A program made the translations under genes and the position numbers. From assembly GCF_016907055.1 (NCBI RefSeq), contig NZ_JAFBBG010000009.1, forward strand, positions 1 to 60,049: a stretch of DNA of 60,049 nt. Reading direction: 5' to 3'. A model generated the notes under the pieces. It was given only the letters and a program-made list of their open reading frames with translations. It was not told the origin of the DNA and did not search any database. Within the stretch, counting starts at the first letter, position 1. Each line of letters starts with the position of its first letter. Shown here piece after piece: positions 1 to 60,049 of this stretch. Source of the DNA: Paracholeplasma morum. GTDB lineage: Bacteria > Bacillota_I > Bacilli_A > Acholeplasmatales > UBA5453.

Positions 1-1
1 G

Positions 2-289
2 TTTCATAGTGACAGGGGATTTCAATACACGAGCAGATCATTTAAAAATCTATTAGATAAACACAATATGGTGCAAAGTATGTCTAGAGTAGGTAAGTGT
101 ATTGATAATGGACCAATCGAGAACTTATGGGGCATCATCAAATCTGAAATGTATTATTTAGAAACGTTTGATTCATCAGAAAAACTCACAAAAGCAATTA
201 AAGATTACATTAAGTTCTATAATCAAGAAAGAATTCAACGTAAATTAAAAAGCCATACACCTTTAGAATATAGGTATATGGCCATCTAA
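2..289 (+). CDS. IS3-family transposase OrfB, 3' part (cut by window edge)
   Basis: The reading frame is open to the left edge, so only the C-terminal 95 residues of an integrase-core (DDE) transposase are visible. The fragment begins with the second catalytic Asp in HSDRG (D4 of the fragment). The catalytic Glu is E40 in NGPIENLWGIIKSE, so exactly 35 residues lie between them, which is the DD(35)E spacing of IS3/retroviral integrases. The tail YNQERIQRKLKSHTPLEYR is the usual IS3 OrfB ending. An internal ATG at 68 exists, but it starts inside the catalytic core and is not a real start. The start of the gene and the left end of the element lie outside the window. Confidence 0.9.
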   Translation, partial: FHSDRGFQYTSRSFKNLLDKHNMVQSMSRVGKCIDNGPIENLWGIIKSEMYYLETFDSSEKLTKAIKDYIKFYNQERIQRKLKSHTPLEYRYMAI

Positions 290-392
290 TTTTATATTAT
301 TTACCGTGTCTACTTGACAAGAGGCTGTTCACTTTTTTATTCGTGTCTACTTTTTTGGGTTAACTTCACGGAAACTCTTTTTTTTAATTTCA
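290..392. other. Right flank of the IS3 element with duplicated CGTGTCTACTT
   Basis: Directly after the transposase the 11-mer CGTGTCTACTT occurs twice, at 305-315 and 342-352. The second copy runs on into TTTTGGGTTAAC. Terminal repeats of IS3-type elements are commonly found at this distance from the OrfB stop, so one copy is probably part of the right terminal repeat. The other end is outside the window, so the exact boundary cannot be proved. Confidence 0.4.
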
Positions 393-725
393 TTATACCT
401 TAATATAAGCATATCCAGAGTACTGTAATTGTGCCAGTGTATGAACACTGCTTGGGATAATCTTTGTCCCTTCCATAATCGCTAAATGGTCAATTTGGTT
501 TGATAATAGGCTATTCTCGCATAGATAGTAGGTTGCTTTAGGGTTTAGTTTTGTCAAAGCATCTTTTGTAAATGCTTTAACAGATTCACCATTAGCAACT
601 AAGATGATTTCTGCCTTAGGATCTTCAATCAACAAATTGTTGATATTGTTAACCATTCTGCTGATTTGATCAAGATTACTAACATGGAAAACAACTTTTA
701 GGATATCGGGATGTGTTATGTTCAT
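393..725 (-). CDS. DsrE/DsrF-like family protein
   Basis: A 110-residue protein read from an ATG at 725. A longer frame extends to 758, but AGAGGT lies at the right distance before the inner ATG and the family homology begins there. The order KVVFHVS, an N..NLL helix, a central beta strand IILVANGESV, a cysteine-containing YYLCENSL segment and the closing LAQLQYSGYAYIKV match the small DsrE-like (COG1416) proteins. These are single-domain alpha/beta proteins, some with roles in sulfur relay. C79, in the position of the family's conserved Cys, is the only Cys visible in the sequence, but no partner sulfur gene is nearby, so the substrate is unknown. It is transcribed away from the antiporter gene at 1079. 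Confidence 0.7.
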   Translation of the reverse strand: MNITHPDILKVVFHVSNLDQISRMVNNINNLLIEDPKAEIILVANGESVKAFTKDALTKLNPKATYYLCENSLLSNQIDHLAIMEGTKIIPSSVHTLAQLQYSGYAYIKV

Positions 726-1078
726 AAATGACCTCTTTTCTAATGTGGTTAGTATCAACTATATTATAGCCTAGTTCATTCTAAATTGAAGTCATATAGC
801 TTGAACGCGCGTACTTTTTATACGATTAGTATATAGTTAATCAATAATAGAAAAAATAATCAAAATGGCGTAACAAAAGTAGTTTACGGTAATTGCTTTC
901 CCTGGTTTTTTTAGGTTATTTTACTATGAAAGAGCGTTCTAAAATGCTATAATAAATATGTGAAAAATCATCATAAGTAAAAGACACGATATAGATTAAT
1001 TGAGTCTGCTAAATCTTTGTTTAGTTTTCAGAGGATTCAATTAAATCCTTGTAGAGTGTAATAGAAGGGGGATGTGTT
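726..1078. other. Intergenic region, divergent promoters and a structured leader
   Basis: This 353-base gap lies between two divergently transcribed genes. A TATAAT at 948-953 is the best -10 for the antiporter gene, with no good -35. Transcription from it would give a leader of about 120 nucleotides. The leader can fold: 994-1003 (GATTAATTGA) pairs with 1037-1047 with a single-base bulge, enclosing a small CTAAA/TTTAG hairpin near 1009-1024. I do not recognise a known riboswitch consensus in it. The rest is AT-rich without reading frames. Confidence 0.45.
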
Positions 1079-2539
1079 ATGAGTTTTGATTTAAACACAG
1101 TATTAATATTTGGGGGATTGATTTTACTAATTAGTGTCCTTTCTAGTAAGTTGCTTTATAGAGTTGGGGTTCCAACTTTAATCATCTTTTTATCGTTAGG
1201 GATGTTAGTAGGATCAGAGGGCATAGGTGGAATTCAATTCGAGGATTACAATATTGCTGAAATGGTTGCATCATTTGGGTTGATCTTCATCATTTTCTTT
1301 GGAGGTATGGGGATTAATTGGAAAACTGCGAGACCCATCGCTGTTAAGGCATCGTTATTATCTTCAATAGGTGTAGTAATCACAGCTTTAACTCTAGGCG
1401 TTTTCGCAAGTTTTATATTGCCGATCACAATTCTAGAAGGTCTGCTATTAGGTGCGATTGTATCATCCACAGACGCAGCTGCGATTTTCTCGATTTTACG
1501 TTCAAGAAATTTAAACTTAAAACATAATTTAGCACCAATGCTCGAAATGGAAAGTGCAAGTAATGACCCTTTCGCATTTATGCTAACAATCATCTTTGTG
1601 AGTGCGATCAATCTTACGAATGATGTACCGATTGGCTTAATGCTATTACAACAAGTCGTGTTTGGGCTAGGGCTAGGCGCAATCATTGGGTTGGTTGGTT
1701 CATTCTTACTTAAGAAAATAGCGATAGAAATTGACGGTTTATACCCAATTTTAATCATTGCAATCGTCTTTATTCTTTTCTCATTATCCCAAATCATTGG
1801 TGGTAATGGCTATTTAGCTGTGTTTGTTGCAGGGATTATACTTGGAAACTCGGCAATACCGAATAAGTACAGTATTGTCAGGTTCTTTGATGGGTTATCA
1901 TGGCTCATGCAGATTATTTTATTCTATACACTAGGGCTACTAGTGTTCCCATCACAATTATTACCTGTTGCATTAAGTGGATTAGTGATTGCTTTATTCT
2001 TAATCTTTGTAGCAAGACCAATTGCAGTATTTGGCATTCTATCATTCTTCAAAGTTCCAGTTAAACAACAACTTTTCATCTCATGGGTAGGATTAAGAGG
2101 TGCAGCATCCGTTGTGTTTGCGACCTATGCGCTTAAAGCAGAACTGGATTCCTCTAACCTAATCTTCAATACTGTATTCTTTATTGCGTTATTCTCAGTT
2201 CTAATTCAAGGGTCCTTTATTCCTTTAGTAGCTAAGAAATTAAACTTAATCGGTGATGAAGAAAACGTCATGAAGACTTTTACAGACTATGTCGAAGATA
2301 CTTATGATACATTAATTGAAATTGAACTTAAGAAAGATAGTCCAGTGGTTGAAAAACACATCATGGACTTAAAACTACCAGAAAATGTGTTAATTATTAT
2401 GATCAAACGTCAGAATAAAGTCATCACCCCAAGAGGTAGTACAGTTTTACATCCAGGAGATAAATTGGTTGTATCTGGAGAATCAAGACATGTTATAGAA
2501 GAGTGCATCAATCACTATAAACCAGTCAAGAATCATTAA
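1079..2539 (+). CDS. K+(Na+)/H+ antiporter, NhaP2/CvrA type
   Basis: A 486-residue cation/proton antiporter. Residues 1-390 contain about 12 hydrophobic segments with CPA-type motifs: STDAAAIF (T131-D132) and the ND pair N162-D163 in ESASNDPFAF, which form the ion-binding site of this family. Residues ~405-482 form a soluble RCK_C (TrkA-C) regulatory domain ending in GDKLVVSGE. Antiporters of this layout export K+ or Na+ in exchange for protons and help with osmotic and pH balance. In several Firmicutes the RCK_C domain binds cyclic-di-AMP, but that is not visible here. The start is supported by AGAAGGGGGA just upstream. Likely monocistronic, ending at a strong terminator. Confidence 0.85.
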   Translation: MSFDLNTVLIFGGLILLISVLSSKLLYRVGVPTLIIFLSLGMLVGSEGIGGIQFEDYNIAEMVASFGLIFIIFFGGMGINWKTARPIAVKASLLSSIGVVITALTLGVFASFILPITILEGLLLGAIVSSTDAAAIFSILRSRNLNLKHNLAPMLEMESASNDPFAFMLTIIFVSAINLTNDVPIGLMLLQQVVFGLGLGAIIGLVGSFLLKKIAIEIDGLYPILIIAIVFILFSLSQIIGGNGYLAVFVAGIILGNSAIPNKYSIVRFFDGLSWLMQIILFYTLGLLVFPSQLLPVALSGLVIALFLIFVARPIAVFGILSFFKVPVKQQLFISWVGLRGAASVVFATYALKAELDSSNLIFNTVFFIALFSVLIQGSFIPLVAKKLNLIGDEENVMKTFTDYVEDTYDTLIEIELKKDSPVVEKHIMDLKLPENVLIIMIKRQNKVITPRGSTVLHPGDKLVVSGESRHVIEECINHYKPVKNH

Positions 2540-2566
2540 CTAGGATAAAAATCCTAGTTTTTTTTT
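2539..2566 (+). terminator. Rho-independent terminator after the antiporter gene
   Basis: Stem ACTAGGAT (2539-2546) pairs with ATCCTAGT (2551-2558) across an AAAA loop, followed by eight T. The stem begins in the stop codon. Confidence 0.9.
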
Positions 2567-2613
2567 GGTTATGATTAAAGACCGCTCTAAAAAAATAATT
2601 ATTACAAAAAGAC

Positions 2614-2642
2614 TTTACAAATGATTTGGTTTGAGATAAGAT
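2614..2642 (+). promoter_or_regulatory. Promoter of psuK-psuG
   Basis: TTTACA (2614-2619) and TAAGAT (2637-2642) are separated by 17 bases, about 50 bases before the psuK start. No other good promoter lies in this gap. Confidence 0.5.
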
Positions 2643-2691
2643 GAATGTGTAAACAAAAGTTTTGAAATAAACAAAAATAGGTTGGTGACGT

Positions 2692-3795
2692 ATGAGACTT
2701 AACGAGAATGAAAAGAAGGTACTAGCTATTTTAAGAGAAGACCCGTATGTAAGTCAGCAGTTTATTGCGGATCAAATGAACTTATCTAGACCAGCCATAG
2801 CGAATTTAATCTCTGGTCTACAAGAAAAAGGGTATATACTTGGCAAACCATATGTTTTAAAAACAGAGGATTATGTCACATGTATAGGTGGAGCTAATTT
2901 GGACTATACCTTTAGATTGGAAGAAAACTTACTGCTCGGAACATCGAACCCAGTAAACTCATCCATCTCATATGGTGGTGTCATTAGAAACGTTGCCGAT
3001 AATTTAACTAGACTAAATCATCAAGTTTCATTGATGACCGTCTTAGGAGATGACCGTGCGGGAGATGAACTTCTTGCGTATTCTAAGAAAACCATGGAAG
3101 TATTTGCATGTGATAAAATCAAGCATGAAAATACAGGTGGGTATTATGCCGTAATTAACAAAGAGGGCAATATGGATGTTGGGTTCGCCGACATGTCAAT
3201 CAATGACCACATGAACCGTAATTGGATCTTAGAACACAAAAGACATTTGAACTCGAGTAAATGGTTAATCGCAGATACGAATATCACAAAAGACGCAGTA
3301 GAAGCCTTAATTGAGTATGCTAGAACTGAAGATAAGAAACTAGCAATCATTGGCGTATCTGGTCCAAAGATGAAACACGTCCCTGAAGACCTAACCGGGG
3401 TTGAGATTCTAATATGTAATTTGGATGAGTCTCAAAGTTATTTTAAAACAACCAGTGATGACTTAGAAGAAATCGTTAGATTATGGCTTTCTAGAGGCTT
3501 AAATAAAGTCGTTGTCACTCAAGGCAAAAAAGGGGCTATCTATTACGATGGCAAAGAGATGAATCGTCAAAAAGCCTTCTTGGTGAGTGACGACAAAGTG
3601 GTGGATGTTACTGGGGCTGGAGATTCCTTCTCGAGTGCTTTATTACACGGACTTATCAACGGTGAGACGATGAAACAAAGCATACTCTATGGCGCAATCA
3701 GTTCAAGCTTAACCATTCAATCCAAATTTGCAGTAAATCCAAAATTATCAATCAATCTACTAAAAAAGGAGCTAAAAAAGCATGAAAACATTTGA
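2692..3795 (+). CDS. psuK: Pseudouridine kinase with N-terminal winged helix
   Basis: A 367-residue protein. Residues 1-55 form a helix-turn-helix (SQQFIADQMNLSRPAIANLISGL), followed from about residue 60 by a PfkB/ribokinase fold. The fold has the GG substrate loop (CIGGANLD), the ATP-binding end DVTGAGDSFSSA and the catalytic base D311. HTH-PfkB fusions are common in this kinase group. The assignment to pseudouridine rather than another sugar comes from the partner: psuG overlaps its 3' end by 14 bases. PsuK phosphorylates pseudouridine, and PsuG then splits pseudouridine 5'-phosphate. The HTH suggests it may also bind DNA and control its own operon, which is an inference. Stop codon is TGA. 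Confidence 0.85.
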   Translation: MRLNENEKKVLAILREDPYVSQQFIADQMNLSRPAIANLISGLQEKGYILGKPYVLKTEDYVTCIGGANLDYTFRLEENLLLGTSNPVNSSISYGGVIRNVADNLTRLNHQVSLMTVLGDDRAGDELLAYSKKTMEVFACDKIKHENTGGYYAVINKEGNMDVGFADMSINDHMNRNWILEHKRHLNSSKWLIADTNITKDAVEALIEYARTEDKKLAIIGVSGPKMKHVPEDLTGVEILICNLDESQSYFKTTSDDLEEIVRLWLSRGLNKVVVTQGKKGAIYYDGKEMNRQKAFLVSDDKVVDVTGAGDSFSSALLHGLINGETMKQSILYGAISSSLTIQSKFAVNPKLSINLLKKELKKHENI

Positions 3796-4711
3796 ACAAT
3801 TTTTAGATATTAAACAAGAAGTAAAAGAAGCACTTAAGAATAATTTACCAGTTGTAGCCCTTGAATCTACAATTATCTCCCACGGTATGCCTTATCCAGA
3901 TAACGTTGTAATGGCGAAAAAAGTTGAACAACTCATTAGAGAACAAGGCGCAGTACCTGCGACCATCGCAATCATGGACGGAAGAATCAAAGTAGGTCTA
4001 ACAGACGAAGACTTAGAGACATTAGCAAAATCTAAACATGTCGTTAAAGTATCAAGACGCGATATGGCTTCAGTTATTGCGTTAAAAGAAATGGGCGCTA
4101 CAACTGTCGCATCTACAATGATCTGCGCTGAAATGGCTAACATCAAATTCTTCGTAACTGGTGGTATCGGTGGAGTTCATAAAGGTTATGAAGAAACGCT
4201 AGACGTTTCTGCTGACCTAGAAGAACTTGCACAAACCAACGTTACAGTCATCTGTGCAGGTGCGAAAGCCATTCTTGACTTACCAAGAACCATGGAATAC
4301 TTAGAAACTAAAGGAGTATCAGTGGTTGGGTATCAAACTAAAGTATTACCAGCATTCTACACAAGAACTTCCGACATTGAACTAAGACTTCACGTTGACA
4401 AGATTGAAGACTTAGCAAAGATTGTCTACACTAAGGAACAACTAAACTTAAAAGGTGGATTATTAGTCGCTAACCCAATCCCTGAAAAAGACTCTCTAGA
4501 TGGGGCATACATGAATGACATCATCGATAGAGCGGTTAAACAAAGTGTAAAAGACCATGTTCAAGGTAAAGACGTTACCCCATATCTACTTAAGAAGATC
4601 GTAGAAGAAACGAAGGGTAAGAGCCTTCAAGCAAACCTAGCACTTGTTTATAACAATGCCGTTGTTGGTGGTAAACTAGCTAAAGCTTATCAAGACCTAC
4701 ACAAAAAATAA
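3782..4711 (+). CDS. psuG: Pseudouridine-5'-phosphate glycosidase
   Basis: A 309-residue protein of the PsuG/IndA family, which cleaves the C-C glycosidic bond of pseudouridine 5'-phosphate to uracil and ribose 5-phosphate. Recognisable blocks are VALESTIISHGMPYP near the N-terminus, TGGIGGVHKG (126-135), the metal-binding DVSADL (D145) and CAGAKAILDLPRT. Its K162 corresponds to the Schiff-base lysine of E. coli YeiN. Full length, nothing missing. It overlaps psuK by 14 bases, so the two are translationally coupled. The cell can therefore salvage pseudouridine from RNA breakdown. The uracil transporter or phosphoribosyltransferase is not in this window. Confidence 0.95.
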   Translation: MKTFEQFLDIKQEVKEALKNNLPVVALESTIISHGMPYPDNVVMAKKVEQLIREQGAVPATIAIMDGRIKVGLTDEDLETLAKSKHVVKVSRRDMASVIALKEMGATTVASTMICAEMANIKFFVTGGIGGVHKGYEETLDVSADLEELAQTNVTVICAGAKAILDLPRTMEYLETKGVSVVGYQTKVLPAFYTRTSDIELRLHVDKIEDLAKIVYTKEQLNLKGGLLVANPIPEKDSLDGAYMNDIIDRAVKQSVKDHVQGKDVTPYLLKKIVEETKGKSLQANLALVYNNAVVGGKLAKAYQDLHKK

Positions 4712-4724
4712 TCTCTTTAACTAA

Positions 4725-4764
4725 AAAGAATCCTCGGCAATCATGCGGAGGATTCTTTCTTTTT
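4725..4764. terminator. Bidirectional terminator between psuG and the lipoprotein gene
   Basis: AAAGAATCCTC (4725-4735) pairs with GAGGATTCTTT (4748-4758), followed by CTTTTT. On the other strand an A-rich start gives a weaker T tract, so it can serve both convergent genes. Confidence 0.85.
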
Positions 4765-4766
4765 GG

Positions 4767-5576
4767 TTAAATGAAGTTGATATTTAAGTATTCTGTTTTA
4801 ATCAAACCGAATTTGCCAAGAAAATTAAGCTGGGCATTTCGATTATACTTATCGTATATAGAGGTCTTAACGTAGGTAGAACCTTGTGAATCACGGAATG
4901 TCTCTTTAATGATCACATAACTGGTTAAGGCTAAAGTGTCATAAGTGTTTATGGGTTCTGTAATAACGGTTCTTTTTAGAACTTCCTCAACAGAACTCAT
5001 TTCAATAATTTCTACTTGTTCAAGCGTATTTTGAACATTTACAGTTATTTTAAACTGTTTACGTACGATCTTATTATCTATTTTTACTTCGTTTTTATAG
5101 GTAAGCGTTGAGCTTATGCCACCTTGAATCATTGTTCCGTTAAAGGTTTCTCCTAACGAATAATCTCCCTCATAAATCGGATAAACATTCATGTAGCTGC
5201 CATCCAGTTCATTGGATACCAAAATGGTCACTTCGATTTCGGTTTCATCGATATGAGTTTTTACGCCATTTATGGTATCTTCAAGACTTCTTACAGAAAC
5301 ATGCATCTTATTTAATCCATAACCTGATGCAGTATTAAATGTGTTATCTACTCGATGAGAATAGTAAAATACTGCCTCTTCATTGCCATATACAGGCAAT
5401 AGATTTGTGTAGTCTTTTTTGTCTTGAATTTGAATGTAAAAACCAACCATTAATGGTTCTATTTCAATTGGGGGCGTCTCATTATCTAGGTCAATGGATG
5501 TATCCTTCTTAAGTTCACATCCGGATAGTAAAAATATACCAACAATAAGGACCACTAAGCTTAATAACTTTTTCAT
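4767..5576 (-). CDS. Predicted lipoprotein, function unknown
   Basis: A 269-residue protein with a type II signal peptide: MKK, a hydrophobic run, and the lipobox LLSGC with C20 as the lipidated residue. The mature part is polar and beta-rich with no motif I recognise. It is the last gene of a three-gene minus-strand operon, and its ATG overlaps the stop of the XRE gene by 4 bases. This coupling suggests that the membrane protein, the regulator and the lipoprotein are made together, possibly as a surface-sensing or stress-response unit. That role is an inference from gene order only. Confidence 0.75.
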   Translation of the reverse strand: MKKLLSLVVLIVGIFLLSGCELKKDTSIDLDNETPPIEIEPLMVGFYIQIQDKKDYTNLLPVYGNEEAVFYYSHRVDNTFNTASGYGLNKMHVSVRSLEDTINGVKTHIDETEIEVTILVSNELDGSYMNVYPIYEGDYSLGETFNGTMIQGGISSTLTYKNEVKIDNKIVRKQFKITVNVQNTLEQVEIIEMSSVEEVLKRTVITEPINTYDTLALTSYVIIKETFRDSQGSTYVKTSIYDKYNRNAQLNFLGKFGLIKTEYLNINFI

Positions 5577-5785
5577 TTGTCGTCTCCTTCATAAATGATG
5601 ATGTCTTTGGGTTCACAGTTTAAGTGATAACAGATCTTATCAAGCGTTTCAAAACGAATCGCTTTTGCCTTACCACTTCTTAATATGGATAGGTTTGCTT
5701 CGGTAATATCGATTTTTTGAGCCAGTTCTTTTGAGGTCATTTGTCTTTGTTTTAAAATGTCTTCTAGTACGATTTTAATTGACAT
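5573..5785 (-). CDS. Small XRE-family HTH regulator
   Basis: A 70-residue single-domain Cro/CI-type regulator: KQRQMTSKELAQKIDITEANLSILRSGKAKAIRFETLDKICYHLNCEP covers all five helices, and the recognition helix is around TEANLSILRSG. This short type (YozG-like) is often encoded next to a small membrane protein, as here. It overlaps the lipoprotein gene by 4 bases and shares one base with the upstream membrane-protein gene. It most likely controls its own operon. Confidence 0.85.
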   Translation of the reverse strand: MSIKIVLEDILKQRQMTSKELAQKIDITEANLSILRSGKAKAIRFETLDKICYHLNCEPKDIIIYEGDDK

Positions 5786-6711
5786 TAAATCGTCAACTCC
5801 TGATCTAGTACTGCTTGATTGGCAAGAACAATATACTCGTATAACCCATAAAAGAAGAAGACTAAAACCCAGTAAAAGATGTCAATTTTGAATGTGAAGT
5901 TGGTATTACTCAACTTTGTTATATACGCAAGTTGGAAAAGATTTACGAAGCATACTTTAATGAGACTCACTGACAGTAATCCAATCGAAGCCCCTTTAAT
6001 CAGTTTGGTTAGCGTAATGAGCTTTTCTTTGAAAGACCCATCTAGGATATATTCAACAAACATCAATATGAATTCGATTAACACAACCGCTAATAAGCTT
6101 TCAACAAACCCAAATAAAGAATCATAACTAGAAAGGGTAGTCTGATAAGAATTGAAACTAATTTTTGACATCGATAATACATATGTAGCAAGTAATATCG
6201 CATAGCTTACGAAGAAAGGCAGTATATATTTTAAAGATTTTAGTAATGACTTCACAAATAAGATTTGTCTAGCTAATAAGTATAGCAAGCATAAAGATAA
6301 CCAAACATTGTATAATCCAATAGATAGAATAAGTTTGGCATCTTCCAAATCCCTAAAGAATATAATCACACTTCTAAATATGCCTTCGGCCCCTAAATTT
6401 ATACTTATATAAAAAGTGATGCCTAACACGATAGACAGTATAGACAATCCAATTAAGTCAAACAAAGAAGTATTCTTCCTTAGAGTGACATATCCAAGCA
6501 AAAGCGGTAATAAACTTATGATGATCAATAAGCCCCAAGCTAGGACATTTCCAAAGCCTGACTCTTCGGATAGCGAGGATAGGATATTAACCACTAATGA
6601 AAATGGACTATACAACACAGCTAAGAACCCAATATCTTTAGAGTCATAGGTATTGGACAGTACAATCCCAAGGATCAAAACTAAAACATATAAAATCAAT
6701 CTTTTTCTCAT
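5785..6711 (-). CDS. Polytopic membrane protein, function unknown
   Basis: 308 residues starting at the ATG at 6711 (MRKRLILYVLVLILGIVLSN). The frame is open to a TTG at 6729, but AAGAGGTG, which must be the ribosome binding site, lies over that TTG, so the inner ATG is the start. About seven or eight hydrophobic segments fill the chain. It resembles in layout the DUF2975-type proteins that accompany YozG-like regulators, but it is about twice as long. I do not recognise a transport or catalytic motif. First gene of the operon with the XRE regulator and the lipoprotein. Confidence 0.7.
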   Translation of the reverse strand: MRKRLILYVLVLILGIVLSNTYDSKDIGFLAVLYSPFSLVVNILSSLSEESGFGNVLAWGLLIIISLLPLLLGYVTLRKNTSLFDLIGLSILSIVLGITFYISINLGAEGIFRSVIIFFRDLEDAKLILSIGLYNVWLSLCLLYLLARQILFVKSLLKSLKYILPFFVSYAILLATYVLSMSKISFNSYQTTLSSYDSLFGFVESLLAVVLIEFILMFVEYILDGSFKEKLITLTKLIKGASIGLLSVSLIKVCFVNLFQLAYITKLSNTNFTFKIDIFYWVLVFFFYGLYEYIVLANQAVLDQELTI

Positions 6712-6905
6712 AACGGAACACCTCTTCAACTCTATTCTAGCATAAAATTATCGTTTTACAATAATTACATATTATTTTTTTGAAAAAAGTTAACAGAGCA
6801 TCAAGGACAAGTACTATATCTTTTAAGTCATTATTAAAAAACACATAAGCAAATATCTATTTAGTTATTGTGGTGTGTTATAATCGTTAAAAGGAGTGAT
6901 TTTTA

Positions 6906-8705
6906 ATGAAAAAACAATTACCAAAAAGAGAAGAACTTAATATCAACTATACCTGGGATATGACAAACATCTTCAAAACTGAAGATTTATACAAAGAAGC
7001 TTTTGATGAAGTTGAAAGGATGGTAGATGATTTTGTGTTAGAGTTTGAAAATAAGCTTAACACTATAGAACTTATCAACGAATCTTTAACTAAGTATCAA
7101 ACCATCCAAGGCTATTTTTCAAGGCTTGGGGCTTATGGCAGCCTACAAACTAGTACAGATTCTATTAATGAAGAGAACCAAATGCGTCAAGGGAAAGCGA
7201 TGATGCGTTTCCAAGCTATTTCTAAGAAACTGGCATTTTATAATAATGAACTTAAAGATCAATCCGATGACCTTCTTAATGAAGCAGCGTCCATGAACCT
7301 AGATAACAGCTACACTTTAAAAGAAATCATTGAAGATAAGAAACATACCCTTTCAAGAGAAGTTGAAAAGACATTAGTAGCTTTATCACCAGTGATTAAT
7401 ACCTCTTACGGTCTATACAACCGTTTTAAACTTGCTGATATGGCATTTAATGACTTTATAGTAGATGGTAAGACTTATGCAAACTCATTCACCCTTTTCG
7501 AAAATGAGTATGAATATGAAGAAAACACCGAAGTAAGAAGAAAAGCCTATGAAACTTTTTATGCTAAGTTAAAAGAATACCAACATGGGTTTGCGAATAA
7601 CTATCAAAATCATGTTCAAAAAGAGAAAATCATGAGTGAACTTAGAGGCTATAAGAATGTCTATGATTACTTATTAGACGACCATAAAGTAACCAAAGAC
7701 TTTATGGACCGTCAAATCGACTTGATCATGGAGAGATTAGCCCCGGCCATGAGACGTTATGCACGTCTATTAAAAGACATTCATAATCTAGATAAAATGA
7801 CATATGCCGATTTAAAACTAGCAGTAGACCCTAGTTATGAACCAAAAGTAACGATTGAAGAATCTAAAGCATTACTCATGGAAGGCTTATCTATCTTAGG
7901 GCCTGAATACGGCAAAATCGTTAGCCGTGCATTTGATGAAAGATGGATTGATTTCCCTCAAAACGTTGGTAAATCAACGGGCGGGTTCTGCTCATCCCCA
8001 TATGGAATACCATCTTACATCTTATTAAACTGGAATGGTCAAATGGACGAAGCAATGGTATTGGCGCATGAACTAGGGCATGCTGGACATTTCCAATATG
8101 CCAATAGTCATCAAACCATTTTAAACACAAGACCTTCTATGTACTTTATTGAAGCCCCATCTACTACCAATGAACTATTAATGGCCAATCATTTAATTAG
8201 AAAAGCTAAGACTGAAAGAGAAAAGACTTGGTTAAAGTCAGTGAAGATTTCTAGAACTTACTACCATAACTTTGTTACACACTTACTCGAAGCAGCCTTC
8301 CAAAGAGAAGTCTATGATAGAGTCGATCAAAAACAACCTCTATCTGCAAATCTATTAAATAGCTTAAAACTAGAAGTCTTAAGAAAGTTCTGGGGAGATA
8401 CAGTAGAAATACCTGATTATGCAGGCTTAACTTGGATGAGACAACCTCATTACTTTATGGGCTTATATCCATATACTTACTCAGCAGGCTTAACACTAGG
8501 TACTAAAGTATCTAAAATGATTGAAACAGGAGAACTTAAACCTGAGGCTTGGATAGAAGTATTAAAAGCGGGTGGCACTAAAACCCCACTTGAACTCGCT
8601 AAGATGGTCAATGTAGACTTATCAACAGACGGACCACTTAATGAAGTCATCGATGAGATATCCTCAATTATAGATGAAATTATTCAAGATAAGTCAAAAC
8701 AATAA
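6906..8705 (+). CDS. pepF: Oligoendopeptidase F
   Basis: A 599-residue cytosolic zinc metallopeptidase of family M3. The zinc site HELGH is at residues 388-392 in MVLAHELGHAGHFQ. The glutamate helix and the SAGLTLG/TYSAGL region that closes the active site are present downstream. The N-terminal DMTNIFKTEDLYKEAFDEVE block is typical of PepF, and the length is usual (about 600). It degrades peptides of about 7-17 residues. An AGGAGTGA site precedes the ATG and a TATAAT lies at 6879-6884. Monocistronic. Confidence 0.95.
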   Translation: MKKQLPKREELNINYTWDMTNIFKTEDLYKEAFDEVERMVDDFVLEFENKLNTIELINESLTKYQTIQGYFSRLGAYGSLQTSTDSINEENQMRQGKAMMRFQAISKKLAFYNNELKDQSDDLLNEAASMNLDNSYTLKEIIEDKKHTLSREVEKTLVALSPVINTSYGLYNRFKLADMAFNDFIVDGKTYANSFTLFENEYEYEENTEVRRKAYETFYAKLKEYQHGFANNYQNHVQKEKIMSELRGYKNVYDYLLDDHKVTKDFMDRQIDLIMERLAPAMRRYARLLKDIHNLDKMTYADLKLAVDPSYEPKVTIEESKALLMEGLSILGPEYGKIVSRAFDERWIDFPQNVGKSTGGFCSSPYGIPSYILLNWNGQMDEAMVLAHELGHAGHFQYANSHQTILNTRPSMYFIEAPSTTNELLMANHLIRKAKTEREKTWLKSVKISRTYYHNFVTHLLEAAFQREVYDRVDQKQPLSANLLNSLKLEVLRKFWGDTVEIPDYAGLTWMRQPHYFMGLYPYTYSAGLTLGTKVSKMIETGELKPEAWIEVLKAGGTKTPLELAKMVNVDLSTDGPLNEVIDEISSIIDEIIQDKSKQ

Positions 8706-8729
8706 TCTAATCCAGAATTAAGAACAAAG

Positions 8730-8755
8730 AACCAGACTAGAGTCCGGTTTTTTTT
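8730..8755 (+). terminator. Terminator after pepF
   Basis: AACCAGACT (8730-8738) pairs with AGTCCGGTT (8741-8749) with one mismatch, followed by a T run. Confidence 0.75.
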
Positions 8756-8865
8756 CTATCGTAACATTTAGATTGATTACTAAAAACGTATAAAATGATG
8801 ATATAATTAAACTAATATAAATATTATTGTTTTTCTAATATTCTAAATGATCGGATATCTATGCT

Positions 8866-11787
8866 ATGGAGAATATTCAGCTAGTTAAAAATGGTAGGAC
8901 ATACAATTTCTATAATCACATTGAATCATCAATAATGAACTGTAAAGGTTTTTCTTTTTCTGTTGCATTTATATCAGATGCTGCGATTCAGCTCTTAGTC
9001 GATTCTTTCAGAAATGCACAGTTACGAGGTGTTTCCGGAAAAATTCTAACAACGGATTATATGTTTGGTACTAGTCCAGCTGCATTAAGAAGGTTAATGC
9101 GTTTTCCTAACATAGAAGTAAGGGTGTTTTCGACACTCAATAAAAATACGCGTGGTTTTCACACAAAAGGATATATTTTTGAGTTTGATGATAGAGTACA
9201 GTTGACTGTTGGTTCATCTAATTTGACCGAAAAAGCATTAAAACATAATCATGAGTGGAACTTATCATATTTTTCAAAAGAGAATCCTAGACTTATTAAT
9301 ACATTGTATTCAGAGTTTGATGAGTTGTGGAATGATAACGACGTAATTCCACTTACAAACGAATATATCGATCAATATGAAAAGCAATACAACCATGAAA
9401 AATATTCAAAGTCGAATCAACAGATCTTGATCAAACAATTAGTTGAGTTTTTAAAAGACAATACGGATACAGATATGATTACGCGCATTGCGGATATCTT
9501 TGACATAGAAACTGAAGAGGTCATAGAATATGTCGATGAGCAAATGAAAGGTTCTGAACTTAGACCTAACTACATGCAAGAAATAGCTCTAGAATCCTTA
9601 CAAGACCTACGTAGTAAAGGTCAAAACAAGGGTTTAGTGATTGCTGCAACTGGAACAGGTAAAACATTTTTAGCTGCTTTTGATGTACTTCAAGTCAGTC
9701 CAAAGAGGTTATTATTTGTTGTCCACAGAGAGAAAATCCTAAAAGATGCAATGAAGACTTTTAAGACTATTCATAACGCTAGTATGGGACTTTACACAGG
9801 AACAGAAAAAAGTATCAATGCAGATTACGTGTTCGCGTCGATCCAAACCCTTAGTAGAGAGAAGAATCTATTTAAACTTGCGGAAGATACTTTTGACTAC
9901 ATTATCATTGATGAGGCACATCGTTCTGCAACCCCAACCTACAATAGAGTATTGAATCATTTTAAACCTAAGTTCTTACTAGGTTTAACTGCAACACCAG
10001 AAAGAACGGATACTAATAGCATTTTTGAGATATTTGATAATCAAGTAGCGGCTGAGATAAGACTTAGAGACGCGTTAAAAGAGAATCTAGTGGTTCCTTT
10101 TCACTATTTTGGTATTGAAGATGCCACTACAGATTTAAGTGATATTGACGTATCAAAAGAAATAGATATCGTTGCGGATAGACTAAATATCAAAGCCAGA
10201 GTAGACTTGATTATTGAAAATATATTGAAATATGGACATAGTGGAAATAAAACAAAAGCCTTAGGATTCTGTTTAAACGTAAAACAAGCTGAATACATGT
10301 CAGCAATGTTTAACGAAAGAGGTATGAACTCTGTGTCTTTATCGGCTCTCACTTCAGAATATGATAGAGAAATATATATCGAAAAACTTGAGGATGAAAA
10401 TGATCCTTTGTCATACATATTTACTGTAGATATTTTTAACGAAGGTATCGATATTCCAAGTGTTAATTTAGTATTAATGCTTAGACCTACACAATCACCA
10501 ATTGTTTTCACACAACAACTCGGTAGAGGACTACGTCTTCATCCACTCAAAGACTATTTAACTGTACTAGACTTTATTGGAAATCATAACAAGACATTTA
10601 TGATTCCTATCGCATTATCAGGTCAATCTAATTACGATAAAGATGATATTATGCTTGAAACAAAGTCAAGTTTTTCTTCAATTCCTGGGGATACATTTAT
10701 CAGATTAGAAGAGAAAACAATGACTCAAATATTAAGTCAACTTGAACGTTACAACTTCGATGACATGAAAAATTTAAAAGAAATATATTATGAGGTAAAA
10801 AGAGAAATCAATAGAATCCCTTCACTTCTTGATTATGGATTTGATGGATTAGATCCGGTACGTTTCATCGATAAATCAAAATCGTACTTGGAGTTCGTAA
10901 AAAGAGTAGATAATGATTTTGCTCATACTTTAGGTGAGGACATAATTAGAAGCATTCGATTTATTGATTCTCTGCTTCCAGCTAAGCGTATATATGAATT
11001 CGCTATTCTAGAACAAGTTATTAGACATCACTCTGTATCCTATTCAGATATGGTTACAGAAATCGAAAAACACATTGAACGTGTTGATTATAATGATTTA
11101 AACCATGCGATAGATCATCTAACTGGTGATCTCTTAAATGAACAGGATAAAAAGAGATTCATATTACCTGTTGAGAAGAAAAATGGATATGTAAATCTCA
11201 CTGATCATTTTATAACCCTATTCGATGACCAAATGTTTAAACAATACTATACTAACAGTATCGAATATGGAATCAGAAGATATCAACATGAGTTTGGTCG
11301 AAAAACACGGTCCTATCCAGCTTTTAAGCTCTATTATCAATATGAGAATAGAGAAATTAGCCAGATTGCTAGATATGATAGTATTTATGTAATCCAGAGC
11401 GGTGTATCCAGTAAGAAAAATGATTACTTCTTATTTGTAACTCTCGATAAATCAAACGCACGTGAAAGTCTTAAATTCAAAGATGAATTCATAAACAGAA
11501 AAGAATTTCAGTGGCAGTCTCCAAATAACACTACTAATAATTCCAAGACCGGTAGCAGTTTGATTAACCATAAGGGGTTAGGGATTAACATCCATCTATT
11601 TATTAAAAAAGGTGGAAGTAGAACCGATTTTTATAGTAAGAAATTCATATATATTGGTAAAGTGGATGTTTTATCACATAAAGAAGAAAAACCGATTACT
11701 TTTAAGTTTAGACTTCATAATGAAGTACCTGAAGATGTATATTTTAAACTAACAACGGAGTATCAGAATGATGAAGAAAAGAATTGA
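8866..11787 (+). CDS. SauUSI-like type IV (modification-dependent) restriction enzyme: PLD nuclease + DEAH helicase + DUF3427
   Basis: A 973-residue three-part protein. Residues ~1-160 are a phospholipase-D-type nuclease with H99, K101 and the GSSN block at 116-119. Residues ~235-620 are a superfamily-2 helicase: Walker A AATGTGKT (260-267), DEAH (349-352), GLTATPER (373-380) and the motif VI region QQLGRGLRL. The C-terminal third corresponds to DUF3427. This order and length match SauUSI of Staphylococcus aureus (about 950 residues), an ATP-dependent enzyme that cuts DNA containing 5-methyl- or 5-hydroxymethylcytosine. No methylase is nearby, as expected for type IV. The ribosome binding site is weak. 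The gene overlaps the next Nudix gene by 20 bases. Confidence 0.85.
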   Translation: MENIQLVKNGRTYNFYNHIESSIMNCKGFSFSVAFISDAAIQLLVDSFRNAQLRGVSGKILTTDYMFGTSPAALRRLMRFPNIEVRVFSTLNKNTRGFHTKGYIFEFDDRVQLTVGSSNLTEKALKHNHEWNLSYFSKENPRLINTLYSEFDELWNDNDVIPLTNEYIDQYEKQYNHEKYSKSNQQILIKQLVEFLKDNTDTDMITRIADIFDIETEEVIEYVDEQMKGSELRPNYMQEIALESLQDLRSKGQNKGLVIAATGTGKTFLAAFDVLQVSPKRLLFVVHREKILKDAMKTFKTIHNASMGLYTGTEKSINADYVFASIQTLSREKNLFKLAEDTFDYIIIDEAHRSATPTYNRVLNHFKPKFLLGLTATPERTDTNSIFEIFDNQVAAEIRLRDALKENLVVPFHYFGIEDATTDLSDIDVSKEIDIVADRLNIKARVDLIIENILKYGHSGNKTKALGFCLNVKQAEYMSAMFNERGMNSVSLSALTSEYDREIYIEKLEDENDPLSYIFTVDIFNEGIDIPSVNLVLMLRPTQSPIVFTQQLGRGLRLHPLKDYLTVLDFIGNHNKTFMIPIALSGQSNYDKDDIMLETKSSFSSIPGDTFIRLEEKTMTQILSQLERYNFDDMKNLKEIYYEVKREINRIPSLLDYGFDGLDPVRFIDKSKSYLEFVKRVDNDFAHTLGEDIIRSIRFIDSLLPAKRIYEFAILEQVIRHHSVSYSDMVTEIEKHIERVDYNDLNHAIDHLTGDLLNEQDKKRFILPVEKKNGYVNLTDHFITLFDDQMFKQYYTNSIEYGIRRYQHEFGRKTRSYPAFKLYYQYENREISQIARYDSIYVIQSGVSSKKNDYFLFVTLDKSNARESLKFKDEFINRKEFQWQSPNNTTNNSKTGSSLINHKGLGINIHLFIKKGGSRTDFYSKKFIYIGKVDVLSHKEEKPITFKFRLHNEVPEDVYFKLTTEYQNDEEKN

Positions 11788-12169
11788 AGTAGTAGCTGCT
11801 GTAATAAAAAAAGGTGACAGATACTTCTGCGCGCAACGTAAAGATTATGGGGAATTAGCCAAAAAATGGGAGTTTCCTGGAGGGAAGATCGAACAGGGTG
11901 AAACCCATCAAGAGGCCCTTATCAGAGAAATACAAGAAGAGTTGAACACAAAGATTTCCATTAGCTCCTTTTTAATAACCGTTAATCATGAATACGAATC
12001 ATTCGATCTTATAATGCATGCGTATTTATGTGATATCATCGAAGGTAGTCTTTCAATTATGGAGCATCTTGATGCTAAATGGCTCACTTTGAATGAAATG
12101 AATGAGTATGATTTCGCTGCTGCAGATTTGCCTATAATCACTGAACTTAAATATATGAAAATGATATAG
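11768..12169 (+). CDS. Nudix hydrolase, NudG/MutT-like
   Basis: 133 residues with a complete Nudix box: GGKIEQGE, then REIQEEL. The surrounding residues IEVVAAVI, AQRKDYGELAKKWEFPGGK, an EHLDAKW segment and the closing AAADLPI resemble E. coli MutT and particularly NudG. NudG hydrolyses 5-methyl-dCTP, 5-hydroxy-dCTP and 8-oxo-dGTP. The start lies inside the 3' end of the restriction-enzyme gene, with GGAG at 11757-11760. A second ATG follows directly (11771). The overlap implies translational coupling with an enzyme that attacks modified cytosine in DNA. The exact substrate cannot be told from sequence. Confidence 0.85.
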   Translation: MMKKRIEVVAAVIKKGDRYFCAQRKDYGELAKKWEFPGGKIEQGETHQEALIREIQEELNTKISISSFLITVNHEYESFDLIMHAYLCDIIEGSLSIMEHLDAKWLTLNEMNEYDFAAADLPIITELKYMKMI

Positions 12170-12190
12170 TCCTTCGTGGACTATATTTTC
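12164..12190 (+). terminator. Terminator after the restriction/Nudix operon
   Basis: ATATAGTCC (12164-12172) pairs perfectly with GGACTATAT (12178-12186) across a UUCGU loop, followed by a short TTTC. It overlaps the Nudix stop codon. Confidence 0.75.
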
Positions 12191-12324
12191 TATAATTCAG
12201 AGTTGAAATTTATAAATGCTGTTAATTGATAAAAACATATGGGCTAAACAACGCTTAATTCGCAAATTATAAAAATATGTTATAATAGATTTCGCATAAT
12301 TATATAAGGAGATGATTTTATATT

Positions 12325-13626
12325 ATGGACGACCCCTTGAGTCAAAACTTAGTAGGTTCACTTATTTTAATGGGTGTGTTAACACTTATTAACGCCTTTT
12401 TAGCCGGTGCTGAAATGGCATTTGTTTCCCTTAATCAAAACAAAATTAAGGATTTAGCAGAAAAGAATAACAAACGTGCGAAGAAAGTTCTTTCTTTACT
12501 AGATGATTCAGATGCGTTTTTATCTGCTATTCAAGTAGGTATTACTGTGGCTGGATTCTTAAACTCAGCAAGTGCTTCACAAGCCTTTGTTGGAAGAATT
12601 GCCCCTTACCTTGCAGGCATTCCTGCTGGTGAAACGATTGCTACAATACTCGTTACATTAGTATTATCTTATGTTACGTTAGTACTTGGAGAATTATATC
12701 CAAAGCAATTAGCCTTACAAATACCAGAACGTTACGCACTCGCTTCTGCAGGCGTGATTTCGGTGATGAAGACTTTATTTAGACCCTTTATATGGTTATT
12801 AACCATTTCAACCGGGTTATTAAAGAAGATTACCCCAATCAAGTTTGAACGAAAAGAAGAACGCATTACGAGAGCGGAAATGAAAGCTTTACTTAAAAAT
12901 TCTCGAAATGATGGCGTCATCGATAGCGATGAATTCAATATGATGCGTGGGGTTTTATCCCTAGATTCCAAAGTGGTCAAAGAAATCATGGTACCACGTG
13001 TGGATGCATTCATGATCAACATTCTAGATAACATAGATTATAACATCAAACGAATCATTGATGAATCGTATTCAAGAATCCCAATTTATGAAAATGAAAA
13101 AGATAACATCTTAGGATTTGTAACCATCAAGGATGTCCTTTTAAATATAGATAAGCTAAAGAAGAAAGAGATTTCGTTATTAGACATCAAACGTAATGCG
13201 ATTGTTGTCTTAGAGTCTAGCCGTGTTGACGACTTGCTCGTTAAGTTTAAACAATCTAAACAACTCATGGCAATTGTCATTGATGAATTTAGCGGTCTAG
13301 CAGGTATTGTGACTTTAGAAGACCTTGTTGAAGAAATCGTTGGTGAAATCGACGATGAATACGATGAGGTAACCAAACATTATCAAGTCATTGACGAGAA
13401 TACATTCATCGTTAAGGGTGGGTTGAGTTTAAGTGACTTTAACCACTTGTTTGAAATGGAATTAGATTGTGAACACTATGATACCATCACAGGCTATATC
13501 ATTGAAACGCTTGGATTTATTCCTAAAAAAGAAGATAAAGCTCAAGTTGACATTGAAAAATACATCTTGATTCCTGAACAAATCAGAGGGAACCGTATTT
13601 ACTCGATTAGAGTGATTAAAAAATAA
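12325..13626 (+). CDS. CNNM/CorC-type membrane protein (hemolysin C-like family)
   Basis: A 433-residue protein with the classic layout: a DUF21/CNNM membrane domain (residues ~1-190, three to four membrane segments, AFLAGAEMAFVSLNQNKI), a paired CBS domain (~205-335, VPRVDAFM to IVDEFSGLAGIVTLEDLVEEIVGEI) and a C-terminal CorC/HlyC transporter-associated domain (~345-430). Proteins of this type are linked to Mg2+ efflux. The name hemolysin is historical. AAGGAGATGA precedes the ATG and the gene ends at its own terminator, so it is a single-gene unit. Confidence 0.9.
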   Translation: MDDPLSQNLVGSLILMGVLTLINAFLAGAEMAFVSLNQNKIKDLAEKNNKRAKKVLSLLDDSDAFLSAIQVGITVAGFLNSASASQAFVGRIAPYLAGIPAGETIATILVTLVLSYVTLVLGELYPKQLALQIPERYALASAGVISVMKTLFRPFIWLLTISTGLLKKITPIKFERKEERITRAEMKALLKNSRNDGVIDSDEFNMMRGVLSLDSKVVKEIMVPRVDAFMINILDNIDYNIKRIIDESYSRIPIYENEKDNILGFVTIKDVLLNIDKLKKKEISLLDIKRNAIVVLESSRVDDLLVKFKQSKQLMAIVIDEFSGLAGIVTLEDLVEEIVGEIDDEYDEVTKHYQVIDENTFIVKGGLSLSDFNHLFEMELDCEHYDTITGYIIETLGFIPKKEDKAQVDIEKYILIPEQIRGNRIYSIRVIKK

Positions 13627-13631
13627 TCTAG

Positions 13632-13660
13632 CACCAAAGCCCTCAAGCTTTGGTGTTTTC
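13632..13660 (+). terminator. Terminator after the CNNM gene
   Basis: CACCAAAGC (13632-13640) pairs perfectly with GCTTTGGTG (13647-13655), followed by TTTTC. Confidence 0.85.
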
Positions 13661-13677
13661 ATATATATTATTGATTA

Positions 13678-13691
13678 TGGAAGCGGTACCA
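13678..13691. promoter_or_regulatory. cre-like operator upstream of the GH13 gene
   Basis: TGGAAGCGGTACCA fits the CcpA/LacI-type consensus TGWAANCGNTNWCA at 12 of 14 positions. It lies about 35 bases before the TATAAT (13726-13731) that serves the GH13 gene at 13751. Regulation by carbon source is inferred. No regulator gene is in the window. Confidence 0.45.
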
Positions 13692-13750
13692 ACCATCTAA
13701 TTAATACTATAAAACACGAATCTAGTATAATTAAATCAAGGAGTGATGCT

Positions 13751-15235
13751 ATGTCTAACAAGTTTAAAAAAAGAGAAGCTGATTGGCGTAATGGCGCGAT
13801 TGTCTATCAAGTATTGGTTGATAGATTTAACCCATCTGCCGACTTAGAAAAGAAAAAACACTTATACGCCTATCCAAAAAAATTAAACGCATGGGATAAA
13901 CCCCCAAAACCAGGAACGTTTCTAGAAGATGTTAAATATTGGTCACATGAACTCGATTACTGGGGTGGAGACTTGAAGAGTTTATCCGAAAAACTCGATT
14001 ACATTAAGGCACTTGGTGTGGATGTATTATACCTAAACCCAATTGTAGAATCGTTATCCAACCATAAATATGACGCATCGGATTACTTAAAAATCTCAAG
14101 TGAATATGGCACAAGAGAAGACTTGAAAAAGCTCATTCAAAGCGTCCATGACAATAAGATGAAAATCATGCTAGATGGTGTATTTAACCACGTCGGTGTA
14201 TCTAACCCTATTTTCCAAAAAGCACTGAAAAATGAAAAATACCGTGACTGGTTTGACTTCAATGAAGATTATCCAGAAGGCGTTAGACTTTGGGCAGATG
14301 CTAAGAGCCTACCTGAATTAAACCTAGAAAACGATGCTGTAAAGGACTATATCTATCGTAAGGAAGACTCAGTCATTAGAAGCTACTTGAAAGATGGTAT
14401 TGATGGTTGGCGTTTAGACGTTGCCTTTGACATTGGATTCGACATCTTAAAAGATTTAGAAGATCATGCAAGACTGGAAAAAGAAGATGTCATGGTAGTT
14501 GGTGAGATTTGGAATTATCCAGAAAAATGGTTGAAATCGATAGATGGGGTTATGAACTTTACATTTAGAGAGATTACGCTTCGCTTATTAAGAAAAGAAC
14601 TCAGTCCAAAGAAAGCTCAAAACATGATTACCGATGTGATTATGTCTTCAGGCATTGAACCTATCTTAAAATCCTGGAATCTTTTAGATAACCACGATGT
14701 CCAAAGACTAAAGCACTTACTTAAAGATGAGTTCAATCAAAAACTTGCACAAGTCCTACAGTTTACGCTACCAGGGTCACCTAATCTATATTATGGAACT
14801 GAACTGGGTATGGATGGAGATTCTGACCCACAAAACCGGGCACCAATGCGTTGGGAGTTAAACAATGAAACTAACCCAACCTTACAATGGACTAAGTCGT
14901 TGATTGCCTTAAACAAACAAGAACGAGCCCTTAGAATTGGCGACTATATTCCCGTCGAAGCAGATGACTTATTTGTGTTCATGAGGGTGACTGAAAGGGT
15001 AGAAGATACTTGTATTATCGCGATTAATCCAAATGACTATGAAGTCGCTGAGACCGTCTTATTGAAAGACTCAAGACTTATGAATTTCTCTCAGTTTAAG
15101 ATTGTCTTCGGAGAACACATGGACTTATCCTTATTAGCAGGATTATCTAGATTAAAAATGAAAGCTCACAGTTATATTGTATTTAAACCTAATACACTAA
15201 GAGAAAAGAGTTACACCCCATATAAAAGAGTATAA
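13751..15235 (+). CDS. Glycoside hydrolase family 13 (alpha-amylase/neopullulanase-like)
   Basis: A 494-residue cytosolic enzyme with no signal peptide. All four GH13 regions are seen: DGVFNHVG, GWRLDVAFD with nucleophile D223, VVGEIWN with acid/base E252 and LLDNHDVQRL with D316. It lacks an N-terminal carbohydrate-binding domain, so it is shorter than the neopullulanase encoded at 31403-33220. It probably cleaves or transfers alpha-1,4 glucan oligosaccharides taken into the cell. The exact specificity is not readable. GGAGTGAT precedes the ATG. A cre-like site lies upstream. Confidence 0.85.
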   Translation: MSNKFKKREADWRNGAIVYQVLVDRFNPSADLEKKKHLYAYPKKLNAWDKPPKPGTFLEDVKYWSHELDYWGGDLKSLSEKLDYIKALGVDVLYLNPIVESLSNHKYDASDYLKISSEYGTREDLKKLIQSVHDNKMKIMLDGVFNHVGVSNPIFQKALKNEKYRDWFDFNEDYPEGVRLWADAKSLPELNLENDAVKDYIYRKEDSVIRSYLKDGIDGWRLDVAFDIGFDILKDLEDHARLEKEDVMVVGEIWNYPEKWLKSIDGVMNFTFREITLRLLRKELSPKKAQNMITDVIMSSGIEPILKSWNLLDNHDVQRLKHLLKDEFNQKLAQVLQFTLPGSPNLYYGTELGMDGDSDPQNRAPMRWELNNETNPTLQWTKSLIALNKQERALRIGDYIPVEADDLFVFMRVTERVEDTCIIAINPNDYEVAETVLLKDSRLMNFSQFKIVFGEHMDLSLLAGLSRLKMKAHSYIVFKPNTLREKSYTPYKRV

Positions 15236-15260
15236 GCGCAAGTCTTGCGCTTATTTTTTA
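15232..15260 (+). terminator. Terminator after the GH13 gene
   Basis: ATAAGCGCAAG (15232-15242) pairs with CTTGCGCTTAT (15244-15254), followed by six T. The stem includes the TAA stop. Confidence 0.85.
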
Positions 15261-15339
15261 TAATGGTATTATTTCGAATTCGAAGCATTATCTTTGATAT
15301 TATGTGCTCGTTAGGGTATGATTAACTCGAGGTGTTAAT

Positions 15340-15942
15340 ATGATACATATATACAAAAAAGGCAATAACGACAAAACATTGTTATTACTCCACGGTACTG
15401 GTGGAGACGAATATGATTTATTAGAAATTGGGAAATACATTGACCCAAACGCCAATGTTTTAAGCGTTAGAGGAGAAGTTAATGAGTTTGGACAAAACAG
15501 ATTCTTTAAGCGTTTAGCTGTAGGCGTATTAGATGAAGAGGATTTAAGAATTCAATCTAAGAAACTCTATGATTTTATCACTGAGTCATCAAAGAAATAC
15601 GGATTTGACTTAGATAAGTTGTCACTATTTGGTTATTCAAATGGCGCGAATATTGCAACCAGTTTATTATTCCTCTATGAAGGTATATTTAGAGTCGCGT
15701 TACTGGCGCATCCGATGATGCCTTATAAAGCCATTGATATTCCATTTGATATCAAAGCAGACGTGTTTATCGCTGCTGGACTTAATGATCCTTTAGTTCC
15801 AGTTTCAATGACTCAAAAACTCATTGAAACGTTTAAAACACAAAATGCACTTGTAAAAGCACATTTTGGTAAAGAAGGTCATAGTTTCTCAAATGAAGCG
15901 TTGAACTTGATGGCGAATTTTTATAATGAACACACAAAATGA
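15340..15942 (+). CDS. Alpha/beta hydrolase (carboxylesterase/phospholipase-like)
   Basis: A 200-residue serine hydrolase of the COG0400 carboxylesterase group. The N-terminal LLLLHGTGGDEYDL forms the oxyanion loop. The nucleophile elbow is GYSNG, the acid is in AAGLNDPLVP and the histidine is in GKEGHSFSNEA. No signal peptide, so the enzyme is cytosolic. The substrate is unknown; short-chain acyl esters are usual for this family. A GAGGTG site precedes the ATG. Single gene between two terminators. Stop codon is TGA. Confidence 0.85.
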   Translation: MIHIYKKGNNDKTLLLLHGTGGDEYDLLEIGKYIDPNANVLSVRGEVNEFGQNRFFKRLAVGVLDEEDLRIQSKKLYDFITESSKKYGFDLDKLSLFGYSNGANIATSLLFLYEGIFRVALLAHPMMPYKAIDIPFDIKADVFIAAGLNDPLVPVSMTQKLIETFKTQNALVKAHFGKEGHSFSNEALNLMANFYNEHTK

Positions 15943-15958
15943 GTGTGTTCTTTTTTTT
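15928..15958 (+). terminator. Terminator after the hydrolase gene
   Basis: GAACACAC (15928-15935) pairs with GTGTGTTC (15943-15950), followed by eight T. It contains the stop codon in its loop. Confidence 0.9.
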
Positions 15959-16072
15959 AGATATAAATGGTTTTATCGATAGGCTATAAATGGTAAAATG
16001 TATGTAGTCGGCAATTAGTGGAAATGATTTGCAATCATATCATTAAGTTATATATTTTTTGAGGAGGATCAA

Positions 16073-19000
16073 ATGGAGAAAGAATTATTAAAAGCCTTAA
16101 CAGATCTAAGACAATCACTTAGAGAATCCCATATAGGTGAAAACATTTGTAGCGATGAGGCTTTAAAGAAAATGGTTTCTTTAAACCCCTATAAAATAAC
16201 AGATTTTGATGCCATCAGTGGCTTGGACAGTGACTTTTCAACCCATTATGGCAAGCTTTTTTTAGAGTGCATTAATGATTATCGCTTTTTAGAAGAGAAA
16301 CCGGTCAAGCTTTCAAAAGACGCTTATAAAGTATTAGATCACTATAAAGACAGACTTTCAAACATATCCAGAAGTAATAAGAACTTATATGTCGGTAGAT
16401 TAGACCGTCAAACTGGTATAGATTTAGCTAAACTAGAATTAGAACTAGCCTTGATTAATTTCTTAAGAAGCAATCAAAAGGTTTTAAAGCTGGATAAGCT
16501 ATCCGAATTATCGTTTAGACACTTAACAGAACTCTATAGAGAAACCAACAAAGACCATAAAGAAACTGGTGTATATGACTTATATGTCGCTTACCCATTT
16601 GTAACAGGAACGTTTAAGAAAGAAGACTTTTTCATTAAAGCGCCTTTAGCATTCATTCCAGTCAAACTGATCCGTAATAAGAAATCTTTCTCTATTGAAA
16701 AAGACTTAGATAAAGACATAACATTCAACCGAGACCTACTTGTTACACTATCCAAAATTGAAAAGAGTCAACTTGATACAGATATGCCTTATCTAGATGA
16801 TTTATCGTCTGCAACGATTCAAAATACCCTTTTACCGTATTATGCAAAATACGGGTTAGATATTAAATTTGAAAACCAAGCGATTGTCCCATTTGAAAAT
16901 ACATTAATGGTGAATGTTAAGAAAGAGAAAAAACCATTCACTTATGAATCATTCTGTGTAATGGCAAGGTTTAAGCTATATTCATCGATGATACAAAAAG
17001 ACATGCAAAAAATTCTATCTTTAAATAAGTATAATGACTTACTCGAAGGGCTAATCGATGAGAAAAACCTATTTTCAAAAGAAAAACCATTATCGGTTAA
17101 TGTCTCCAAAACAAGGCTAAAAGAATCGGAAATCTCCTATGTCAATGACCTAAACTACTCACAAGAAAAAGTCATTGAAGCGTTAAATAAAGAAAAAAAG
17201 ATTGTGATTTGGGGGCCTCCTGGAACGGGAAAAAGCCAAACGATTACCTCTTTAATTGCAAGCTCAGTCTTAAAAGGTGAGAATGTCTTGGTAGTCAGTG
17301 AGAAGAAAGTTGCACTGGATGTCATTTATGCACGTCTTTTGAATCAAAAGAAGTATGCCCTTTTCTTAGATGACGCAACTAACAAGCAATCTTTTTATCA
17401 ACAACTAGGTCAATTACTCGACCAAACACCTCCAAAGCGTACATTAAATAATGATGCTTATCAACTTGAAGAAACCATTCAAAAACTATCAGATACCTTA
17501 GATGAAGCATTGGAATTATATTACGGAAGAAAAATCGAAGGTGTAAGAGTCTTTGAGATCATGGAGCGTTATCTCAAAGACAAAGATATTAAACCGTATC
17601 TTAAACCTAAGGATGTCTTGAAGTTGTTTGAACTTAAACTTCGTAAACCAACCTTTGCCCATATCAAGTATCTAGAAACTACATTTGATAAAGATGATAA
17701 ACTCTTAAAATTTATCGATTATCAGACCTATATAGAGAAATACCCATGGTTCAAACGCATTGAAACGAAGGTGTCAAGAAGTGGCAGACTTGCGTTTAAC
17801 GAGTTTTTAGTAGAACTTGAGCATTACCGCTCAAGTTATCTCAAAAAAGGGTTCTTTGGAAAAAGAAGTACCCTAAAACGTTATTATCAGGCACATGAGA
17901 ATACCCTTAACTTTCTTACAACCAAAAAGAGCATTCATAAGAATCTATTAAGAACGTTGTTCTTTAATGAAGCCTTTAAAGAGTACTTAAATAAGGAACT
18001 CACTAGATTGGACAAAACCAAAACAAACTACCTAGCTCTCAATAAACTTGCAATTTCTTATATTGATTTATTCATTATCGAACCCGTATTAAAAGAAGAG
18101 AACTACAAGTTAAGAAGTTACTTGTTTGATGGATACTATACAGGTTTCATCGAAAACTTTATTGCGAAACATCAAAAGTACTTATACATATTAGAAGACT
18201 ATGAAAAGTACTCAGATAAGATCAATGAGCAAATGAACCATAAACGTCAAATTAGTGAAGAATCATTTGAAATGATGCTTTTCCAAAATGCTTTAAACTT
18301 ATCTAACACCAAGCGAATTATGGACATCAAACGCGTGTTAGAATCTGACAGAAAACCGAGTATTAAAGCCTTTTTCGACCACTTTTATTTAGAGGTTATC
18401 AGTAACGTCAAAATCTTCTTAATGACACCAGAATCAATTAGTGCGGTACTGCCACTTGAAACACAAATGTTTGATTTGGTGATATTCGATGAAGCATCCC
18501 AGCTTTATGTTGAAAAGGGAATACCAGCAATCTATAGAGCGAAAAAAGTAGTTATTGCAGGCGATCCTAAACAACTAAGACCATCTGCTTTAGGGGTAGG
18601 TCGAATTGAAGAGGAAGAACTGACAGATTTAATCGAAAGTGACTTAAACTTAGATGCCAAGAGTCTACTAGACCTTGCGAGATACCGTTATAAAGAAACC
18701 CTTTTAAACTATCACTACCGAAGTAGGTATGAAGAATTAATCGCATTTTCAAACTATGCGTTTTACGATGGAAAACTAGTCGTTTCACCAAACGTATCCA
18801 AACCGTTAACGCCACCCATTGAATATGTGTATGTAAAAGAGGGAACCTATGACCAAAAGCGAAATATTCCTGAGGCTGAAGCGGTGGTTAAGCTATTAAA
18901 GAAAATACTTAAAGAAAAAGATCCTAGTGAATCCGTGGGAATCATTACGTTTAATAGTACTCAAAGAGATACGATACTTAACTTGCTCGATGAAGTGAGT

Positions 19001-19720
19001 TATCAAAAAGGGGTATTCCAAAAATCCTTAGAAGAGGAACTTTATAAAGTTACCAGTGATGGCGACCACTCTTTATTTGTTAAGAATATTGAAAACGTTC
19101 AAGGCGATGAAAGAGACATCATCATATTCTCAATGGGATATGCTAACGATTCAACAGGGGTGTTAAAAAGACGATTTGGTTGGCTAAACCACGATGGTGG
19201 TCAAAACAGACTGAATGTTGCGATTACAAGAGCCAAGAAGAAGATTTACTTCGTTTCATCACTTTATCCAGAATCCTTTAGAGTCGATGATTTATCTGGG
19301 GTTGGTCCAAAACTTCTAAAAGACTTTATGAGGTATTGTTACTATGTTTCTAGTGAGAATCTAGATATGGCAAGACAGGTCTTATTAAGCCTTGGTGAAA
19401 AAGCCTCTGTTAGTGATCAAAACTATCAAACTCAAATGGTCAAAGACATTTGTCAGAAACTCGATAAACTAGGTTATGAGATTAAAACCAACTTTGGTAT
19501 CGGTGGATTTAGCATTGATATTGCATTATTTGATTCGAAGACAGAGACATTTAAACTCGGTATTTTATGTAATATGGACACGCCAATCAACGCAAGACTA
19601 GAACTCATTCATCAAGATAAATACTTGAAGTCTAGAGGTTGGCAAATCTATCATGTGTTCCATTCAAACTATTATTTAGACCCAGCCAAAGAAATTAAGA
19701 AAATCAAAGCATATCTATAA
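16073..19720 (+). CDS. Large superfamily-1 helicase with nuclease-like C-terminus
   Basis: A 1215-residue protein. Residues ~165-240 (DLYVAYPFVTGTF, IKAPLAFIPVKL) resemble the N-terminal module of large DUF4011-type helicases. Walker A is GPPGTGKS at 381-388. Walker B is DEAS at 806-809 in a Upf1-like form. GDPKQLRPS is motif III, YHYRS motif IV, NVQGDERDIIIFS motif V and NVAITRAKKKIYFVSS motif VI. The last ~110 residues (LGYEIKTNFGIGGFSIDIALFD, D~1150) have the look of a Vsr/MTES_1575-type endonuclease fold. Helicases of this plan occur in phage-defence loci, including single-gene systems. Here it stands alone, with GAGGAGGATC before the ATG. Confidence 0.75.
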   Translation: MEKELLKALTDLRQSLRESHIGENICSDEALKKMVSLNPYKITDFDAISGLDSDFSTHYGKLFLECINDYRFLEEKPVKLSKDAYKVLDHYKDRLSNISRSNKNLYVGRLDRQTGIDLAKLELELALINFLRSNQKVLKLDKLSELSFRHLTELYRETNKDHKETGVYDLYVAYPFVTGTFKKEDFFIKAPLAFIPVKLIRNKKSFSIEKDLDKDITFNRDLLVTLSKIEKSQLDTDMPYLDDLSSATIQNTLLPYYAKYGLDIKFENQAIVPFENTLMVNVKKEKKPFTYESFCVMARFKLYSSMIQKDMQKILSLNKYNDLLEGLIDEKNLFSKEKPLSVNVSKTRLKESEISYVNDLNYSQEKVIEALNKEKKIVIWGPPGTGKSQTITSLIASSVLKGENVLVVSEKKVALDVIYARLLNQKKYALFLDDATNKQSFYQQLGQLLDQTPPKRTLNNDAYQLEETIQKLSDTLDEALELYYGRKIEGVRVFEIMERYLKDKDIKPYLKPKDVLKLFELKLRKPTFAHIKYLETTFDKDDKLLKFIDYQTYIEKYPWFKRIETKVSRSGRLAFNEFLVELEHYRSSYLKKGFFGKRSTLKRYYQAHENTLNFLTTKKSIHKNLLRTLFFNEAFKEYLNKELTRLDKTKTNYLALNKLAISYIDLFIIEPVLKEENYKLRSYLFDGYYTGFIENFIAKHQKYLYILEDYEKYSDKINEQMNHKRQISEESFEMMLFQNALNLSNTKRIMDIKRVLESDRKPSIKAFFDHFYLEVISNVKIFLMTPESISAVLPLETQMFDLVIFDEASQLYVEKGIPAIYRAKKVVIAGDPKQLRPSALGVGRIEEEELTDLIESDLNLDAKSLLDLARYRYKETLLNYHYRSRYEELIAFSNYAFYDGKLVVSPNVSKPLTPPIEYVYVKEGTYDQKRNIPEAEAVVKLLKKILKEKDPSESVGIITFNSTQRDTILNLLDEVSYQKGVFQKSLEEELYKVTSDGDHSLFVKNIENVQGDERDIIIFSMGYANDSTGVLKRRFGWLNHDGGQNRLNVAITRAKKKIYFVSSLYPESFRVDDLSGVGPKLLKDFMRYCYYVSSENLDMARQVLLSLGEKASVSDQNYQTQMVKDICQKLDKLGYEIKTNFGIGGFSIDIALFDSKTETFKLGILCNMDTPINARLELIHQDKYLKSRGWQIYHVFHSNYYLDPAKEIKKIKAYL

Positions 19721-19725
19721 TGAAG

Positions 19726-19755
19726 AATCCTGCTATCTTGTAAAATAGTGGGATT
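19726..19755 (+). terminator. Hairpin after the SF1 helicase gene (weak terminator)
   Basis: AATCCTGCTAT (19726-19736) pairs with ATAGTGGGATT (19745-19755) using two G-U pairs. No T tract follows, so termination strength is doubtful. Confidence 0.4.
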
Positions 19756-19778
19756 AAATCTTTAATAGCGTTATCAAA

Positions 19779-19807
19779 TTGACAAATCAAGTAGAATCTC
19801 TTAAACT
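19779..19807 (+). promoter_or_regulatory. Promoter of the ABC-F gene
   Basis: TTGACA (19779-19784) and TAAACT (19802-19807) are 17 bases apart, about 35 bases before the TTG start. Confidence 0.55.
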
Positions 19808-19840
19808 ATATAAAGTTGCATTAGAAAGTAGGTTTTTAGA

Positions 19841-21460
19841 TTGATTCATGTATCCAATGTCAGTTTAGTGTTTTCAGACAAAAAATTGTTTGAAGATGTT
19901 AACATAAAATTCACAAAAGGAAACTGCTATGGCATCATCGGTGCGAATGGAGCAGGTAAATCCACATTCTTAAAGTTATTGTCTTTTGAGAAAGAACCAA
20001 CCAAAGGCGATATCATTGTCGAAAAAAACAAACGTATCGCTACATTAAAACAAGATCAAAACGCCTTTGACGATTATACAGCTGTAGAAACAGTGATTAT
20101 GGGTCATAAGCGTCTTTTTGAAGTTCTAAAAGAAAAAGAAGTCTATTATGCGAAAACAGACCTTACCGAAAAAGAAGGCTACGAGTTGGCTGATTTAGAA
20201 GTTGAGTTTGCTGAACTTGATGGATGGGAAGCAGAATACAATGCTGAAAAGTTGTTAAACGGCTTAAACGTTCCAAAAGAAAACTTCTATATGTCTATGA
20301 AAGACATCGTTCCAAAAGAAAAGGTTAAAATCCTTTTAGCTCAAGCGCTTTTTGGCAATCCGGATATACTCTTACTAGATGAACCAACCAATAACCTTGA
20401 CTATGAGGCCATCCGTTGGTTAGAAGACTTCTTAATCGACTATGATAACACCGTTATAACAGTATCCCATGACAGACATTTCTTAAATAACGTCTGTACA
20501 CACATGGTAGACATCGACTACTATCAGGCTAAACTATTCCCAGGAAACTATGATTTCTGGTTAGAATCTAGTGCGCTCATTCAAAAACTCATGAATGACC
20601 GCAACAAGAAAAAAGAAGAACGTATGGAGGAATTAAAAGCCTTCATTGCGAGATTTAGTGCGAACTTATCTAAGAGTAGACAAGCTACTTCTAGAAAGAA
20701 ATCCTTAGAAAAGATTGAACTTGAGAACATCGTTCCTTCATTAAGGAAATACCCATTCATTGGTTTTGATATCGAAAAACCACTAGGTAAAGATGTCTTA
20801 GAAGTAGAAAACCTTGCTTTTCAAGTAGATGATCAAATCGGGTTTAAAAATGTATCATTCACGATCAATCGCGGTGAAAAAGTCGCATTAATTGGTAAAA
20901 ATGACTTACTTAAACAATACTTGCTTGCTGTTCTAGCAGGTGAAAAAGAACCACTTGACGGCAGAATCAAATGGGGACAAACGGCTTCAACCAATTATTT
21001 CTCATCGGATATCGACAGATACTTTGAAGGTTCAGACATGAACTTGATTGACTGGTTAAGACAGTATTCAACGAAAGATCAAGCAGAATCTTATATTAGA
21101 GGATTCTTAGGTAGAATGTTATTCTCTGGCGATCAACCACTTAAAGATGTTAAATACTTATCTGGTGGCGAGAAGATGCGTTTACTTTATTCGAAACTAA
21201 TGTTGAGTAGTGCGAATACATTATTAATTGACTCACCAACCATTCACTTAGACTTAGAAGCCATTCAATCCGTCAATAACGGGTTACAAGCTTTTGATGG
21301 CGCAATCATTTTATTCACACATGACCATAAACTTATTGACACGGTATGTAATAAAATCATCGAGATTGGTGATTTAGGGGCTTATCAGTTTAATGGAACA
21401 TTAGATGAGTATTTATCTCATCCTCGTACAAAAGAAATTCAAAAATCCTTATACAAGTAA
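19841..21460 (+). CDS. ABC-F ATPase (YkpA/YbiT-like) with degenerate second ATPase site
   Basis: A 539-residue soluble protein with two ABC domains and no membrane part. ABC-F proteins act on ribosomes. The start is TTG: AGG lies 8 bases before it and the family N-terminus (MIHVSNVSLVF) begins there. Domain 1 is intact: GANGAGKST at 34-42 and LLLDEPTNNLD. Domain 2 follows YkpA/YbiT closely, including YFEGSDMNLIDWLRQY and LSGGEK. However, its Walker A is GKNDLLKQ (352-359), without the GKS/T lysine-serine, and its Walker B reads LIDSPTIHLD, with S465 where the catalytic Glu should be. Domain 2 therefore probably cannot hydrolyse ATP. Confidence 0.9.
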   Translation: MIHVSNVSLVFSDKKLFEDVNIKFTKGNCYGIIGANGAGKSTFLKLLSFEKEPTKGDIIVEKNKRIATLKQDQNAFDDYTAVETVIMGHKRLFEVLKEKEVYYAKTDLTEKEGYELADLEVEFAELDGWEAEYNAEKLLNGLNVPKENFYMSMKDIVPKEKVKILLAQALFGNPDILLLDEPTNNLDYEAIRWLEDFLIDYDNTVITVSHDRHFLNNVCTHMVDIDYYQAKLFPGNYDFWLESSALIQKLMNDRNKKKEERMEELKAFIARFSANLSKSRQATSRKKSLEKIELENIVPSLRKYPFIGFDIEKPLGKDVLEVENLAFQVDDQIGFKNVSFTINRGEKVALIGKNDLLKQYLLAVLAGEKEPLDGRIKWGQTASTNYFSSDIDRYFEGSDMNLIDWLRQYSTKDQAESYIRGFLGRMLFSGDQPLKDVKYLSGGEKMRLLYSKLMLSSANTLLIDSPTIHLDLEAIQSVNNGLQAFDGAIILFTHDHKLIDTVCNKIIEIGDLGAYQFNGTLDEYLSHPRTKEIQKSLYK

Positions 21461-21495
21461 AAGAAATCCGCTATTTTTAGCGGATTTCTTTTAAT
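21461..21495. terminator. Bidirectional terminator between ABC-F and thpR
   Basis: AAGAAATCCGCTA (21461-21473) pairs perfectly with TAGCGGATTTCTT (21478-21490). The T-rich 3' side and the A-rich 5' side allow use by both convergent genes. It covers the thpR stop codon. Confidence 0.85.
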
Positions 21496-21986
21496 TTGTG
21501 CGAGTATATTACTTCATATTTCAAGATACCATCTACCCTTTTGGACTCAAAAAGTTCAATATGATTGATTTCTATTTCCTCATCTAAAGTGATAATGGGT
21601 AGTGGGTCTTTATAAAATGCATTTCTTATTAAAGTAATATGTGGGGTATAGGACTCATTGGACGTGCCATGTAACTTAAAGTATACTTCTTTTTGAAGAT
21701 TGTATAGTTCATCCGATTCAACTCTAAAATGAATGACCTTACGGTTTTTCTTGTCGAAGGCAGATAAGTCGGTGATTTTGACTCTAAAGGGTTTAATGGA
21801 AAGCATCTTTAGTACTTCAATATAGTAATTTGGGTCTAATGACTCACCAATAAACTCTAATGTAATATGATAATTGTCAATCAAAGGGAGCTCTTTGTCT
21901 TTCATTAGTGAGACTAAATATAGACTAACTGAATTGAGTTTTTCTTTAATTGTGTAAGGCAAATCCAATCCTATAAATAATCGCAT
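21477..21986 (-). CDS. thpR: RNA 2',3'-cyclic phosphodiesterase (2H family)
   Basis: A 169-residue protein of the LigT/ThpR 2H phosphoesterase family. Two HxTx motifs make the active site: H40-I-T42 in NYHITLEF and H116-I-T118 in TPHITLIR. The N-terminus MRLFIGLDLP is typical. Length is slightly short but complete. These enzymes open 2',3'-cyclic phosphate ends of RNA. It converges with the ABC-F gene and shares a terminator with it. Confidence 0.9.
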   Translation of the reverse strand: MRLFIGLDLPYTIKEKLNSVSLYLVSLMKDKELPLIDNYHITLEFIGESLDPNYYIEVLKMLSIKPFRVKITDLSAFDKKNRKVIHFRVESDELYNLQKEVYFKLHGTSNESYTPHITLIRNAFYKDPLPIITLDEEIEINHIELFESKRVDGILKYEVIYSHKLKEIR

Positions 21987-22098
21987 AGTATCACCACTTT
22001 TAGAATATCACATCACTGACTATTTTTACACTCTAAAGCCCATCTTTGGGGGTCAAAAAGAAATCAGTTCATGTTATAATCGAAACGAGGTGTCTATT

Positions 22099-22629
22099 AT
22101 GATCGTATTGGTTGGCGCGAGTGCCAGTGGAAAAACTGAATTATCAAAAATATTATTTAAAGAGTATGGCTATAAAAAATGTATTACAACCACCACTCGT
22201 GTTATGCGTGATAACGAACAACAAGGCGTTGATTATCATTTTTTAACCAAAGAAGTATTTGAAACTAAAATCTCTGAAGGCGCATTTTACGAAGTGACTT
22301 CTTATCAAAACCATTATTATGGCATTCAAAAAAAGGATGTTAATGAAAATGGGCTAGTCATTGTTGACCCTAATGGGGCAAATAAACTTGTAGAATGTGG
22401 ATCTGATGTGTTCGTAGTCTACATTGAAGCCAGTGAAGCTTTAAGAAAAAGACGAATGGAAGAACGTAACGATGACCCACTTATGATTCAAAAACGCATT
22501 GAAGGTGACAGAGAAACCTTTGATTTAAAGCATTTTATGAGAATTGATTTACATATCTATAATGAAGTAGTCTCTTTGGAGTCTATCGCAAATAAAATAC
22601 ACGAGGCTTACCAAAGAAGACATCACTAG
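22099..22629 (+). CDS. Guanylate kinase-like protein
   Basis: 176 residues from the ATG at 22099. The frame runs back to a GTG at 22090, but that GTG lies in the GAGGTG ribosome binding site. P-loop GASASGKTE (4-12), TTTTRVMRDNEQQGVDYHFL (the GMP-binding TTR segment), EGAFYE and YYGI follow guanylate kinase. The sequence is shorter and more divergent than a housekeeping Gmk, which starts GPSGVGKGT and normally exceeds 190 residues. It may therefore be a paralogue acting on GMP or another nucleotide. A TATAAT lies at 22075-22080. The next gene begins 9 bases downstream. Confidence 0.7.
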   Translation: MIVLVGASASGKTELSKILFKEYGYKKCITTTTRVMRDNEQQGVDYHFLTKEVFETKISEGAFYEVTSYQNHYYGIQKKDVNENGLVIVDPNGANKLVECGSDVFVVYIEASEALRKRRMEERNDDPLMIQKRIEGDRETFDLKHFMRIDLHIYNEVVSLESIANKIHEAYQRRHH

Positions 22630-22637
22630 GAGGGTTT

Positions 22638-23381
22638 ATGACAACTGGAGAAAAACTACAGTATTACCGCGTCCTTTATGATTATTCACAACTAGATATC
22701 GCAGATATATTAGGGGTAAGTCTTGAAACAATCATGAATTACGAGTCTGATATCGAACAACCATCGGCGGATGACTTATTGATTTTGGCTAGAACCTATA
22801 ATATCATGGTTGATAATTTCTTCCCTGGTAGTATCAAGAAAAAAAGACATGAACCCGTGATTATAAAAGAATATAAGAGTAAAAGAACCTTTTTAGGAAG
22901 ACCACTTGTCCATATTAACTTAGGTAATAAAACTAAGGCAAGAGGGATAATTGCGATTGGTATGGAAGCCAGAGGGGTAATAGCCATTGGTTTGGTAGCT
23001 AGAGGATTATTATCATTTGGCGTTTTATCAATCGGACTTTTGTCTATAGGCTCCTTTTCACTTGGCTTGCTGGCCTTAGGCGCAATATCATTGGGAGGGA
23101 TTTCACTAGGCGGTGTAGCATTTGGATTATTAAGCTTAGGTGGTGTATCATTTGGCCTCTTTAGTTTTGGTGGAGCAGCTATGGGGAAGTACCTAGCAGT
23201 TGGGTATCATGCCCATGGCATGATTGCAATTGGAAAGCAGTATGCAGAAGGCAGTATATATCAAGCATTATCTGGAACGGATAGTTACATATATGATCCT
23301 ATTTTGGTTTATAAACTGTTACTTGAAAATACCCCGAATTGGATTAGATCTATATTACTTTGGATTGAATCAATCATTTAG
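22638..23381 (+). CDS. XRE-type HTH protein with glycine pentapeptide-repeat tail
   Basis: 247 residues in three parts. Residues 1-62 are a Cro/CI-type HTH (YSQLDIADILGVSLETIMNYE). Residues 63-100 are a basic linker. Residues 102-200 consist of about 19 consecutive five-residue units of the form G-x-x-(S/A)-hydrophobic, such as GIIAI, GLLSF, GLLSI, GAISL and GGVSF. There is no charged residue from 124 to 183. Such a regular strand pattern could form a beta-solenoid or insert in or lie on the membrane. Either way the protein would tie a DNA-binding domain to an assembly or to the membrane. AGGAGG precedes the ATG. It lies between the kinase-like gene and a DUF1295 gene with 9- and 11-base gaps, so they form an operon. 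Confidence 0.7.
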   Translation: MTTGEKLQYYRVLYDYSQLDIADILGVSLETIMNYESDIEQPSADDLLILARTYNIMVDNFFPGSIKKKRHEPVIIKEYKSKRTFLGRPLVHINLGNKTKARGIIAIGMEARGVIAIGLVARGLLSFGVLSIGLLSIGSFSLGLLALGAISLGGISLGGVAFGLLSLGGVSFGLFSFGGAAMGKYLAVGYHAHGMIAIGKQYAEGSIYQALSGTDSYIYDPILVYKLLLENTPNWIRSILLWIESII

Positions 23382-23392
23382 GAGACTATGAC

Positions 23393-24247
23393 ATGAATAA
23401 ACGCAGAGATTTTATTTTAATTACACTAATATATGCAATCAGCATTAGCATTGGCCTCATTAGTGGAGATTTTTTTGATGTGAACTTATTATCAAAAATA
23501 TTGATTATCGATATAATCACCACACTTGTGATTTACTTATGTAGCTTGATTGTTAAGAATGCAAGTTTGTATGACCCTTACTGGAGCGTTATTCCACCTG
23601 TACTTATTATGTATGCGATGATTACCCAAAAGAGTTATAGTTTACTGAACTGGGTATTGTGGATTAGCATCATGGTTTGGGCTATTAGACTTACCTATAA
23701 CTGGGCAGTCAACTGGACATCGTTTAGCCATCAAGACTGGCGATATGACTTAATAAGAAGTAAGACTAAGAAGTTATATCCTCTTGCTAATCTATTTGGA
23801 ATTCAACTCATGCCAACTTTTGTAGTTTACTTACAAATTTATGTAGCAGTAACAACCATAAGCGAAAATAAACCATTGAATATCGGTTCAATCCTCTCAG
23901 GATTGATCATCATTAGCGCAACCCTTATCCAGTTTATATCAGATAAGCAAATGCGTGAGTTTAAGGCTTCAAACTCTAATAAACGTGTCATTGATGTGGG
24001 TCTATGGAAGTATTCAAGACACCCTAATTACTTTGGTGAAGTGATGGTTTGGTGGGGCGTGTATGGCTTTTATCTATCCGTTAGTCAAAAACTGGATTAC
24101 TTGATTATGGCCCCAATCGTAATGACTTTACTATTTTTAGTTATTTCCATTCCGATGATGGAAACGAAGATTCTAAAAACAAGACCTGAATACAGAACTT
24201 ACATGAAAGAGACGTCAAAGTTTATTCCATGGGTTAAGAAAAACTAA
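23393..24247 (+). CDS. DUF1295 membrane enzyme (steroid 5-alpha-reductase-like fold)
   Basis: 284 residues with about seven membrane segments. The C-terminal signature is VGLWKYSRHPNYFGEVMVWWGVYGF (residues ~202-226), which marks the isoprenylcysteine methyltransferase/5-alpha-reductase superfamily. DUF1295 proteins are predicted to act on lipid-like substrates with NADPH or SAM, but their substrates are generally unknown. Last gene of the 22099-24247 operon. GGAGACTATGAC precedes the start, and a terminator follows. Confidence 0.8.
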   Translation: MNKRRDFILITLIYAISISIGLISGDFFDVNLLSKILIIDIITTLVIYLCSLIVKNASLYDPYWSVIPPVLIMYAMITQKSYSLLNWVLWISIMVWAIRLTYNWAVNWTSFSHQDWRYDLIRSKTKKLYPLANLFGIQLMPTFVVYLQIYVAVTTISENKPLNIGSILSGLIIISATLIQFISDKQMREFKASNSNKRVIDVGLWKYSRHPNYFGEVMVWWGVYGFYLSVSQKLDYLIMAPIVMTLLFLVISIPMMETKILKTRPEYRTYMKETSKFIPWVKKN

Positions 24248-24262
24248 AGAAATAACTAACAT

Positions 24263-24288
24263 AAGACCTATAGAAACAGGTCTTTTTT
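24263..24288 (+). terminator. Terminator after the DUF1295 gene
   Basis: AAGACCT (24263-24269) pairs with AGGTCTT (24278-24284), followed by T residues. Confidence 0.75.
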
Positions 24289-24327
24289 AATCTTTTTTCC
24301 TTATTTAAAAGTTTATTTATAATGCTA

Positions 24328-24356
24328 TTTATAAAAATTGATTTTTTTGATACAAT
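24328..24356 (+). promoter_or_regulatory. Promoter of the ABC exporter operon
   Basis: TTTATA (24328-24333) and TACAAT (24351-24356) are 17 bases apart, 21 bases before the ATG of the ATPase gene. Confidence 0.45.
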
Positions 24357-24377
24357 GTATGAGAAGGGTGTGATGAT

Positions 24378-25235
24378 ATGGATTACATCGAAGTAAACAA
24401 TTTAAAAAAGTATTATGGAACCAAAAGAGGCGTTGAGTCTATTTCAATGTCTGTAAGAAAAGGTGAAATCATGGGGTTTGTTGGGCCTAATGGCGCCGGT
24501 AAAACCACAGTGATTCGTATTCTTTTAGGACTTCTCGAACGAGACTCAGGCTCAGCTAAAATCAATGGTATCGAGACACATTTTGACCAATATGATGTCA
24601 ACAAGGCCATTGGATACTTACCAAGTGAACCTACCTTTTTCAATGAGTATTATGTCAAAGACATCTTGAAATTCTTCAAACATATGAATCACGCTGATCA
24701 AAACTATATTGATGAGCTTGTAACGTACTTTGAACTAGATGTAACCAAACGCGTCAAAGAACTCTCATTAGGGAATAAAAAGAAAGTTGCTTTAGTGGTG
24801 ACTTTAATGAAAAGAGCCCCTTTACTCATCTTAGATGAACCAACAACTGGACTAGATCCACTTTTACAAAAGAAGTTCTTAGATTTACTCTTAAAGGAAA
24901 AAGAAAGAGGCACAACGATTTTACTTTCTTCACATGTTTTGTCGGAAGTAGAAAAAGTGTGTGATCGTGTTACTTTAATTAAAGAAGGACAGATTTTATT
25001 CTCTGAAGAAATGAAAACCATCAAAGCAAAAATGTATGTTAAAGTTACGCTTAACCCAATGATTCATTTAAGTTTACCTGGACTAGAAGTGGTCAATAAA
25101 CCAAATGGTGCCTTTTATATGTACAGAGGGGATATCCAATCACTACTGGTTAAGCTATCTAAGTATCCGCTTAAAGACTTACTGATTGAAAAACCACATC
25201 TTGAAGAACTATTTATGGATTACTACGGTGAATAA
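24378..25235 (+). CDS. ABC transporter ATP-binding protein
   Basis: A 285-residue single ABC domain: Walker A GPNGAGKTT at ~36-44, the signature LSLGNKKK (a variant of LSGGQ), Walker B LLILDEPTTGLDPL and the switch His in LSSHVLSEVEKVCDR. The C-terminal ~60 residues are the accessory part seen in multidrug/antibiotic-type (CcmA-like) exporters. It is followed by its permease after a single base, so the two form one transporter. The cargo is unknown. Confidence 0.9.
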   Translation: MDYIEVNNLKKYYGTKRGVESISMSVRKGEIMGFVGPNGAGKTTVIRILLGLLERDSGSAKINGIETHFDQYDVNKAIGYLPSEPTFFNEYYVKDILKFFKHMNHADQNYIDELVTYFELDVTKRVKELSLGNKKKVALVVTLMKRAPLLILDEPTTGLDPLLQKKFLDLLLKEKERGTTILLSSHVLSEVEKVCDRVTLIKEGQILFSEEMKTIKAKMYVKVTLNPMIHLSLPGLEVVNKPNGAFYMYRGDIQSLLVKLSKYPLKDLLIEKPHLEELFMDYYGE

Positions 25236-25236
25236 T

Positions 25237-26022
25237 ATGAGAACACTATATAATATGCTTTTTAAAAGACAGTTAAAAGGAAACCTCGTTTGGTCAGTAT
25301 CTGTCGCCTTAATGACGCTTGTGGTTGTTGTATTATACCCGTATGTCAAAGATATGTATACTGTGATGCCACCAGAAGTCATGGCGATTATGGAACAGTT
25401 CGGAGGGATCCCATCCAATGCGCTTGAGTATTATGCAACTGAAGGTGCGATGATGACACAATTATTTGGTAGCATCTATGCTGCAATGCTAGGGTTTACG
25501 ATGATAAACCTCTTCGAATCAGAAAAAACAGCAGAAGTTCTTTATGTACAAGGCACGCCAAAACGCACATTTTATATTTCTAAACAACTCTTAATGGTGA
25601 CATTGATTATTTTATTCTCTATTGTCCAGTATCTTTTTGGATTACTTGGTTTCGCGATTATTAAAGAGAACGTTAACCACCTAGATTATATTTATTTTCA
25701 TTTGATCGACACGCTTTTATTAGTCGTATTTGCCTATTTAGGGTTTGGCATGTGTTTACTTCTAAAGAGTACTTCAAAAGTAATGACTTCAATCATTTTG
25801 CCGCTACCCCTTTACGTTTTAACCTTTGTCTCATCTTTAACAGACAATGACATCATCAAAGGTTTAAAATACGCTTCACCATTTACATTCGCTGACCCTG
25901 TTGTCATCTTAAAGAACCAAACATCGATTGATTCTATTAGCCTTATAGTCTATATCTCAGTCATAATTATCATTTCTACGATGTTCTTTAAACTCTATAA
26001 AACACGAATTCATACCGTGTAA
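25237..26022 (+). CDS. ABC-2-type transporter permease
   Basis: 261 residues from the ATG at 25237. The frame is open further upstream inside the ATPase gene, but GGTGA precedes this ATG and the membrane protein begins here (MRTLYNMLFKRQLKGN). Six hydrophobic segments lie in the usual ABC-2 order, with a first external loop rich in MPPEVMAIMEQFGG. It pairs with the ATPase just upstream. Substrate unknown; drug, bacteriocin or lipid export is typical. Confidence 0.85.
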   Translation: MRTLYNMLFKRQLKGNLVWSVSVALMTLVVVVLYPYVKDMYTVMPPEVMAIMEQFGGIPSNALEYYATEGAMMTQLFGSIYAAMLGFTMINLFESEKTAEVLYVQGTPKRTFYISKQLLMVTLIILFSIVQYLFGLLGFAIIKENVNHLDYIYFHLIDTLLLVVFAYLGFGMCLLLKSTSKVMTSIILPLPLYVLTFVSSLTDNDIIKGLKYASPFTFADPVVILKNQTSIDSISLIVYISVIIIISTMFFKLYKTRIHTV

Positions 26023-26118
26023 GTACCATATAAGTACACTGTAAGCACTTTTATCCGTAATTAAGACCTTACAAATAGTAAATCTGTGTTATAATTATAT
26101 TTGAAGGAAGGTATCATT

Positions 26119-26319
26119 ATGTCGTGGGGAAATGAAACTAGAATTATAGGGGAAAAAGTCGTTGTCATCGGCGAAAAGGAATTAGGCGTGGTTACCCGCA
26201 TTGATAAAGATCGTAACTTAGTTTACGTACTTTTCAAGAAAATGCGCGAAGTTGCCTATCCATACCCTGAAGCATTTGAACAAAACTATCTAACACTTAA
26301 ATACAGTGTAAATAAATAA
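26119..26319 (+). CDS. Small conserved-looking protein, 66 residues
   Basis: Starts at the ATG at 26119 (MSWGNETRIIGEK), preceded by GAAGGAAGGT. A TTG at 26101 in the same frame overlaps that site and is rejected. The chain is beta-rich (VVVIGEKELGVVTRID, LVYVLFKKMREVAYPYPEAFEQNYL) and looks like a small SH3-like barrel of the kind that ends in a YPxPEAF motif. No function can be given. It has its own TATAAT (26090-26095) and terminator. Confidence 0.6.
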   Translation: MSWGNETRIIGEKVVVIGEKELGVVTRIDKDRNLVYVLFKKMREVAYPYPEAFEQNYLTLKYSVNK

Positions 26320-26341
26320 TCCTTCACGGATTATTTTTTTA
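26315..26341 (+). terminator. Terminator after the small protein gene
   Basis: AATAATCC (26315-26322) pairs with GGATTATT (26328-26335), followed by a T run. Confidence 0.85.
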
Positions 26342-26372
26342 ATTGTGTAAATAGATCAATGAGGAAGTCAAT

Positions 26373-27461
26373 ATGAAACCAAACTATAAAAAATCGATTT
26401 TGAATGTTTCTAATACCATCCTAGCTCACTATGGGGTTAAGCATGATTATCCAGTTCTAAAAGACTTATCCAAACAGTTAATTGGAAAGAAACACATTAT
26501 GCTTATGTTACTAGATGGCATGGGCATGAACATCTTAAAAAATATTGATAAAAAAAGCATACTTAGACAAAATGTTAAACAGATACTAACCTCTGTTTAC
26601 CCACCAACAACGGTAGCTGCAACCACCTCTGTTTTATCGGGGGTCGCCCCCTACGTTCACGGCCATGTTGGTTGGACACAATATAGCCGTTTTGAAGCGA
26701 CAAACGTGACGGTTTTCACCAATGAAAATGCGGATAATGAATCCTTACCTCTAAAAGAAAACTTTAGAGAAAAGCATTTAGCCTTTGAAACCATTCTTGA
26801 TAAAATAAAGCAAGTGAATCCTACGCTCATTACCAAACAGTTAATGCCATCTTTTGCAGTAGGTGGATATCCATCTTTTCAAGCACAAGTAGATGCGTTA
26901 ATCTCATTAAACAAAGAAGAATCATCATTTAGTTATACTTATCATACTGAACCTGATTCAACCATTCATGAATATGGGGTTAGAAATGATACCGTTAAGT
27001 CATTATTATTGTCTTTAGAGACTGAGATTTTAAGACTTAAAGAGATTCTCTCAAAGGATAGTATTCTTATTATCATTGCCGACCACGGATTAATCGATGT
27101 TGAACCAGTGCCTCTTTATGATCAAAAAGACTTACTTGAACTTCTAAAAAGAATGCCATCGATTGAACCACGCTCAACGGCTTTCTTTCTTAAAGATGGG
27201 GTTCAAGAAACGTTTAAAAAAAGGTTTAAGAAACACTTCGGAAGTAAATTCAAACTATATAGGAAACAAGATATTTACAAAACAGGTTTACTGGGATACG
27301 GTGAAAAACATCCGTTATTGGATGATTTCATTGGAGACTATATGGCCATCACAAAAAAGAGATATTTCTTTACCAGAACAGAAGAGAACTGTTTTAAAGC
27401 CCATCATGCGGGATTGTCCAAAAAAGAAATGCTTGTACCATTAATCATCATTAAAAATTAG
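26373..27461 (+). CDS. Alkaline-phosphatase-superfamily phosphodiesterase/nucleotide pyrophosphatase
   Basis: 362 residues without a signal peptide. Metal-binding and catalytic landmarks of the type I phosphodiesterase/nucleotide pyrophosphatase fold are all visible: LLDGMG (D48), the nucleophile Thr in YPPTTVAATTS (T79 or T80), the EPDSTIHEYG segment, IIADHG and the final KAHHAGL. The enzyme should cleave a phosphodiester or pyrophosphate bond in the cytosol; the substrate is unknown. A GAGGAAG site precedes the ATG. The endonuclease gene starts 9 bases after its stop, so the two are co-transcribed. Confidence 0.85.
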   Translation: MKPNYKKSILNVSNTILAHYGVKHDYPVLKDLSKQLIGKKHIMLMLLDGMGMNILKNIDKKSILRQNVKQILTSVYPPTTVAATTSVLSGVAPYVHGHVGWTQYSRFEATNVTVFTNENADNESLPLKENFREKHLAFETILDKIKQVNPTLITKQLMPSFAVGGYPSFQAQVDALISLNKEESSFSYTYHTEPDSTIHEYGVRNDTVKSLLLSLETEILRLKEILSKDSILIIIADHGLIDVEPVPLYDQKDLLELLKRMPSIEPRSTAFFLKDGVQETFKKRFKKHFGSKFKLYRKQDIYKTGLLGYGEKHPLLDDFIGDYMAITKKRYFFTRTEENCFKAHHAGLSKKEMLVPLIIIKN

Positions 27462-27470
27462 GAGTATATT

Positions 27471-28439
27471 ATGCCAACAAAAAAACTTACTAAACACGTT
27501 AAGAAGAAAGTCAATAAAGCAAGAAAAAAACACAAATGGATTAATGTTTTATTAATCGTTATTGTGTTAGCTGTGGGAATTTACTTGTATTATGATTCAT
27601 TAAACCAAACGGATCAAAATTCGTATAGTAGTGAACAAAACAGTGAAGGGTTTTATTATTATCAAACCACAAGTGATGGGTACTATCAAACCACACAAAA
27701 CCTAATAGGGGTATCATTAAAAGAAGAACTTAATGACATTCTAAATGATAATTTCACCCCAAGAAGCTATCAAGACGCAAAAACAGTTTTATTAGAATCT
27801 GATTTAGATCCAAATAATCCAAATAAGTTATTAGGGATTTATGACAGTACATTAATCGATAACGTTTGGAATGGTAATGTTTGGAACCGCGAACACGTCT
27901 GGCCAAATTCACGCTTAGGTATTCCTAGGGTCTCTGAGTCTACCAAGAATATTGGGACTGACTTACATAACTTAAGAGTAATTGAAGACCGTATTAATAG
28001 CGTAAGAAGTAACCTATATTATGTTGAAGGTTCTGGTTCTGGAGTCAAAACAGGCGAGGGTTTCTATCCTGGTGATGACCATAAAGGAGATGTTGCACGT
28101 ATATTATTTTACATGGTAACGATGTATGATCATTTAAACCTTTCAGATACTAACATTGATGAAGGCGAAACCTATTCGATGAGTATGGTTACCATGGGTA
28201 AATTATCGCTCTTATTAGAATGGCATAAAGAAGATCCAGTTGATGAGTTTGAGAAGAACCGTAACCAAGTGATATATGGGGCACAGGGCAATAGAAACCC
28301 ATACATTGATCGTCCTGAATTCGTTCATTTAATCTGGGAAAACAAAACGATTGATGAACTAACAAAACCTGTAGAGGATTTGACTACTTATCACCAAGGA
28401 TTTAGAGTTTTATCTTTCCATAATACGTTTATACAATAA
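27471..28439 (+). CDS. Membrane-anchored endonuclease I (EndA/NucM family)
   Basis: 322 residues: a very basic N-terminal stretch (1-23), one membrane segment (24-41), a Tyr/Gln-rich spacer (~45-78) and an endonuclease I domain. The metal site is NREHVWPNSRLG with H142, supported by DLHNLRV, GDDHKGDVARILFYMV and a later NRNPYIDRPEFVHLIW. The basic N-terminus puts the nuclease outside the cell, tethered to the membrane. Non-specific nucleases like this let wall-less bacteria gain nucleotides from outside DNA or RNA. This fits the nucleoside importer encoded at 47543-52399 and the phosphodiesterase next door. Confidence 0.9.
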   Translation: MPTKKLTKHVKKKVNKARKKHKWINVLLIVIVLAVGIYLYYDSLNQTDQNSYSSEQNSEGFYYYQTTSDGYYQTTQNLIGVSLKEELNDILNDNFTPRSYQDAKTVLLESDLDPNNPNKLLGIYDSTLIDNVWNGNVWNREHVWPNSRLGIPRVSESTKNIGTDLHNLRVIEDRINSVRSNLYYVEGSGSGVKTGEGFYPGDDHKGDVARILFYMVTMYDHLNLSDTNIDEGETYSMSMVTMGKLSLLLEWHKEDPVDEFEKNRNQVIYGAQGNRNPYIDRPEFVHLIWENKTIDELTKPVEDLTTYHQGFRVLSFHNTFIQ

Positions 28440-28466
28440 AAGGCTAAATCAATAGCCTTTTTCTTT
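28439..28466 (+). terminator. Terminator after the endonuclease gene
   Basis: AAAGGCTA (28439-28446) pairs with TAGCCTTT (28453-28460), followed by TTCTTTT. Confidence 0.85.
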
Positions 28467-28483
28467 TATAAGATGAACAAGAT

Positions 28484-28993
28484 TTATAGTAAGCGAATCA
28501 TTACGATTTCAATCAAACTAATGAGTGATTTAATCTCGCCAATATACTCAATGTTTAAAGCTCCATAAGTTTCTAGTTTTCTCACGACGGTTTCAAATTC
28601 ATTTTTTCCGAAGTTCAATACAAATGTATTTTTTTCAGAACCATCGATTAGAATATGGATTAGTGTTGAGGTGCTTTTACTGAAACCATTAATTTGTTCT
28701 TTGGTTATATTTGAAACATCAAGTACCAACATCGAAGAAAAATCATCCCTCCAGGCAAGAAAAATGGATCTTTTTTGATCATCTGACAATTTAGGAGATT
28801 TTAGTATATTTTCCAGTTTCATTCGTATGTATTCGCACGTCAATATAACTGTGAACATTATCAAAAACAATAGAGTGTATTTCATCCATTTCCTAGAGAT
28901 ACCTGAGAGTAGTTCATTGAAGAGAATGACTAATAAAGAATAAGTAATGCTCTCGATGAATTTATTATTGTAGGCTTTCTTTAATAGACTCAT
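28484..28993 (-). CDS. Unknown protein with N-terminal membrane segments
   Basis: 169 residues. Two hydrophobic stretches lie near the N-terminus (~15-32 and ~39-58). The rest is soluble, with beta-like VLDVSNI and IHILIDGSEKNTFVLNFGKNEFETVV segments and a hydrophobic C-terminus. No family recognised. Its first 29 bases overlap the 3' end of the upstream gene, so the two are coupled. The pair lies alone between a nuclease gene and a tRNA and may be a recently acquired module. Confidence 0.6.
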   Translation of the reverse strand: MSLLKKAYNNKFIESITYSLLVILFNELLSGISRKWMKYTLLFLIMFTVILTCEYIRMKLENILKSPKLSDDQKRSIFLAWRDDFSSMLVLDVSNITKEQINGFSKSTSTLIHILIDGSEKNTFVLNFGKNEFETVVRKLETYGALNIEYIGEIKSLISLIEIVMIRLL

Positions 28994-29504
28994 GGTTTAG
29001 CCTTCCTCTAAATGCATTATTCAAAACGTTCATACGAGATAACAACGAGTAAATTACTTGGTATCTATCCTTGGTTCTCTGCGGTATCGGGGTATTTTCT
29101 ACGTATTGTTTAAGGCCACTATGCTCAATACTAACAGAATGGTATTCACAGCGATAAACATTATAGATTATACCCTCTTTTATATAGTCTCTTAGGATTA
29201 GATCCATGTTTTCATCTCGTAAACTAAGAGAGAAATCAACGAGTCTCTGAAAAAACCAAATATGGTCCTTCTTATCAATTCGATAATTATTTCCGAGAAC
29301 CCTAGGAAAAGAGATTGAGTTCCTAATTGAACGGGTGCTCAAATGCCATCTTTTTTTAAGATAAGTTAGACCATTTTTATACATATCATTCTTGATACAA
29401 GAAGAAGAAAGTTTATTTCTGGAAACAGCAATTTCTCCTATTTTCGAGATTAATCTCCTTTTTTCAGCTGCATTCAAAACGCAAACTACCTTAATCAAAA
29501 TCAT
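28965..29504 (-). CDS. Unknown protein, first gene of a coupled pair
   Basis: 179 residues from the ATG at 29504. A frame start at 29537 is rejected because GGGAAAGGTGA lies just before the inner ATG. The chain is basic and helical with many Arg/Lys and four Cys. I see no signal peptide, membrane segment or known motif. Its 3' end overlaps the membrane protein gene. A good promoter (29555-29583) and two related inverted repeats lie upstream, so the pair is probably regulated. Function unknown. Confidence 0.6.
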   Translation of the reverse strand: MILIKVVCVLNAAEKRRLISKIGEIAVSRNKLSSSCIKNDMYKNGLTYLKKRWHLSTRSIRNSISFPRVLGNNYRIDKKDHIWFFQRLVDFSLSLRDENMDLILRDYIKEGIIYNVYRCEYHSVSIEHSGLKQYVENTPIPQRTKDRYQVIYSLLSRMNVLNNAFRGRLNHESIKESLQ

Positions 29505-29878
29505 TTCTATCACCTTTCCCTTTTTGATTTGATTCATTCTTTATGTCAACTACTGTTATAAAAGTGTATCAAGTAATAATCAAAAAAAGAGAATATTACT
29601 TATCTACAGAATAAAAGTCTTAGATAAGTCAAACATTCCCCTCTATGTTTGACCTGAATCAACAATATGAATTTTACTAAAAGTATTTATTAAACATTTC
29701 CCATGTTTGGATAATTGAACAGAACTAGTATGTATTTGTTATTATTTTACCACTTCATTGTGATAAGTAAACAATAAAATGTTGAAAAATAAATAAATAT
29801 ATTTGTGTAATATGGGTTATAAGTATATTTTAGTGACAAAAGATCAATTTGGTTATAACTAAAAAAGGTGTTAATGTA
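29505..29878. other. AT-rich intergenic region with two related inverted repeats
   Basis: No reading frame of note. It holds the promoter of the unknown gene pair and two inverted repeats of the same core: GTCAAACAT/ATGTTTGAC (29628-29636 and 29645-29653, 8-base spacer) and AAACAT/ATGTTT (29692-29697 and 29703-29708, 5-base spacer). The remainder up to the tRNA terminator is plain AT-rich DNA. Confidence 0.5.
29555..29583 (-). promoter_or_regulatory. Promoter of the unknown gene pair
   Basis: On the minus strand TTGATT (29578-29583) and TATAAC (29555-29560) are 17 bases apart, about 50 bases before the ATG at 29504. Confidence 0.5.
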
Positions 29879-29904
29879 TAAAAAAAAACGGCTTAATCAA
29901 GCCG
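29879..29904 (-). terminator. Terminator of the tRNA-Lys gene
   Basis: Read on the minus strand: CGGCTT pairs with AAGCCG (29889-29904, loop of four), followed by eight or more T. Confidence 0.85.
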
Positions 29905-29917
29905 ATTTGTTTTAAAA

Positions 29918-29993
29918 TGGTACACCCGCACGGGCTCGAACCGTGGACCCACTGATTAAGAGTCAGTTGCTCTACCGACTGAGCTACGGATGC
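29918..29993 (-). tRNA. tRNA-Lys (anticodon CUU)
   Basis: A 76-base cloverleaf with encoded CCA. Acceptor GCATCCG/CGGGTGT, D arm GCTC/GAGC, anticodon stem ACTGA/TCAGT with loop CTCTTAA (anticodon CUU, reading AAG), T arm CACGG-TTCGAGC-CCGTG, discriminator A. The acceptor stem has G-U pairs at 1-72 and 4-69. Confidence 0.95.
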
Positions 29994-30015
29994 ATCTTTT
30001 TTTCAAAGCATTGTT

Positions 30016-30044
30016 ATGATAACACACTTTTTTTTATAAAACAA
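30016..30044 (-). promoter_or_regulatory. Promoter of tRNA-Lys
   Basis: On the minus strand TTGTTT (30039-30044) and TATCAT (30016-30021) are 17 bases apart, about 22 bases before the mature 5' end. Confidence 0.5.
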
Positions 30045-30134
30045 GCCTTTTAGTGAACAAATCTAAAAAAAGGGTTGTAGATAGTTTAGAAGAGTTAGAG
30101 TATAATAGAAATTAACTGAAAGAACGGTGAGTAT

Positions 30135-30701
30135 ATGACACTATTTGATATTTATAACCCAAAAGATCCATTTGAAGTACAAGACTTAATCTACATTAAA
30201 GATGCAATTAAACATTATGGTGACTTACTTTATGAAAGACACTATATGATGCATTTTTCTGCATCAGCGATGATTTTCAACAAAGACTTTTCTAAGACGT
30301 TGATGATCTATCACAAGCTATATGATTCATGGGGATGGACTGGTGGACATCTTGATGGCAACAAGGATTTTAAAGCAGTTGCCTTAAAGGAAGCTAAGGA
30401 AGAAACCGGGCTAGAAAACTTTAAGTTTTTAACAGAAGAACCGATGAGCATAGAGGTACTACCTGTATGGTTTCATGTTAAGAAGAACCAAGCCATCTCT
30501 TCCCATTTACATTTGAATGCTTCTTACTTATTGATTGCGGATGAACTAGATACATTAAGTGTAAATGAAGAAGAAACCAATGGCTGTAAGTGGATTCCGA
30601 TTGAAGAAATCACTTCCTTTGTAAGTGAACCTGAAATGATGCCAATCTATGAAAAACTGATAAAAAGGGGGAGAGATTTTGAAAAAAACCATACTCTTTG
30701 A
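30135..30701 (+). CDS. Nudix hydrolase
   Basis: 188 residues. The Nudix region reads GGHLDGNKDFKAVALKEAKEETGL (residues ~75-98). The second half KEAKEETGL is intact, but the first Glu of the G-x5-E pattern is Lys, and Lys replaces Arg before the next Glu. The metal site is still likely since the EE pair is kept. The substrate cannot be told from sequence. It overlaps the HAD phosphatase gene by 23 bases, so the two act together or are at least coupled. Confidence 0.8.
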   Translation: MTLFDIYNPKDPFEVQDLIYIKDAIKHYGDLLYERHYMMHFSASAMIFNKDFSKTLMIYHKLYDSWGWTGGHLDGNKDFKAVALKEAKEETGLENFKFLTEEPMSIEVLPVWFHVKKNQAISSHLHLNASYLLIADELDTLSVNEEETNGCKWIPIEEITSFVSEPEMMPIYEKLIKRGRDFEKNHTL

Positions 30702-31320
30702 TTTAGATGGTACCTTATTAGACACATTAAAGGACCTTACCATCGCGGTGAATTACATGTTAACACACTATAATAGACCACATAGAACTGAACAAGAAGT
30801 CAGATCTTTTCTTGGAAATGGTGCGATGAAACTAATCGAACTATCTTACGGTGAAGCTTTAACTAAAGAAGCACTTAAAGAAGTCTATGATTATTATGAC
30901 GCATACTATCAGGCACATAGTATGGTATACACGAAGCCTTATAATGGGATTCTTGAACTTCTTAGTTATTTAAGTTCCAAAGGTTACCAAATGGCAGTTA
31001 TATCTAATAAGCAGGATGCTGCAGTCAAGGCATTGGTTGATCTTTTGTTTCCTAACCTGTTTGAACTTTCTGTAGGTGTCAAAGCCGATCAGATTAAAAA
31101 GCCAGACCCAAGAATGATTGAATTGGTATTAAAAGAACTCAATGCCACAAGGGAAAATACCATATTAATTGGTGATTCAGAAGTAGATATTATGACGGGT
31201 AAGAATGCGAATGTGGATGTCATTGCATGTCTGTGGGGATTTAGAGACATGAAAGAAATCGCACCTTTAAAACCTGAGTTTATTGTATCAAACCCACTAG
31301 ATATTAAAAAAATACTATGA
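30679..31320 (+). CDS. HAD-family phosphatase, phosphoglycolate phosphatase-like
   Basis: 213 residues with a TTG start at 30679, preceded by GGGGGAGAG. No ATG lies closer to the first motif. HAD motif I is DLDGTLLDT, motif II VISNKQ, motif III a Lys in the IKKPDP region, and motif IV IGDSEVDIMTG. The helical cap between motifs I and II is of the Gph/PpaX type. It removes phosphate from small molecules such as phosphoglycolate or pyrophosphate; the exact substrate is unknown. Stop codon is TGA. Confidence 0.85.
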   Translation: MKKTILFDLDGTLLDTLKDLTIAVNYMLTHYNRPHRTEQEVRSFLGNGAMKLIELSYGEALTKEALKEVYDYYDAYYQAHSMVYTKPYNGILELLSYLSSKGYQMAVISNKQDAAVKALVDLLFPNLFELSVGVKADQIKKPDPRMIELVLKELNATRENTILIGDSEVDIMTGKNANVDVIACLWGFRDMKEIAPLKPEFIVSNPLDIKKIL

Positions 31321-31324
31321 GAAT

Positions 31325-31356
31325 AGACCTTATCACCTGTTGATAAGGTCTTTTTT
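31325..31356 (+). terminator. Terminator after the HAD gene
   Basis: AGACCTTATCA (31325-31335) pairs perfectly with TGATAAGGTCT (31341-31351), followed by T residues. Confidence 0.9.
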
Positions 31357-31358
31357 AA

Positions 31359-31386
31359 CGAAAAACCACCTCATAAAGAGATGGTT
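31359..31386 (-). terminator. Terminator of the neopullulanase gene
   Basis: On the minus strand AACCATCTC pairs with GAGGTGGTT (31378-31386 with 31364-31372, one G-U), followed by TTT. Confidence 0.75.
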
Positions 31387-31402
31387 ATCGCTTGGGTTTG
31401 GA

Positions 31403-33220
31403 TTATTTCTTTAGAATGATATAGCCATAAGGGCTTAGAGTGAATGTGTCTTTGATAGACTCATTAGTCTCTAGGTTGATACCCTCTAATCCCTTTATGG
31501 AAATAGTTTGATCTTGATTGCTAGAATTGATAAGGAAAACAAATGTTTCACCAGCTAACTTTTCATATACAATCACACGTTTTGAATCATCGTGATGGAT
31601 CCATCTTAAATCTGAAGACTTAAATGCTTCATGGGTTTTACGCCATGAGATTAACGTTTTGATTCTGTCTTTAAAGGCTAAGTCTTGTTTAGACTCATCC
31701 CAAATCATGCAACGTCTATTGTCAGGGTCATGTTTGCCTGTGATTCCGATTTCTCCTCCATAGTAAATGGTTGGGGTTCCAGGGAAGCTAAACATAAACA
31801 AATACGTCAAGAAAGCTAAGTCACGGTTTTCTAAAGAACGATCAAGGATTCTTGCCGTATCATGTGAATCCACTAAGTTAAACATGTTTTCGGTGATTTG
31901 TTGTGGGTAAGAAGCGAGAAGCTTATTTGAAAGTCTTACTAGTTCACTGGCTTCAATCGTTGGGATGTTTGGATCATGTCCGAAGAACTGCCAAATTAAA
32001 TAAACAAGTTCATAGTTCATCACTGTATCAATTTGGTCTCCACCTAACCACGGCATGGAATAATCCCAGTTTTCACCAAAGATAAAGGCATCTTTTTTAG
32101 CCTTTTTTACCGTCTGTCTGAATGCTTTCCAAAAGTCATGAGAGACTTCGTTAGATACGTCTAATCGCCAACCATCGATGTCGTACTCTTTAATCCAATA
32201 TTCTGCAACCTCTAGTAAGTGTTGTCTTGCAAGTGGGTCTTCAGTATTCCACTTAGGCATATATGGTGTAAATGCGAAGGTGTGATAATTAGGAATTAGG
32301 CCTCTTGAGTATATTGGCTTACCATGTTCGTTCAATTTGAAGTTTAACATGGGTTCATCTTTAACGAAGAAACTGTTGTAGTATTTAGAGGCTTTACCAT
32401 GTTTTACAACATCTTGGAAAAATGGATGGTCATAACCACAGTGGTTGAATACTGCATCTAAGACCACTTTAATTCCACGTTTGTGAGATTCCTGAACCAG
32501 TACTTTAAAGTCTTCATTGGTTCCGAAGGCAGGATCAATCTTAAAATAGTTTGTGGTATCGTACTTATGGGCACTTGGACTTTCGAATAACGGTGTGAAA
32601 TAGATTCCAGTGATACCTAGATCTTTTATGTAATCTAGGGATTCAATAATCCCAGGAATGTCTCCACCGAAAAACATATGGTTTGTGACATTTTCACTTG
32701 GAACGCCCCAAGCGTTCGTCACTGGATTAACAGAGTTTTTCCCACGTCTGAAACGTTCAGGGAATATTTCATACCACACGGTATCTTTTACCCAACTAGG
32801 GATACTAATAATATCTGCTTCATTTAAGAATGGGTAGTTAAAGTAATTAAAAAGATTGAACTTTTTCGTGGCATCACCATCTTTTAGATCGTAGATTTCT
32901 CTAACCCCATAAAGGTATCTTTCATCTAGTAAGAAAGCATACTTAACCCTTAAGTGTTCTGGCTTGATGCTTAAGAAGTAGTAGTCATATTCTTTATCAG
33001 TGAAACGCTTAACCATTTCTTCATCATTGGCATTTTCTTGGACCCAAACCCAGTGGATATGATCATCATCAACGGGTTCATATCTGAAGGGATCCCCATA
33101 AAGAAGTTTCACTGATTTAAAGTCATTTGCTTGTGTTCTTAACCAGATATGTAAGGTATTTTTATCATAGGCATAGGCCATTTCTGATTTAGACTTGTGT
33201 AGTAAGGCATGTTTGTTCAT
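31403..33220 (-). CDS. Neopullulanase/cyclomaltodextrinase-type GH13 enzyme
   Basis: 605 residues, cytosolic. Residues 1-~130 are a CBM34-like N-terminal domain (HIWLRTQANDFKSVKLLYGDP) and the rest a GH13_20 catalytic barrel. Region I is DAVFNHCG, region II GWRLDVSNEV with nucleophile D354, region III FGENWD with acid/base E383 and region IV LVDSHDTARIL with D454. Enzymes of this group open cyclodextrins and split maltodextrins and pullulan inside the cell. AAGGAGC precedes the ATG. It is divergent from the oligo-1,6-glucosidase gene, and its promoter overlaps a cre-like site. Confidence 0.9.
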   Translation of the reverse strand: MNKHALLHKSKSEMAYAYDKNTLHIWLRTQANDFKSVKLLYGDPFRYEPVDDDHIHWVWVQENANDEEMVKRFTDKEYDYYFLSIKPEHLRVKYAFLLDERYLYGVREIYDLKDGDATKKFNLFNYFNYPFLNEADIISIPSWVKDTVWYEIFPERFRRGKNSVNPVTNAWGVPSENVTNHMFFGGDIPGIIESLDYIKDLGITGIYFTPLFESPSAHKYDTTNYFKIDPAFGTNEDFKVLVQESHKRGIKVVLDAVFNHCGYDHPFFQDVVKHGKASKYYNSFFVKDEPMLNFKLNEHGKPIYSRGLIPNYHTFAFTPYMPKWNTEDPLARQHLLEVAEYWIKEYDIDGWRLDVSNEVSHDFWKAFRQTVKKAKKDAFIFGENWDYSMPWLGGDQIDTVMNYELVYLIWQFFGHDPNIPTIEASELVRLSNKLLASYPQQITENMFNLVDSHDTARILDRSLENRDLAFLTYLFMFSFPGTPTIYYGGEIGITGKHDPDNRRCMIWDESKQDLAFKDRIKTLISWRKTHEAFKSSDLRWIHHDDSKRVIVYEKLAGETFVFLINSSNQDQTISIKGLEGINLETNESIKDTFTLSPYGYIILKK

Positions 33221-33253
33221 TTTTATTGTGCTCCTTTCGTAGCATTCAATATC

Positions 33254-33282
33254 ATTATACTAAAAATATATAGCGCTTTCAT
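33254..33282 (-). promoter_or_regulatory. Promoter of the neopullulanase gene with overlapping cre-like operator
   Basis: On the minus strand ATGAAA (33277-33282) and TATAAT (33254-33259) are 17 bases apart. The sequence TGAAAGCGCTATAT (33268-33281) matches the cre consensus TGWAANCGNTNWCA at 12 of 14 positions and covers the -35 and spacer, where a bound repressor would block transcription. Confidence 0.5.
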
Positions 33283-33375
33283 CGCAATATTAAATGTAAC
33301 GGATTACAACTCGATAACCTGCCACTTTACTTTTAAGTTATGGTATCATAAACATAGTTGATAAGGAGTGATTAC

Positions 33376-35085
33376 ATGTCATTTTTGGAACGCAAATGGT
33401 GGAAAGAAGCCATTGGGTATCAGATTTACTTAAGAAGTTTTTACGATTCGAATGGCGATGGCATTGGTGATATCAATGGTATCATCGAAAAATTAGATTA
33501 TTTAAAAGATTTAGGGGTCGATTTGTTATGGATTTGTCCATTTTATAAATCACCTATGGATGATAACGGATATGACGTATCCGATTTTTATGACATTAGT
33601 CCAGACTATGGCACAATGGATGATGCGAAAAGATTAATAAGTGAAGCTAAAAAAAGAGGCATTCGCATTATTGCCGATTTGGTTATGAATCAAACCTCTG
33701 ATGAACACGAGTGGTTTATGGAATCTAGAAAATCTGTAGACAATCCGTATAGAGATTATTATATTTGGCAAAAAGGCAAAATCGTCGATGGGAAGGAAGT
33801 AGAACCTACTAACTGGGCTTCATTCTTTGGTGGATCCTGTTGGCAAAAAGACGAAATCACTGGCGAATATTACATGAAGATTTTCTCTAAAAAAATGCCT
33901 GATTTAAACTGGGCGAATCCGAATGTGAGAAAAAGCATGTTTGATATGGCTAAGTTCTGGCTTGATTTGGGGATTGACGGATTTAGAGTCGATGCCGTAG
34001 CCCATATTGCTAGATCAAAGACATTCGAAGATTCGACCATGGAGTCAAACGACAAATACAAACCAGACTGGCGTAAATTTTCGAACCTACCAGAACTTCA
34101 TGATTACTTAAAAGAGTTTAATCAAGCTGTACTAAAGGATTACGATGTCATGACCGTTGGGGAAGTTGGTGGTGGTGCATTACCTATGGAAGCTATTGAC
34201 TATGCTGGTTTAAACCGCGATGAGTTAAACATGGTATTTAACTTCGACCATAACTGGTGTAATAACGTTTGGAATTTAAGAGATCCAAATGAAAAAGTAG
34301 TGACCAACTTACCACACTTAAAAGACATGTTTGAAAAATGGCAAACTAACCTTTACGGAAAAGCTTGGAATCCAATATATTGGTTAAACCATGACCAACC
34401 ACGCGTAATGAGCCAATATGGCAATGTTGAGAAGCGTGTGTTATCCGGTAGCATGCTAGCCACAGCACTTTATTTCATGTGGGGTACCCCATTCATCTAT
34501 CAAGGTGAAGAAATCGGCATGACCAATTATCCATTTAAAACGATCGAGGATTTCAACGATGTATCTGTAAAAAATAGTTATCATTTAGTTTGTGTGGAAG
34601 GTAATGAAGATAAAGATAGATACATTGGATTCACTGCTCATAGAAGTAGAGACAATGCGAGAACTCCAGTTCAATGGAAAAATGCACCATATGGCGGATT
34701 TTCTAACGTTGTGCCTTGGTTCCATGTTAACCCAAACTACCCAACGATTAATGTAGAGGATGAAATGAAGGATCCAAACTCATTATGGCATTATTACAAG
34801 AAAGTCTTGAACCTTCGTAAACACAGTTCCTATAAAGATACTTTTGTCTACGGGACTTATAAACAAGTCTTAAGAGACGATGAAGAAATTTATGGCTATG
34901 TTCGAAAGAACAAAGACACGATTTTAGTTATTACAAACTTCTTTGACATAACAAAGACAGTTTCAGTGGATGGATTTAGTGTAGAAGAAGTATTACTTTC
35001 TAACTATGAATCCGAAGACGTTAATCTCGAGTCATTAACGCTTAGACCGTACGAATCACTCGTACTTAAAGTTAAAACGCAATAA
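33376..35085 (+). CDS. Oligo-1,6-glucosidase/alpha-glucosidase (GH13_31)
   Basis: 569 residues from the ATG at 33376. A TTG at 33358 in frame covers the AAGGAG ribosome binding site and is rejected. WWKEAIGYQIYLRSFYDSNGDGIGD at the N-terminus, the calcium loop DSNGDGIGD and the barrel motifs DLVMNQTSDEH, GFRVDAVAH (nucleophile D206), TVGEVGG (E263) and NHDQPR (D340) are characteristic of GH13 subfamily 31. These exo-enzymes release glucose from isomalto- or malto-oligosaccharides. It should work downstream of the two endo-acting GH13 enzymes, giving glucose to glycolysis. Confidence 0.9.
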   Translation: MSFLERKWWKEAIGYQIYLRSFYDSNGDGIGDINGIIEKLDYLKDLGVDLLWICPFYKSPMDDNGYDVSDFYDISPDYGTMDDAKRLISEAKKRGIRIIADLVMNQTSDEHEWFMESRKSVDNPYRDYYIWQKGKIVDGKEVEPTNWASFFGGSCWQKDEITGEYYMKIFSKKMPDLNWANPNVRKSMFDMAKFWLDLGIDGFRVDAVAHIARSKTFEDSTMESNDKYKPDWRKFSNLPELHDYLKEFNQAVLKDYDVMTVGEVGGGALPMEAIDYAGLNRDELNMVFNFDHNWCNNVWNLRDPNEKVVTNLPHLKDMFEKWQTNLYGKAWNPIYWLNHDQPRVMSQYGNVEKRVLSGSMLATALYFMWGTPFIYQGEEIGMTNYPFKTIEDFNDVSVKNSYHLVCVEGNEDKDRYIGFTAHRSRDNARTPVQWKNAPYGGFSNVVPWFHVNPNYPTINVEDEMKDPNSLWHYYKKVLNLRKHSSYKDTFVYGTYKQVLRDDEEIYGYVRKNKDTILVITNFFDITKTVSVDGFSVEEVLLSNYESEDVNLESLTLRPYESLVLKVKTQ

Positions 35086-35089
35086 TGAG

Positions 35090-35107
35090 AGCCCGTTTCG
35101 GGCTTTT
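35090..35107 (+). terminator. Terminator after the alpha-glucosidase gene
   Basis: AGCCCG (35090-35095) pairs with CGGGCT (35099-35104), loop TTT, followed by TTTC. Confidence 0.7.
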
Positions 35108-35115
35108 CGTATACT

Positions 35116-35150
35116 AAGACTAGGAGTTATTCTCTTAGTCTTTTATTTTT
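35116..35150 (+). terminator. Second terminator, probable IS110 target site
   Basis: AAGACTAGGAG (35116-35126) pairs with CTCTTAGTCTT (35132-35142, one G-U), followed by a T-rich tract. The element probably inserted at the CT at 35140-35141, at the base of this stem. Confidence 0.65.
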
Positions 35151-35158
35151 ATATAATT

Positions 35159-35305
35159 GGTAGTAAAATGAGGGCGAAGGCGTAGTTAAACAATTTGAAC
35201 TTCGAGTTCGTAAAAACTAGTATACCTTTGAGTATTTATGATAGTCTACGCCTTCCTATGATTTACTACGAGCTAAGAGAGATGACTCTTGGCTTTTCTT
35301 TTTTA
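35159..35305 (+). ncRNA. Structured RNA candidate upstream of IS110 transposase (possible bridge/seek RNA)
   Basis: A TATAAT lies at 35152-35157. Downstream an outer stem GTAGTAAA/TTTACTAC (35160-35167 with 35262-35269) encloses an inner ten-pair stem GAAGGCGTAG/CTACGCCTTC (35176-35185 with 35246-35255). The two stems are separated by an internal loop (35168-35175 and 35256-35261). A hairpin GAACT-TCG-AGTTC (35197-35209) sits in the apical part. A terminator hairpin AGCTAAGAG/CTCTTGGCT (35271-35279 with 35286-35294) and a T-rich run close it. The non-coding region 5' of the transposase gene is where IS110-group elements such as IS621 encode their bridge RNA. Guide pairing was not established. 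Confidence 0.55.
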
Positions 35306-35512
35306 TAGGCATATAGAAAAGAAAGTTTGAAAGGAAGGACGTGCGGGCCTTTGAACCTCGAGTTCGCGAAAAAAATGTCCAAAATTTCAGTTTATACACG
35401 AAACTAGTTTAGATCTAATGGTGTCAATGAACACGTATGAACAACGAAAAAAAGTAAGTGTATTTAAACTGAAACGAACCGTATCATCTAACAAAGAAAG
35501 GTGGTAAGTACT
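35306..35512. other. Non-coding leader of the IS110 transposase gene with a second long stem
   Basis: The 10-base TTTCAGTTTA and the adjoining TACAC (35385-35399) pair with GTGTA and TAAACTGAAA (35458-35474, two-base bulge), giving a 15-pair stem just before the gene. TTTGAACCTCGAGTTCG at 35350-35366 nearly repeats 35194-35210. Small palindromes AAACTAGTTT and TAGATCTA lie inside the stem. Confidence 0.5.
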
Positions 35513-36712
35513 GTGAAGAGTCCATGTGTAGCAGTGGACGTATCCAAGGGAAAGAGTTATTATCAAGGGTTTATTGAAATAGATAAACCAGCTAACAAAG
35601 CGACACCTATTCAAAACGAATTAGAGGGGTTTAAGTCTGTGTATGAATTAGGTCAAACATTGAAGGAAACGTATAGCGATGTCGTCTACGTATTTGAATC
35701 AACTGGGATCTATCATAAAGCGTTAGAAACATTTCTTATGAATCATGATGAAAAGTGTATTATTCTAAATCCTTTAGAGGCTTCAAAGATAAGAAAAACA
35801 GACTTAAGATCGACTAAGACAGACGCTAGGGACTGTAAGAGTATCGCTAAGGCATACTTCATGAAAGACTTTAGATTGCACGATCAAAAAGATGAACTCT
35901 ATGAGAAACTTCATAGTATGAATGGACATTACACTTTTCTTATTCAGCAGTTAAGAGAAATGAAGGTCCATTTTAGAAATGCTTTAGACATCGTGTATCC
36001 AAGGTTCGATGTAGTTTATCCAAATCCTTATTTGGACATTCCCATGTCAATCTTAAAGCGATATGCTCATCCTTACGAACTAAAGAATAAGCGCTTCGAA
36101 ACAATTGTGAAGTATATCATGAAAGATACCAAACATAGAGAACCAAAAGCAATGGATGAAGCTAAGAAACTCAAAGGTTATATTGACAATGTGTCTTCAG
36201 GTTGTCGTAGTAGTTCCTTTGAAGTAACCATTCTAAAGACTATGGTTAATAAGATCAGTGATCAAGAAGTTGAAATCGAGTTATGTTTGGATGAAATGAG
36301 AGAATTAGTGAGTGAAGTACCGCTTTATCATCAATTGATGAGTATTCCAGGCATCGGAGACAATCTCGCAATCAGACTGATAGGAGAATTAGGAAATTTA
36401 GACCGGTTTGAACGTAGTGAACAATTAGTCGCCTATGCTGGTATCGATCCTAGAGTGTATCAATCTGGTCAAATGACAGGTGAACATCTACACATTACGA
36501 AGAAAGGTAATAAACACCTAAGGACGTTATTATTCTTGGCTATGTCGAGTAATGTGAGAATTGGAAAAACAAACATAATTTTAAATTTTTACAACAAAAA
36601 AAGGCAACAAACGAACCCTCTCGTTTATAAAGCTGCCTTAATTGCCTGTGCCAATAAATTACTCAGAATAATCTTTGGCATGTACAAGAGTGGAAAGAAC
36701 TTCCACAAATAA
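35513..36712 (+). CDS. IS110-family transposase (DEDD recombinase)
   Basis: 399 residues from the GTG at 35513. AAAGAAAGGTGG lies 8 bases upstream, and the GTG at 35501 lies inside that site. The N-terminal RuvC-like domain carries D9 (DVSK), E62 (FESTG) and D104/D107 (TKTDARD). After a helical linker, the C-terminal Transposase_20 domain has SIPGIGDNLAIRLIGE, YAGIDP and the serine S318 in YQSGQMTG, the probable second active-site residue of IS110 recombinases. Full length, so the element may be active. IS110 enzymes work with an element-encoded guide RNA. Confidence 0.95.
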   Translation: MKSPCVAVDVSKGKSYYQGFIEIDKPANKATPIQNELEGFKSVYELGQTLKETYSDVVYVFESTGIYHKALETFLMNHDEKCIILNPLEASKIRKTDLRSTKTDARDCKSIAKAYFMKDFRLHDQKDELYEKLHSMNGHYTFLIQQLREMKVHFRNALDIVYPRFDVVYPNPYLDIPMSILKRYAHPYELKNKRFETIVKYIMKDTKHREPKAMDEAKKLKGYIDNVSSGCRSSSFEVTILKTMVNKISDQEVEIELCLDEMRELVSEVPLYHQLMSIPGIGDNLAIRLIGELGNLDRFERSEQLVAYAGIDPRVYQSGQMTGEHLHITKKGNKHLRTLLFLAMSSNVRIGKTNIILNFYNKKRQQTNPLVYKAALIACANKLLRIIFGMYKSGKNFHK

Positions 36713-36971
36713 ATTTCAATTTCATTATACTACTTAGAATACTAGATTTCAAATCTGGTTTTTAAGTGTGTTCATAAATAGGGATAAATAAAACTTAAAC
36801 TAGTGTTGACTTCCTTTATCTAATTTTTTTCATAAAAATGGCCATTTTTGATAGGAAAAATATAATAGAATAAAAAAAATGAAATTGCTGAGCTCTATAA
36901 ATAGATATTTATGCATATGAGTGATAGAATAAAGTATAACAATTTTGAATTTCAAATGAAGAGGTGGGACT
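36713..36971. other. Right end of IS110 and upstream region of the giant gene
   Basis: TTGACT at 36806-36811 lies near the inferred right end of the IS (CT at 36820-36821). Beyond it, a perfect 16-base palindrome AAAAATGGCCATTTTT (36834-36849) stands 11 bases before a TATAAT (36861-36866) that is the best -10 for the giant gene. No -35 match is visible. AGAGGTGGG precedes the ATG at 36972. Confidence 0.5.
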
Positions 36972-39900
36972 ATGGCAATACAAGCTTCAGAAATGATACA
37001 ATACTTAAATTATGCAGCGATAGGGATACTGGTAATTGCTGCCTTAAGGGGGTTTTGGCACGGTTTCTTCAAGTCGACATTCTTTTTCATATGGACTGCA
37101 GGTATATTAGTCCTGGCTTTTTTAATGATGAATTCTGTGTCTTCAATCTTGATGAAACAAAATGTAGGGTCACTATTATCTTTTGTTGATATTGGCGTAC
37201 CAATCACTAATATAGAAGATACAGTAGTTGCTTATTTGATTCATACAAAACCAGGATTAGCGGATGTGCTAGTAGATGGATCCGATGCACTTGCCTTGGT
37301 TTATGGAATCACGCAAATGGTTGTAAACATTGTATTTATGGTAATTGTGTTTGTTTTAAACCTAACGGTATTTAAACTCATCGGTTGGATAATATACTTA
37401 ATCGTTAAACCTAAAAAACGTGATGCCTCTGGTAAGAAGAGAAAAAAGAAAATGACTTCACGTTTGCTTGGTAGTGGGGTTGGCTTATTAAGAGGTGCAT
37501 TTTTAATTCTTTTAATATCCATGCCAATCGCAGCGATTGCTTCAATGTCTGGTGCACTTGATTTGGCCATGACTCAATCGGAGGCAAGCGCCCCAAGATA
37601 TCAGTTATACATAAGAAATGACGAAGTGATGCTAGTTGAGCAACAACCATTGGATCAACAATCCTCCGAACAAGAGATGTTAAATCAAGTAAGAGAATTC
37701 TTGACTAACTATCGTACCAGCTATGTTGGATCGATTGCAGGATTTGTGAAGATCAACGATGTTGAGTTGGATACTTACGTTTTTGACTCTATTCTCTCAG
37801 TCAAAGTTAAATCTGATAACCTCGATACCGAATTGAAATTCAGAGCTGAGTTAGCAAGAGCATTAGAAGCCGTTAAGATTATTATTGAAGCCAATGATGG
37901 TTCAACACAAATTGATGATACCATCATTGAAAAGCTCTCTCCTGATGATGTTACTGAGATTATGAACCTTATCTCAGAGTTAGATTTAATCGATGTCATT
38001 GTCCCAGTTGGACTAGAGTACTTGGTCAATAGTGGTGATTTTGATGAAATGCTTGAAGGCTATGAAGACATATTTGTACTAGAAGATTTAAAGGCAATTA
38101 ATATTGCTTCAGACATTGGCGTTCTTGGCGATGTGTTTGCGAATGCACTAACACTTATTCAAGCCCAAGAAGGCGTTCCACTTAAAGACATCAACTATTT
38201 TGAATTTGATGGAGACATAGTCAAAGATATTTTTGATAGTCTAGGCGATTTAGAATTGCTTCAATACGGCTTACCAGTTGCCTTAAACTATGCATTAGGC
38301 CTTGATGGCGTTGAAGAAATGTTAACTAAACAAGGTTTAACTAAAGAAGATTTAGTACTTCCTGATGGCACGAAACTTAATGAAGACTTCGAATCAATCG
38401 CTGATATGTATGTGGCAATTCAAGGATTAGGAATTACCTCATTCAGTGATTTTGACCGATTCAAGGATAAAGAATTCTTAGAGAGCATTAATGATCAAGC
38501 TATTTCTGATGTATTTGATGCATTATTCAGTTTTAACTTAATTAACGATAATAAAGACGCAGTGGGTGGCGTATTGTTTGATTTATTAACAGAAAGTCTT
38601 CCAACGGAGTACAAAGATTTACTAACCAAAGACGACATCACTACAAACCTTAATGCCACTGAAATGACCAACTTGATCTTATTAGCTAAAGTTGTTATGT
38701 CTACTGGTATCCTTGATTTAACTGGTGGTGAAAACCCAGATTACGCAGGAATCCTAAGTACGGCTAATATTGATTCAATCGTTGAAAAAATCAGCGGGTC
38801 GAATTTAATCAGCACGAAGATGAATGACGTTGTTGAAGTTCTATTAGCTCAGTTTAATCTAGGCGTTACGCTAGAAATTCCAGAAACCATCATTTGGTCT
38901 GAACAATCTGGTAAAGACGAACTTACAGCCCTATTGAATGCGGCAAGAGAAATACTGGCTGCGGACATCTTGGGTGGCAATTTATCTAACTTAACCGATA
39001 ACGATGTGGACAGATTATCGCTTTACCTATCTAACTCACTCGTAATCAAACATAACTTAAATGCTATTTTCAATAAATTAACATCTGAAACCAATTTAGG
39101 TGACATCGAAATTGTGCTTCCTGAAACACCAAACGATTGGACAGAAACAGAACTTAATTCATTATTGAAAGGCACAATCATCCTAATGGAAGCAGGCACA
39201 AACACGGATGCTTTATTAGGACTTACAGAAGCTCAAATCCACACACTGGCCTTATCTAAGGTACTTTCGAATACATTTGAAGGCGTATTCTTGGATATGG
39301 TTGCTGAAGGCGGAGAGTTATCCGGCATGTTGTTCGTTCCAGAAGAATTGACGTGGTATTCAGAAGGCGACTCAATTGGTGAGTTAGAATACATGTTACT
39401 CGCATTAATTGAAATTGTACCTGAAGGCACGAACATCAATGATTTTACAATCAATTTAAGCACGCTAAATGGCGTGGATATTCCAAAAATACTTAGATCT
39501 AAGACTGTTGAGATGACATTGGTAGAAACCATTAAGTCAATGATTACAACAGGGGACTTATCAAGTTATATCGAACCTAAGTTGCCAGATGATACAGATT
39601 ATGTCTGGTATCAAGATACAGACCAAACGTATCCTGATGGCGATTTAATCCCATTATTACTTGCTGTTCAAAACTTGAGTGGCTTAGGCGTTGCCTTAGA
39701 TCAAGTCAGCTATTCAGTGATTACAACTGCACTTGAAAATCCAGAAAATAAAGCTGCATTGGGTGAGTCATTATTATCATCAAGAATTCTTAAGAACTCT
39801 TTAGATAAGTTATTCACATCAATTTTAACTACTCAAGCTGGATTATCGATTACGATTGATAATAAGGCTAACCCAACTTTCTGGGATAATGAACTTCCTA

Positions 39901-42900
39901 GATTACTCGATGCCGTAAGCGTATTTGGATCATCCGACCTCAATGCGAATACATTATTAGGGTTATCTGAAGCCAATATCAGTTTAATCGCGAAATCCCA
40001 TATTATCGCTAACGTATTTGAAAGTATTCTTATGGATATGAGTAGCGAAGGTAACGATTTACACGGTCAAATATATATTCCAGAAGCCATTACATGGCAC
40101 TCTGAAGGGGATACAAAGGGCGAACTCGAACACTTACTTGTAGCGCTCAAAGCACTCGTTCCTGGTGGAGACTTAGCAGCAGCAAACATTGATTTTGATG
40201 CGTTAATGGGTGCCGATATTACTGTATTAATGGCCTCGAAAGTCATCGAACATACGGCAGTAGAAACCGTTAAACCAATGATTTTAACAGGTGAATTATC
40301 TGGTTATATCGAACCTAAGTTACCTGATGATACAGACTATGTGTGGTACCAAGACACAGATGAAACCTATCCTGATGGCGATTTAATCCCATTACTTAAA
40401 GCTATTCAAACCTTAGATAATCAAGGTGTTTCATTAACGACATTTGATTACACTTCATTAACAACAGCATTGTCTGATGAACAAAGTGTTCAATCCATCA
40501 ATGATACGCTATTATCTTCTAGAATTATCCATAACTCACTTGATAAGATGTTCACATCTATCTTAAACAGCAATGCAGGATTCGCTGTTACACTTGACAA
40601 CAAGTCAAATCCAACATTCTGGAATGGCACTGAGACAGAAGATGGTGAATTAATCAAGTTATTAAGATCTGTTAAACTATTAGGTTCGAACGATCTTGAT
40701 GCCAATGCAATTACATCTGATTTATTAGTGGATTTAATTGATGCAGGTTCAAGTATTGTAAGAACACAAATCTCTAAAGCCATTGTTGATACAGGTATTG
40801 AAATCCCAGATTCAGCATTTGAAACAGGATCAACAACCGAAATTAAAGAATCTGAATTAAGAGCTGTTGCCGTTGCACTTGATGCAGTAGGAACCGTTAA
40901 TGATGTTTCAACCATGGATGCTTCAAGCATTAATGCGGCTAAATTAACCGCATTACTAGCTGCAAATTCAGTGATTGTTAACAGACAGATTTCCAAGGCT
41001 ATTATTGATAGCGGACTTGAAATTCCAGAAAGTGCATTTGTGGATGAGACTCAGAAAGATATCACTCCAACAGAGCTGAATGCTATTGTTACCGCATTAG
41101 GTACTTTAGGTTCCGTTGAAGAAGTATCGACAATGAATGCTTCAACCATTGATGCGGCTACATTAACTGGTCTATTAGCAGCAGATTCAGTGATTGTTAA
41201 CAGACAAATCTCTAAAGCTATTATTGATAGCGGATTAAGTATTCCAACTAGCGCATATGTCGTAGGTTCAACTAAGGACATCAAGCCTGAAGAACTCGAT
41301 GCTATCGTATTAGCGTTACAACATGTTGGTTCAGTAGATGAAGTATCTAACCTAGATTCATCAACCATTGATGCTCAATTAATTAATGACCTATTGAGTG
41401 CAAACTCATTAATCGTTAACAGACAAATCTCGAACGCTATTTTGAACCCTTCGGCAGGATTAGATATTCCAGATGAAGCAAAAGAAACGTCAGAAGATAT
41501 TTACGCAACCGAATTACAAAACTTAGCTACAGCATTAGGTTTCATTGGAGATGGATCAGTCAATGGCGTATCTTCATTGGATCAAAACTCCATTAATGCG
41601 ACACTTCTAGCGAACCTATTGGCAGCCGATTCGTTGATCGTTAATCGACAAATCTCTACAGCAATTATTAATTCTGGCTTATCAATTCCAGATGATGCTT
41701 TTGTAGAAGGATCTACTAAAGATATTACGCCTGAGGAATTAGAAGCATTAACTCAAGCATTAGGACACTTAGGAACAGGTTCGATTGCATCAATCAGTAC
41801 ACTTGATGCGGATGCTATAAACAGCACATTGTTAACTACCCTATTGAGTGAAAACTCATTAATCGTTAATAGACAAATCTCAAGCGCAGTCATTAGTTCA
41901 GGATTATCGATCCCAACAGACGCTTACGTGTTAGGTTCAACAGAAGACATTAAGTCTACTGAACTTAGCGCTCTAGCAACTGCATTAGGTTATTTAGGAA
42001 CTGGTTCAATCGCATCTGTTTCAACATTAGACGCTGATGCTATTGATTCCACATTATTAACTAACTTACTAAGTGCCAACTCAGTGATTGTTAATAGACA
42101 AATCTCAAGCGCAGTTATTAGTTCAGGATTATCAATCCCAAGTGAAGCTTATGTGATAGGTTCAACAGAAGACATTACGTCTGCTGAACTTAGCGCTCTA
42201 GCAACTGCATTAGGTTACTTAGGAACAGGCTCGATTGCATCTGTATCTTCATTGAATGCAAGCACAATTGACAGTGATTTATTATCTGATCTACTAAGTG
42301 CCAACTCAGTGATTGTCAATAGACAAATCTCAAGTGCAGTTATTGCATCTGGATTAACAATCCCAACCGACGCATACGTATTAGGATCAAGTGTTGACTT
42401 AACATCAACAGAGTTATCAGCAGTGGCCTTAGCGCTAGGCCATTTAGGTGGCACATTGGATTCTGTATCTAGCCTATCCGCTAACGCTATTAATGGTCAG
42501 TTATTGACAAACTTATTAACAGACAACTCAGTCATTGTTAATCGTCAAATTTCAACTGCAATTATTACCGCTGGATTAACCAGTGGTAACATAGATGCCA
42601 TTGTAAACGACATTAATTCACCAAGAAATGGCGAAGTTAAATACATTGAAATGGTAGGACTTGCCGAAGCCTTAACATCTATGGGTGCATCAACAACCAT
42701 TGCAGATATCGCTTCATTAAATGCAAACATGGTTTCTACATTCAGTGATGAAACAATCGACATTATGTTTGATCCGGATTATACGATTATCTACTACATA
42801 ATCGAAGATGAATTATCTGCTAACCCAGCTTATACATTCTTCTTAACACCTACTGATTACGTTGATGATAATCCGGCTAACCGAATCAAACGTGAGAAAC

Positions 42901-42935
42901 TTGTTACTGATTTAAAGGCAGGAATCTCATTCTAA
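36972..42935 (+). CDS. Giant CvpA-like membrane protein with long repeat-rich extracellular region (1987 aa)
   Basis: Residues 1-~192 hold four membrane segments (~13-28, 33-55, 108-142, 166-192) with CvpA-like features: RGFWHGFFKSTFFF early, and GLLRGAFLILLISMP in the last one. A Lys/Arg-rich loop (143-165) lies between segments 3 and 4 and should be cytosolic, which puts residues 193-1987 outside. That part is acidic and lacks Cys. It contains related modules: two 246-residue units (marked by YIEPKLPDDTDYVWYQDTD at 866 and 1112) and then about eight tandem units of 73-75 residues (S-x-IVNRQIS at residues 1260 to 1853). No C-terminal anchor or known adhesin domain is seen. Possibly a surface or envelope-organising protein. 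Confidence 0.7.
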   Translation: MAIQASEMIQYLNYAAIGILVIAALRGFWHGFFKSTFFFIWTAGILVLAFLMMNSVSSILMKQNVGSLLSFVDIGVPITNIEDTVVAYLIHTKPGLADVLVDGSDALALVYGITQMVVNIVFMVIVFVLNLTVFKLIGWIIYLIVKPKKRDASGKKRKKKMTSRLLGSGVGLLRGAFLILLISMPIAAIASMSGALDLAMTQSEASAPRYQLYIRNDEVMLVEQQPLDQQSSEQEMLNQVREFLTNYRTSYVGSIAGFVKINDVELDTYVFDSILSVKVKSDNLDTELKFRAELARALEAVKIIIEANDGSTQIDDTIIEKLSPDDVTEIMNLISELDLIDVIVPVGLEYLVNSGDFDEMLEGYEDIFVLEDLKAINIASDIGVLGDVFANALTLIQAQEGVPLKDINYFEFDGDIVKDIFDSLGDLELLQYGLPVALNYALGLDGVEEMLTKQGLTKEDLVLPDGTKLNEDFESIADMYVAIQGLGITSFSDFDRFKDKEFLESINDQAISDVFDALFSFNLINDNKDAVGGVLFDLLTESLPTEYKDLLTKDDITTNLNATEMTNLILLAKVVMSTGILDLTGGENPDYAGILSTANIDSIVEKISGSNLISTKMNDVVEVLLAQFNLGVTLEIPETIIWSEQSGKDELTALLNAAREILAADILGGNLSNLTDNDVDRLSLYLSNSLVIKHNLNAIFNKLTSETNLGDIEIVLPETPNDWTETELNSLLKGTIILMEAGTNTDALLGLTEAQIHTLALSKVLSNTFEGVFLDMVAEGGELSGMLFVPEELTWYSEGDSIGELEYMLLALIEIVPEGTNINDFTINLSTLNGVDIPKILRSKTVEMTLVETIKSMITTGDLSSYIEPKLPDDTDYVWYQDTDQTYPDGDLIPLLLAVQNLSGLGVALDQVSYSVITTALENPENKAALGESLLSSRILKNSLDKLFTSILTTQAGLSITIDNKANPTFWDNELPRLLDAVSVFGSSDLNANTLLGLSEANISLIAKSHIIANVFESILMDMSSEGNDLHGQIYIPEAITWHSEGDTKGELEHLLVALKALVPGGDLAAANIDFDALMGADITVLMASKVIEHTAVETVKPMILTGELSGYIEPKLPDDTDYVWYQDTDETYPDGDLIPLLKAIQTLDNQGVSLTTFDYTSLTTALSDEQSVQSINDTLLSSRIIHNSLDKMFTSILNSNAGFAVTLDNKSNPTFWNGTETEDGELIKLLRSVKLLGSNDLDANAITSDLLVDLIDAGSSIVRTQISKAIVDTGIEIPDSAFETGSTTEIKESELRAVAVALDAVGTVNDVSTMDASSINAAKLTALLAANSVIVNRQISKAIIDSGLEIPESAFVDETQKDITPTELNAIVTALGTLGSVEEVSTMNASTIDAATLTGLLAADSVIVNRQISKAIIDSGLSIPTSAYVVGSTKDIKPEELDAIVLALQHVGSVDEVSNLDSSTIDAQLINDLLSANSLIVNRQISNAILNPSAGLDIPDEAKETSEDIYATELQNLATALGFIGDGSVNGVSSLDQNSINATLLANLLAADSLIVNRQISTAIINSGLSIPDDAFVEGSTKDITPEELEALTQALGHLGTGSIASISTLDADAINSTLLTTLLSENSLIVNRQISSAVISSGLSIPTDAYVLGSTEDIKSTELSALATALGYLGTGSIASVSTLDADAIDSTLLTNLLSANSVIVNRQISSAVISSGLSIPSEAYVIGSTEDITSAELSALATALGYLGTGSIASVSSLNASTIDSDLLSDLLSANSVIVNRQISSAVIASGLTIPTDAYVLGSSVDLTSTELSAVALALGHLGGTLDSVSSLSANAINGQLLTNLLTDNSVIVNRQISTAIITAGLTSGNIDAIVNDINSPRNGEVKYIEMVGLAEALTSMGASTTIADIASLNANMVSTFSDETIDIMFDPDYTIIYYIIEDELSANPAYTFFLTPTDYVDDNPANRIKREKLVTDLKAGISF
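39270..40748 (+). repeat. Two 738-base coding repeats inside the giant gene
   Basis: Equivalent codons of the YIEPK segment lie at 39567 and 40305, exactly 738 bases (246 codons) apart. Matching blocks before and after it include NVFE-x-ILMDM-like, EG/ELxxLLxAL and SLDKxFTSIL segments. The outer limits are approximate. Confidence 0.75.
40749..42600 (+). repeat. Tandem array of 219-225-base coding repeats
   Basis: The codon for the Ser of S-x-IV-x-x-QIS recurs at 40749, 40968, 41187, 41406, 41631, 41856, 42081, 42306 and 42528, giving periods of 219, 219, 219, 225, 225, 225, 225 and 222 bases. Units starting at 41856 and 42081 are nearly identical over long stretches at DNA level, so part of the array is recent. 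Confidence 0.9.
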
Positions 42936-42939
42936 ATCA

Positions 42940-42972
42940 AAATCCCTAAGTGAAAACTTGGGGATTTTTTTC
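42940..42972 (+). terminator. Terminator after the giant gene
   Basis: AAATCCCTAAGT (42940-42951) pairs with ACTTGGGGATTT (42956-42967, one G-U) across a GAAA loop, followed by T residues. Confidence 0.9.
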
Positions 42973-43015
42973 TAGATATAATTGAAAATGTGTTATCATA
43001 CTTTTAGGTGATAAA

Positions 43016-43477
43016 ATGGTATACACGCTGATATTTGTCTTAACAGAAAATAAAATCCTACTCATTAACCGCGAGAAATCGCCTTGGAAAGGGTGTTGGA
43101 ACGGATTAGGTGGTAAGATTGAAGCCAATGAGACGGTTGTTGAATCCACAATTAGAGAGCTTAAAGAAGAGACTGGATTAGATGTTTTAGAAAAAAACGT
43201 TATCTACAAAGGCAAGCTCACCTGGAATACCTCTAGTGATTATTTGCATATATTTATTTGTTATACCGATACACTCATTAATACCCCTGTTAAAACAAGA
43301 GAAGGTATTTTGGATTACAAGTCGCTAGACTGGATTATGGGTCATAATTTAGGTGTTGCTCATAATATTCCATTTTTCATTGAGTCTGTTTTATTTGAGG
43401 AAGATCTATACGATTATCATTGCATATTCGATGAAGATACTTTATTAGATGTTACAAAAGAAAAGGTGATTAAATGA
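43016..43477 (+). CDS. Nudix hydrolase, MutT/8-oxo-dGTP diphosphatase-like
   Basis: 153 residues with a full Nudix box GGKIEANETVVESTIRELKEETGL (residues ~40-63). The lead-in LLINREKSPWKGCWNGLGGK is like the streptococcal MutX type of MutT protein, which removes 8-oxo-dGTP from the nucleotide pool. The C-terminal 40 residues are less conserved. AGGTGATAAA precedes the ATG. It overlaps the next gene by four bases (ATGA). Confidence 0.85.
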   Translation: MVYTLIFVLTENKILLINREKSPWKGCWNGLGGKIEANETVVESTIRELKEETGLDVLEKNVIYKGKLTWNTSSDYLHIFICYTDTLINTPVKTREGILDYKSLDWIMGHNLGVAHNIPFFIESVLFEEDLYDYHCIFDEDTLLDVTKEKVIK

Positions 43478-43935
43478 CATTTTTATATACGGTATTAATC
43501 TTATTGGCGATAACAGGTTTTGCTTTTATCGTTGCATTTACTTTGATTGCTACGAAACACAAAAAGATGGTTGTTGGGAAACTTAATTCTTTAGGGTCTA
43601 TTAAAGAAGTTAAGAGCCGTACCCATGATTTTGAAATAACCTATGAAGGTCAAGAGTATAAGATTAAGCTATTATATGCACCAGGTGCAGTTGAGGTTTC
43701 ATTTAACTCAAAAAGACATTGGCAAATATTCACAACATCCAATAGAAAAATGGCAGAGACGAATGGGTTTTATGATTTAGAGGGTAAGAAACTCTTAGTT
43801 ATATACCCAAATCCAGGAAAAATAGTCAGATACATTAATGAAAATGAAATTGTGTTTGTTACCCCACAAATGGATGTTTTTGGGATGAATGTGATCCATA
43901 GTGATCAAATTGAATCATACTTCAATCAAAAATAA
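43474..43935 (+). CDS. Single-span membrane protein, function unknown
   Basis: 153 residues: one N-terminal membrane segment (~4-27), then a basic KHKKM stretch and a soluble beta-rich domain (FEITYEGQEYKIKLLYAPGAVEVSFNSKRHWQIF). No known family recognised. Translationally coupled to the Nudix gene through an ATGA overlap. The basic residues after the segment suggest the domain is cytosolic. Confidence 0.65.
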   Translation: MTFLYTVLILLAITGFAFIVAFTLIATKHKKMVVGKLNSLGSIKEVKSRTHDFEITYEGQEYKIKLLYAPGAVEVSFNSKRHWQIFTTSNRKMAETNGFYDLEGKKLLVIYPNPGKIVRYINENEIVFVTPQMDVFGMNVIHSDQIESYFNQK

Positions 43936-43960
43936 AGGAGAATTTTTCCTTTATTTTTTT
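43930..43960 (+). terminator. Terminator after the Nudix/membrane-protein pair
   Basis: AAATAAAGGA (43930-43939) pairs perfectly with TCCTTTATTT (43947-43956), followed by T. Confidence 0.85.
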
Positions 43961-44006
43961 GGATTGTGCCTTTAAATGTGTTATAATTTTTCAAGGTGGT
44001 GGTTAT

Positions 44007-44531
44007 ATGAAATATAAAGTATTAAGAAAGCAATTTAATTCACATGATTGTTTCATTTGTGGGCTTCATAATAAGACGGGCTTAAATGCAAGTTTTTATG
44101 AGCTTGAAAACAAAGTAGTGGTTGCTGAAACTAAGGGGTTTAACCATCATCAAAGCTACCCTAACCGTATGCATGGTGGCATCATTTCCGCTCTATTAGA
44201 TGAAACTGTTGGTAGAGCGATTAACATCGATGAACCAGAAACTTGGGGTGTGACGATCAAACTAGAAGTCACCTACCGTAAACCTGTTCCTCTAGACGAA
44301 CCAATCATTGTTTGTGGGTGGATTACAAAAAACAAGGGCCTCACATTTAAAGGTGAAGGGGTTATTTTAGATAAAGATAGAAAGACCGTTTTAGCAGAAG
44401 CTTCAGGGACTTTTTATAAACAAAGCGTAAAAGATATCATTGGCGAGCATCACATGCCAGGATGGCAGTATATAGAAGATCAAAAACCAGTATCGGAGAT
44501 AGAATTAGAGTATGAGTTTATTAGAAGTTAG
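44007..44531 (+). CDS. PaaI-type thioesterase (hotdog fold)
   Basis: 174 residues from the ATG at 44007, with AAGGTGGT upstream. A TTG frame start at 43959 precedes the promoter's TATAAT (43982-43987) and is rejected. The N-terminal CFICGLHNKTGLNASF and the core HGGIISALLDETVGRAI are typical of PaaI-like acyl-CoA thioesterases. Strands VTIKLEVTYRKPVPLDEPIIVCGWI complete the hotdog. The acyl substrate is unknown. Its 3' end overlaps the next ABC-F gene by 20 bases. Confidence 0.85.
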   Translation: MKYKVLRKQFNSHDCFICGLHNKTGLNASFYELENKVVVAETKGFNHHQSYPNRMHGGIISALLDETVGRAINIDEPETWGVTIKLEVTYRKPVPLDEPIIVCGWITKNKGLTFKGEGVILDKDRKTVLAEASGTFYKQSVKDIIGEHHMPGWQYIEDQKPVSEIELEYEFIRS

Positions 44532-46050
44532 CAATTTAAGTTTTCGTTATGACAATAACGATTTATTAATAGATGCCAATGTGCGTCTTTTTTTAGGTGA
44601 TCATGCAGTTTTAGTTGGTCCAAATGGTGCAGGTAAAACTACATTGATGAACCTGTTAAACAAAAACTTGTCTCCAGATAAAGGATCAATCACTTGGTTA
44701 CCGAACATTAAAGTTGGGTATTTAGACCAATACGCCAAGATTGATAAGAACATTACAGTCGGAGATTACTTACTGACTGTGTTTAAACCTCTTTTTGATA
44801 AAGAACTTGAAATGGAAACTCTTTACCAAAGTGTAGGGACACTAGAAGACATTCAAATGGAACGTGCCCTTAACAATGCGGCAGCCATTGGCGATATGTT
44901 AATTGAAAAAGATTTTTATGCGATTAAGTCAAAACTCGGAAACATCATTCATGGTCTAGGACTTGAAATGTCCATTCTTGATAGTCCAATCAAACAATTG
45001 TCTGGCGGAATGAGAGCAAAAATTATTTTAGGTAAGTTATTATTAGATGAATCTGATATTTTACTACTCGATGAACCAACAAACTTCTTAGATATTAAGC
45101 ATATCGATTGGCTTACTAAGTTCTTACAAAACTACCCTAAGGCATTTTTAGTAGTCAGCCACGATGAAGCATTTTTAAGAGACATCGCAGACACAGTAAT
45201 CGCTGTTGAAAACAAGGGATTAACGCGATATAAAGGCAACTTTGAATACTATCTCTCAGAAAGAGAAATCCGTTTTCAAATGAGCGAAAAAGCCTTTGTT
45301 GCCCAACAAAAGTTCATTCAAAAACAAGAAACATTTATTGCCAAAAACATCGTCAGAGCTTCAACTACTAAACAGGCTCAAAGCGTGAGAACCAAACTAG
45401 AGAAAATCGAGAAACTTGGGAAACCAGTTAAACAAAAAGAACTTAAATTTCATTTTCCATTTGCTAAAGACACCGGTAGAGATGTACTGACCATTAGTGA
45501 TTTAGAAATAGGGTATACAAAGGCGTTGCTTAAGCCTATTGATTATATCATTCGTAAAAATGAAAAAGTCATTATTACTGGTAAAAATGGGGTAGGTAAG
45601 TCAACATTAGTGAAGACTGTACTTGGTCTTATAAAACCAATAAGTGGGTCATTTAAATGGATAGATACTGCCAATATATCCTATTTTGAACAAGAGTTTA
45701 CGTTCAATCAAGAACGTACAGCATCAGAACTTTGTTTTGAAGTGCTTCAAGACATGGACCATAAGAAAGTTTATTCTCTTTTAGCACGATTTGGCATATC
45801 CAGAGAAATGGCTGATCGAAAGTTATCTAGTCTTTCTGGCGGTCAAAAAACCAAGGTAAGACTCGCTTTAATGAGTCAACGTAAGTCCAATGTCATCATC
45901 TTGGATGAACCAACCAATCACTTGGATCAAATCGCAAAAGACGCTTTAAGAAAAGCCATTATGGAGTTTCCTGGGGTTGCGATTATTGTTTCCCATGATA
46001 AGGCGTTCCATGATGAATTAGGGGCACTAGAATTAGAGTTAAAGGGATAG
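44512..46050 (+). CDS. ABC-F family ATPase
   Basis: 512 residues with two complete ABC domains: GPNGAGKTT and LLLLDEPTNFLD in domain 1, GKNGVGKST and IILDEPTNHLD in domain 2, with LSGG signatures in both and the linker (KAFVAQQKFIQKQETFIAKNIVRASTTKQAQSVRTKLEKIEKLGK) of ABC-F proteins. Unlike the ABC-F encoded at 19841-21460, both sites look active. ABC-F proteins act on ribosomes; some protect against antibiotics, and here there is no sign which. It lies between a thioesterase gene (20-base overlap) and a MATE exporter (1-base gap). Confidence 0.9.
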   Translation: MSLLEVSNLSFRYDNNDLLIDANVRLFLGDHAVLVGPNGAGKTTLMNLLNKNLSPDKGSITWLPNIKVGYLDQYAKIDKNITVGDYLLTVFKPLFDKELEMETLYQSVGTLEDIQMERALNNAAAIGDMLIEKDFYAIKSKLGNIIHGLGLEMSILDSPIKQLSGGMRAKIILGKLLLDESDILLLDEPTNFLDIKHIDWLTKFLQNYPKAFLVVSHDEAFLRDIADTVIAVENKGLTRYKGNFEYYLSEREIRFQMSEKAFVAQQKFIQKQETFIAKNIVRASTTKQAQSVRTKLEKIEKLGKPVKQKELKFHFPFAKDTGRDVLTISDLEIGYTKALLKPIDYIIRKNEKVIITGKNGVGKSTLVKTVLGLIKPISGSFKWIDTANISYFEQEFTFNQERTASELCFEVLQDMDHKKVYSLLARFGISREMADRKLSSLSGGQKTKVRLALMSQRKSNVIILDEPTNHLDQIAKDALRKAIMEFPGVAIIVSHDKAFHDELGALELELKG

Positions 46051-46051
46051 T

Positions 46052-47443
46052 ATGAGAAAATTTATCGGATCAAAATCATTTTATAGAGAAGTCATCGCAA
46101 TCATATTGCCAATCATGATTCAACAAGGGATTACGACATTTGTAGGGTTACTGGATAACATCATGGTCGGACAACTAAACGGCGATGCGATTAGTGGGGT
46201 TGCAATAGCAAACCAAATCATGTTTATCGTCAACATCTGTTTTATCGGTGGATTAGCAGGTCCAGGGATATTTGTTTCCCAGTACTTTGGCGCAAAAGAC
46301 GAGAATTCATTAAAAGAAGCCTTTAGAGTCAAAGTGATTCTTACTATTTTTGTAACAATCGTTTCAATGTCATTATTGATTGTGTTCAAAGAACCTCTCA
46401 TTAGAGCATTTGCAAAAAGTGATTCAGGGGCCTCTGGCGTGTATAATGAGCGCGTTATCAAATATGGCGTCGATTATCTTTCAATCCTGATATTCTCATT
46501 ACCGATATTTGGAGTCATTCAGTTGTTTGCGTCCACATTTAGAGAAATCAAAGAGACAAAAGTTCCAATGTTTGCGGGAATTGTGGCAGTAGTCGTTAAT
46601 ATGACCTTCAATGCTGTCTTGATTTTTGGTTACTTAGGGTTTCCAAAACTCGAGGTAAGGGGCGCAGCAATTGCGACTGTGATTGCAAGAGTGTTTGAAT
46701 TAGGGGTACTGCTTTATATTGCCTATTCAAGAAAAATGGTGTTTACACAAGATATTTACAAGAAATTCAAAATCTCTAAACAACGCTTTAAAACGATACT
46801 AAAAAAGACTATCCCATTATTAACCAATGAGTTATTATGGTCTAGTTCAACAACAGTTATATTATTTGCATACTCCCAAAGAGGGACTTCAGTAGTTGAA
46901 GCCTTTACCATCTCAAATACGGTTGCAAACCTATTCTTCATTATATTTGGGGCACTTGCGACAGGTATATCTGTTATGGTTGGTAATGAATTAGGTGCAA
47001 ATCAAATAGAACTTGCTAAAGATAATGCATATAAACTATTATTCTTTGCATTAGTAACTTGTCTTTCATTTGGGGTTATATTGGCCGTAATTGCGCCATT
47101 TGCGCCACTATTATATAATGTGTCCGCAGCAGTAAGATGGCAAGCGACTCAATTTATGTGGGTAGTAGCAGCATTAATGTGGGTATTTGCTTTTAATGCA
47201 GGAATATTCTTTATCTTAAGAGCTGGTGGAATGGTCATCATTACTTTCGTATTTGACGCCTTGTTCGCTTGGGTGATCGCAGTACCTATCGCGCTTATAT
47301 TGAGCATTTATACCGATATTCCAATCCTATTAGTATATGCGATTGTAGAAGGGGTATCGCTATTTAAAGCTCTCTTTGGAATACATCTAATTAAAGATGG
47401 TAAATGGGCAAGAAATCTAGCAACGCACGAACTTACTATATAA
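46052..47443 (+). CDS. MATE-family efflux transporter
   Basis: 463 residues with 12 membrane segments in two homologous halves. Each half has the MATE pattern: PIMIQQGITTFVGLLDNIMVGQL in the first, PLLTNELLWSSSTTVILFAYSQRG in the second. These exporters use Na+ or H+ gradients to expel organic cations and drugs. It begins one base after the ABC-F stop, so it is in the same transcript (44007-47443), possibly a resistance-type unit. Confidence 0.9.
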   Translation: MRKFIGSKSFYREVIAIILPIMIQQGITTFVGLLDNIMVGQLNGDAISGVAIANQIMFIVNICFIGGLAGPGIFVSQYFGAKDENSLKEAFRVKVILTIFVTIVSMSLLIVFKEPLIRAFAKSDSGASGVYNERVIKYGVDYLSILIFSLPIFGVIQLFASTFREIKETKVPMFAGIVAVVVNMTFNAVLIFGYLGFPKLEVRGAAIATVIARVFELGVLLYIAYSRKMVFTQDIYKKFKISKQRFKTILKKTIPLLTNELLWSSSTTVILFAYSQRGTSVVEAFTISNTVANLFFIIFGALATGISVMVGNELGANQIELAKDNAYKLLFFALVTCLSFGVILAVIAPFAPLLYNVSAAVRWQATQFMWVVAALMWVFAFNAGIFFILRAGGMVIITFVFDALFAWVIAVPIALILSIYTDIPILLVYAIVEGVSLFKALFGIHLIKDGKWARNLATHELTI

Positions 47444-47481
47444 ACTCCTTATAATTAACGATAATTAAAATGCTTTTTCGC

Positions 47482-47510
47482 TTGAAAAAAAACGTTTTCA
47501 ATGTTATCAT
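47482..47510 (+). promoter_or_regulatory. Promoter of the nucleoside importer operon with cre-like operator
   Basis: TTGAAA (47482-47487) and TATCAT (47505-47510) are exactly 17 bases apart. In between, AAAAAACGTTTTCA (47487-47500) matches the cre/LacI-type consensus at 12 of 14 positions. A repressor bound there would block the spacer. Confidence 0.55.
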
Positions 47511-47542
47511 GAAATTGAATTTATTTCACACAGGAGGAAGAA

Positions 47543-48658
47543 ATGAAAAAAGTAATTGTTGCATTGTTCGTTGCAGTTTTAGCTGTATCGCTAGCTGCGT
47601 GCGAAAAGAAAACGTATGAAATTGCGTTGATTACCGATAAAGGGAATATCGATGACAAGTCATTCAACCAAGGTTCATGGGAAGGTGTCGTAGAATTTGC
47701 TGAAGAAAACAAAATTTCTCATAAATACTACAAACCTGAAGAAGCTTCAGATGCTGGTTATTTAGCATCAATCGACCTAGCAGTTAAAGGTGGAGCTAAA
47801 GTAATCGTTACTCCAGGGTTCTTATTTGAAGTTCCAATTTTTGAAGCTCAAACTAAATATCCAGATGTTAAATTTATTCTTCTAGATGGCGCTCCTCATA
47901 CAGCGGACTATAAAACATTCCGTACTGATGCAAACGTTGCAAGCGTAATGTATGCGGAAGAACAATCAGGTTACCTAGCTGGTTATGCTGCAGTTAAAGA
48001 CGGCATGACAAAATTAGGTTTCATGGGTGGTATGGCAGTTCCAGCGGTTCAAGCTTTCGGATATGGTTTCTTACAAGGTGCAGAAGATGCAGCTAAAGAA
48101 CTTAGTGCTACAGTTGAAGTTAAATACCATTACACTGGTAACTTTGATGAAACCGACACTAACAAAGCAACTGCTAAAGCTATGTATCAAGGTATGACTG
48201 AAGTAATTTTCGCGTGTGGTGGATCAGTTGGTAAGTCAGTAATGGCTGCAGCAGCTGAAACTAACAAGAAAGTTATCGGTGTTGACGTTGACCAAAGATA
48301 TGACAGCGCAACTGTTATCACATCAGCTACTAAAGGCTTAGCATCTTCAGTTGTTCAAGTATTAGAAGCAATCTATAATGACACATGGGCAACATATTCT
48401 GGCAAAACTACTTATTTCAATGCCGCTAACGGTGGTGTAGGTCTACCTACTATCGTTATTGGTGATGCAAATGGTAATGCATTTGACAGATTCACATCTT
48501 TCAACAAAGCACAATACGACGTTGTATTTGCTAAATTAGTTGCTGGCACAATCACTCCAATTCGTACAATTGAAGTTGCTGCTGAAACTGGTTATGCTAC
48601 AGCTGACGAATTAGAAGAAGGACTTAATCTAAATAACGTTACTGTTATTGTTCAGTAA
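47543..48658 (+). CDS. BMP-family nucleoside-binding lipoprotein
   Basis: 371 residues. Type II signal peptide with lipobox SLAAC, lipidated C20, then the PnrA/TmpC-like core: EIALITDKGNIDDKSFNQGSWEGV, GGAKVIVTPGFLFE, GFMGGMAVPAVQAFGYGFLQGAE and CGGSVGKSVMAAA. These extracytoplasmic proteins bind purine nucleosides and deliver them to the ABC importer encoded directly downstream. CAGGAGGAAG precedes the ATG. A hairpin after the gene probably gives extra message for this subunit. Confidence 0.95.
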   Translation: MKKVIVALFVAVLAVSLAACEKKTYEIALITDKGNIDDKSFNQGSWEGVVEFAEENKISHKYYKPEEASDAGYLASIDLAVKGGAKVIVTPGFLFEVPIFEAQTKYPDVKFILLDGAPHTADYKTFRTDANVASVMYAEEQSGYLAGYAAVKDGMTKLGFMGGMAVPAVQAFGYGFLQGAEDAAKELSATVEVKYHYTGNFDETDTNKATAKAMYQGMTEVIFACGGSVGKSVMAAAAETNKKVIGVDVDQRYDSATVITSATKGLASSVVQVLEAIYNDTWATYSGKTTYFNAANGGVGLPTIVIGDANGNAFDRFTSFNKAQYDVVFAKLVAGTITPIRTIEVAAETGYATADELEEGLNLNNVTVIVQ

Positions 48659-48685
48659 TTAAAGTAAAAATAAACTAAATCAATT

Positions 48686-48722
48686 TTAAGAGAGATGATA
48701 ATCAATCTCTCTTAATTTTTAA
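48686..48722 (+). terminator. Attenuator between binding-protein and ATPase genes
   Basis: TTAAGAGAGAT (48686-48696) pairs perfectly with ATCTCTCTTAA (48705-48715), followed by a T-rich run. A separate TATAAT at 48733-48738 could start transcription of the ATPase gene. Confidence 0.75.
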
Positions 48723-48763
48723 TTTTATGTTGTATAATATATACAAATAGGCGGTGAATAAAG

Positions 48764-50305
48764 ATGAATAACTATATTATTGAAATGCTTAATATCACCA
48801 AGGAGTTTCCTGGAATCATTGCGAATGATGATGTAACACTCCAATTAAAAAAAGGTGAGATTCATGCATTATTAGGGGAAAATGGCGCCGGTAAATCTAC
48901 TTTGATGAGTGTTTTATTTGGTCTTTATCATCCTGAAAAAGGCGAGATTAAAAAAAATGGTGAATTAATCTCCATTAAAAACCCAACAGACGCCAATAAC
49001 TATGGTATTGGGATGGTTCATCAACACTTCAAACTTGTAGAAGTGTTTAGTGTACTTGAAAACATTGTATTAGGGGTTGAACCTACAACTAAAGGTTTTC
49101 TTGATATGAAAGAAGCTCGAAAGAAAATCGTAGACTTAAGTCAAAAATATGGATTACTCGTTGATCCGGATGCAAAAATCGAAGACATCACAGTAGGTAT
49201 GCAACAAAAAGTTGAAATCCTAAAAATGCTATACCGTGATAATGAAATCTTGATTTTTGACGAACCAACTGCGGTACTTACGCCTCAAGAAATTGAAGAC
49301 TTGATGAAAATCATGAAGCAATTTGCAAAAGAGGGAAAGTCAATTCTATTTATTACTCATAAATTAAACGAAATCATGGAAGTAGCTGACCGTTGTACAG
49401 TTTTACAAAAAGGTAAATACAAAGGTACAGTAGAAATTTCCAAAACAAATAAACTAGAACTTTCCAAAATGATGGTCGGTAGAGACGTCAATTTGAGTGT
49501 ATCTAAAAAACCTGCAGCACCAAAAGAAGTGATTTTAGATGTGAATAACATTTCAGTAGCATCTAAGCACAGTACAAAACACAGTGTATCTAATGTTTCT
49601 TTCGATGTAAAAGCTGGCGAAATTGTGTGTATTGCTGGTATTGAAGGCAATGGCCAAACTGAATTAGTTTATGCTTTAACAGGCTTAGAAAAAACACTTA
49701 GTGGTTCTATTATGCTTTCTAACAAAGACATAACCAAACAATCCATCCGTAATCGTTCAAAATCTGGTATGAGTCACATTCCGGAGGATAGACACAAACA
49801 CGGATTAGTACTAGATTACACTTTAGAGAAAAACTTAATCTTACAGACATATTGGCAAAAAGAGTTTCAAAATAAAGGTTTTATGAGAAGAAAACCAATC
49901 AGAGAATATGCTGAAAGATTAATTAAGCAATATGACGTAAGAAGTAGCTTAGGAGCTGACACCATTACCCGTCAAATGTCTGGTGGTAATCAACAAAAAG
50001 CGATTATTGCTAGAGAAGTTGAAAAAGATTGTGAATTATTAATCGCTGTCCAACCTACTCGTGGATTGGATGTTGGTGCAATCGAATTCATCCATAAGCA
50101 AATCGTAAATGCAAGAGACGAAGGTAAGGCTGTATTATTGGTTTCCTTAGAACTTGAAGAAGTCATGAACTTAAGCGATCGTATCCTTGTTATGTATGAA
50201 GGAGAGATCGTTGGTGAGTTAAATCCTAAGCAAACTACATTTGAAGAGTTAGGATTATACATGTCAGGTGCCAAAAGAAATGTAGGTGTATCTCATGGAC
50301 ATTAA
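48764..50305 (+). CDS. Nucleoside ABC importer, ATP-binding protein
   Basis: 513 residues with two ABC domains, as in NupO/YufO and sugar importers. Domain 1: GENGAGKST (~41-49), HQHFKLVE, IFDEPTAVLTP. Domain 2: GIEGNGQTEL in place of the GKS/T loop (usual degeneracy for this class), HIPEDRHKHGLV and MSGGNQQK. A single polypeptide supplies both ATPase halves. Its 3' end overlaps the first permease gene by 8 bases from that gene's true ATG (50298). AGGCGGTGA precedes its start. Confidence 0.95.
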   Translation: MNNYIIEMLNITKEFPGIIANDDVTLQLKKGEIHALLGENGAGKSTLMSVLFGLYHPEKGEIKKNGELISIKNPTDANNYGIGMVHQHFKLVEVFSVLENIVLGVEPTTKGFLDMKEARKKIVDLSQKYGLLVDPDAKIEDITVGMQQKVEILKMLYRDNEILIFDEPTAVLTPQEIEDLMKIMKQFAKEGKSILFITHKLNEIMEVADRCTVLQKGKYKGTVEISKTNKLELSKMMVGRDVNLSVSKKPAAPKEVILDVNNISVASKHSTKHSVSNVSFDVKAGEIVCIAGIEGNGQTELVYALTGLEKTLSGSIMLSNKDITKQSIRNRSKSGMSHIPEDRHKHGLVLDYTLEKNLILQTYWQKEFQNKGFMRRKPIREYAERLIKQYDVRSSLGADTITRQMSGGNQQKAIIAREVEKDCELLIAVQPTRGLDVGAIEFIHKQIVNARDEGKAVLLVSLELEEVMNLSDRILVMYEGEIVGELNPKQTTFEELGLYMSGAKRNVGVSHGH

Positions 50306-51431
50306 GAAAATCAAATTCGAACCGAAAAAATGGTTGATATCTGTGATGGGCTCTGGTTTTGGTGGCGCATTGTTGGCTATATTAGTTGGATTACTCTTTG
50401 GTTTAGTGGTAATGCTATTTGCTAATCCAGCAGATGCTTTCTATGGATTCACAGAAATGATATTTGGTGGATTTACTAGATTTTCAGACGTACTATACTT
50501 CGCTACACCTATTCTAATGACCGGGTTAGCGGTTGGATTTGCCTTTAAGATGGGGTTATTTAATATTGGTGCTTCTGGACAATATACAATGGGGTTATTC
50601 TTCGCCATTTATGTTGGTTTCATGATAGATCTACCACCAAGCATTCACTGGATAGTCGCTCTACTTGCTGGTATCTTAGGTGGGGCTCTAATGGGAGCTA
50701 TCCCAGGGATTCTTAAAGCATTCCTTAACGTTAATGAAGTTATTTCATCCATTATGCTTAACTATATTGGTATGTATTTAGTGGATATGTGGGTACAAGG
50801 CAACTCAAAAATGTACAATCCAATCATGACAAGAACGCGTTATTTACCAGATTCTGTCAAACTTCAAACACTTGGATTTGCTAACTCAAACTTAAATATT
50901 GGGTTAATAATCGCATTATTGGTAGCAATTACCTTATACATTATTATGCAATACACGACTTTTGGTTATGAACTTAAGGCGACTGGTTATAACAAGAATG
51001 CTAGCCAATATGCAGGGATTAACTATAAGAGAAACACAGTATTAACAATGATGATTGCTGGCGGACTAGCCGGACTTGGTGGTGCATTATTCATACTTTC
51101 ACCAAGTGCAATTGCTGGTAGTTCAATGACTTATGAACCAATCAACGTTATTGCTGCAAACGGATTTAATGGTATTGCCGTTGCCTTACTGGGTAATTCA
51201 CATCCAATAGGCATTATATTCTCATCCATCTTTGTTTCACACCTTCAAAGAGGGGGTACTTTAGCGAACTTAGTTGGCTTTAAAGTTGAAATCATTGATG
51301 TGGTAATCTCAGTGATTATTTACTTCTCAGCATTTGCCCTATTATTAAGTCAATTCATTGTTAAAAAATTGTCGGCAAAGAAAGAAGAAGTTGTTGAAAA
51401 AGCGCCTGTTAATACAAAGGAGGCTGAGTAA
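50298..51431 (+). CDS. Nucleoside ABC importer permease 1 (NupP-like)
   Basis: About 378 residues, probably starting at the ATG at 50295-50297 region (MDIKKIKFEPKKW) rather than the upstream TTG/ATG frame start at 50286; spacing does not decide firmly. Eight to ten membrane segments of the BPD_transp_2 (branched amino acid/ribose) class: GLLFGLVVMLFANPADAFYGF, FNIGASGQYTMG, NEVISSIMLNYIG and GFNGIAVALLGNSHPIG. Forms the membrane channel with permease 2, whose gene begins 2 bases downstream. Confidence 0.85.
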   Translation, partial: DIKKIKFEPKKWLISVMGSGFGGALLAILVGLLFGLVVMLFANPADAFYGFTEMIFGGFTRFSDVLYFATPILMTGLAVGFAFKMGLFNIGASGQYTMGLFFAIYVGFMIDLPPSIHWIVALLAGILGGALMGAIPGILKAFLNVNEVISSIMLNYIGMYLVDMWVQGNSKMYNPIMTRTRYLPDSVKLQTLGFANSNLNIGLIIALLVAITLYIIMQYTTFGYELKATGYNKNASQYAGINYKRNTVLTMMIAGGLAGLGGALFILSPSAIAGSSMTYEPINVIAANGFNGIAVALLGNSHPIGIIFSSIFVSHLQRGGTLANLVGFKVEIIDVVISVIIYFSAFALLLSQFIVKKLSAKKEEVVEKAPVNTKEAE

Positions 51432-51433
51432 TT

Positions 51434-52399
51434 ATGGATACACTATATTACATCGTTCAAAACATGTTGCCAGTAGCTATTCCACTTTTACTTGTTGCTT
51501 TAGGTGGTATGTTTAGCGAACGCAGTGGTGTCATTAACATTGCCCTTGAGGGGATTATGTTGGTTGGCGCATTCATTGGTGCACTATTAATTAGAAGTCT
51601 TCAAACTTCTGGGATTAATCCACAATTATTATTACTAGTCGCAATGATTATTGCGGGGCTTGGCGGTATTATATATTCAATGTTGTTATCATACGCTGCA
51701 GTGAACATGAAAGCGAACCAAACGATTACAGGGACATCGATGAATATGTTGATTCCTGCAATCATATTGCTTTTCTCAAAAATGAAGTTTAACTCAGATG
51801 GTGTAACAACCGACATCGCTTTATATATTCGAAAAGTGCCTCTATTAGGAGACATTCCTGTTATTGGAGACTTGTTCTTCCAAAACACTTATTTAACAGT
51901 ATATATAGGCATATTGATACTGGTTGCTGCAACAATCATTCTTTATAAGACCAAATTTGGTTTGAGATTACGTGCAACTGGTGAACATCCGCATGCAGTT
52001 GAATCCGTCGGTATCAGTGTATCTAGAATGAGATATTATGGTGTTGGTTTATCAGGTTTATTAGGTGGTATTGGTGGGTATTTCTACTCTGTTGGGGTCA
52101 TTGATAGCAACATCAGTGGACATACAGGGGTTGCAGGGTTCGGGTTTTTAGCTTTAGCGGTTATGATCTTTGGACAATGGAAACCACTTAGAATTTTATT
52201 TGCAGCATTGTTCTTCGCATTCTTAAGAACATTTGCATATTCCATTCCACTTATTCCATTCCTAAATAACTTGGGCATTAATCAAACGTATTATAAAATT
52301 TTACCTTATTTGGCCACACTAATCGTTTTAATATTCTCGTCTAAGCGATCGAGAGCACCTAAAGCTTCAGGAGTGCCTTACGATAAAGGACAACGTTAA
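51434..52399 (+). CDS. Nucleoside ABC importer permease 2 (NupQ-like)
   Basis: 321 residues, eight or so membrane segments, BPD_transp_2 class: GGMFSERSGVINIALEGIMLVGAF, GTSMNMLIPAI and GFGFLALAVMIFGQWKPLRI. The start ATG is preceded by AAGGAGGCTGAGTA. The last gene of the importer, followed by a strong terminator. With the lipoprotein, ATPase and permease 1 it completes a purine/general nucleoside uptake system, needed in mollicutes that make few nucleotides themselves. Confidence 0.95.
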   Translation: MDTLYYIVQNMLPVAIPLLLVALGGMFSERSGVINIALEGIMLVGAFIGALLIRSLQTSGINPQLLLLVAMIIAGLGGIIYSMLLSYAAVNMKANQTITGTSMNMLIPAIILLFSKMKFNSDGVTTDIALYIRKVPLLGDIPVIGDLFFQNTYLTVYIGILILVAATIILYKTKFGLRLRATGEHPHAVESVGISVSRMRYYGVGLSGLLGGIGGYFYSVGVIDSNISGHTGVAGFGFLALAVMIFGQWKPLRILFAALFFAFLRTFAYSIPLIPFLNNLGINQTYYKILPYLATLIVLIFSSKRSRAPKASGVPYDKGQR

Positions 52400-52405
52400 T
52401 AAATT

Positions 52406-52436
52406 AAAGCATTCGCAACCGCGAATGCTTTTTTGT
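52406..52436 (+). terminator. Terminator of the nucleoside importer operon
   Basis: AAAGCATTCGC (52406-52416) pairs with GCGAATGCTTT (52421-52431) across AACC, followed by T. Confidence 0.9.
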
Positions 52437-52441
52437 TATAC

Positions 52442-52467
52442 AAAAAAGTGAATCCTTTCGGACTCAC
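52442..52467 (-). terminator. Terminator of ispG
   Basis: On the minus strand GTGAGTCC pairs with GGATTCAC (52460-52467 with 52448-52455, one G-U) across GAAA, followed by six T. Confidence 0.85.
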
Positions 52468-52476
52468 AATAAATGG

Positions 52477-53517
52477 TTATACTTCGTATTCATCAATCAT
52501 TTTGACAAGTTCATCGTAGACTTCGTCTTCTTTGATTTTCTTTAAGATTTGACCGTGTTTAAAGATAACTGCTTCACCCTTGCCACCTGCAACCCCTATA
52601 TCTGCGTGTTTTGCTTCGCCTGGGCCGTTTACTTTACACCCCATGATTGCAACATTGATTTTCTTGTTAACGCCTTGTAAGTAGGTTTCTATGCGTTTTG
52701 CGATGTCGATCATATCGTATTGAATTCTCCCACAAGTAGGGCAGCTAATTAGGTTGGGTATATCATTTCTTAAGTTTAGATTTTTTAAGATTTCTTTTGC
52801 TGCACGAATTTCAATTTCAGGATTATCTGTTAAAGATACTCTAATGGTGTTACCGATACCTTCGTGTAAAAGGATACCGATGCCCATTGCGCTTTTAATT
52901 GCGCCACTAAAAGCAGTACCAGCTTCAGTGACCCCTAAGTGAAGTGGGTATGGGAAAGTTTTTGCAGCTAAGCGGTACGTATCGATCATTAAGTTCATAT
53001 CAGTTGCTTTTAAGGATAATGCAATGTCAAAAAAGTCCATAGATTCAAGGATTTCAACATGCCCTTTAGCTACTTTAATCATGTTTTCTGCAGTTGGTTC
53101 TAAGTTATCAGGTAATGAGCCACTATTAACACCAATGCGAATAGGAACTTTTTTTGCTTTACATGCTTCAACAACCAGCTCAACTTTTGAGCGGTCCTTG
53201 ATGTTTCCTGGATTTAGGCGGATTTTATCAACACCCTGTTCAATAGCTTCTAAAGCCAGTTTATAGTCAAAATGAATGTCTGCGACCAAAGGAATATGAA
53301 TTCGTTTCTTAATTTCCCCTAGGGCCTTAGCGTCCACTTTGTCTAATACGGCCACTCTAACGATTTCGCAACCGGCTTTTTCTAGTCTTAATATTTGATC
53401 TACGGTTGCATCAACATCCTTAGTATAGGTCGTTGTCATACTTTGGATGTAAACATGATTGTTGCCACCCATTATTAATTTGCCAATTTTGATTGGTCTT
53501 GTCTCTAGTCTTTGCAT
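52477..53517 (-). CDS. ispG: 4-hydroxy-3-methylbut-2-enyl diphosphate synthase
   Basis: 346 residues, the bacterial short form of IspG/GcpE, the next-to-last step of the MEP isoprenoid pathway: it converts methylerythritol cyclodiphosphate to HMBPP using a [4Fe-4S] cluster. The cluster ligands are C259 and C262 (SCPTCGR) and C294 (MGCKVNGPGE), with E301 close by. The TIM barrel is complete. Its presence argues for an Acholeplasma-like organism, since most mycoplasmas lack this pathway. GGTGAT precedes the ATG and a TATAAT (53534-53539) lies upstream. Confidence 0.97.
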   Translation of the reverse strand: MQRLETRPIKIGKLIMGGNNHVYIQSMTTTYTKDVDATVDQILRLEKAGCEIVRVAVLDKVDAKALGEIKKRIHIPLVADIHFDYKLALEAIEQGVDKIRLNPGNIKDRSKVELVVEACKAKKVPIRIGVNSGSLPDNLEPTAENMIKVAKGHVEILESMDFFDIALSLKATDMNLMIDTYRLAAKTFPYPLHLGVTEAGTAFSGAIKSAMGIGILLHEGIGNTIRVSLTDNPEIEIRAAKEILKNLNLRNDIPNLISCPTCGRIQYDMIDIAKRIETYLQGVNKKINVAIMGCKVNGPGEAKHADIGVAGGKGEAVIFKHGQILKKIKEDEVYDELVKMIDEYEV

Positions 53518-53647
53518 AATATCACCAATTTTTATTATATCATACTGATTTATTTTTTTTAGAGATTAGACTTGATAAAATCAAAAGACTGAAAACCCCT
53601 TTATTTTTATACGATAATATGTTTAAATCAATATTGGAGCTGATTGT

Positions 53648-54175
53648 ATGAAGATAGAAGAACTAAGTAGACAAGAGTATCAAAATTACCCTTTAGAATC
53701 TCGTTATAAAACGAAATACTACTATCATATCAAAGTAAAAAGCAAAAAGAATATTAGCATGTCCATCGACAAAAAGAAGTACTTATTTGCTCAAGAAAAA
53801 AAGTTTAAATCTATTCTTTTCGCAAGTCACTTAATCGTTTCAGATGTATTTGGTATGTTAGAAAAGAAAAACTTAATGGCAGTCATTGAAGGTTCTATGG
53901 ATACAATCAATAACCGCTATGTTATTCCAAACTTATGGGTCGATGCCAAAGTAAGAAGAAAGAAATATGCCACTGAACTACTAGGTCACATCGAAGTTGT
54001 GGCCAAAAAGAAAGGTGCTAGAGCCATTTTTGTTGAAGTTTCATCGACAAATTATCCTGCTATATGCTTTTTAAGAAAGAATGGTTATGAGTTTAATGGG
54101 TTTGATGGTTCGTTCTATTCAAACAAAGATATCCTCAAAAAAGAGGTTAAAATAGATTTTGTAAAGCACTTATAG
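53648..54175 (+). CDS. GNAT-family acetyltransferase
   Basis: 175 residues. The C-terminal half has the GNAT signature: LWVDAKVRRKKYATELLGHIEVVAKKKGARAIFVEVSSTNYPAICFLRKNGYEF, with the acetyl-CoA loop VRRKKYA (a variant of R-x-x-G-x-A in which Gly is Lys). The N-terminal 50 residues are basic. The acceptor substrate is unknown. Single gene, facing away from ispG. Confidence 0.8.
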   Translation: MKIEELSRQEYQNYPLESRYKTKYYYHIKVKSKKNISMSIDKKKYLFAQEKKFKSILFASHLIVSDVFGMLEKKNLMAVIEGSMDTINNRYVIPNLWVDAKVRRKKYATELLGHIEVVAKKKGARAIFVEVSSTNYPAICFLRKNGYEFNGFDGSFYSNKDILKKEVKIDFVKHL

Positions 54176-54240
54176 TAATGGCTTAGTTAGGCTATAAAGG
54201 CATTAAAGTTCGGAATCAAAATCATATAAATCAAAAATGC

Positions 54241-54269
54241 TTGATATTTATATCGTAGTTTGATATACT
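54241..54269 (+). promoter_or_regulatory. Promoter of rpmG
   Basis: TTGATA (54241-54246) and TATACT (54264-54269) are 17 bases apart, 30 bases before the L33 start. Confidence 0.6.
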
Positions 54270-54299
54270 TTTAAATGAAATGTCTGGAGGGATTTATAC

Positions 54300-54449
54300 A
54301 TGCGTGAACTAGTCAAGTTAGTTTGTACAGAATGTGGCGAAGAAAACTACTATACAACTAAAAATAAGAAAACCACACCGACTCGTCTTGAAATGAAAAA
54401 GTACTGCCCAAAATCACGTACTTATACTGTACACAGAGAAAAGAAATAA
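54300..54449 (+). CDS. rpmG: 50S ribosomal protein L33
   Basis: A 49-residue protein, [18 protein letters not shown] and onward to [22 protein letters not shown] (54286-54290) stands 9 bases before the ATG, and a strong promoter and terminator frame it. L33 of the zinc-binding form has two CxxC pairs. Here C9-x-x-C12 is complete, but the second pair is C36-x-x-S39, so one zinc ligand is replaced by Ser. Confidence 0.95.
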
Positions 54450-54474
54450 GCTATTCTAAGAATAGTTTTTTTTC
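54449..54474 (+). terminator. Terminator of rpmG
   Basis: CTATTC (54451-54456) pairs with GAATAG (54460-54465), followed by a T run. Confidence 0.75.
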
Positions 54475-54489
54475 TACTTAGAGGTAAAT

Positions 54490-55101
54490 ATGATATTAAA
54501 AGGCAATGGTGATTTATCCCATGTATACATCATTAAAAAATTCGACCAGGCCATTCTAATTGACCCAAGCCATAGCTTGTCTTTAATTCAACAAGCCTTG
54601 AATGGGTATCAATTAAAAGCCATTTTATTAACACATGGTCATATTGATCATACAGCACTCATTCATGAGTTTAAAGTCCCTATCTATATGCATAAACAAG
54701 ATTATGATTTAATGTTTAATGATGACCAAAATGGCTCAAAAGACATCAAGTTAAAAAGAACATTTGAAAAAAACAACTTAGACATTCATTTCGTAGAAGA
54801 CAAGGATTCGATTGCTTTCTTAGATGAATCGATTAAGGTGATTCATACGCCAGGTCATACTAAAGGCGGGTTATGCTTTTTACATAGAAATATGCTTTAT
54901 ACTGGAGACACTTTATTTAAAGGCTCTGTAGGTAGAACGGATTTGATAGGTGGTTCCACGGCGCTTTTAAATAAATCGATTAAAAAACTATTTATGGAAC
55001 TACCAGGTCTAACCAAAATACTACCCGGACACGATGAACCAACAACGCTAAACCAAGAAAAAAAAGACAACGATTATGTCAAAAAAGTACTTTCAAAATA
55101 A
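54490..55101 (+). CDS. MBL-fold metallohydrolase (glyoxalase II-like)
   Basis: 203 residues. Metal motif H49-x-H51-x-D53-H54 (THGHIDHTA), then the HTPGHTKGG and YTGDTLFKGSVGRTDL blocks and the final LPGHDEPTTL. This is the hydroxyacylglutathione hydrolase-like branch of the metallo-beta-lactamase fold, usually with two metal ions. Thioester hydrolysis is typical; the true substrate is not known. It lies between rpmG and the heat-shock operon, with AGAGGTAAAT before the ATG. Confidence 0.85.
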   Translation: MILKGNGDLSHVYIIKKFDQAILIDPSHSLSLIQQALNGYQLKAILLTHGHIDHTALIHEFKVPIYMHKQDYDLMFNDDQNGSKDIKLKRTFEKNNLDIHFVEDKDSIAFLDESIKVIHTPGHTKGGLCFLHRNMLYTGDTLFKGSVGRTDLIGGSTALLNKSIKKLFMELPGLTKILPGHDEPTTLNQEKKDNDYVKKVLSK

Positions 55102-55112
55102 CAAATAATACT

Positions 55113-55136
55113 AAAGGCGAAAGCCTTTTTTTGTTT
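55113..55136 (+). terminator. Terminator of the MBL hydrolase gene
   Basis: AAAGGC (55113-55118) pairs with GCCTTT (55123-55128) across GAAA, followed by T residues. Confidence 0.8.
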
Positions 55137-55137
55137 T

Positions 55138-55164
55138 TTAGCACATTTGACTTGACAGTGCTAA
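55138..55164. promoter_or_regulatory. CIRCE-like operator 1 (HrcA site)
   Basis: Half sites TTAGCACAT (55138-55146) and CAGTGCTAA (55156-55164) are separated by 9 bases. The consensus is TTAGCACTC-N9-GAGTGCTAA, so the outer seven bases of each half match. It overlaps the -35 hexamer. Confidence 0.9.
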
Positions 55165-55180
55165 AATCATAAGATAAAAT
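55152..55180 (+). promoter_or_regulatory. Promoter of the hrcA operon
   Basis: TTGACA (55152-55157) and TAAAAT (55175-55180) are 17 bases apart. The -35 lies inside CIRCE 1 and the start site falls at the edge of CIRCE 2. Confidence 0.85.
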
Positions 55181-55184
55181 AAAG

Positions 55185-55211
55185 TTGGCACTAAAAGATA
55201 GTAAGTGCTAA
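55185..55211. promoter_or_regulatory. CIRCE-like operator 2 (HrcA site)
   Basis: Half sites TTGGCACTA (55185-55193) and AAGTGCTAA (55203-55211), again with 9 bases between. The second operator covers the transcription start. Confidence 0.8.
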
Positions 55212-55225
55212 TAAGAGGTGATGTT

Positions 55226-56239
55226 GTGTTATCAAATAGACAAAAACTCATTTTAAAAGCCATTATTGAAGCTTATGTTTCGGATGGTGTCCCAGTAGGG
55301 AGTAAGGCACTAACGGATAAACCCTATCTGAATTTTAGTTCAGCCACCCTTAGATATGATATGGCCAAACTTGAAGAATTAGGCTTTTTAGAAAAAACAC
55401 ACACATCTAGTGGAAGAATCCCTTCAAACATGGGCTATAGATATTATGTAGAAAACCTAGTCACGCGAGATGATGAGATTAAGCAAATATTCCCAATGAT
55501 TGATCAATTGTTTTCAGAGTACGAAAACAATCGAGAATATGCTGTTAAAGAAGCGATTAACCTACTTTCAGAATTAACCAATTACACATCCATGGTTTTA
55601 GGACCGAACGATATGTTTGCTAGAATCAAAAAAGTGGATTTTATCCCGTTAACAACATCCGAAGCGGTTGTACTGATTGTAACGGATAAGGGACACGTTC
55701 AAAGCGAAACAGTCTCAATTCCTGACCAATTGTCTTTAGATGATTTTAAACGAATCATTGCATCTTTAAATGATTTATTAGAAAACCAATTGGTAAAAGA
55801 CGCTAAACGTATCTTAAAGAACGCTTACACGGAAGAGAACATTATTGAATACATGGATTACCAAGAACGACTTGTCGATACCTTTGTGAACGCTTTTAAA
55901 CACATGGCTGATCAAAACGTCTACTTAACAGGCATGGGACAAATGTTACTTCAACCAGAGTTTCAAGATGTCAATCAAATTAAAGAATTGATGTACATGC
56001 TTGACCGTAAAGAATTAGTCAAACTCATTGGACATACAAACAAACTATCGATCAAAATCGGACGTGAAGCTTCATTTATGCCAACCGATACGTGCACGAT
56101 AATCTCAGTGCCGTATTATGTATCTGATGAGGATCAAGGAACCATTGCGATTATTGGACCTACCAGAATGGATTACTCAAAAGTGATACCACTCATGGAG
56201 TATGTAGCGAAGAATATCGCGAAATTATATAAAAAATAA
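55226..56239 (+). CDS. hrcA: Heat-inducible transcription repressor HrcA
   Basis: 337 residues from a GTG at 55226, with AGAGGTGA just before it. A GTG at 55205 in frame lies within CIRCE 2 and is rejected. The N-terminal winged helix (LSNRQKLILKAIIEAYVSDGVPVGSKAL, YDMAKLEELGFLEKTHTSSGRIPS) is the DNA-binding part. The C-terminal HrcA domain contains TGMGQMLLQPEF and IIGPTRMDYSKVIPLMEYVA. It represses this operon by binding CIRCE and is released on heat stress. Confidence 0.97.
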   Translation: MLSNRQKLILKAIIEAYVSDGVPVGSKALTDKPYLNFSSATLRYDMAKLEELGFLEKTHTSSGRIPSNMGYRYYVENLVTRDDEIKQIFPMIDQLFSEYENNREYAVKEAINLLSELTNYTSMVLGPNDMFARIKKVDFIPLTTSEAVVLIVTDKGHVQSETVSIPDQLSLDDFKRIIASLNDLLENQLVKDAKRILKNAYTEENIIEYMDYQERLVDTFVNAFKHMADQNVYLTGMGQMLLQPEFQDVNQIKELMYMLDRKELVKLIGHTNKLSIKIGREASFMPTDTCTIISVPYYVSDEDQGTIAIIGPTRMDYSKVIPLMEYVAKNIAKLYKK

Positions 56240-56253
56240 AGAGGTGTAATAGT

Positions 56254-58624
<2,371 letters not shown>

Positions 58625-58631
58625 TCACAAG

Positions 58632-58650
58632 AGGGGCTAAGGCCCCTTTT
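58632..58650 (+). terminator. Hairpin between dnaK and dnaJ (attenuator)
   Basis: AGGGGC (58632-58637) pairs with GCCCCT (58642-58647) followed by only TTT, then the dnaJ ribosome binding site. It is likely a partial terminator or RNA-stability hairpin lowering dnaJ output relative to dnaK. Confidence 0.55.
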
Positions 58651-58664
58651 GGTAAGGAGTAATT

Positions 58665-59777
58665 ATGGCAGAAAAAAGAGATTATTATGACGTGCTTGGT
58701 ATCAGTAAAGATGCTTCAGAAGAGGACATCAAGAAAGCATACCGTTCGTTAGCAAAAAAATACCATCCTGACGTCTCTAAAGAGTCAAATGCAGAAGCGA
58801 AATTTAAAGAAGTTCAAGAAGCCTATGACACTTTAGGAGATGCTGAAAAGCGTCGTCAATATGATCAGTTCGGACATAATGGTCCATTCGGACAAGGCGG
58901 CTCAGGTTTTGGAGGTTTCGAAGGTTTTGGTGGCTTCTCGGATATTTTTAGTTCGTTTTTCGGTGGAGGCGGTCAACAACGTAGAGACCCTTCAGGCCCA
59001 CAACGTGGTGATGACTTAGAAAAACGAATGAACATCACCTTTGAAGAAGCCGTTTTAGGCGCAAAGAAGACCATTAAGATTGATGTTGATCAAACTTGTC
59101 ACACCTGTGGTGGACATGGCGGTCAGTCATCTAGTGATGTAGACACTTGCGATAGATGTCATGGGCAAGGCTATATTCATGTAGAACAACGTACCATTTT
59201 AGGCAATATTCGTAGTCAACAAGCCTGTCCAAAATGTGGTGGGCGCGGAAAAACCATTAAAAATCGTTGTAAAACATGTAATGGTTCTGGACGTGAAAGA
59301 GTTACTAAGGATATTGAAGTTAAGATTCCAGCTGGTATCGACAACAACATGTCTTTACGTATGCCAGGTTATGGCGAAGGCGGCGTTAATGGCGGCCCAT
59401 CAGGCGATTTATACTTAAGATTCCAAGTTAAACCACATAAAGTTTTCAAACGCGAAAATGATAATATTATCTTAGAAGCACCAATATCATTTGTGCAAGC
59501 TGCACTTGGAGATACAATTGATGTGCCAACGATCTATGGAGAAGTTGCATTAAAGATTCCTGCAGGAACTCAAAGCGAGACGGTTCTTCGTATGCGTGAA
59601 AAAGGTGTAGCAAACGTAAACTCTGGACGTAAAGGTGATCAACTTGTTGTCGTAAAAGTTGAGGTACCATCAAACTTATCCAAAGAACAAGAAACGATAC
59701 TTCGTCAATTTGAAAAAGCAAACCCAAAACCAAAAGATACACCTTGGGAAAAATTCAAAAATTTATTTAAAAACTAG
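58665..59777 (+). CDS. dnaJ: Chaperone DnaJ (type I Hsp40)
   Basis: 370 residues. J domain with H34-P35-D36 (YHPDVSK), a Gly/Phe-rich stretch (~70-103), a zinc domain with four CxxCxGxG repeats ([32 protein letters not shown]) and the C-terminal client-binding barrels. It stimulates the ATPase of DnaK. AAGGAGTAATT precedes the ATG. Last gene of the heat-shock operon. Confidence 0.98.
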
Positions 59778-59784
59778 TCGTCAT

Positions 59785-59813
59785 TGGAAGTCCATTTATT
59801 GGACTCCTTTTTT
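59785..59813 (+). terminator. Terminator of the hrcA-grpE-dnaK-dnaJ operon
   Basis: AGTCCA (59789-59794) pairs with TGGACT (59800-59805), extended imperfectly by flanking GG/CC, followed by a T run. Confidence 0.75.
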
Positions 59814-59913
59814 CTTATTATGCCGATATCATCAGAATTTATAGGTTATCTAGTCTTTTTACCAATAAAAAACTGACTATCACCGTATACATAGTGTAAG
59901 GAAAGGTGATATT

Positions 59914-60019
59914 ATGAGAAAAATAGTGATTAGTTTTACTTTATTATTAGCAATGATTGGACTAGCGGGATAAACCAAGCTAGTGCACAATCCGTTTTAA
60001 CACCCCAATCAAGAAGTCC
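59914..60019 (+). pseudogene. Broken secreted-protein start (signal peptide, frameshift)
   Basis: ATG at 59914 with AAGGTGAT upstream encodes MRKIVISFTLLLAMIGLAG and then a stop at 59971-59973. Moving back one base at the stop gives a continuation INQASAQSVLTP that ends the signal peptide with an ASA-QS cleavage site. It then stops at the foot of the hairpin near the window end. This looks like the start of a secreted protein gene broken by a frameshift and then by an inserted element end. The evidence is short. Confidence 0.4.
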
Positions 60020-60049
60020 CCTACCTCTATAGGTGGTGGGATGAATTGA
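60014..60049. mobile_element. Possible IS200/IS605-type terminus
   Basis: AAGTCCCC then TACCTCTATAGGTGGTGGG (60016-60041) folds into a hairpin with CTACC/GGTGG arms, followed by ATGAATTGA. Hairpins of this form are typical of IS200/IS605 right ends, where the TnpB guide RNA also ends. The window stops here, so the element cannot be confirmed. Confidence 0.35.

Follow-up and report, generated by a model that had tools for sequence, protein, structure and literature searches.

What does the structured, non-coding left end of an IS110 element from Paracholeplasma morum encode? We analysed a stretch of 60,049 nucleotides (hereafter the window), whose source contig is part of a 1.56-Mb draft genome (G000). 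The relatives of this genome are uncultured Acholeplasmatales, in keeping with the mollicute-like host proposed in the initial annotation, which had also placed a bridge RNA in the left end of the element, at 35140-35310. From sequence comparison, the left end of this IS110-group element very probably holds one bridge-RNA locus in two parts, a 5' domain and guide-bearing loops. A bridge RNA would thus lie in the left end as proposed, but its guide loops are at 35337-35380 and 35385-35474, outside the span first given.

The region contains one IS110-group element, and G000 carries this single copy, which leaves no within-genome comparison. The element and its main landmarks are as follows.

35105-36826, forward strand: IS110-group element, with ends CGTATA... 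and ...CTAA and three ambiguous junction T's on each side
35513-36712, forward strand: IS110 recombinase, with a GTG start after AAAGGTGG and the domains DEDD_Tnp_IS110 and Transposase_20
36806-36826, forward strand: right end, with the -35 box TTGACT and the donor sequence TTATCTAATTT

The boundaries are common to L002, L003, L004, L010, L012, and L013, in which the sequence is shared from the same base on each side. The left end comprises about 405 bp of non-coding sequence upstream of the transposase and the right end about 115 bp, which is the layout of the IS110 group; features of the IS1111 group are absent, as the non-coding region is upstream of the transposase and long inverted repeats were not seen at either end. 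The recombinase, whose start is probably the GTG at 35513, matches the Pfam families DEDD_Tnp_IS110 (2e-23) and Transposase_20 (8e-24), and its closest solved structures in the PDB are IS621 (1e-11) and ISCro4 (5e-11). Specifically, the catalytic residues E60, D102, D105, and S241 of IS621 (IS621 numbering) align with identical residues in the window recombinase. The presence of a DEDD RuvC-like domain and a Tnp20 domain with the catalytic serine assigns the element to the IS110 family and the IS110 group, and the transposase is intact, as had been annotated. An Rfam search of the window returned only a tRNA, the bridge-RNA region having no match to a curated family; viral contigs gave no match, and plasmid and phage matches are only 26-31% identical. 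Directly downstream of the element, the window encodes a very long repeat-rich membrane-anchored protein (36974-42935).

The 5' domain is made up of the following features.

35164-35169, forward strand: internal -10 box TAAAAT, belonging to the 5' domain, with a predicted RNA start at 35176
35176-35255, forward strand: 5' domain loop, with the stem GAAGGCGTAG/CTACGCCTTC, the hairpin GAACTTCGAGTTC, and a hairpin at 35217-35245
35270-35302, forward strand: terminator-like hairpin AGCTAAGAG/CTCTTGGCT with a T-tract (hairpin 35270-35295, then the T-run), where solo copies end
35294-35325, forward strand: second hairpin, with the T-tract as 5' arm, TTTTCTTTTTTATA-GGCA-TATAGAAAAGAAA

The nested stems of 8 and 10 pairs, the inner hairpins, and the terminator hairpin with its T run are present in the letters as first described: the inner 10-pair stem pairs GAAGGCGTAG (35176-35185) with CTACGCCTTC (35246-35255), and the outer 8-pair stem pairs 35160-35167 with 35262-35269. 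The fold energy is -44.3 kcal/mol, compared with -29.6 +/- 3.7 for shuffled sequences (z -3.9; 0/200 shuffles). Among eight relatives, pairing holds in 98.6% of cells across the inner stem with its two hairpins, the terminator-like stem, and one further hairpin, with 12 pairs altered on both sides (0/500 shuffles). A covariance model built from these eight (R1) gave near-complete matches outside the seed, with E values of 4e-20 (L014), 6e-17 (L017), 1e-15 (L013), 3e-14 (L032), 3e-13 (L012), 2e-12 (L034), and about 2e-7 (L024 and L016). Contrary to what would have refuted the initial annotation, the stems are kept in copies whose transposases are at least 40% identical. R1 found no match in the distant group L018-L023 and L033 (35-37% identity), whose 5' layout differs by eye and which was left out of the comparisons. 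A weak match inside a gene end (L079) looks spurious.

Conservation also locates the promoter. A -10 box matching TATAAT at no fewer than five of six positions stands 11-13 nt ahead of the inner stem in each of the 25 copies with readable upstream sequence, which places the predicted RNA start at about 35176 and gives no support to the earlier suggestion of 35160-35164. The outer 8-pair stem is probably left untranscribed, because it overlaps this conserved -10 box; the claim of conserved stems is confirmed for the covarying inner stem, inner hairpins, and terminator, but not for the outer stem. The TATAAT earlier named as the promoter is present at 35152-35157 but absent in L003 and L004. Since the T-run is also an arm of the conserved GGCA-loop hairpin, conserved structure extends past it, and a conserved hairpin built on the T-tract implies transcripts that pass the terminator.

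With R1 we searched 160 genomes from the order and 395 from the class, and examined the copies without a transposase within 1.5 kb, some of which are contig ends. In L056, L064, L065, L068, L076, and L078, hardly more than the 5' domain is left, and the copy stops at or close to the T-tract of the terminator; such solo copies keep the -10 box and stem where these were read, and have no guide loops or transposase within 1.5 kb. The solo 5' domains mostly retain the IS left end, and the left-end hairpin is also lost in L064 and L068. The simplest reading is that they are remnants of deletion at T-tracts. The structure therefore does occur without the rest of the IS, a finding that the initial annotation would have counted against itself, but in copies that look like deletion remnants. 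In other copies (L052, L055, L059, and L075) the break lies within the target loop or immediately behind it. The break point of L055, L059, and L052 lies inside the right guide of that loop, as if it were recombination-prone. Additionally, in L007 (about 1346, G003 chromosome), whose transposase is 97% identical, the whole left end is gone as far as halfway through the target loop, where unrelated sequence is joined; this copy is a natural bridge-RNA knock-out.

The solo copies bear on the alternative that survives best, in which the 5' domain lies outside the bridge RNA and acts as an independent small RNA of about 125 nt, with its own promoter and terminator, that regulates either the element or its host in trans, for instance as a recombinase decoy. 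It would account for the conserved -10 box at a fixed distance, the conserved terminator, which separates the two parts, and about six solo copies that break off at or close to the T-tract of the terminator; this terminator and the solo copies also count against a two-part locus. The apical hairpin of the 5' domain (UGAAC..GUUCG), which resembles those of both guide loops, would suit an independent RNA as well. Against it, the T-tract pairs downstream in a conserved hairpin that needs transcripts beyond the terminator, both parts occur together in all full-length relatives whose transposase is at least 40% identical, and the solo copies may simply be what is left after deletion at a T-tract. 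We regard an independent small RNA as possible though rather unlikely, and prefer the two-part bridge-RNA locus.

The second part of that locus begins with the target loop, whose guides we compared with the DNA at the landing site.

35089-35105, forward strand: host intrinsic-terminator stem GAGCCCGTTTCGGGCTT, the left target, with the element inserted into its T-tract
35337-35380, forward strand: target-binding loop, with the stem GGACGT/ATGTCC, the left guide at 35344-35352 (CGGGCCTTT), a hairpin at 35353-35365, and the right guide at 35366-35374

The guide loops lie about 40-150 nt downstream of the 5' domain. In the aligned relatives, the target loop has a conserved stem and apical hairpin with a variable 5' side, and its stem covaries, as does that of the donor loop. 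The left guide equals the left flank of its own copy at 9/9 positions in L010 (TCCTTGTTT), L012 (GGTCTTTTT), L013 (ACCTCTTTT), L017 (TAGTCATTT), L036 (GCTTCTTTT), and L075 (GGGCTTTTT). Over 24 loci the mean match is 7.83/9, against 5.88 +/- 0.21 for permuted pairings (0/200,000), and in 23 of these loci the best match, with 50-70 bases of flank searched, lies no more than 2 nt from the insertion point. The right guide likewise matches the right flank (p 8.5e-5), as with TTTTCTTT in L003 and TTTTTTATAC in L036. The window element has its target at the terminator seam CGGGCTTTT/TTTTTTTCA (target sequence CGGGCTTTTTTTTCA), and its left guide CGGGCCTTT matches the flank CGGGCTTTT at 8/9 positions; the one mismatch and the 1-nt offset that is needed speak against the two-part model, as do L034, whose guide fits its own flank poorly (4/9), and L062, with an identical guide (6/9). 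The common guide of these two copies, CGAGATTTT, is complementary to ATCTCG in their own apical hairpin, and it has possibly been silenced or recently changed.

The same comparison bears on the proposal that the 35140-35310 structure is itself the bridge RNA, with its own loops pairing with target and donor. Its left-end position, conserved stems, and bridge-RNA-like loop architecture would suit such a role, but the linkers of the 5'-domain loop match the left flanks on neither strand better than permuted ones do in 21 loci (p 0.998, 0.61, 0.30, and 0.60), while the downstream loop matches strongly. The sequence TAGTCTA (35242-35248), once read as a target match around a CT, lies in the stems and does not match the target, which is the terminator seam. 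We consider this proposal highly improbable. That the guide-flank match reflects only a shared T-tract and base composition, without guiding, is scarcely credible, for although all targets and guides are T-rich, the permutation keeps composition, and the non-T positions alone match at 3.33 against 2.16 +/- 0.15 (0/200,000).

Guides also differ between near-identical copies. The window element and L002 differ by 1.7% in non-coding sequence, yet at 5/9 guide positions; the corresponding values are 1.5% and 6/9 for L062 and L067, 4.2% and 5/9 for L032 and L066, and 6.1% and 6/9 for L013 and L034. In most of these four pairs, each copy matches its own landing site. Natural reprogramming of guides is known already (PMC11187229). 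That guides are rewritten and not merely drifting, by a process copying or re-selecting landing-site sequence into the guide, strikes us as a long shot.

The donor loop follows the target loop.

35385-35474, forward strand: donor-binding loop, with the stem TTTCAGTTTATACAC/GTGTATTTAAACTGAAA, the left donor guide ATCTAAT at 35413-35419, and the right donor guide GTAT..ACGAAAA at 35435-35450

By inspection, ATCTAAT and GTAT..ACGAAAA match the right and left ends of the element, respectively. The ATCTAA of the donor loop equals the right end, and guide and end change together in L017 (ACTAA) and L024 (ATCCAA). The closing stem is 60% paired on the MAFFT alignment, a value that weighs against the two-part model and probably reflects misalignment. 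In L015 the right donor guide reads CAGGAAA, not ACGAAA, which predicts a left end TTTCCTG; the left end of that copy lies beyond the contig.

We then consider the class of landing sites. The left-target hairpin of the window has an energy of -9.9 kcal/mol, against -2.2 for shuffled sequences (0/40), and of the 23 left flanks tested, at least 14 have a hairpin stem directly adjoining the insertion point, with energies clearly below those of shuffles; L074, L075, and L076 add three further terminator flanks by inspection. Several copies, such as L010, L014, L017, L036, L039, and L052, are not at terminators, another point against the two-part model as formulated here. In genome G091, two IS110 copies, L010 (1086-1102 and 2827-2852) and L070, lie inside CRISPR repeats GTTTCAATCCTTGTTTTAATGGATCWTGCACTTCAAC; L010 is flanked by the repeat on either side, and its left guide matches the repeat at 9/9 positions, while for L070 the repeat forms the left flank. 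The papers examined, mostly as titles and abstracts, yielded no account of IS110 elements targeting terminators or CRISPR repeats.

No empty site for the window insertion was found in the family, and the empty-site logic was taken from L010 instead. The intact CRISPR repeats beside L010 represent the empty site and reveal three shared T's at each junction, and the joined ends consequently read TTGACT-N17-TATACT. The left-end features concerned are these.

35110-35115, forward strand: TATACT, the -10 box of the predicted circle-junction promoter, whose -35 box TTGACT is at 36806-36811, with a spacer of 17
35116-35142, forward strand: left-end terminator hairpin, AAGACTAGGAG...CTCTTAGTCTT, with a T-rich tail

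A 17-bp spacing from TTGxxx to TATxxT is seen in 12 of 13 elements, and a promoter is predicted to be reconstituted at the circle junction. The left-end hairpin probably blocks host read-through.

Together, these features suggest how the locus may work. Transcripts from the circle-junction promoter and the internal -10 box would be fed through part 1 (35176-35302), the conserved 5' domain, which includes an internal terminator and has a -10 box of its own. This terminator would act as an attenuator, at which a portion of the transcripts stop as a short RNA of about 125 nt; read-through would yield a longer RNA serving as bridge RNA and transposase mRNA, including part 2 (35337-35474), the guide-bearing bridge RNA with its target and donor loops. 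The recombinase would join the circle to the T-tract of guide-matching DNA, mostly at intrinsic-terminator seams, via the target loop, and the donor loop would let it recognise its own joined ends, while host transcription would be kept out of the element by its left-end hairpin. Comparison among the copies supports the structure, the promoters, the guide-target and guide-donor matches, and the target class. Part 1 may be the 5' domain of the bridge RNA, a counterpart of the IS621 5' stem-loop that would probably be bound by the recombinase.

The order and strand logic of the loops follow those known for the IS621 bridge RNA (PMC11208160). As in IS621, the bridge RNA belongs to the left end and precedes a DEDD/Ser recombinase, the target loop comes before the donor loop, the left guide of about 9 nt is on the 5' side and the right guide on the 3' side, the right donor guide is discontiguous, and a promoter is predicted at the RE-LE junction (PMC11208160). 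The two systems differ in that IS621 has a simple 5' stem-loop where, directly before the target loop, the present element has a 5' domain of about 125 nt with several hairpins, its own -10 box, and an internal terminator, and two hairpins; in the core, which is CT in IS621 and within TTT here; in the targets, REP elements as opposed to terminator seams or CRISPR repeats; and in the transposase, about 326 aa against 399-403 aa (PMC11208160). The seekRNA of ISEc21 and ISEc11 is alike in that an RNA from the non-coding region matches both target strands, and natural reprogramming between close relatives was seen for ISEc11/ISXne4 and ISEc21/ISMch6; here, in contrast, each of many near-identical copies from a single bacterial order and class has a guide that fits its own landing site, and the leader domain is far larger (PMC11187229). 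IS elements that target REP palindromes also insert in intergenic palindromes, probably with little harm, whereas the palindrome here is an intrinsic terminator, cut in the T-tract beside the stem (PMC1525189). What is known is the IS110 bridge-RNA system; what is new is the large extra 5' domain with an internal terminator and the targeting of terminator seams.

These findings place a natural bridge-RNA system in Acholeplasmatales and relatives, one that inserts mostly at terminator seams, a safe class of sites, and demonstrate two insertions into CRISPR repeats within one genome. They make many natural guide/target pairs available for the pairing rules of the system, and with abrupt guide changes between near-identical copies, how such elements switch target becomes directly testable. 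Finally, they indicate that a bridge RNA can have a large additional 5' domain with a promoter signal of its own and a terminator, which offers a way to study how the levels of bridge RNA and recombinase may be controlled.
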